Shown: positions 1 to 26,664 of the stretch, in pieces
Position numbering within the stretch: the first letter of the stretch is position 1
Layout of the letters: every line of letters starts with the position of its first letter
IMG/VR virus record: IMGVR_UViG_3300047488_000038
Coordinates: 1 to 26,664 of that record
Length of the DNA: 26,664 bases
Source: a virus
Strand: one strand, 5' to 3'
The notes under the pieces: model-generated
What the model was told of the DNA's origin: nothing
Seen by the model: only the letters and a program-made list of their open reading frames with translations
Databases searched by the model: none
Position numbers and translations under genes: made by a program

Positions 1-448
1 GTTCTGGAGGAGGAGGTGGAGGAGTTACAACCGGTGCCGGGGGAGGTGGGGGAGGTGTGTAAACTGGTTCTGGTGCAACATATACCGGAGGCGTATATAC
101 AGGTTCTGGCGTATAAACTGGTTCAGGTTCTACATACGCTGGTGGAGTATAAACTGGTTCAGGCGTATACACAGGTTCATTATAACTATAATCGTATGTT
201 GGAGCAATGAATTGTCCGCCACCAACATCTACAGGAATATATTCTGGTATACCATCATTTCCAATATTGTATGTGTCGTTGCTACTGTTTTGAGTACCCT
301 CATACATATTAAAGTTGCCTGGACTGAACACATCAGCAGGATTTACAGGTTGTGCATAGCCGGCGTTATAACCATATGGATCATTGAAATAATCTTCAAA
401 TCCATAATCTTCAAAATCTGTATAAAAATTGTTTTGCTGTATAGCCAT
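1..448 (-). CDS. Proline/tyrosine-rich structural-type protein, C-terminus outside window
   Basis: A partial gene: 149 codons are readable from the ATG at 448 to the window edge with no stop. The start is supported by AAAGG seven bases upstream. Residues 1-90 are rich in Asp, Asn, Tyr and Phe. From residue 91 the chain becomes a low-complexity array with five copies of EPVYTP (residues 91, 97, 109, 115 and 127), followed by two six-proline runs (132-137, 143-148). Such a sequence is probably extended or polyproline-II in form. It is the third gene after the tail-type protein at 1719-3908 and follows the 414-aa protein by 26 bases, so a virion role is likely from position only. I do not recognise a family and give no function. 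Confidence 0.8.
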   Translation of the reverse strand, partial: MAIQQNNFYTDFEDYGFEDYFNDPYGYNAGYAQPVNPADVFSPGNFNMYEGTQNSSNDTYNIGNDGIPEYIPVDVGGGQFIAPTYDYSYNEPVYTPEPVYTPPAYVEPEPVYTPEPVYTPPVYVAPEPVYTPPPPPPAPVVTPPPPPPE

Positions 449-474
449 CACTTAACCTTTTATATATTTAATCA

Positions 475-1719
475 TTATTGCTTGACAACTTGCGCGGTCA
501 AACTGCGTAGTCCTAAAGTTACAACGCCTGCTGTAGCATCTCCAGGATATACGATTTGTGTTACTGTTAATGTCATATCATTAGCAGGGCTTGCGCCGCC
601 CAAACTAGTGCCAGGTATGTTTAATATGTCTCCAACTTGGTATCCTGTACCAACATTGTTAATTAAAGCAAGAGTTGTGTTTTGTTCATAATTTAACCCA
701 TATCCTGTATCTATGTCTAAATCAATATCTAAACCTGCACCAGTACCAGTCACAGTCACAGGCAATAATCCTGTATAACTTGTATTCTGTGGTACGCTGA
801 CTCCACTTACTGAAATATTTTCTACGCCGCCTATCGCATAACTTGTTTTATATCTTGGTTTATTAGTGAATGCGAATTGTAATAGATACCAATAGTAACC
901 AAATGGTATCTCAGGACCATCAATGAATTGTGTAAAGATTGTTTCTAAATCAGTAATCGTTCCATTACCTGTGACATTATAATGATATCTTCGTTGTGCC
1001 AATGTCGTGATTGGTTCGTCAAAAACAAAGTCTGTGCTACCTGGGGCATTGCTAACATAACCAGTCAAGCGTTCAATACTTACTGTCACATCAAATTCGC
1101 TGTTTGGTATCGTGCTGTTATATTCTATATCACAAATCAATTGACCACTCACGAACACACGGTCTGTACCACCTGTCACATTAACACGACCATTACAATC
1201 TGTGCTTAATGTGAAATTCAATCTATTGAAACCAACATATCCACCGCTTACATATGGTGGATAACTATATAAATTGTTATATTGTATGATGACATAAGTG
1301 TTTGTACACGCAAATACTAATGAAGGACTGCTGGGCGGCCCATAATATGAACTGCTATCGTAATCGTTAGGGCTAAATCCACCAGCAAATATCCTGTCAC
1401 CAAATTGAAATGGTGGGCTAGTGAATGGTGTAGTGAATTGATATAACACATATCGTGTGCTTGTTAGACCAACTGGAGTACCATTTTCATCGCAACCAAA
1501 AGCGTTATTACACGATACCTGGCTAAACAGTGGCGTGGGTTCACTTGTGATAGGAGTCACAAATGGCTGACGGAAAGTTGGTTTAAGATACGCAGGAGTA
1601 TATGTGCTATAGCCTGCAAAGTTCTGTCCTAAGCCTGCAGGACCGCTCAACAAATAATTAACTGCGTCAACTACGCCTTCTTCATCACTATTCTCAACTG
1701 GATACTTTGCTACTGTCAT
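475..1719 (-). CDS. Phage virion structural protein with conserved GLGQNFAGYS-type N-terminus
   Basis: 414 aa. Residues 20-50 hold VNYLLSGPAGLGQNFAGYS, then YTPAYL and a Pro-Phe pair, a signature I associate with virion proteins of cyanophages and other aquatic phages (recalled, not searched). The middle is beta-rich and Thr/Ser/Tyr-rich, as in tail or fibre-attachment proteins. Residues 354-388 form a second module, GTGYQVGDILNIPGT followed by LGGASPAND, a small beta-domain that recurs in unrelated phage structural proteins. The start overlaps the stop of the 729-aa tail gene by one base (TAATG), so the two are probably translationally coupled. Likely a tail or fibre-associated component; the exact position in the virion cannot be told from sequence. 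Confidence 0.8.
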   Translation of the reverse strand: MTVAKYPVENSDEEGVVDAVNYLLSGPAGLGQNFAGYSTYTPAYLKPTFRQPFVTPITSEPTPLFSQVSCNNAFGCDENGTPVGLTSTRYVLYQFTTPFTSPPFQFGDRIFAGGFSPNDYDSSSYYGPPSSPSLVFACTNTYVIIQYNNLYSYPPYVSGGYVGFNRLNFTLSTDCNGRVNVTGGTDRVFVSGQLICDIEYNSTIPNSEFDVTVSIERLTGYVSNAPGSTDFVFDEPITTLAQRRYHYNVTGNGTITDLETIFTQFIDGPEIPFGYYWYLLQFAFTNKPRYKTSYAIGGVENISVSGVSVPQNTSYTGLLPVTVTGTGAGLDIDLDIDTGYGLNYEQNTTLALINNVGTGYQVGDILNIPGTSLGGASPANDMTLTVTQIVYPGDATAGVVTLGLRSLTAQVVKQ

Positions 1720-3908
1720 TATCTGTCATCCTCAACTTGTGTGAACTGCCATGTAGTTGCGGTACACATCCAAACACTATTGTTGCTAGTATTACTAATC
1801 TCAATGTTGTTGACACGATATGCATTTTGATTGAACTGGCACCATGGACTTTCTGTGTTGGTTGCCATAGTGATGCTAGGCTTACTTGTTGGCACAGCGC
1901 CTACACTTCCAGCACCTTCTAGTGTAACTGTAACATTACCTAAGTTTGTACTTGTCGCAGGATCAACAGGTCGTTCATCGTCTGTACTGAATGGATCAGC
2001 GCCCAAGTTCACGACTTCAGGCAGTATACGATGAACCATAAGTTTACCACTATAATCTTTTAGCAGTTTTATATTGTCTCGTCTAAATTGGCTTGTTATT
2101 GGATCACCATTAGCACGACTATAACCTTGGTCTTTTTGTATTAATTGTGAACCACTATTGCCGCCTTGTGCGTAAACAACTGTGCGACTGCCTGGGGCTG
2201 CAACCCAGTTTGAGCCATCATATTCCCAAATAGGGCTTTCGCAACTAAATGTAGCATTTGTAACATCTCTGGGTGCATTCCAACAATCTAAATCATATCT
2301 GTATGATATCATTTTGTTTGGTACGCCATCGTTAATTGGTTTATCTTTTGATGGATAATAAATCTCAACTTGCGCTCTTTGCGTATTGACTTCCATAAAA
2401 ACTCTATCGTAGTATTGTGGGTCCAATTGGTCAAACAACCAATTCTTTACTCTTTGATTACCTAAGCCACGAAAGTCTTGACCATCAAAGACCCATACAT
2501 CTCTTGCGTCAATACCATAAACTAACTTATCGGTATTAGCCCAACAGTTGCTTGACAGTATACCACGACCTTGGTTAAACATTCTTACACCAAGTATAGG
2601 CGTTGATGTTGTACTGAAGTTGATGGGACTGAATACAACTGTGTCCCAATAACTACACAAGAAGAACTGACCATTACAGGGAAATGCATCTAATGCTCCA
2701 CCACGCAATGGCACTTCTAATTCGTTAGCAATATTGACTACAGTAGGTTCCCAGGTAAATGGTGCTTGATTAAGACCAAACGCTTGACTCCATCGTACTG
2801 AGACAGGGTATACTTCAGTATCGGCTAATCCTAAATCAATAGGTACTGCTGTGTTTGTTCCTGTGCTGTTTGTACTAACTTGTATGCTTACGCCCGGCGT
2901 TACTGCGGTGACTGTAGTGCCTGCGGGGAAGTCAAAACTAAACACTTCTGCGCCAACCCAATTACTAACTGCACTGGTTGTAACAATAACATTACTGCCA
3001 GTTGTTGTGTCGCCAGTAAAACTTACTTTAGGTGTAACAGTTAAATTACCTGCTACAAGTATTGAACCCACATTAGGTGTGTTATAGATACGCATAAACT
3101 TTGCATAAACGCTTTTCCATTCTGGTGTATAGTTCCATGCGTATGCTGGACTAACTGTGCCGCCAGTTAGATAAGCGTCAGTTACCGTGCTTTCATATAC
3201 AATGTAAGTATACCATGCTTGGTCTATAACATCGTATGTTGTCGTACAACTTATAACTTCAAACGGTCCCCCATTATAATACCTTGGATTAACATTATTA
3301 ATTAGTATGAAATCACCTGTTTGAAATGGTTCAGTCGCTTGACCAGCAACTTTAATTTGTTTTGTTGTTGCTGTTAATGTTGTGATAGTATCAATATCTA
3401 ATGGTACTTGATTACTGTACATAATCATGACTGGACTAGGATTTGCAATCGTAGGCTCGGGCCAGAACATTGGTGGATTGCTTTCGTCATTAAAGAATGG
3501 AACTGTGCCACTCCATGCTTCTGTAATGTTTGTTGCTTGATTGTATTGTGTGAAGTCGCCTGTATTTGGAGTAATGTTTTGCCAACTACCGCCATCGCTA
3601 GCCCACCATTGTCCAGGATCTAGTGGGTTAGTTGATGTTGTTGCAACAATAAAATAAAACTTACCATCGCCACGGAAGCCACCTGTAACGAATGTAGGGC
3701 TGCCATTTGTCGCTGGCATACCTGGCAATGCAGGAAGAATATATTGGTCGCCAGCCATACTGCGAATACCACGAACATCTGTTTCTACATTGACACCATC
3801 GTTGTATTCATTCGGGCCCAGTGCACTGGGTGGTACATCCGGCGTGAAACTCATCTTTTGAAAGGGTACAATGACTTCATTGTAACTTGACTTAATCTGT
3901 TGTGGCAT
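1719..3908 (-). CDS. Large tail protein (tail hub/nozzle-like, beta-rich)
   Basis: 729 aa. The N-terminus (residues 19-52: MSFTPDVPPSALGPNEYNDG, then NVETDVRGI) matches a family of aquatic-phage tail proteins that I relate tentatively to P22 gp10-like or T7 gp12-like nozzle proteins. Residues 370-560 contain the blocks expected in such propeller-like chains (WSQAFGLNQAPFTW, DVWVFDGQDFRG, QVEIYYPSKD). Two beta-modules seem inserted: about 170-256 (GDFILINNVNPRYYNG type) and about 297-360 (FTGDTTTGSNVIV, then FPAGTTVTAV). A CATAAATA element lies 31 bases before the start, so this gene probably begins a late operon with the two genes to its left. Virion role is confident; the exact tail position is inferred. 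Confidence 0.75.
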   Translation of the reverse strand: MPQQIKSSYNEVIVPFQKMSFTPDVPPSALGPNEYNDGVNVETDVRGIRSMAGDQYILPALPGMPATNGSPTFVTGGFRGDGKFYFIVATTSTNPLDPGQWWASDGGSWQNITPNTGDFTQYNQATNITEAWSGTVPFFNDESNPPMFWPEPTIANPSPVMIMYSNQVPLDIDTITTLTATTKQIKVAGQATEPFQTGDFILINNVNPRYYNGGPFEVISCTTTYDVIDQAWYTYIVYESTVTDAYLTGGTVSPAYAWNYTPEWKSVYAKFMRIYNTPNVGSILVAGNLTVTPKVSFTGDTTTGSNVIVTTSAVSNWVGAEVFSFDFPAGTTVTAVTPGVSIQVSTNSTGTNTAVPIDLGLADTEVYPVSVRWSQAFGLNQAPFTWEPTVVNIANELEVPLRGGALDAFPCNGQFFLCSYWDTVVFSPINFSTTSTPILGVRMFNQGRGILSSNCWANTDKLVYGIDARDVWVFDGQDFRGLGNQRVKNWLFDQLDPQYYDRVFMEVNTQRAQVEIYYPSKDKPINDGVPNKMISYRYDLDCWNAPRDVTNATFSCESPIWEYDGSNWVAAPGSRTVVYAQGGNSGSQLIQKDQGYSRANGDPITSQFRRDNIKLLKDYSGKLMVHRILPEVVNLGADPFSTDDERPVDPATSTNLGNVTVTLEGAGSVGAVPTSKPSITMATNTESPWCQFNQNAYRVNNIEISNTSNNSVWMCTATTWQFTQVEDDR

Positions 3909-3939
3909 CTTTATTTTTCCTACACAATATTGTATCTTA

Positions 3940-3947
3940 TATTTATG
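3940..3947 (-). promoter_or_regulatory. Late-promoter-like CATAAATA before the 729-aa tail gene
   Basis: On the minus strand TCATAAATATAAGATAC lies 31 bases before the ATG at 3908 and overlaps the stop codon of the glycosyltransferase gene. It resembles the T4 late -10 element TATAAATA, and the same core recurs before other structural blocks here. No -35 element is evident. Confidence 0.5.
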
Positions 3948-4725
3948 ACTTGTTGATTACTGACTTGTAGTATGGGCAAGTACCGATTATCCTGCTCATC
4001 TTAAAATACAGACTATCAACATTTAATGCGTGTGCGTCTTTTGCACTAGCCAATATAAAAAACTCACGCAATAAATCTAGGTTATACTGATGTTTGTCTA
4101 TGTTTGTGCTGAAATGCGTAACATCATGTTTTGGCTTGCTGATGACTATGCTGGCTGGACTTTCATTCATCCATCGTTCTATTAATTTAGTGTCATCGCT
4201 CAACACATACGCTACAGGCGCAAGTTGCCTACACCGTGCCCAATCTTCATCTGTGAATGTCCTATCAGTTCCACGAAGATGTACGACGGGTAAATCTATG
4301 ATAGGTTCAGTATAAATTTGTTCAACAATGTCTGGTCTTACACGCAAATGTTTAGTAAGCAATGGCATGTTGTATTCACGATAGCCAATGCCAGGCTGTA
4401 CCCATACATCAGTAAATTCGTTACATTTACTTATGTCAAAGACAAGTTGATCCTTCATGTCATAGACCCAAGTATGTGCAGGTAGCATGAGTTTGTGATT
4501 CCAAAAGTGTGGATGTACCGTGCTAGTTTTAGGTATCTTACGATAATCGTCTATGTAATGTAGATCCTCAAAGTAGAAGTAATCGTAGAAACTTGTACCC
4601 CAGATATCGTCTGTCCAATCTACATACAATGTGCGATTATAGCGTAGACTACAGGTTACTGCATAACTTAAACATTGTAGTCTATCACTAAAACCTTCCC
4701 ATCCTTTGACTACAAGGTATTTCAT
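3943..4725 (-). CDS. Fucosyltransferase-like glycosyltransferase (GT23/O-FucT superfamily type)
   Basis: 260 aa. The N-terminus GFSDRLQCLSYAVTCSLRYN followed by RTLYVDW (residues 11-37) resembles the opening loop of GDP-fucose-using enzymes such as NodZ/FUT8-type transferases. HLRGTDR at 149-155 matches the FUT8-type peptide motif I (HVRRTDK), whose Arg contacts the GDP-sugar. No signal peptide or membrane segment is seen, so it is probably cytoplasmic. The start overlaps the epimerase stop by four bases (ATGA). Family knowledge indicates a GDP-L-hexose donor; because the neighbour should make GDP-L-galactose or a related GDP sugar, I infer transfer of L-galactose or similar. The acceptor (virion protein, host glycan or DNA) is unknown. 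Confidence 0.65.
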   Translation of the reverse strand: MKYLVVKGWEGFSDRLQCLSYAVTCSLRYNRTLYVDWTDDIWGTSFYDYFYFEDLHYIDDYRKIPKTSTVHPHFWNHKLMLPAHTWVYDMKDQLVFDISKCNEFTDVWVQPGIGYREYNMPLLTKHLRVRPDIVEQIYTEPIIDLPVVHLRGTDRTFTDEDWARCRQLAPVAYVLSDDTKLIERWMNESPASIVISKPKHDVTHFSTNIDKHQYNLDLLREFFILASAKDAHALNVDSLYFKMSRIIGTCPYYKSVINKS

Positions 4726-5693
4726 TTGATATCTGTCAATCCATTATCAATGCGGCTCTTGATCCAATCGTATGTTTGTTTTAATCCATATTCTAAGTTG
4801 TTATCTGGAGTCCAACCCAATACACTCTTAATCAATGTATTGTCGCTGTTACGGCCATTGACGCCAATTGGTCCTGGCACATTGTTAATGACTACACTCT
4901 TGTTACCAATATCTGCAACCATATGTACAAGTTCATTAATAGATATCATACGGTCGCTACCCAAATTTAATGGTTTGTCATAGTCAGATTCCATAATCTT
5001 AAGTATGCCAGTGATGCATTCGTCAATATACAAAAAACTTCTAGTTTGACGACCATTGCCCCATATGTCTACAACTTGTTTACTATTGATAACTTTGCGG
5101 CAAATGGCTGCTGGGCTTTTCTCACGCCCATTATCGTAGGCGCCTAATGGCCCATAAACATTATGCAGTCTGGCAATACGACAGTTTAGATTATAGTTCC
5201 GTGCATAAGTCATGTAAAGTCTTTCGGAAAACAGTTTCTCCCAACCATACTCACTATCTGGGTCTGCAGGGTAAGCACTATCTTCACATAGATTTGGCGT
5301 CAAGTAATCAGTCTGATTATGTCTTGGATACATGCAAGCACTACTGGTATAGAATACATTCTTGATGCCTCTATCTACCATACTGTCAAGTATGTTTAAG
5401 TTGATTTGACAACTATTATGCATGATATCGGCATCGTTGTCACCTGTAAAGATATAGCCGGCGCCGCCCATGTCAGCGGCTAATTGATAGATTTCGTCAA
5501 TCTCTTGGCTTAACAAATGTTTAACCGTTCGTTGGTCACGCAAGTCCACAACATAGAACTCATGTGCTAATGTTTTTTCATAGGCTGGATGATAAAGGTC
5601 TGCGCCTATAACATGATGACCTTGATTAACAAGTTTTTTAACTAAGTGGTGTCCTATAAATCCACCTGCCCCACATACTAATATTCGTTTCAT
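4722..5693 (-). CDS. GDP-mannose 3,5-epimerase-like SDR enzyme
   Basis: 323 aa from the ATG at 5693, chosen because AAAGGA lies seven bases upstream; the open frame reaches 5753 only through a weak upstream start. Extended SDR fold: GAGGFIG (residues 8-14) binds NAD, and YGWEK (149-153) supplies the Tyr-Lys pair. The match to plant GDP-mannose 3,5-epimerase is strong: AADMGGAGYI (72-81), SSAC with C120 at the place of catalytic Cys145, GREKSPAA (189-196) with K192 at the place of Lys217, WGNGRQTRSFLYIDEC (211-226) and VPGPIGVNGRNSDNTLIK (272-289). The expected reaction is GDP-D-mannose to GDP-L-galactose, in the cytoplasm. It is coupled to the transferase gene that follows. A related 4,6-dehydratase or GDP-fucose synthase is less likely given C120 and K192. 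Confidence 0.85.
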   Translation of the reverse strand: MKRILVCGAGGFIGHHLVKKLVNQGHHVIGADLYHPAYEKTLAHEFYVVDLRDQRTVKHLLSQEIDEIYQLAADMGGAGYIFTGDNDADIMHNSCQINLNILDSMVDRGIKNVFYTSSACMYPRHNQTDYLTPNLCEDSAYPADPDSEYGWEKLFSERLYMTYARNYNLNCRIARLHNVYGPLGAYDNGREKSPAAICRKVINSKQVVDIWGNGRQTRSFLYIDECITGILKIMESDYDKPLNLGSDRMISINELVHMVADIGNKSVVINNVPGPIGVNGRNSDNTLIKSVLGWTPDNNLEYGLKQTYDWIKSRIDNGLTDIK

Positions 5694-5725
5694 TTCTGTT
5701 CCTTTAAGAAAAATTTTGAATGAAA

Positions 5726-6001
5726 TCAATTGTCTAAGACAATTGGCTTCCATACTCTACCATCAACTGTTTTTATGTTCAGTTCTTCAATATCATTACG
5801 CAACTGACGGCGTAACACAGTTGCTTGACATATATGCTTTTTGGCTACATATACTGTCTTTAATGATTGCCCACATTTACCGCAACTATAGCCAATAAAA
5901 CGCCAAATCTTGTTTTTTCTGTCAAAACCCACACTTACATTTAAGTTTTTACGATTTGGTAACAGATTTTCAGTAACAATATCATGTATTTTTGGCTTCA
6001 T
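5726..6001 (-). CDS. Small zinc-finger-like protein next to the iteron array
   Basis: 91 aa, pI probably basic. CGKC (residues 40-43) followed by HIC (56-58) gives a possible C2HC zinc site; LRRQLRNDIEEL is a likely helix. No family recognised. There is no clear ribosome-binding site: the ATG follows TAAATAGTAG, and in-frame stops lie directly upstream, so the start cannot move upstream. It sits between the six-iteron array (12 bases upstream) and the epimerase gene. A role binding the array or in replication control is possible from position but unproven. A short inverted repeat (CAATTGTC/GACAATTG, 5727-5745) overlaps its stop. Confidence 0.7.
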   Translation of the reverse strand: MKPKIHDIVTENLLPNRKNLNVSVGFDRKNKIWRFIGYSCGKCGQSLKTVYVAKKHICQATVLRRQLRNDIEELNIKTVDGRVWKPIVLDN

Positions 6002-6013
6002 CTACTATTTAAC

Positions 6014-6155
6014 TAGCGTAGAACAGTAGCGTAGAAAGCCAGCGTATTTTAGGTTTTTTTATTATTTTCTAGAAAAAAATATTTTTTATTTTTTTTTTTG
6101 ATTTCGCTAAAAAAACACGATTTACGCTGGTGTTCTACGCTGGACTTCTACGCTA
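6014..6155. repeat. Inverted sets of three 13-bp iterons around an AT-rich core; candidate replication origin
   Basis: Three direct copies of AGCGTA(GAA) begin at 6015, 6028 and 6041. Three copies in the opposite orientation end at 6128, 6141 and 6154. Every step is exactly 13 bp. The 76 bp between the sets (6047-6122) is nearly pure A/T with runs of T. The array lies between the helicase stop (6158) and the start of the zinc-finger-like gene. Phased iterons beside an AT-rich unwinding region, next to primase and helicase genes, fit a replication origin of the lambda O or plasmid type. A terminator cruciform or autoregulatory operator cannot be excluded. Confidence 0.75.
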
Positions 6156-6157
6156 TT

Positions 6158-7927
6158 TTACCGTAATTCATCACGAATACTGAACACATTAATCTTTTCT
6201 CCCACAGTTGTACCCTTTTCATCTGTAGCATCTGTATCAATAAAGTCTGTAATATTAAACATATAACTTTCTGGAACATTTAGTTTGTTCTGTACAACAG
6301 TCATTTTGCGTCTATCTTCGTTTCTACAGCCTTTCCATGTATAGCAATCTACAGTAACTTCTTCACAGTCCCAACCCATATGATTGTTGAGCCAATACAT
6401 CATTTCATTCTTGAAATAATCTTTCTTACATTTCTGACTTTCTGCGGCTTCATATAGTTTATGTGCTTGTGTGATATTAATGACTGTGCTGATACCCATA
6501 CCCATCAAATTCATGAATTTTGGCATGAATCCATCAATACCCTTTTTCTGTCTTGTAAGCATCTCAGTATAATACTTTCCATGCAATGGTAGTAATTCAG
6601 TCATGTTTTTAGCGTTGTGTTTAGTGATAATATGACCCAACCATTCGCTAATTCTAGTCTCGTTTTTATAGTATTTTTGTTGCCATTCTTTAATCAATAT
6701 AGTCATTGCTTTGATTGTTGCTTCATCAGGAATCTCATTGATATTATTGATAAGTTTGTGATAAAACGCTAAATGTCGTGGCAAGTTAACTCTAGCAATG
6801 ATAGGCTCAAATCTGCGATCCTCACCACTTGTGCCTGTCCCTGCTAGTTTTGCTGTGCTTGTAAAGCCATTTCTAAAAAAGATAAAACTAAACAATCTTG
6901 CTACATCTCTAGCATCTTTATTCATAGCACGATGACGATAACGATTGCTACCTGTGAACTCTTTGACTTTATCAATTGGCACGCTATAACTGTCTTTTTC
7001 ATCAACTTTAATGACCATTTTACCAAACAAGTCACCATTATGTGTGCCCTTGAATGTCTCTGTACCTACGCTACCACAGCATTCATCAGTAAAAATACTG
7101 CGTAGTATATTGTAAAAAGTATCACGCCCTGTGCCACCAATAGCACAACTGTCAATGTTTGGAACCATAACATCTTGTGGATTACAATAACGATATGCTA
7201 CCCACTTTTCTAATTGATCCGCATAGTCATCATCTCCGCCCGCAATACTCAATAACAACAATCTAAAACTATCATGTGGAGTTACATCATAGATTGGCTC
7301 TAACCATTGCTTACGAATAGTGTTCATCTGATTGTATACGCCAGGCCTATCTGGTTCAAAGTCACGAACCATATGTTTATACATTCTGCCAAGTTCTTTT
7401 GCTAATGCTTTTAATTCTTGTTCAACTTGTATCTCACGACCACTGTCATTGAAAATCAAGTCTTTGATGACGCCTGCTTCACTACTGTTAATCTTGACGC
7501 TCATTCTATCGCCAGCTGGATCTACTGACCACCATTGCTGGTCAAAGATGATGTAATGTATATTGTGTTCGTCAAAGACTTTTTCCGCTGTATTTTTATT
7601 ACTTTCTTTGTTCTTTTGTTCATACTTTTTTGCGTTATATTTCTTAAGACTAAACTTAGCCTCACTTAATATCTTTTCATCGTTTTCAACATTCTTTTTC
7701 CATTGTTTAATTTGCTCTGTCAATGCCTTGATATCGTTTTTGAGTTGTTGTTTTTGTTTTCTGTCTGTTGTTAATGGCTCGTTAATTTTTAATGTGCTTA
7801 ATGTATCATCAGCATCATTAATCTTATCACGCCAGTTATCAATATCACGCTGTTTTTGCTGTATTTGTTTTTGTAATTCATCTACTAATCTTTGTTCATC
7901 TGTTAACATTTCTATTACCTGACTCAT
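6158..7927 (-). CDS. SF3/D5-type replicative helicase (DUF5906-like) with atypical Walker A
   Basis: 589 aa. Residues 10-110 are Lys/Glu/Gln-rich and predicted coiled coil. The ATPase core follows: a P-loop-like GGTGRDTF (264-271), a Walker B-like KMVIKVDE (303-310) and EDRRF (369-373), which in DUF5906-type primase-helicases holds the arginine finger. The invariant Walker A lysine appears to be R268, unusual for an active ATPase. The start overlaps the primase stop by four bases (ATGA) with AAGGA upstream. Together with the primase it would form the phage's priming and unwinding machine, split over two polypeptides rather than fused. The iteron array lies immediately after the stop. Confidence 0.75.
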   Translation of the reverse strand: MSQVIEMLTDEQRLVDELQKQIQQKQRDIDNWRDKINDADDTLSTLKINEPLTTDRKQKQQLKNDIKALTEQIKQWKKNVENDEKILSEAKFSLKKYNAKKYEQKNKESNKNTAEKVFDEHNIHYIIFDQQWWSVDPAGDRMSVKINSSEAGVIKDLIFNDSGREIQVEQELKALAKELGRMYKHMVRDFEPDRPGVYNQMNTIRKQWLEPIYDVTPHDSFRLLLLSIAGGDDDYADQLEKWVAYRYCNPQDVMVPNIDSCAIGGTGRDTFYNILRSIFTDECCGSVGTETFKGTHNGDLFGKMVIKVDEKDSYSVPIDKVKEFTGSNRYRHRAMNKDARDVARLFSFIFFRNGFTSTAKLAGTGTSGEDRRFEPIIARVNLPRHLAFYHKLINNINEIPDEATIKAMTILIKEWQQKYYKNETRISEWLGHIITKHNAKNMTELLPLHGKYYTEMLTRQKKGIDGFMPKFMNLMGMGISTVINITQAHKLYEAAESQKCKKDYFKNEMMYWLNNHMGWDCEEVTVDCYTWKGCRNEDRRKMTVVQNKLNVPESYMFNITDFIDTDATDEKGTTVGEKINVFSIRDELR

Positions 7928-8772
7928 TTCTTTTTCCTTAATTTTATTTGTAATTCTAACAGTTCTCTATCGTCCCTGCTAATACCGCTTAATTTAATCA
8001 ATGTACCTAATGTGGGCCCATGTCCTTGACGCCACGCATGTAAGGTACTTTTTTCTTTTTTAGTTTTATAGGGCCAATGTTTTAGCATCAAATGTACTGC
8101 ACTTTGTATGCCAACTGCACTACATGTTGCCCATGCAATCGTACGCCAAACATCATAATCTCCTTGTAAGTGCCCAACTTTATTTTTAATCCTAGTCAAC
8201 AATTCATCAACATAATATTGGTCAACTTCTATAGGTTCATATGTTGTTTGTGGAATGTTATCATACTTAGTATGTTCTTCAAGCATGAGATTTAGCCAAT
8301 ATACAAGTATCTGTTCTGGTAATTCTAATACATTAACTTCACTAGGCTTTTTGATCCATACATATTCACGCCCATCATTTAATGTACTTGGTGGCAATAT
8401 GCTTTGTGTGTTAGTCCAACGAAACTCTAGTTTGTTGACAACCTTGCGTTTCAATACATCCCAATATATCTCTGGTATTGTAAACGCAGCCTGCATACGA
8501 TATTCTTTGCCACTAGTCCACATCACAGTATCTAAACTTGTGATATCAATCTCTGGAAAAGTATTGTTGAAATGGTCTATTGCTTCAATGCCATCAAAGT
8601 CAATGGCACAAAGCCCAGCACTAGCTGGGCCTAATACAACGCCAATATTGTTTGTTGTGATTTCACTTAATGTATGTGGATGTTTTTGCCAACCATTACC
8701 AATCGGCACCTTCTCACCATTCTTGATGTTAACATAACGCCATGGTAAATTACTCAATTCTTTGTTTATCAT
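7924..8772 (-). CDS. AEP-type DNA primase (Prim-Pol domain plus PriCT-like C-terminus)
   Basis: 282 aa from the ATG at 8772, chosen because AAAGGA is seven bases upstream; an ATG at 8778 is only one base from it. Residue numbers below are from 8778. The N-terminal half matches bifunctional primase/polymerase domains: KVPIGNGWQKHP (23-34), LCAIDFDG (56-63) with the metal-binding D60 and D62, TSGKEYRMQAAF (88-99), and EFRWTNTQSILPPS (118-131). Residues 205-265 (DYDVWRTIAWATCS, then HAWRQGHG) resemble the PriCT_2 module. The expected role is synthesis of primers for replication. It overlaps the 35-aa membrane-protein gene upstream by 23 bases and the helicase downstream by four. Confidence 0.8.
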   Translation of the reverse strand: MINKELSNLPWRYVNIKNGEKVPIGNGWQKHPHTLSEITTNNIGVVLGPASAGLCAIDFDGIEAIDHFNNTFPEIDITSLDTVMWTSGKEYRMQAAFTIPEIYWDVLKRKVVNKLEFRWTNTQSILPPSTLNDGREYVWIKKPSEVNVLELPEQILVYWLNLMLEEHTKYDNIPQTTYEPIEVDQYYVDELLTRIKNKVGHLQGDYDVWRTIAWATCSAVGIQSAVHLMLKHWPYKTKKEKSTLHAWRQGHGPTLGTLIKLSGISRDDRELLELQIKLRKKK

Positions 8773-8857
8773 TGACATATCCTTTCAATACATGTATCGT
8801 ATACAATTCTAATACAATCACACTAACTGCCCATATTAATAATAATGTCGTATACAT
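8750..8857 (-). CDS. 35-aa predicted single-pass membrane peptide
   Basis: Starts at the ATG at 8857 with AAAGGAAAA upstream and ends at TAA 8750-8752, inside the primase start. The sequence opens MYTTLLLIWAVSVIVLEL, a short hydrophobic helix, followed by a charged tail. It lies directly after the 55-aa membrane protein and overlaps the primase by 23 bases, so it belongs to the same operon. Function is unknown; it is too short for family assignment. The good ribosome-binding site and tight packing argue that it is translated. Confidence 0.55.
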   Translation of the reverse strand: MYTTLLLIWAVSVIVLELYTIHVLKGYVNDKQRIE

Positions 8858-8858
8858 T

Positions 8859-9026
8859 TCATTTTCCTTTCCAACTTTTATAAAGTTCTTGATATCTTTT
8901 TGTTTGTTCACTATTGGATAATGTTTTTATTTTACTGTCACGATTATATTTGTAATCATCATATCCAAGAATGAAAAAACACATTAACAATAATCCATAA
9001 ACTATAAAAAATAGTATCCACATCAT
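8859..9026 (-). CDS. 55-aa predicted membrane protein
   Basis: MMWILFFIVYGLLLMCFFIL (residues 1-20) is a strongly hydrophobic N-terminal helix, followed by a charged tail with DDYKYNRD and YQELYKSWKGK. AAGGAG lies upstream; the second ATG (9023) has the better spacing of six bases, the first gives a four-base ATGA overlap with the preceding gene. It is followed after one base by the 35-aa membrane peptide. Two tiny membrane proteins in a replication operon could anchor or modulate host membrane functions, but nothing in the sequence says which. Family not recognised. Confidence 0.6.
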   Translation of the reverse strand: MMWILFFIVYGLLLMCFFILGYDDYKYNRDSKIKTLSNSEQTKRYQELYKSWKGK

Positions 9027-9184
9027 AGACTCCTTATGTCTTTGCTAATCTGGTCAACGATTTCATTCCACATATCAGCAAGACGATAATCGCCCACATC
9101 TAAAAAATGCCAATAGTTTTCTAGTGCCTCTTCCAACTCTTGTTGTAGGCTCATAACCTTTTCTAAACTTAAATCTTTGCTCAT
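9023..9184 (-). CDS. 53-aa acidic helical protein, first gene of the replication operon
   Basis: Starts at the ATG at 9184, chosen for AAAGGAA seven bases upstream; the open frame continues to 9256 but has no comparable site and would overlap the leader hairpin. The product (MSKDLSLEKVMSLQQELEEA then LENYWHF and ADMWNEIVDQ) looks fully helical and acidic, perhaps a coiled-coil dimer. No family recognised. It is preceded by a long structured leader and followed with overlap by the 55-aa membrane protein, so it opens the primase-helicase operon. Confidence 0.65.
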   Translation of the reverse strand: MSKDLSLEKVMSLQQELEEALENYWHFLDVGDYRLADMWNEIVDQISKDIRSL

Positions 9185-9223
9185 TTCAATTCCTTTTCTA
9201 ATGGTCTTCGTTATGTCAAACTC

Positions 9224-9264
9224 TTGGTAGAGAGTGTGAGTGAGTGCTACCAACACTCACTCAC
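9224..9264 (-). promoter_or_regulatory. Leader with mutually exclusive hairpins before the replication operon
   Basis: A perfect 11-bp stem (9236-9246 with 9254-9264, GTGAGTGAGTG/CACTCACTCAC) encloses a seven-base loop at 9247-9253 (CTACCAA on plus). That whole loop is perfectly complementary to TTGGTAG at 9224-9230. The RNA can therefore form either the 11-bp hairpin, a 7-bp hairpin with a 16-base loop, or, with fraying, a pseudoknot. It lies 40 bases upstream of the ATG at 9184, fitting an RNA switch or protein-binding leader. Confidence 0.5.
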
Positions 9265-9283
9265 GATTGACATTAGAAGGAAT

Positions 9284-9338
9284 GTAACTCTGTCAAAAGT
9301 TACAAGTGTATTTAATCATATTTTACTGTGTCTGTAAA
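9284..9338 (-). promoter_or_regulatory. Sigma70-like promoter with operator-like inverted repeat
   Basis: On the minus strand TTTACA (9338-9333), a 17-base spacer and TTAAAT (9315-9310) make a reasonable host-type promoter for the replication operon. An inverted repeat, GTAACT with 8 bases between it and AGTTAC (9284-9303), covers the predicted start site, where a repressor could bind. Promoter strength is a guess from the hexamers alone. Confidence 0.4.
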
Positions 9339-9377
9339 GTTTTTTGGGTAACTGTTGTAAAAATACAACATCACATG

Positions 9378-9385
9378 TATTTATA
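9378..9385 (-). promoter_or_regulatory. Exact TATAAATA late-promoter-like element
   Basis: Minus-strand TATAAATA, identical to the T4 late -10 element, lies just downstream of the terminator at 9394-9423 and 193 bases before the 53-aa gene. An inverted repeat GTTGTA/TACAAC (9354-9369) follows it. It could give the replication operon a second, late transcript. The same stretch read on plus (TTGTAA, 17 bases, TATTTA) is only a weak promoter candidate for the plus-strand gene. Confidence 0.4.
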
Positions 9386-9393
9386 AAAATGTT

Positions 9394-9423
9394 AAAAAAA
9401 CGCCTAATTAAGGCTGTTTTTTT
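9394..9423. terminator. Bidirectional rho-independent terminator
   Basis: Seven A, a GC-containing stem (CGCCT/AGGCTG with one bulge) and seven or more T form a hairpin with U-tracts on both strands. On minus it separates the replication operon from upstream transcription. On plus it lies directly before the only plus-strand gene. Confidence 0.55.
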
Positions 9424-9444
9424 GTGTTTTTGATAAGTAAGTAT

Positions 9445-9726
9445 ATGAATGATAAAACAATGTTAGAACAAATGTACCGTTGCAAGATAGAACCTACTGG
9501 TGAAATATTACAACGCATACAAGAATTCAAATTGCCCATGAATCCACATGAAACTATAACTTATAGTCGTGAGCGTGAAATGGCAATACTAATGCCCGAA
9601 CCAGAACTAAAACAGTTCTTACATGATTTTGATAACTGGGCAGAGATGCTACAAGTATGTAAAGAACACCCACACATACAAACTGAATATCAACAGTTAA
9701 TGGTATTAGTTAAGTTATTAAGTTAA
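9445..9726 (+). CDS. 93-aa protein, the only plus-strand gene
   Basis: Read from the ATG at 9445; an in-frame GTG at 9424 inside the terminator T-tract would give 100 aa. The ribosome-binding site is weak. Protein composition looks genuine (Glu/Gln/Met/Pro-rich, no low complexity), with no competing minus-strand frame: EPTGEILQRIQEFKLPMNPH, then LKQFLHDFDNWAEMLQVCKE. It is probably helical and soluble; no family recognised. It is boxed between two terminators and is convergent with the 101-aa gene at 9746. Its isolation and reversed direction suggest separate regulation, perhaps as an early regulator, but that is inference from position only. Confidence 0.65.
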   Translation: MNDKTMLEQMYRCKIEPTGEILQRIQEFKLPMNPHETITYSREREMAILMPEPELKQFLHDFDNWAEMLQVCKEHPHIQTEYQQLMVLVKLLS

Positions 9727-9744
9727 AAGCCCTTTCGGGCTTTT
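9725..9744. terminator. Bidirectional terminator between convergent genes
   Basis: AAAAGCCC, loop TTTC, GGGCTTTT forms a perfect 8-bp stem with a tetraloop. On plus it is followed by a long T-rich stretch, so it should end the plus-strand gene efficiently. On minus the tract is shorter but still serves the 101-aa gene that stops two bases away. Confidence 0.85.
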
Positions 9745-9745
9745 A

Positions 9746-10051
9746 TTATTTTTCTTTTACGATTACTTCAATGTCGTAATGTTTTTTTAATGTTGACCAA
9801 TGAGTAGTTTTTTCATATGCTTCTACATCATCGTACGCTGACCTAACACATCTTTTAATTATATCTTGCAAAAACAATAATTTTTGTTCTTCTTCTTCTG
9901 CGTATGCTTTCGCTATTTTAGTTGGCTTAGTTTGTCTTGAAATCTCAAGAACCTTTCTATCCATATCTTCAATTATATCAATTAAATTAATTTTTTTAGT
10001 AGTTGGATTTATTATCTGTTCTACTAAAATTTCATGATTTAAGTTTGTCAT
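9746..10051 (-). CDS. 101-aa hypothetical protein
   Basis: Starts at the ATG at 10051 with AAGGAAATGAA upstream. The chain is charged and mostly helical: residues 21-33 (INLIDIIEDMDRK), then AKAYAEEEEQKLLFLQDI and YDDVEAYEKTTHWSTL. No motif or family recognised. It is a single-gene unit: two TATAAT elements lie upstream at 10087 and 10169, and the shared terminator follows. The host-type promoters suggest early expression. Role unknown. Confidence 0.7.
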   Translation of the reverse strand: MTNLNHEILVEQIINPTTKKINLIDIIEDMDRKVLEISRQTKPTKIAKAYAEEEEQKLLFLQDIIKRCVRSAYDDVEAYEKTTHWSTLKKHYDIEVIVKEK

Positions 10052-10086
10052 TTCATTTCCTTAATGTCTGCTCTCGCATTAAAGTA

Positions 10087-10174
10087 ATTATACAATAGAT
10101 GTAGGTAAACACAATGCTATTAGGGCAAAGTGAAAAACTGGCACGCAATGGCGCCGTATATTGAGTATATTATA
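10087..10174 (-). promoter_or_regulatory. Two TATAAT elements upstream of the 101-aa gene
   Basis: On minus, exact TATAAT boxes lie at 10092-10087 and 10174-10169. The first has TTGTGT 16 bases upstream, a poor -35; the second has no clear -35. Both lie between the terminator at 10204-10230 and the gene start at 10051. The intervening bases (about 10093-10168) hold no gene that I can see. Confidence 0.4.
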
Positions 10175-10203
10175 CCTTGATTTAACATACAAGCATTTAG
10201 GGT

Positions 10204-10230
10204 AAAAAAAAGCCTGCTAATTGCAGGCTT
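10204..10230 (-). terminator. Rho-independent terminator ending the structural block / RNA candidate
   Basis: On minus, AAGCCTGC, loop AATTA, GCAGGCTT and then a run of T form an 8-bp GC-rich stem with a strong U-tract. It ends transcription that has passed the fibre and membrane-protein genes, or the RNA candidate at 10243-10389. Confidence 0.85.
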
Positions 10231-10242
10231 AATTGTTTACAT

Positions 10243-10389
10243 CTGTGATTATTATTTTAATTCTGTCACAGGATATAAGATGTAGATGGGCAATAACATC
10301 AGGAAATAACATCTAATGGCATTAGATTACTTAAACAACGACCTTCACAACATGTGACAGGGTTAACGGAACTTCATTGCCCATCTACA
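10243..10389 (-). ncRNA. Structured RNA candidate with crossing helices
   Basis: Perfect inverted repeats: 14 bp (10281-10294 with 10376-10389, TGTAGATGGGCAAT), 8 bp (10263-10270 with 10353-10360, CTGTCACA) and a local hairpin (10311-10318 with 10320-10327). The 14-bp and 8-bp helices cross, giving a pseudoknot topology. The segment at 10266-10271 can instead pair with 10243-10248. A late-promoter-like AATAAATA lies four bases before the first helix, and a strong terminator follows at 10204-10230. There is no convincing reading frame inside. It may be an independent small RNA of about 185 nt or a structured 3' UTR. It matches no RNA family I can recall. Confidence 0.5.
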
Positions 10390-10393
10390 CATA

Positions 10394-10401
10394 TATTTAT
10401 T
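10394..10401 (-). promoter_or_regulatory. AATAAATA late-promoter-like element before the RNA candidate
   Basis: Minus-strand GAATAAATATATG overlaps the stop of the 69-aa gene. A start five or six bases downstream would fall on the first base of the 14-bp helix at 10389, as expected for a promoter of a discrete RNA. Confidence 0.4.
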
Positions 10402-10606
10402 CTTTATTTTTGAATGTAACTTTTGGTGGGAAGAATTGTATTTCTTCAATACTATTCGCCCTACGCCCAATAATGCGTATACCACACCATACACCAGCAA
10501 GAAATGTCATTATCGTTAAAAATACAACAGCGACAACAAGAACCTCTACCACTTGACTTAACCAAGTAGGTAGAGATTTGATAAAAGCCATTAACATTTC
10601 CAACAT
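10397..10606 (-). CDS. 69-aa single-pass membrane protein, possible holin
   Basis: Residues 18-45 (VVEVLVVAVVFLTIMTFLAG and onward) form one long membrane helix, followed by a basic stretch (GRRA) and a charged tail ending FKNKE. It starts two bases after the fibre stop, so it is coupled to the late operon. Size, single helix and place after the tail fibre are compatible with a holin or other lysis-helper protein, but no endolysin is visible beside it and small membrane proteins carry little family signal. A second open frame over the same bases lacks a plausible composition and was not kept. Confidence 0.6.
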   Translation of the reverse strand: MLEMLMAFIKSLPTWLSQVVEVLVVAVVFLTIMTFLAGVWCGIRIIGRRANSIEEIQFFPPKVTFKNKE

Positions 10607-10608
10607 GA

Positions 10609-13600
10609 TTATACCGCACTATTGTCGTGGACATAACTCCAACGAGCGTTTGTTGTATCCCAGAACGCAATCATGCCATTTGGATTACCACCACTAGCAC
10701 TATCGCTTACAGCAGCCATCCAACCAATCTGTCCTGTGATTGCTGTTAATGCCGCCGCCGTATAACTACTAAGTTTCATGAAACCATTAGTATCAATCTT
10801 AACATTGTCTGCTGTAAGTTCGCCATTAGTGTTAACCGCACCGTTAGCATAAATGTTTGTATTGGCTGTGCTGAACTGTGTAGCATTAACCAAACCATTA
10901 CTATAGATAGTTGTGTTTGAGTTAACAATAGCATTACCAGTTATATTAATGTTACCACTAACATTGATATTAGCAGAAGTCAATTCAATTTTACTTAAAC
11001 TTTGACCTGTCGTGCCAACTCCACTAGCATCCAATGTTAATCTGCCGCCTATATTACCTGCATTATCATTGTATGTAACTGAACTTGATATTTGGTTAAG
11101 ACTTGTAGCAACATTATTACTATTAACTAAAAAGTTAAAAACTGCAACTTCGTCACCTGCAAGTACTGGGCTTTGATTAGCAAAACTGTTTCCTCGGGCA
11201 CGCTGAAAAAACATTGCCCCTACTTGACTACTTAATGAAGTGTACTGGTTAAATCTAAATGGGCTGAATCCACCACTAGTATTAACATTACTTAATGCAA
11301 CTGCAAATTGTGTGTCAACTAAACTTACAGAACTATTAACTGTTTTATCACCGGTAATTGTCACAAATGAATTACTACTTGCATTACCTAATGTTACATT
11401 ACCTTTAACATCAAGTAATCCATTTGTTAATAAATTGCCACCAGTAATATTGCCTGTAGCGGTAATTAATCCACTTGCACCTAAATTACCAACATTACTA
11501 TTACCAGTTATATTTGCAGTACCAGTTATATTAGCATTACCTGAAAGAATTATATTGGCTGCATTAACTGTTTTAGCAAATGATACATTACCATTACTCC
11601 AAAAATTATGTGAAAAACCCGTATTTGCAGTACCTGTTTGTGTAGTTTGTGCAACTATAAATTGTAAGCCATATGGTATATTTGCTGTATTAGCAGTATA
11701 CGCCGCATCTACTTTAGCACGAATTATTGCAGGTAATGTTGTGCTTAATCCAGTACCATTGTGTGCAAAAAATATCAATGTTCCCACATTAGCATTAGGT
11801 TGTACACTTGTTGAATTTGCAACATTTGTTTCATATCTAGCAAATGTAATACGGCAATCTTGTTGCGGACTACCTATACTATTAAAACGCAATGCATTTG
11901 TTTGAGTAATTAATGGGAAAACATTCACTAGTGCATTAGTATCAGCACTAATTTGAACTAAATTACTGTTATTATTTGCACTAAAATTTATGTTACCATT
12001 TGCAGATGGTATACTGACATTACTTGTGCCATTAGCGAGTATAGATTGAGTCGCTGGCGTTGCAAATACGCCATTACCATAAAGAATGTTACTTGCATTG
12101 CCGTCTAAATTAATTGTAGCAATATTACCTAAACCAGTAATATTACCAACTGCAATATTGCTTAAGTTGCCACCATTACCGCTAAAACTAGCGGCATTGA
12201 CATTATTGCTAAAGTTTACATTACCATTTGCATAGAAACTATGTGCGATGAAAGCATTACTACTATTCACTACATCCATTTCAAAGCCAATTGGCATGAC
12301 ATTACCTGGACCACCATAACTGCTGTCTACTTTAGCGCCAAATGTAGCAATTCTGCTGTTTAATGAACCAGTAGCACTACCACCAGCACGCCATTCAATG
12401 TTACCTAAATAATCACTTGCTGCCACATTACTGCGAACATCGCCATTACCTCGTCTACGATTGATACGAATTGCGCTTGCTTGACTTTGCGTAGTGTTAC
12501 CATATATGAATGCACCTATTGCAGGAGCACTTGTTTGTGATCCAACAATCGCAGTCAATCCACCTTGACCAACACTTAAACTGGTTCCTGTACCTGTGTT
12601 GGGATTGGTTAAATCACTTGAAGTTTCAAAAACTTGAACTGTATAAGTGCCGGGAACGACATTACTACCAGGAGCCCCATAACCACTCATTGCTTGTTTA
12701 CCAGCATAAATGGTATTACCAGTATTCAAATCATTACCATAATATAATTGATTCCAAGTTATGTTATCAATGTTGTAATCCCAATTGGTAACATAACTGC
12801 CTTCGTTAAAAGTATAATTTGATGATGTTTTTAATAAACTTACATTACTTGTTGTGCCAGGTATGGCGGCTGTATTTGGATTAAAATTAAATAAAGTTAA
12901 ATTACTAGTATTACCTACCTGCAATGATAATAAATTACCAAGACTTGTAATATTAGGTTGGTTACTTACAGTTACATTACCAGCAAAGTTTGCAAAGTTA
13001 GCATTTCCTGTAATGTTGCTAACATTAATATTGCTTAGACCGCTTCCATCTCCATTAAATATGCCAGTGGTACTAGTAATATTACCAGTAACTGTAACAT
13101 TGACTAATGTACCAACACTTGTAATATTTGGCTGTGCTGAATTAGTAACATTGCCAGCGAAATTTGCGAAGTTAGAATTTGCTACTGAATTAGGAGCAAT
13201 TAATGCGTCATATGTTATTTCACCTGTAGTGTTGTTATAAAACAACATGTTTGCTGTATTGGCATTACGCACAGGCTTAACTGTAAATGTATTTGCAGTT
13301 GTTTGGTTTAGTACGGATCCAGTAGCATTTAATATAATACTGTTATTTGCTTGACTCATGAATCCTGCGTCTTTACCAACAGCAATACTATTTGAACCCT
13401 GACTAGTAAAGCCGGCACCACCACCAATAGCAACACTATAGTTGCCTTGGTCATTTCTACCCGTTTCTTTACCTATAGCAACCCCTGCGTAGCCTTGATT
13501 ATTACTAGCCGCTGAGTTACCAATTGCAACACTAAATCCTGTTTGATTATTACTACCGGCATTATGTCCAATGGCAATAGCATAACCATAAATATTACCT

Positions 13601-14079
13601 TGATTAGTTTGTCCAGCCTTTTCGCCAACCGCTATAGATTTAAGTAATTGATTAGTTTGCCCTGCATTCGCACCAATTGCAACTTGGTCAACAGAAACGA
13701 CCATAACATTAGCATTGCCATTTACTCCAAATGTAATATTGCCATTAGCAACAGGAATGCTTACATTGCTTGTTCCATTAACTAAATTACCTGAAAAGTT
13801 AGCATAGTTTGCGGTATTTGCTGTATTTGCGGTATTTGCTGTATTTGCGGTAACATTGCTTAAATATCCACCATCACCAACAAAATACCCATTTGCTTCA
13901 ATATTACCATTAGCAGTAATAGTTCCATTTGCAATAATGTTTTGTACTGTGTTGCCACCATCTGTGCCAACATTTAAGAATGCTTCAACATTTGCATTAC
14001 CATATGGTTGTTGTGGTGCAACAGCGCCAGCAGTAGTGCTGTATAATGTTGTGTAATTGCTTGTATTAGTTACTGGCAT
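10609..14079 (-). CDS. Long tail-fibre protein with YadA-like repeats
   Basis: 1156 aa, Asn/Thr/Gly/Ala-rich. Residues 65-76 and 339-351 carry FVGDGGYLSNV and IFNGDGSGLSNI, repeats typical of cyanophage fibres. Residues 133-250 hold seven repeats of about 18 aa (VAIGANAGQTNQ, IAVGEKAGQTNQ, IAIGHNAGSNNQ and so on) like the left-handed beta-roll of YadA heads. NFANFAGNV is duplicated (303-311, 361-369). The C-terminus (GMIAFWDTTNARWSYVHDNS) is a common phage fibre end. It should be a trimeric receptor-binding fibre. The neck gene precedes it by nine bases, and the 69-aa membrane gene follows. An in-frame tandem repeat encodes residues 78-91. Confidence 0.85.
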   Translation of the reverse strand: MPVTNTSNYTTLYSTTAGAVAPQQPYGNANVEAFLNVGTDGGNTVQNIIANGTITANGNIEANGYFVGDGGYLSNVTANTANTANTANTANYANFSGNLVNGTSNVSIPVANGNITFGVNGNANVMVVSVDQVAIGANAGQTNQLLKSIAVGEKAGQTNQGNIYGYAIAIGHNAGSNNQTGFSVAIGNSAASNNQGYAGVAIGKETGRNDQGNYSVAIGGGAGFTSQGSNSIAVGKDAGFMSQANNSIILNATGSVLNQTTANTFTVKPVRNANTANMLFYNNTTGEITYDALIAPNSVANSNFANFAGNVTNSAQPNITSVGTLVNVTVTGNITSTTGIFNGDGSGLSNINVSNITGNANFANFAGNVTVSNQPNITSLGNLLSLQVGNTSNLTLFNFNPNTAAIPGTTSNVSLLKTSSNYTFNEGSYVTNWDYNIDNITWNQLYYGNDLNTGNTIYAGKQAMSGYGAPGSNVVPGTYTVQVFETSSDLTNPNTGTGTSLSVGQGGLTAIVGSQTSAPAIGAFIYGNTTQSQASAIRINRRRGNGDVRSNVAASDYLGNIEWRAGGSATGSLNSRIATFGAKVDSSYGGPGNVMPIGFEMDVVNSSNAFIAHSFYANGNVNFSNNVNAASFSGNGGNLSNIAVGNITGLGNIATINLDGNASNILYGNGVFATPATQSILANGTSNVSIPSANGNINFSANNNSNLVQISADTNALVNVFPLITQTNALRFNSIGSPQQDCRITFARYETNVANSTSVQPNANVGTLIFFAHNGTGLSTTLPAIIRAKVDAAYTANTANIPYGLQFIVAQTTQTGTANTGFSHNFWSNGNVSFAKTVNAANIILSGNANITGTANITGNSNVGNLGASGLITATGNITGGNLLTNGLLDVKGNVTLGNASSNSFVTITGDKTVNSSVSLVDTQFAVALSNVNTSGGFSPFRFNQYTSLSSQVGAMFFQRARGNSFANQSPVLAGDEVAVFNFLVNSNNVATSLNQISSSVTYNDNAGNIGGRLTLDASGVGTTGQSLSKIELTSANINVSGNINITGNAIVNSNTTIYSNGLVNATQFSTANTNIYANGAVNTNGELTADNVKIDTNGFMKLSSYTAAALTAITGQIGWMAAVSDSASGGNPNGMIAFWDTTNARWSYVHDNSAV
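13811..13852. repeat. In-frame tandem repeat inside the fibre gene
   Basis: An 18-bp unit (GCGGTATTTGCTGTATTT) is present twice and partly a third time; at a looser level it is five 9-bp units encoding Ala-Asn-Thr on the minus strand. Because units are multiples of three, slippage would change fibre length without breaking the frame. Confidence 0.8.
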
Positions 14080-14088
14080 GTTTTTTCC

Positions 14089-15303
14089 TTACTTAATATT
14101 GTATTGGCGATATTGTCTAGGTTGCCATACACTTGTTAATCTTGTGTGTCCGCCACTCCATTTACCAAGATTGTTTTGGTCTTCAACAGTATTCCAAGCA
14201 TTGTCAAACTTTGCTTGATATGTTGCCGCATCTTCTGTGTTGTGACGCTTGATATAATATTCACGCAAAGTAGAGTATACATAACCTTCTGGCCATGTTG
14301 CTAATACTGCATTAGTCTGTACAGTTTGGTTTGTTAAACTGATGTTTGTGATTGTACCACCTGTTGGGCTTGTACCACCAGTGACAACAACTTGCATACT
14401 AGTACTACTTAGTATCTGTGTTACTTCAGCACTTGTGAAGCCAAAGCCCAAACTACCTGTACCATCAGTAGCAGTAATAAAATCGCCAACACTAACACTT
14501 GCTGTGCTAGTCATACCTGTGATTGCGATTGTCCATGGTCCTGAACCGCTGATTGGGTTTACGCTACCAGTTGTGCTGATTACTTCGTCTGCTACAGGAG
14601 CAAAAAGTAACGGCCACGCTTTGTAATAATACATGTTGATTAAGTCGCCTTCAGCAACATATGGTAAAAACTTATATTTTTGTCCAACTTCACTAAACTT
14701 GCCACGAATAACTGCTGGTACATTGACTGGCTGCAAATATAATTGTGCAATCATGCCTTGCGTAATGATATCTCTGTCACCAATTCTATCGTAAACAATC
14801 CATGGACCTGTCTGACTGCTTTGACTTGCAGGAGGTGTTGTTTGGAATGTTAATGTACCATTAACTGTACCTGTGTTGTTATTGCTTAATGTTAATGTAT
14901 CACCTAATCCACCGCCACCTGTTGCTAGAATTGTTGTACCAGTTTGTATGCCTGTACCAAACACAAACATACCTACTGTAAGTTGTTGAGGTGGTTCGCT
15001 AGTCAATACTACTGTGTTTTGTCCAACTGTTCCAGTTGCAGTAGCACTTGTAATATATTGCTGTCCTTGCTTAAAGAACAATATAGGTTTATTCATATCA
15101 CCAGGAATAGGAATACCGCCCTCACTATCAACGATACCAATATATAATGGATCATATGGGTCGCTACGCAATGCTGGTAACTCAATGTTACGCATTGATA
15201 ATTCTGCTAAGAATATACAATTTTTAATTTCTTGCGTATTAGTGCTTCCAGTAAATTCTTTAATGAAGTCTACTAATTCGTCTCCTGTTTGTATGTTAAA
15301 CAT
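14089..15303 (-). CDS. Head-to-tail adaptor/neck protein with two inserted beta-modules
   Basis: 404 aa. The core pieces, residues 1-83, 165-242 (YDRIGDRDIITQGMIAQLYL, then YYYKAWPLL) and 330-404 (LATWPEGYVYSTLREYYIKR), resemble adaptor proteins that dock under the portal in phages with SU10-type capsids. Two beta-rich modules interrupt it: 84-158 (VGMFVFGTGIQTGTTI) and 243-327 (GSGPWTIAITGMTST, GGTSPTGGTITNI), both types seen in many phage virion proteins. Without them the chain would be about 245 aa. It lies three bases after the 194-aa gene. Adaptor function is inferred from core motifs and position; a tail-tube role is the alternative. Confidence 0.65.
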   Translation of the reverse strand: MFNIQTGDELVDFIKEFTGSTNTQEIKNCIFLAELSMRNIELPALRSDPYDPLYIGIVDSEGGIPIPGDMNKPILFFKQGQQYITSATATGTVGQNTVVLTSEPPQQLTVGMFVFGTGIQTGTTILATGGGGLGDTLTLSNNNTGTVNGTLTFQTTPPASQSSQTGPWIVYDRIGDRDIITQGMIAQLYLQPVNVPAVIRGKFSEVGQKYKFLPYVAEGDLINMYYYKAWPLLFAPVADEVISTTGSVNPISGSGPWTIAITGMTSTASVSVGDFITATDGTGSLGFGFTSAEVTQILSSTSMQVVVTGGTSPTGGTITNISLTNQTVQTNAVLATWPEGYVYSTLREYYIKRHNTEDAATYQAKFDNAWNTVEDQNNLGKWSGGHTRLTSVWQPRQYRQYNIK

Positions 15304-15306
15304 ATT

Positions 15307-15891
15307 TTAATGTCCTTGGAAAAATCTTTGTTGACCCTTTTTAGTTGGATAAGGTACATCAACTGGGATTGGCAACTTACCGCCCGGATAGCAGACATAT
15401 TGATTATATTCTTTTTCTACTACCTTATAAAATTGTGCCTTTAATGTTCTGTCGTGTTTAATTGCAGACCAAGGCATGCCACCAAAATAGTCATCGCTGA
15501 TACGAATCGCTACGACTTTTGGTAATTCCATCCATTTGTGCTGTAACTTACCATCTTCACCGATTGGTGCTAATGGATCAGGAATACCTAATTCTGCCGC
15601 ATGACGATAATTCTTGCAATGTTCAGCGATTGCTTTTGCATTCAACTGTTCACGCCTAATATAGAATTTACCATCTTCACGACCACTAGTAACTAGTATG
15701 TTTTTGCTTTTGTTAAAATCTGTGCGTTTCCAATCGCCCTTCATGCTATTATAAAGGTCGTTATTTTGAAGTAACCTATCTGCTACTCCATTGTCATTTG
15801 TGACCATTCCACCGTTGTCTTGACGGTAGAAATTGTAGTTCTTTTCTGGATCATTATCGTCCAGATATTCTGGTTGGTTGTTGTCATTCAT
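15307..15891 (-). CDS. 194-aa protein between capsid and adaptor genes
   Basis: Residues 1-50 are very rich in Asp, Asn and Tyr and probably disordered; the rest (NILVTSGREDGKFYIRREQL, LPKVVAIRISDDYFGGMPWS, YNQYVCYPGGKLPIPVDVPY) looks folded. No family recognised; position suggests a head-completion or minor capsid protein. The start is odd: the ATG at 15891 has no ribosome-binding site and lies five bases after a CATAAATA element, so a transcript from that element would be leaderless. Reaching this gene from the capsid promoter requires passing the terminator at 15910-15932. Confidence 0.7.
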   Translation of the reverse strand: MNDNNQPEYLDDNDPEKNYNFYRQDNGGMVTNDNGVADRLLQNNDLYNSMKGDWKRTDFNKSKNILVTSGREDGKFYIRREQLNAKAIAEHCKNYRHAAELGIPDPLAPIGEDGKLQHKWMELPKVVAIRISDDYFGGMPWSAIKHDRTLKAQFYKVVEKEYNQYVCYPGGKLPIPVDVPYPTKKGQQRFFQGH

Positions 15892-15896
15892 ATTAG

Positions 15897-15904
15897 TATT
15901 TATG
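15897..15904 (-). promoter_or_regulatory. CATAAATA directly before the 194-aa gene
   Basis: Minus-strand TCATAAATACTAATATG places the element five bases before the ATG and just after the capsid terminator. With T4-late spacing the start site would be at or next to the ATG. Confidence 0.5.
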
Positions 15905-15909
15905 ATGCG

Positions 15910-15932
15910 AAAAAAGGCTCCGTAGAGCCTTT
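15910..15932 (-). terminator. Rho-independent terminator after the major capsid gene
   Basis: On minus, AAAGGCTC, loop TACG, GAGCCTTT and a run of T form a perfect 8-bp stem. It starts about 25 bases after the capsid stop. Terminating here would give more capsid than neck protein, as virion stoichiometry needs. Confidence 0.9.
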
Positions 15933-15957
15933 CTTCTTGCTATTACACTTAATAAAA

Positions 15958-17130
15958 TTAAGGTGTAACATCTCCAGGACCGAAGTTTGTGCGGCTGACA
16001 AGAGCGGCTGCACGAGGACCAGGCAATGAAGATTGAGCAGTTGTACCTGCTTCAATGTTGTTCAACACAGCAACGCCAGCTGGGTTACGAACAATCAATG
16101 TACCTTCCATGATGAACTGATCCAATGAAGCGTCAGCATTGCTGAATACTTCGTTGTTAGGTCCTAAATCACGCAATGCACCCCACTGTACTACATCTTC
16201 GTTCAAGAAGTACATTTGGTTAGGTACGACTTGATCCATGATCCAAGAATCAAAGATTTCGTAAGTGTAGTTGAAGTCACCTTCATAAGTGCTGATTGTG
16301 TCGCCTCTTGCTGAGTCAACACGATTGATACCTCTTGACTGAGGCATGTTATCAGAGATGCTTGTACGCAATGAAGTTGGAGCAACAACAGTACGGATCT
16401 TAGCATTGTAACGCTGTTCAGCAACAGTTACCAACTGCTTGTATAGAGCAGGTGAGAAATACTGGTTAGTGAAAGTACCAGCATAGTAGTAACTACCATT
16501 TGCATAAATGCGTAATGCATTAGAAATTTGAGTTGCAGAGTCAGTATCTTCGTTGTTGAAGAAAGTGTCTAAACCACTCAATGTACCAGAAGTTGTATTA
16601 AAACTCCATGTGCCAGCGAAGGATGCTAATGAACCCATACGACGGCCTGTTTGACCTGCTGGTAAGCCTGAAGCACTACCAGTTTGACCGGCATACTTTG
16701 TACCGATTTGGTCATTACGAACTAGTTGTAATTCCACATCAAACATCAATTCAATCAATTGCTTGACTTCTTGATATGCTTGTGGGTCACCACCAGCCTG
16801 CATAACTGCACGGGCTGTACCTGAAGCGGCGATAACTGTACTGAAAATTTGTGTGTAGTTACCTAAGTTGTAACGCTGATTGCTTTCTGCTTGAGAAGTA
16901 GCAACTGTAGCACCTTCAACTTGCGCTTGTACTGCTGGCGCACGATAAATGTCATCAGTCCATAATGGTAATGTTGAATTTACTTTACGCTTTTTGCTCA
17001 TACACATGTTCAACACAGGTGTATCATCTTTAACACGATTAGAAACATCTAAATCTAAGTCTTTGACAACGATATCTGAACCATAAGCGGTTGTACCATT
17101 ACCAATTTGACTGGTTGTAATTTCTGCCAT
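15958..17130 (-). CDS. Major capsid protein, SU10 family (DUF5309-like)
   Basis: 390 aa, HK97-fold expected. Residues 70-130 contain the family core: EGATVATSQAESNQRYNLGN, then TQIFSTVIAASGTARAV, QAGGDPQAYQ and IELMFDVELQLVRNDQ, the same order as in SU10-type major head proteins. Residues 150-190 are Gly/Ser/Thr-rich; the C-terminus holds the mixed beta region (EIFDSWIMDQVVPNQMYFLN). The start has AAGGAG six bases upstream. It follows the scaffold candidate by 32 bases and is followed by a strong terminator, the expected arrangement for the most abundant virion protein. Confidence 0.9.
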   Translation of the reverse strand: MAEITTSQIGNGTTAYGSDIVVKDLDLDVSNRVKDDTPVLNMCMSKKRKVNSTLPLWTDDIYRAPAVQAQVEGATVATSQAESNQRYNLGNYTQIFSTVIAASGTARAVMQAGGDPQAYQEVKQLIELMFDVELQLVRNDQIGTKYAGQTGSASGLPAGQTGRRMGSLASFAGTWSFNTTSGTLSGLDTFFNNEDTDSATQISNALRIYANGSYYYAGTFTNQYFSPALYKQLVTVAEQRYNAKIRTVVAPTSLRTSISDNMPQSRGINRVDSARGDTISTYEGDFNYTYEIFDSWIMDQVVPNQMYFLNEDVVQWGALRDLGPNNEVFSNADASLDQFIMEGTLIVRNPAGVAVLNNIEAGTTAQSSLPGPRAAALVSRTNFGPGDVTP

Positions 17131-17162
17131 TTTATTCTCCTTGAAATTTAATTAGGCTATTA

Positions 17163-18317
17163 TTAACGACCTCCACGACTTGCTCTGATTTTTTGTAATT
17201 GAGCAACTAGTAGATTGTCTGCGGCTTTTTTATCGCCACTCTTGGCTTGTTCACGAAGTTTAGAGATGTTATCATCGTTGCTGCGTTGCGTAGTGCTACC
17301 TTTACGGTTAGTTAACTGCGCCAAACTAGATCCAGCACTTTTACTGTTAGGTTTTTGACGATACTTAAGTCCATCACGAACCAAACTTAATAGATTTTCA
17401 TCACTACTGATTAAATCAATATTTGGTACACCAGGAATGATTTCTTCCTTTGCGTGTGGCCATATCTTAGCGACCTTTTCACGGATCTCGTTGTAGACAT
17501 ATTCATTCTTCAACTCTTTATCACTAAAGTTTCTACGAGCCTCATCTAATCTACCTGCAATCTGTTGTGACCTGATACTACGAAACTGGTCTACTTGTGG
17601 TTTCAACTGCCCGATTAGTTGCTGTTGTTGCCTAATATACTGTTCGTTCTGTGCCATGCTTGCTTGAATTCTTGCTTGCATTGCCGGGTCTTTAGTTTGC
17701 TGTAGTTGCTTTTGAAATGTAGTCTGATAACCTTGTGTTTTCACAATTTCATCATAAGCATTTCTCAAGCGAGGTTCAATAGTAAACTCCATCGCTAACG
17801 CTAAACCTTCAGTTTTAGCACGGGTCTGGTTTAGGTACTCCTCAAACTCAGCCTTTTGGATTTTTAACTCTCTTGCTTCTTCATGTATTGCTGAACCTTG
17901 ACCTAATATTGCTGCCGCCTTTTTAGCATCAATAACTACTTCTTTACCGTTCCGCATAAACTTGAACTTAGCGTTCGGATTAGTTTCTGCAAACTCAATA
18001 AAATCAATTAGTTCATCTGCTGTACTGTCAGAATTACCAGTAGTTACCTGTTCAGGGCTATCTGATTCTTCTGTGCTTTCGCCAATATACTCGTCATTTG
18101 ATTCATCAACTTCTGGCACATTATCTGTTGCCACAGGGACTTCTGATTCTGCCGTCTCAGTTGTACCTGTTGCGTCCTCTTCGGTAGCACGAAGTTGATT
18201 ACGCAAGGTTTGTTCACGCATTGCGGTCATCTTTTGTGCTATACTATCCAAACTCGGAACAGCGGGTGATTCAGTGGCCGCACTCACTTGAGTGTTAGGG
18301 CTGATTTCTGTTGTCAT
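17163..18317 (-). CDS. Probable capsid scaffolding protein
   Basis: 384 aa. Residues 1-110 are acidic and Ser/Thr/Glu-rich (for example ATEEDATGTTETAESEVPVA), residues 110-300 are helical with Gln/Lys/Glu-rich coiled coil (YIRQQQQLIGQLKPQVDQF), and the C-terminus is basic, ending RASRGGR. Acidic N-terminus, coiled-coil middle and basic tail that could touch the capsid inner wall fit tailed-phage scaffolds, and the gene sits where scaffolds do, between portal and major capsid. No protease is visible beside it. The assignment rests on composition and synteny, not a motif. Confidence 0.65.
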   Translation of the reverse strand: MTTEISPNTQVSAATESPAVPSLDSIAQKMTAMREQTLRNQLRATEEDATGTTETAESEVPVATDNVPEVDESNDEYIGESTEESDSPEQVTTGNSDSTADELIDFIEFAETNPNAKFKFMRNGKEVVIDAKKAAAILGQGSAIHEEARELKIQKAEFEEYLNQTRAKTEGLALAMEFTIEPRLRNAYDEIVKTQGYQTTFQKQLQQTKDPAMQARIQASMAQNEQYIRQQQQLIGQLKPQVDQFRSIRSQQIAGRLDEARRNFSDKELKNEYVYNEIREKVAKIWPHAKEEIIPGVPNIDLISSDENLLSLVRDGLKYRQKPNSKSAGSSLAQLTNRKGSTTQRSNDDNISKLREQAKSGDKKAADNLLVAQLQKIRASRGGR

Positions 18318-18326
18318 TTAATTTCC

Positions 18327-18677
18327 TTAATTGTTAGTTGTATTGGGCACTTCATTCGTGTTACCAATACGATTCTTCCAATAAACTGCCCTTTTAAGGC
18401 TATTTACGAAATTGTCAATTCCAACAAGTTCGTTACATAACGCAACTCGTTGCAAATTATCTTCTGTTGTATGTCCACGCAAACTAGCAATATTATCTGC
18501 TAGTTCAAACTTAAAGTGATGGACAAACATCGCTAAATCTTTATTTTTTAATAATGCTTCTGCTTGACTACCATAATGTCTGACACGGTCTTTTTGTGCC
18601 GCTGTCATATTTTTAATATTGTTTAAGTCAACATTAAGTTTTGTATTATAATGGTCAATCGTATCTTCACTAATCAT
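18327..18677 (-). CDS. 116-aa helical protein between portal and scaffold
   Basis: Mostly helical: IDHYNTKLNVDLNNIKNMTA, then ALLKNKDLAMFVHHFKFELA and LVGIDNFVNSLKRAVYWKNR, ending in an Asn/Thr-rich tail. No family recognised. GGAA lies seven bases before the ATG, and a CATAAATA element lies 20 bases before it, so it may begin the capsid transcription unit with scaffold and major capsid protein. It could be a head-assembly cofactor by position only. Confidence 0.7.
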   Translation of the reverse strand: MISEDTIDHYNTKLNVDLNNIKNMTAAQKDRVRHYGSQAEALLKNKDLAMFVHHFKFELADNIASLRGHTTEDNLQRVALCNELVGIDNFVNSLKRAVYWKNRIGNTNEVPNTTNN

Positions 18678-18697
18678 ATTCTATTCCAATTATATTT

Positions 18698-18705
18698 TAT
18701 TTATG
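18698..18705 (-). promoter_or_regulatory. CATAAATA before the 116-aa/scaffold/capsid block
   Basis: Minus-strand GCATAAATAAAATATAATT lies in the 36-base gap between portal and the 116-aa gene. It is 20 bases before the ATG, leaving room for a short leader with its ribosome-binding site. Confidence 0.5.
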
Positions 18706-18713
18706 CGTTTATT

Positions 18714-20996
18714 TTACGAATAGACTTTTGGTTGTCCTTGAGCGATAGCCATTAAATCTAATGTTGTTTCGGCATCATCTCCGCTTAATTCACTCATAAT
18801 TTGATTTGCTTTTGCTATATCAAGTTGGGCACTAGCAGTATCTTTCTGATCCTTAGGACTTGGTTGCTTATTAGCCATAGCCTGTTGTGCCTGTTGTATC
18901 ATACTCATAACTTCATCATCGCTAGGCAAATACACATCAGCATCTTTCACGCCCAATACATATAATGTATCTGCGAATGGCTTCTTGACTTTCTTGAATA
19001 TATCAGGAGTCAATGTACCTTGCATAACCATACTTTGTATTGCTTGATATAAATCTGCTTGACACTTTTGAATGATTTGTAATCTTGCTAATTGATTTTC
19101 TTCACTCATCATACCAACTGCTAGACTCAATTCAATCTGATGACGGTCACAGAAGTTCATATCGTCCCATGCTAAGAAGTCTAAGAATTCTGGCTGATTG
19201 TCTGGATGTGATTTCTGTGCCAATTTCTTGACACCATAATCATCACCATATTGTATCAATGTACGCCATACTAACCATAGTGCTTCTTTAAGACCTTCTG
19301 CCGCATTACGAACAGTATTGTCTTGTATAATTTGGTTAGGACTTAACGCAAGTTGCAATTTGATACCACTATTACCAGGCGCCATGACTTCTGGATTGAA
19401 TACATCTTGCGGAGTAGTCATACCTACCATAGCCATTGTGTCTTGCTGAATACGATTCATAGCAACTTCCAAGAACTGTAAGTTTCCACTTGGAGGAGGC
19501 AATTGGTAGATATCTTTACTAGGATCAAATTTGCTATCTAATATAAAGATAGCACTCTCACCATCTTGTAACATCTCAAAATCTAATCTGTCTGGCTTAA
19601 CACCAATGCGAGGTGTTGCTGTCAATAATCCTAATTGAATTTCTGCTCTTGCTGCCGATGTATTATACTCCTGCATAGGAATAACACTTTCAGCAATACT
19701 CATGCCATAGAAGTTACCTGGCAATGGCTTTGGACACATATTTGCTACAGGAATAAATTCTACTTCTCTAGCACTAATGATGTAACTACCGCTATAAATG
19801 ATTTCTACAAGTTCTAGTTCACCATCACCATCAATATCATATTTGTTCCAAACTGTAACAACTGAAATCTGGCGACTATCTGGATCAGCACTACTCGCAC
19901 TACTGACAGGAATACCCATGACAGGTACAGAGTCTCTTGCGTGAATGGCTAAGTTGTTTAATACTGAACCTGCTTGATATGCGCCATTCATGTTGTATTC
20001 AGCATAGCGTTCAAATTCTTCTAAGTTAATGCCTGGATATAAATCTACTGCTTCTTGAATAGTCATAGGATCATAGTAACCGCAGAAAGGTTGATCCTTC
20101 ATTTCAGGTACTGTAGGATCACAGATCCAATAATGTTGTGCGATAGGATGAAACTTGATATTAAGATTATAACCAGTTAATTTATATTTTGCTGTATAGA
20201 TTGTGTTTCTGTTTAATGCTTCATCTAAAACGCTTTGTTCAGTATCAACCATACCTTGATTAAAATTATCACGCATAATGGTCATACTTTCCATACTTGC
20301 TTCGTCAGGACTTTCCTGTAATGATGCTATATGTTCGTCCATAAATCCACGCATGGCATCACGCTTTTCAGGACCTAATAATTGTGTAACTTCTGCCATT
20401 GCGTTTTCCATATCTACATTAGTTTTACGCTTGCTTTGGCGAGTTGCTGTAAGACCACTGCTACTTGCTTGTGCTTCAAACGCTAATAATTGGTCATTAG
20501 TACCTTGAATCTCAACATAGCGTGTGATAGGTTCACGCACAGGCTTAATCATCATCATACCATTCTTATGCATGGCAGCGTCCATGATCCAGCGTTCTAA
20601 TATAAAGTGTGGGTCATTCATTTGGTTAACAATCTTGCTAACCATATCTGTCGCTTGTCTACTTGCACTTTCGTCATCTTCTCCATCAGCGACAAACTCA
20701 AAGTTAATCTCGCCATTTGGCATCAATCCTTTAGCGATTACAGCAGTAGCATAATCAACTACTGGTTTTACGCTAGGGTGAATATAGTCAATACCATTTA
20801 CTGGAGCAGTACTGTCAGTAACAGCAAGGCACAAATAGTGATAATCGCTGGCTCTGTTAACAGCATTTTTAGTCCCTAAATAGCGCAGATAGGATGCCAT
20901 TTTCACATCCATGAGGTTTTTCATACGCACAAATCGTGCGTTGATATTCTTGTTTTGATTGATCCTATCAATAGGTATTTGTTTAATGTCTAACAT
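18714..20996 (-). CDS. Portal protein, P22-like
   Basis: 760 aa, close to the usual size of P22-type portals. Diagnostic stretches: YIHPSVKPVVDYATAVIAKG (71-90), ERWIMDAAMHKNGMMMIKPV (134-153), and PKPLPGNFYGMSIAESVIPM (422-441) followed by QEYNTSAARAEIQ. DIDGDGE (387-393) in a beta segment resembles a calcium-binding loop. The C-terminus (from about 690) is Gln-rich and helical, as expected for a barrel or coiled-coil end. The dodecameric ring would form the DNA channel and bind the terminase. A CATAAATA element lies 24 bases upstream, with AAGGG in the leader. Confidence 0.9.
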   Translation of the reverse strand: MLDIKQIPIDRINQNKNINARFVRMKNLMDVKMASYLRYLGTKNAVNRASDYHYLCLAVTDSTAPVNGIDYIHPSVKPVVDYATAVIAKGLMPNGEINFEFVADGEDDESASRQATDMVSKIVNQMNDPHFILERWIMDAAMHKNGMMMIKPVREPITRYVEIQGTNDQLLAFEAQASSSGLTATRQSKRKTNVDMENAMAEVTQLLGPEKRDAMRGFMDEHIASLQESPDEASMESMTIMRDNFNQGMVDTEQSVLDEALNRNTIYTAKYKLTGYNLNIKFHPIAQHYWICDPTVPEMKDQPFCGYYDPMTIQEAVDLYPGINLEEFERYAEYNMNGAYQAGSVLNNLAIHARDSVPVMGIPVSSASSADPDSRQISVVTVWNKYDIDGDGELELVEIIYSGSYIISAREVEFIPVANMCPKPLPGNFYGMSIAESVIPMQEYNTSAARAEIQLGLLTATPRIGVKPDRLDFEMLQDGESAIFILDSKFDPSKDIYQLPPPSGNLQFLEVAMNRIQQDTMAMVGMTTPQDVFNPEVMAPGNSGIKLQLALSPNQIIQDNTVRNAAEGLKEALWLVWRTLIQYGDDYGVKKLAQKSHPDNQPEFLDFLAWDDMNFCDRHQIELSLAVGMMSEENQLARLQIIQKCQADLYQAIQSMVMQGTLTPDIFKKVKKPFADTLYVLGVKDADVYLPSDDEVMSMIQQAQQAMANKQPSPKDQKDTASAQLDIAKANQIMSELSGDDAETTLDLMAIAQGQPKVYS

Positions 20997-21020
20997 ATCG
21001 TGACTGTACCCTTATTATTA

Positions 21021-21028
21021 TATTTATG
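21021..21028 (-). promoter_or_regulatory. CATAAATA before the portal gene
   Basis: Minus-strand ACATAAATATAATAATAAGG lies in the 41-base gap between the glycosyltransferase and portal genes. It ends 24 bases before the portal ATG. Confidence 0.5.
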
Positions 21029-21037
21029 TCTGTAAAA

Positions 21038-21892
21038 TTAGTGTCGTAGCGAGTACTTTAAGTTATCTAAAAACTTAGCAACATCACATAGTTCGTTCGT
21101 TTTGTAACTGCCATAATTCTTGTCTTGTAACTCAATAACGCCAGGATACTTCTTTTGCTTCCATCCACCGATAAAATGAGTGAAATAATCGTTAAATGGA
21201 TAATCTGTCTTATGATTATTCAATAAGACCTTTGTTTTTATCTTTTTGTAGTATTTCAATATACATCCCAATGTCTGTTGTTCAACACTACAAATATGTA
21301 ATTTCTTGTCAGTTTTGAATAATTCACGATTATTTTCTACCAACTTGATTGCTGTGTCTGTATATTCACGATTTAACTTCATATCGTTCATGTACATAAA
21401 TCCTAGATTAGGACATTGTATACTATCCAATTCATGTTCAGTTCTAGGAAAAACACTGGGCAATTTATAATATTTGTATAATCTTCCCAGATTGTAAACT
21501 CGTTCTAAACTGCCACCGATATGTTCAAAACTTTGAAACGCAATATCACAATCAACTAACTCTAAATCTTTGTGTACTATGAAATCTAAGTCAAAATGTA
21601 GATAAGGTTCTTTTTGCTTTTCATATGTCAATATCTTGCTGTAAGCCCATAATGTATTTGGCACTAATCTATCTATGCCATCATATTCAACTACAAAGTC
21701 ACAATTTTTTGTCAATTGACTAAAAACATTGCGACCTAATGTATCTGTGTATAATGTTGGACGACCATATATTTTATTGAAACTTTCAATGCTGGCAACA
21801 CTACATGCCAACATATCTGTTGTGCTATGCCATACACTACTTCCCTTATCATTTAACCATGGACTAAAACTCCATGTTGCTATACATTTCAT
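21038..21892 (-). CDS. GT-A-type glycosyltransferase, DUF6734-like
   Basis: 284 aa. The N-terminus (KCIATWSFSPWLNDKG, then LACSVASIESFNKIYG and PTLYTDTLGRNV) and YLHFDLDFIVHKDL (97-110) resemble the DUF6734 family; DLD at 101-103 is the metal/nucleotide-sugar DxD motif of GT-A enzymes. HFIGGWKQKKYPG near the end is a plausible acceptor or sugar-side loop. No membrane segment. The start overlaps the 37-aa gene by four bases. It sits between terminase and portal, an unusual place for an enzyme. Target unknown: host surface glycan, virion protein or modified DNA are all possible. Donor sugar cannot be read from sequence. Confidence 0.65.
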   Translation of the reverse strand: MKCIATWSFSPWLNDKGSSVWHSTTDMLACSVASIESFNKIYGRPTLYTDTLGRNVFSQLTKNCDFVVEYDGIDRLVPNTLWAYSKILTYEKQKEPYLHFDLDFIVHKDLELVDCDIAFQSFEHIGGSLERVYNLGRLYKYYKLPSVFPRTEHELDSIQCPNLGFMYMNDMKLNREYTDTAIKLVENNRELFKTDKKLHICSVEQQTLGCILKYYKKIKTKVLLNNHKTDYPFNDYFTHFIGGWKQKKYPGVIELQDKNYGSYKTNELCDVAKFLDNLKYSLRH

Positions 21893-22002
21893 TTCTTATC
21901 AGTTGGTTCTTCTTTTTTCTTCTTACCAAATGTTTGTTCCCAGTTGTCTCTAAACTTATCTTTAGGGATATCAAATGGTCTTGGATTGCTACCTTTTCCC
22001 AT
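21889..22002 (-). CDS. 37-aa conserved-type small phage protein (MGKGSNPRPF)
   Basis: Starts at the ATG at 22002 with AAGGAGAC upstream, a strong ribosome-binding site. MGKGSNPRPFDIPKDKFRDN is followed by WEQTFGKKKKEEP. I recall similar tiny proteins, with GKGSxPRPF at the start and W..xFG near the end, in other phages, usually near terminase genes (not searched). Function unknown; the basic tail and Gly/Pro head suggest a peptide that binds another protein or nucleic acid. It overlaps the next gene by four bases. Confidence 0.75.
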   Translation of the reverse strand: MGKGSNPRPFDIPKDKFRDNWEQTFGKKKKEEPTDKK

Positions 22003-22011
22003 AATGTCTCC

Positions 22012-22230
22012 TTAATTAGGTAATATAATTCTTGGTTTAGTCAGTTCATACTGTAAATTACATGCATGACATTCATGCTCATCGTCATCTTCTAACTCAT
22101 AAATTGTATGAGGTATGTCATGTGCAATCATTACTTGTTCAAATGCTCTTGCGTGATTTTCACACATTATTGCCGGACTTCTATCCATAAGCATTGTAAA
22201 ATACATTGGTTCTTTTTCAATTGGCTGCAT
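22012..22230 (-). CDS. 72-aa putative zinc-binding protein
   Basis: Starts at the ATG at 22230, chosen for GGAAG eight bases upstream; the open frame reaches 22284 with no good site. MCENHARAF followed by HECHACN provides C-x2-H and C-x2-C pairs about 30 residues apart, a likely single zinc site. The start overlaps the large-terminase stop by 14 bases. Role unknown; position suggests a packaging or head-assembly accessory. Confidence 0.65.
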   Translation of the reverse strand: MQPIEKEPMYFTMLMDRSPAIMCENHARAFEQVMIAHDIPHTIYELEDDDEHECHACNLQYELTKPRIILPN

Positions 22231-23827
22231 AAGTTTTCTTCCATGCTGGTTTATTACTATCATCAGGTTTAATATATCTATCACGATGCGCTAACATACG
22301 CTCACGATTTGTACGATTGTCCCATGGCTCTGCTATGCCCTGTAAGCAAGCAAGTATACCATAACGACAACTATCAATACAATCGTCAGGATCACTAAAT
22401 CGTCCTTGTGGGTCAACATAGTAATTTTGTGCTTCGCTTAAAAATTGTGTACAGTTTTCATTAATCATCAATGTACCAATCTCTAACATCTGACGCATCT
22501 GATTGATACCATAACTCTTATGATTAGTTATGCGACCTTGACTGTCAGGTGGATTCATTATGGGTTTTTCGTAAACATTTAATTCGTATTGTTCAAACAA
22601 CTCACGGATACTATTAGCCGACATTGTATAGCGTCCACTTGTATTTGCATCTGCCGGTAGTACAATGGGCGTGCCAAATACTTCTGGTCTGAGTAAATGG
22701 TTGATGTATTGTGTTGGCACAGCCTCTTCAATTCCTTGAACGATGATTTGCCTGTGAAGATATGCAGTTCTTTCATATGGTTCCCAATATATTAAACTTA
22801 TAACAGTTTTATCATTTACTAGACCTAAGTCTAAACTAATAACACGATGTATAGTTTTTAATTGTGTAAAATCAATATCACCAGTCTTATATGTAGGCCA
22901 GTTCTTGATTTGAAACACAGCGCCTTTACCCATGACAGGTTTACCAGCAATTCGTGCTTCACGCTCATGTGGCAAATAATCACGCTCTAATTGTCTGCGT
23001 GTTTCTTTTAATAAAAATGGTTGACCCCAAGGATCATATTCTGGGCAATCGTCCCAACTCACACGAATATATTCGTAACCTTCTTCACGATTCCAAAACT
23101 TACTAACTAGACCATTCAGTCCCTTTAATGGCGTGAACGAACACAAAACTTTACCTTGTGTAGTTGCTGTACGGGTAACAATTTCACTAAAAAAATCATC
23201 AGGAGGTTGTTCGTCAAACACAGCAAGATTTAATTTGAAACCTTGTAACTGACGAACTTCTTGTGTGTAGTTGGCAAATAATAAGTAACTTTTGCCACCT
23301 GAAGTATGTTTAATTTCACAGCCAATACAATTAGCACCGTCATTACGCATTGTATCCAAAACAATACAATCCCTAGGTATAGCGCCAGTACCAAGATTTT
23401 CTTGTAATTTAACATCTTGCGAACCTAATAATTCATTTTGCAATACAAGTGCTACCTGACTCCATCCTTCACCTGCGACCATTGCTGTGATTGGGCCTTC
23501 AAAACGATGGCCTTTCCACCAATCAGGATACAGTCCCGTGAGATGATAGGCTGTCTCAAAACAAGTAGATACGGTTTTCCCGATACGATTAGCCGCGAGT
23601 ATTCCTCTACGCTCATTATTTCCTGTTTCAAAGAATCTATATTGGTGTTCAAATGGACGAAAATATTTAAGTTGGTTATACCTCATGTCATCAGCAATAG
23701 ATATTGCTAAATCTTGAAGTTTATTTTTTAATGGCCCGGGTATAGTTTTTAATGCATCAATTGTAAGTTTATTTTCATCAACAACATACCTCAATGCTCT
23801 ATTCATCAATATGTCTGGTGATAGCAT
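22217..23827 (-). CDS. terL: Terminase large subunit (ATPase-nuclease)
   Basis: 536 aa. ATPase: Walker A-like AANRIGKT (78-85), Walker B LAVFDEQ (201-207) with D205-E206, and coupling motif SFTPLKG (230-236). Nuclease: D333 in VISLDLGL, D393 in LPADANT, and D481/D482 in FSDPDDCID, the three acidic clusters of the RNase H-like fold. The protein pumps DNA through the portal and cuts the concatemer. The N-terminus overlaps the end of the candidate small subunit by 29 bases. The ribosome-binding site is modest, so translation is probably coupled. Confidence 0.92.
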   Translation of the reverse strand: MLSPDILMNRALRYVVDENKLTIDALKTIPGPLKNKLQDLAISIADDMRYNQLKYFRPFEHQYRFFETGNNERRGILAANRIGKTVSTCFETAYHLTGLYPDWWKGHRFEGPITAMVAGEGWSQVALVLQNELLGSQDVKLQENLGTGAIPRDCIVLDTMRNDGANCIGCEIKHTSGGKSYLLFANYTQEVRQLQGFKLNLAVFDEQPPDDFFSEIVTRTATTQGKVLCSFTPLKGLNGLVSKFWNREEGYEYIRVSWDDCPEYDPWGQPFLLKETRRQLERDYLPHEREARIAGKPVMGKGAVFQIKNWPTYKTGDIDFTQLKTIHRVISLDLGLVNDKTVISLIYWEPYERTAYLHRQIIVQGIEEAVPTQYINHLLRPEVFGTPIVLPADANTSGRYTMSANSIRELFEQYELNVYEKPIMNPPDSQGRITNHKSYGINQMRQMLEIGTLMINENCTQFLSEAQNYYVDPQGRFSDPDDCIDSCRYGILACLQGIAEPWDNRTNRERMLAHRDRYIKPDDSNKPAWKKTYAAN

Positions 23828-24119
23828 GTTCTTTAAGACCCTCTCTTACAAGATACATTTTATAAACTGCGTTGCTTAAATCACACAATTCACTTGGTGT
23901 TAGTTTCCATGTATTAACATCATCCAAATTCACATTATCACGCTTATCTAATCCGTTTTGTAAGCGTTCGGTTAGTAAGCGTAATATGTGTTCAACTTGA
24001 CCAGGAAACTTTTCAGTAAAAGCCATACGATGACTAGCATTAATCTTTTGTAGTATTAATGTGTCATTATATCGTGCTGCCTCTTGTGCCCTTTTAATTT
24101 CTTGGTCTCTGTCGTTCAT
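23799..24119 (-). CDS. Candidate terminase small subunit
   Basis: 106 aa from the ATG at 24119, which overlaps the preceding stop (ATGA); a TTG further upstream was not used. Highly charged and helical: NDRDQEIKRAQEAARYNDTL, then FPGQVEHILRLLTERLQNGL and WKLTPSELCDLSNAVYKMYL. Size, helical make-up and position directly before the large subunit are what a DNA-recognising small terminase would show. No helix-turn-helix is obvious, and small terminases diverge strongly, so the call rests on synteny. Confidence 0.55.
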   Translation of the reverse strand: MNDRDQEIKRAQEAARYNDTLILQKINASHRMAFTEKFPGQVEHILRLLTERLQNGLDKRDNVNLDDVNTWKLTPSELCDLSNAVYKMYLVREGLKEHAITRHIDE

Positions 24120-24928
24120 TTGTTTAAGTCCCAAGGATTATTAGCAACACTATCATTCAATGTGACGAATTCACGGTCTACCCATACATCCCATTGGTTA
24201 CTCTTGTTAACACGATATGTTTGCATAGTAGCACGAAGTCGTTTACCGATAGGAGTCAAACTTCCATCTTCACGCTGAACAACTTGTTCACCACTTCTTG
24301 GATCATACCATTTGATAACTTCAGGACGAATACGACCAAACTTATCAATCTTTTCGCCAACTGGTCGTTGACTTAATGGACCCATGATTTCATAACTAAT
24401 CATACCATTTTTGTATTTTCTAAACAACATATGGCATTTCATATCTTTTGCTCTTGCTTCCTCATCTGGATGTGGGAAAGTAGGAACATAGAATAAGTTC
24501 TGAACTTCACTACGGTCAGGTAGTAATTTGCTACGCTCAGGTACTTCTTTGATTGGATCAATAGGAACTAATTCAGTTCTATCAATATATGGATTCTCAC
24601 CACCAATAAACTTAGGATCAACTTGTACGCCATTTAATACATCCATAGCAACTTGATATTTTAGTTTATTAGCACGACCTTTTAGTGTTAATACAACACC
24701 AGTTTGGTCATAAACAAATCTTTCAAGTTCAGTTGCCGTTGGAAAGTCAGTCATCAATCCATCCATATCAAATTCTGGATGTGTCAATGCCTGCACTTCT
24801 TCTGTTTTTTGTTTTGGCTTTTTAGATTTCTTGACTTCTTCTACTAAGTCAACATGAGGTTCTACCGCATTTTCAACGACAATATCGTTGTCCCATGGGC
24901 TGGGTTCATTTGTAGTTTTTCTATTCAT
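24116..24928 (-). CDS. 270-aa hypothetical protein upstream of the terminase genes
   Basis: Starts at the ATG at 24928 with AAAGGAAAA seven bases upstream; an upstream TTG gives a less likely 275-aa form. Residues 1-60 are charged, with a Lys-rich patch (KKSKKPKQK). The folded part includes LERFVYDQTGVVLTLKGRAN, YQVAMDVLNG, CHMLFRKYKNGMISYEIMGP and DVWVDREFVTLNDS. No family recognised. It is the first gene after the terminator/promoter at 24950-24975 and overlaps the candidate small terminase by four bases, so a packaging or DNA-binding role is possible but unproven. Confidence 0.75.
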   Translation of the reverse strand: MNRKTTNEPSPWDNDIVVENAVEPHVDLVEEVKKSKKPKQKTEEVQALTHPEFDMDGLMTDFPTATELERFVYDQTGVVLTLKGRANKLKYQVAMDVLNGVQVDPKFIGGENPYIDRTELVPIDPIKEVPERSKLLPDRSEVQNLFYVPTFPHPDEEARAKDMKCHMLFRKYKNGMISYEIMGPLSQRPVGEKIDKFGRIRPEVIKWYDPRSGEQVVQREDGSLTPIGKRLRATMQTYRVNKSNQWDVWVDREFVTLNDSVANNPWDLNK

Positions 24929-24944
24929 AAATTTTCCTTTCAAT

Positions 24945-24975
24945 AAAAATACAAGGGTATTTATGTACCCTTGTA
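24945..24975 (-). terminator. Terminator hairpin containing a late-promoter-like element
   Basis: Perfect 10-bp stem TACAAGGGTA/TACCCTTGTA (24950-24959 and 24966-24975) with a six-base loop and a T-tract on minus, just after the 101-aa gene. The loop plus the start of the 3' arm reads CATAAATA (24965-24958), 29 bases before the next ATG. One short segment thus appears to end one unit and start the next. Confidence 0.7.
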
Positions 24976-24984
24976 TTGACTACA

Positions 24985-25290
24985 TTAATAACCAGAAGTT
25001 GCGCCCATTGCGCCCTTCTTTACTGTGCTACGCTTACCAGCGTTGCCCTTTGTAGGTCCACGACCTGTGTTAGTTGTGTCATGTACGCTTTCTAATGCAG
25101 GATTAACTTTGCCTGCTTGACCACGACCACGCATACCTAATGCGTTAGTAATCATATCAGCAAGTTGTGCCTTTTCGCTACTGCGTGTGTTCTTTTCTTC
25201 CATAAAAGTGGCACGCTTTTCACTATTACCTTTATTTCCAACTTGTGGTCCACGACCACTATTGAATGTCATTTTTGTATTTGATTTCAT
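24985..25290 (-). CDS. 101-aa basic Gly-rich protein with GRGPxxGN motifs
   Basis: Basic and Gly/Lys/Asn-rich. Two motif copies: NSGRGPQVGNKG near the N-terminus and NTGRGPTKGNAG near the C-terminus, separated by a probable helix (KAQLADMITNALGMRGRG). AGGA lies eight bases before the ATG. The same motif occurs in the 147-aa protein two genes upstream. Function unknown; composition suggests disorder and nucleic-acid or capsid binding. It is the last gene before the terminator at 24945-24975. Confidence 0.7.
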   Translation of the reverse strand: MKSNTKMTFNSGRGPQVGNKGNSEKRATFMEEKNTRSSEKAQLADMITNALGMRGRGQAGKVNPALESVHDTTNTGRGPTKGNAGKRSTVKKGAMGATSGY

Positions 25291-25294
25291 AATA

Positions 25295-25624
25295 TTATCC
25301 TACAATTGTTACTGGAGTGATATAACCAACAACAGCGTTTGCACTACTTACATAGAAGTATACATTGCCAGTATTGTTTGTTTCTGCCACTTGAATGAAT
25401 TCTGTTGCTGATGGCGGAATAACAACAGGATTACTATCAGTACTTAATACTGCGCTAGTTCTAAAACTTAATTTGATATTGTCAACATTGCTACCATTTG
25501 TTACTTTAACAAAACTAATTGAACTAGTTCCAAACAATGGAGTAGTGATATTGCTAATATTAAGTGTTAGTGCCGCATTTGCAGTAACAGCAGTTGTTGC
25601 GCCTAATTTAGAGTATACAGTCAT
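25295..25624 (-). CDS. 109-aa beta-rich protein, possible small virion component
   Basis: Thr/Ser/Val/Asn-rich with alternating hydrophobic residues (LTLNISNITTPLFGTSSISF, VDNIKLSFRT, GNVYFYVSSANAVVGYITPV), consistent with a compact beta-sandwich. Few charged residues. AAGGAG precedes the ATG with good spacing. No family recognised. It stands between the two GRGP-motif proteins. A decoration or head-fibre protein is a reasonable guess from fold type only. Confidence 0.7.
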   Translation of the reverse strand: MTVYSKLGATTAVTANAALTLNISNITTPLFGTSSISFVKVTNGSNVDNIKLSFRTSAVLSTDSNPVVIPPSATEFIQVAETNNTGNVYFYVSSANAVVGYITPVTIVG

Positions 25625-25634
25625 AGTCTACTCC

Positions 25635-26078
25635 TTAGTATTGCTTTTTAGGACCATAGTTGATACCGTCTGTTTGACCTGCTGCCACTGGACGGCTGCC
25701 CTTGACAACTTTACCATCACCCATACTGTATCCACTTACATTAATCTTGTCAGGATTACCTTTGTAGTTCTGACCCTTTTGTGGATCCCAACTACGAGTA
25801 CCACCTGGTGTACGAACTTGAGCATGTCCTGTAAACATCTCTTTGCCCTGTTGCACTTTTGGATCGTGACATGAAGGTGGTCCTCTAAACGCATCTTTAG
25901 TTGCGCTTGGTCCTACATTCATAGGCTTATGGTCTTGATTGCCCTTAGTAGGACCACGACCTTTATTTACTAAGCGACCATCATTGCTGTGACCGCTCCA
26001 TTGATTGTGACTGAACTTGTCAGAACCACGACTGAAGCCAGGGCCCTGTGCATAAAATAGTCCATTGTTTTGTTTCAT
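25635..26078 (-). CDS. 147-aa Gly/Lys/Asn-rich protein with GRGPTKGN motif
   Basis: A low-complexity chain with little hydrophobic core: GPGFSRGSDKFSHNQWSGHS, then NKGRGPTKGNQ, FRGPPSCHDPKVQQGKEMF, TPGGTRSWDPQKGQNYKGNP and VKGSRPVAAGQTD. It shares GRGPTKGN exactly with the 101-aa protein. AAAGGAAAAA lies upstream, and the ATG overlaps the stop of the 53-aa gene. It is likely disordered. A virion or DNA-binding role is plausible; no family is recognised. Confidence 0.75.
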   Translation of the reverse strand: MKQNNGLFYAQGPGFSRGSDKFSHNQWSGHSNDGRLVNKGRGPTKGNQDHKPMNVGPSATKDAFRGPPSCHDPKVQQGKEMFTGHAQVRTPGGTRSWDPQKGQNYKGNPDKINVSGYSMGDGKVVKGSRPVAAGQTDGINYGPKKQY

Positions 26079-26236
26079 TTTGTTTTTCCTTTTGGTTTTT
26101 TAGCGGTCTTCGCTGATTGTCTAAATGCTGCCGCAGTTGGCGCACCTTTAGATCCTGGCTTACGCATACGCTCGCCTGAGCCTGCTTTTATTCTTTCACG
26201 CTTGGCGTGTATGTTTGCGTATAATCCGTTTTTCAT
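26075..26236 (-). CDS. 53-aa basic phage peptide (MKNGLYANIHAK type)
   Basis: Starts at the ATG at 26236, directly after the stop of the DUF6321-type gene, with GGGGAT upstream; ends overlapping the next start by four bases. MKNGLYANIHAKRERIKAGS is followed by GERMRKPGSKGAPTAAAF and a Lys-rich end. I recall very similar peptides in many phage genomes and metagenomes (not searched). Strongly basic with no acidic patch, so nucleic-acid binding is likely; true function unknown. Confidence 0.8.
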   Translation of the reverse strand: MKNGLYANIHAKRERIKAGSGERMRKPGSKGAPTAAAFRQSAKTAKKPKGKTK

Positions 26237-26464
26237 TTAACATCCCCATCTTGCTCTAGCAGCCTTACCTCGTTCACCTGTCCAAGATTTGCTTCTAGCA
26301 CAAAAACTCTTATGTCGTGGGTTCTTACTATCTTTTGTAGGTGCTTTCAAATTGCTACCTGTCTCACGATTGTATTTCGCACGACCTTTCGCTGTTAAAC
26401 CTGCGCCTTTACTTGCGGGTAACTTCTCTCCACGACCAACGCTAAGTTTAACATTCTTTTTCAT
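26237..26464 (-). CDS. 75-aa DUF6321-type protein
   Basis: Residues 6-37 (LSVGRGEKLPASKGAGLTAK, then GRAKYNRETGSNLK) and KSFCARSKSW, GERGKAARARWGC match the DUF6321 pattern I know from phages and bacteria: GRGEKLP.SKGAGLTAKGR.KYNR.TGSNLK, FCAR.., closing WxC. Two cysteines (C55, C75) are kept. It is very basic. Function unknown; small size and charge suggest a nucleic-acid or virion-associated protein. The start follows the 46-aa stop by one base (TAATATG). Confidence 0.85.
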   Translation of the reverse strand: MKKNVKLSVGRGEKLPASKGAGLTAKGRAKYNRETGSNLKAPTKDSKNPRHKSFCARSKSWTGERGKAARARWGC

Positions 26465-26465
26465 A

Positions 26466-26606
26466 TTACTTTTTCTTTGGCTTTTTTAATTCACTAATAA
26501 CACGCTTCTTTTCAGCCATAAGATTCTTTTTACCTTTTGCTGTCTTTGCTTTTTCAGCATTAACACGACCTAATTCTTCAAGTCTATTCATTCGTTTTGT
26601 GTTCAT
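26466..26606 (-). CDS. 46-aa basic coiled-coil-like peptide
   Basis: Starts at the ATG at 26606, overlapping the preceding stop by four bases, and ends at TAA 26466-26468. MNTKRMNRLEELGRVNAEKA is followed by KKNLMAEKKRVISELKK: a highly charged single helix. No family recognised. Tight coupling on both sides supports translation. Confidence 0.65.
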   Translation of the reverse strand: MNTKRMNRLEELGRVNAEKAKTAKGKKNLMAEKKRVISELKKPKKK

Positions 26607-26664
26607 TTTTTCGCCTTTGTTTTCTTTTTACCTGCTGCCCTTTGAGTCGCATAAGCAATAGCAG
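26603..26664 (-). CDS. C-terminal end of a Lys-rich protein, start outside window
   Basis: Only the last 19 codons are present: AIAYATQRAAGKKKTKAKK and TGA, overlapping the next ATG by four bases. The frame was chosen because the other two frames give either an early stop or run through the next gene. The basic tail matches the composition of its neighbours. No assignment possible. Confidence 0.55.
   Translation of the reverse strand, partial: AIAYATQRAAGKKKTKAKK

Follow-up and report, generated by a model that had tools for sequence, protein, structure and literature searches.

Introduction

The origin of phage lambda is made of iterons beside an AT-rich region. These iterons are direct repeats inside the O gene, and O is not a helicase and requires the loader P.

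In three described systems an origin element follows the primase-helicase gene on its 3' side, namely P4 with alpha/crr (NC_001609), PICI/SaPI (PMC6092414) and pRN1 (PMC4234260). In P4, iteron clusters of opposite orientation (+,+ then -,-) lie directly 3' of the primase-helicase gene, with a terminator between (NC_001609). The crr comprises two 120-bp units in which 8-bp repeats are spaced by 9-18 bp, with about 70% A/T between them, a separate ori lies about 4.5 kb away, and alpha is one fused primase-helicase protein. In PICI/SaPI, the primase and the initiator helicase are followed by an origin immediately 3' of rep, in which two iteron sets flank an AT-rich region (PMC6092414). The repeats downstream are bound by the C-terminal domain of SaPI Rep and of SCCmec Cch2 (PMC7581432). 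The Cch2 repeats lie directly downstream of its own gene and are direct 5-nt AAGTG repeats; inverted repeats are dispensable for binding, and the accompanying polymerase belongs to the A family (PMC7581432). The pRN1 protein orf904 is a fused Prim-Pol/SF3 protein whose origin, an inverted repeat of about 100 bp 3' of the gene, is described as a hairpin without iterons (PMC4234260).

Few origins have been identified in uncultured tailed phages that use Prim-Pol/SF3-type replication. Here we describe a very probable one which is recognisable from the sequence. Its layout, which was considered unique to PICIs in a 2018 study, is thereby found outside satellites.

The locus and its mirrored array

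The window, i.e. the whole stretch of DNA analysed here, is an entire virus record of 26,664 bp; being a complete record, it is possibly a genome fragment. It encodes the terminase, SU10-type portal and major head protein of a tailed phage, and the minus strand carries nearly all of its likely genes. The array at 6014-6155 occupies the gap between a helicase gene ending at 6158 and a gene for a 91-aa protein starting at 6001, with the array just upstream of the start codon of the latter. The features of the region are:

7924-8778, minus strand: Prim-Pol (primase-polymerase), 284 aa, Pfam PF09250 (E 1e-14), upstream of the helicase and overlapping its start by 4 bp
6158-7927, minus strand: SF3/D5-like helicase, 589 aa (Pfam DUF5906), stop codon 3 bp from the array, proposed self-loading initiator
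7118-7138, minus strand: variant Walker A GGTGRDT, helicase residues 264-270, from alignment, with Arg instead of Lys
6278-6502, minus strand: predicted winged-helix-like domain, helicase residues 476-550, AlphaFold order E-H-H-E-E, proposed iteron reader
6123-6154, minus strand: right iteron triplet, mirrored, with AGCGTA at 6123-6128 and AGCGTAGAA at 6133-6141 and 6146-6154, 13-bp steps
6047-6122, no strand: AT-rich core, 76 bp, 86% A/T, candidate melting site
6015-6046, plus strand: left iteron triplet, with AGCGTAGAA at 6015-6023 and 6028-6036 and AGCGTA at 6041-6046, 13-bp steps
5726-6001, minus strand: small 91-aa protein with C-x2-C...H-x-C (C2HC-like), the next gene after the array, not found beside some arrays

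AGCGTA occurs six times in the array, three times forward and three times reversed, at exact 13-bp steps, and four copies are extended to AGCGTAGAA. A preliminary description of this DNA had noted six copies in two mirrored triplets with shortened innermost copies, flanked by a helicase and a small zinc-finger-like gene, and we confirmed all of this, including the coordinates. It had also called the 76-bp core almost pure A/T; the length and the AT richness hold, but the content is 86%.

Beyond the four outer copies in the array, exact AGCGTAGAA was found nowhere in the window. For AGCGTA-N7-AGCGTA with at most one mismatch, we observed 4 occurrences against 0.07 expected. Dinucleotide-preserving shuffles (n=400) gave an expectation of 0.07 per window for mirrored 2+2 arrays with a single period, and a mirrored 3+3 array did not appear in any of the 400. 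A hexamer scan returned this array as the sole mirrored equal-period hexamer array in the window. Among all 60-bp stretches of the window, the one starting at 6045 is the least stable; at a length of 76 bp, the core ranks fifth. GC skew, which had been put forward as a check of the origin, showed no turning point at the array.

Further along, two genes at 3943-5753 lie between the replication and tail genes; one encodes a NAD-dependent sugar epimerase, the other a 260-aa protein without family assignment. This gene pair is missing from the corresponding place in the related genome G019.

Arrays beside homologous helicases

We found no relatives of the window helicase among cultured phages, and a cultured-phage search with the helicase of a relative gave only a weak match to a Vibrio phage. 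A scan of genome contigs for helicase relatives also found none. IMG/VR contained six independent relatives with about 50-67% identity to the window helicase: G019/L103 (67%), L224 (62%), L225 (59%), L226 (56%), L233 (51%) and L146/G041 (about 50-51%). L102 is a second record of G019/L103, 99.96% identical over 11 kb.

In five of the six, mirrored repeats follow on the 3' side of the helicase stop, at most 0.3 kb from it, with changed repeat words (TGAGTAGAA, [AT]GAGTAGAA, TGCGTAGA, GTGTATAGAA and GCGTAGAA):

G019: TGAGTAGAA-type, 3+2 at 13 bp, core of 79 bp with 89% A/T
L224: [AT]GAGTA, 3+3 at 12-13 bp
L225: [AT]GCGTA, 2+3, irregular steps, core of only 44% A/T
L226: GTGTAT, 2+2 at 13 bp, inside a long, nearly perfect inverted repeat
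L233: GCGTAGA, 3+3, irregular steps, 3' of the helicase stop and separated from it by about 180 bp that include a small ORF

The distance between the inner copies was 76, 79, 77, 75, 86 and 82 bp across the six arrays, window included (range 75-86). The offsets from the helicase stop are nearly the same in L224 (3, 15, 28/116, 129, 142) and the window (3, 16, 29/116, 129, 142), and the innermost copy is degenerate in the window, G019 and L224. Since the layout is kept while the repeat word changes, the array is very probably the replication origin of the phage, whichever mechanism operates there.

The preliminary description had proposed an origin, had likened its iterons and AT-rich core to lambda-type origins, and had suggested a search for the same array near helicase genes of related phages. 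Five of the six relatives, with their conserved place and 75-86 bp core, strongly support the origin, though with changed words. The likeness to lambda was not borne out. Lambda-type origins have direct iterons within the initiator gene, whereas this array is intergenic, mirrored and 3' of the helicase, as in P4 crr and PICI/SaPI (PMC6092414, PMC7581432). Related phages with the same genes and no array had been named as evidence against the origin, and there is one such case: L146/G041 has a homologous helicase, and we found no array beside it. In G041, a 16-bp inverted repeat, GGTGTGTAATCGGGGT, surrounds about 62 bp without clear iterons 2.4 kb 3' of the helicase (L236:18303-18391) and is possibly a displaced origin.

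We also scored the loci with a leave-one-out motif model, in which a weight matrix built from the iterons of the other species scans for mirrored inward-facing pairs. This model replaced an exact-hexamer statistic under which the array regions of L224, L226, L233, L144, L155 and L156 failed to stand out from background, as it was too strict for degenerate copies. In five of the six arrays, window included, the best place of the whole 6-27 kb locus was the helicase stop (window, L103, L224 and L225) or just after it (L233). The top place scored 37-45 bits against 26-32 for the runner-up, 11-14 bits ahead. As the iterons that entered the matrices had been picked by eye in these same regions, this is a consistency check and no blind test. 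The model misses L226 because its word has changed too far; recurrence in L226 is evidenced by the 2+2 array in the long inverted repeat.

The helicase and its C-terminal domain

The window helicase belongs to DUF5906 (Pfam PF19263, E 5e-8, 34 bits against a cut-off of 27.6) and also matches PHROG 1156 (DNA primase, helicase part). All six aligned family members have GGTGR[DE]T as Walker A, which deviates from the canonical GxxxxGK[ST]. Because Arg replaces Lys in these members, an active SF3/AAA+ helicase is not assured, and the ATPase may be altered.

The AlphaFold model of the C-terminal part shows, at residues about 482-547, the winged-helix succession of one strand, then two helices, then two further strands. 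Its confidence is modest, with a mean pLDDT of 64 and about 59-85 by block in the winged-helix region. Fold matches in the PDB were mostly winged-helix proteins, none of them significant. A model of the full-length helicase was poor (pLDDT 50), with mostly coiled coils among its fold matches, and was rejected. The identity of the predicted winged-helix region to that of the window is 64% in L102, 60% in L224 and 55% in L225, which keep related words. It is 41% in L226, with the most changed word, and 38% in L146, with no array. With these five comparisons, it is only suggestive that divergence of the domain tracks word change or array absence.

Comparison with described origins and proposed mechanism

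The window shares with P4 the opposite-orientation iterons 3' of a primase-SF3 helicase. Unlike in P4, the primase and the helicase are separate genes, and the 26.7-kb record holds one array, with neither a crr duplication nor a separate ori. The order of primase, helicase and a 3' candidate origin with two iteron sets is that of PICI/SaPI, down to an AT-rich region between the sets. Unlike these satellites, the window carries its own terminase, portal and capsid genes, has no integrase match among the proteins scanned, and differs by its DUF5906 helicase and its 13-bp phasing. The inverted-repeat origin of pRN1, 3' of a Prim-Pol/SF3 gene, is similar in place but differs in the fused protein and the hairpin without iterons. 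Cch2 offers a parallel for a helicase C-terminal domain that binds repeats directly downstream of its own gene, while its repeats are direct and its polymerase is not a Prim-Pol. The array resembles P4 crr and PICI origins; it is neither PICI nor lambda-type and represents a variant layout in full tailed phages.

By analogy with P4, PICI/SaPI and pRN1, we propose that the origin is probably bound by the DUF5906 helicase through its C-terminal domain, with two opposed rings loading at the core. The winged-helix domain would bind the 13-bp-phased iterons, and each triplet would nucleate one helicase ring. Owing to the mirror layout, the rings would stand opposite one another on either side of the 76-bp AT-rich core, where the DNA would melt. 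The Prim-Pol would then prime both strands, leading to bidirectional replication, probably with proteins of the host replisome. A 13-bp step corresponds to a turn of about 86 degrees on B-DNA and would suit subunits arranged around the helix. Several points speak against an origin read by the helicase, namely L146/G041 without an array, the 44% A/T core of L225, the variant Walker A, the modest winged-helix model and the lack of a GC-skew turning point. The relatives represent several candidate origin/helicase pairs with different words, so the origin-reading domain is directly testable by swaps.

Mirrored arrays in the wider phage group

Using a tail protein as an anchor, we collected 80 loci of the same phage group. 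The majority had neither a matched helicase nor an array; many of the loci are short, and the frequency of arrays in the group is not inferable from them. In four phages (L168, L144, L155 and L205) mirrored arrays lie 3' of other helicase types, and in L156 the array is on the other side:

L168/G018: DUF3987 helicase, AGAGTAGCA at 9 bp, 3' of the helicase
L144: DUF3987 helicase, GTAGCAAA, 3' of the helicase
L155: VapE-like helicase, GTAGCAGATA at 10 bp, 3' of the helicase
L205: distant DUF5906, AGCGTAACA at 8-9 bp, 3' of the helicase, words pointing away from the core
L156/G016: DUF3987, GTTAGCA, between a zinc-finger gene and the replication genes

A GTAG- or GCGTA-like core is common to the arrays, even beside unrelated helicases (L144, L155, L168, window, L103). 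The replication modules of L168, L156, L144, L155, L205 and L146 are mosaic, combining primases of two types with helicases of three or more families in changing pairs, and such modules of the group often adjoin a mirrored array.

We tentatively consider that the mirrored-iteron origin may be a stable unit, in which the place and the core of about 80 bp are kept while the word is recoded and the helicase family exchanged (DUF5906, DUF3987, VapE-like). Such units would form a natural series of origin/initiator pairs and link PICI replicons with full-size tailed phages, although this broader view is less likely to hold than to fail.

Alternative explanations

The iterons of the origin could have another reader that then recruits the helicase, be it a host factor, the Prim-Pol or the small zinc-finger protein. 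A shared reader would fit the recurrence of GTAG beside unrelated helicases (GTAGAA here, GTAGCA in L144, L155 and L168, GTTAGCA in L156), and a zinc-finger gene stands beside several arrays. However, we found no zinc-finger homologue in the array-bearing L225, L226 and L233, which are fragment records, and L224 gave a weak, non-significant match. This makes the zinc-finger protein unlikely as a general reader. Moreover, two unlike primase types (PF09250-type and another) are paired with arrays, and it is the helicase that consistently adjoins the 13-bp arrays. We consider a reader other than the helicase unlikely.

It is also rather improbable that the array acts as a structured RNA or cruciform, be it a terminator, a processing site or a pRN1-like origin where the hairpin matters and not the repeats. 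The array strand folds strongly in the window (z -9.7 as RNA, -8.1 as DNA) and in L226 (z -13.7 as RNA), which leaves room for a hairpin role, in L226 above all, and the pRN1 stem-loop is a precedent (PMC4234260). A stem, however, needs no direct 13-bp repetition. The repeat words of the two arms are identical in the window, while the spacers are largely unpaired (about 2 of 8 positions pair), which favours protein sites. In L225 and L226, a distinct terminator-like hairpin occurs between the helicase stop and the array, so the array is more than a terminator and a terminator role is unlikely. Rfam gave no match above gathering for the array, only sub-threshold hairpin look-alikes.

An operator role of the array, with control of the genes on its 3' side, would agree with the position just upstream of the start codon of the 91-aa gene. 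Yet the downstream gene varies among the relatives (the 91-aa zinc finger, a 141-aa protein and others), whereas the upstream helicase is constant, and we found no promoter-like site within the array on the coding strand. Control of the downstream gene is therefore very unlikely.

Partition, recombination and packaging sites can have mirrored repeats, but the array has a replication helicase as its conserved partner, a scan of window proteins showed no partition or integrase gene, and about 16 kb separate the array from the large terminase gene, making such a site extremely improbable.

Similar repeats in other viral sequences

The region 3' of the primase in BPP-1 has no inverted repeat of 12 or more. 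Mica, Mano, BT19, Javan469 and 1.111.A, which comprise cultured VapE phages, one satellite and one Vibrio phage, have no clear mirrored hexamer array. In the Streptococcus satellite phage Javan469 (L242:4360-4690), ACTAC/GTAGT words flank an AT-rich stretch 3' of a rep-like gene, but the pattern is too weak.

Triplets of AGCGTA at 13 bp were found elsewhere in IMG/VR on eight contigs, none of which (0/8) has a helicase relative. Tandem 13-bp repeats containing AGCGTA also occur on the unrelated viral contigs L003, L004, L005, L006 and L007. In L005/L007, two long arrays (25-56, minus strand, and 459-568, plus strand) face apart, with about 400 bp between them.
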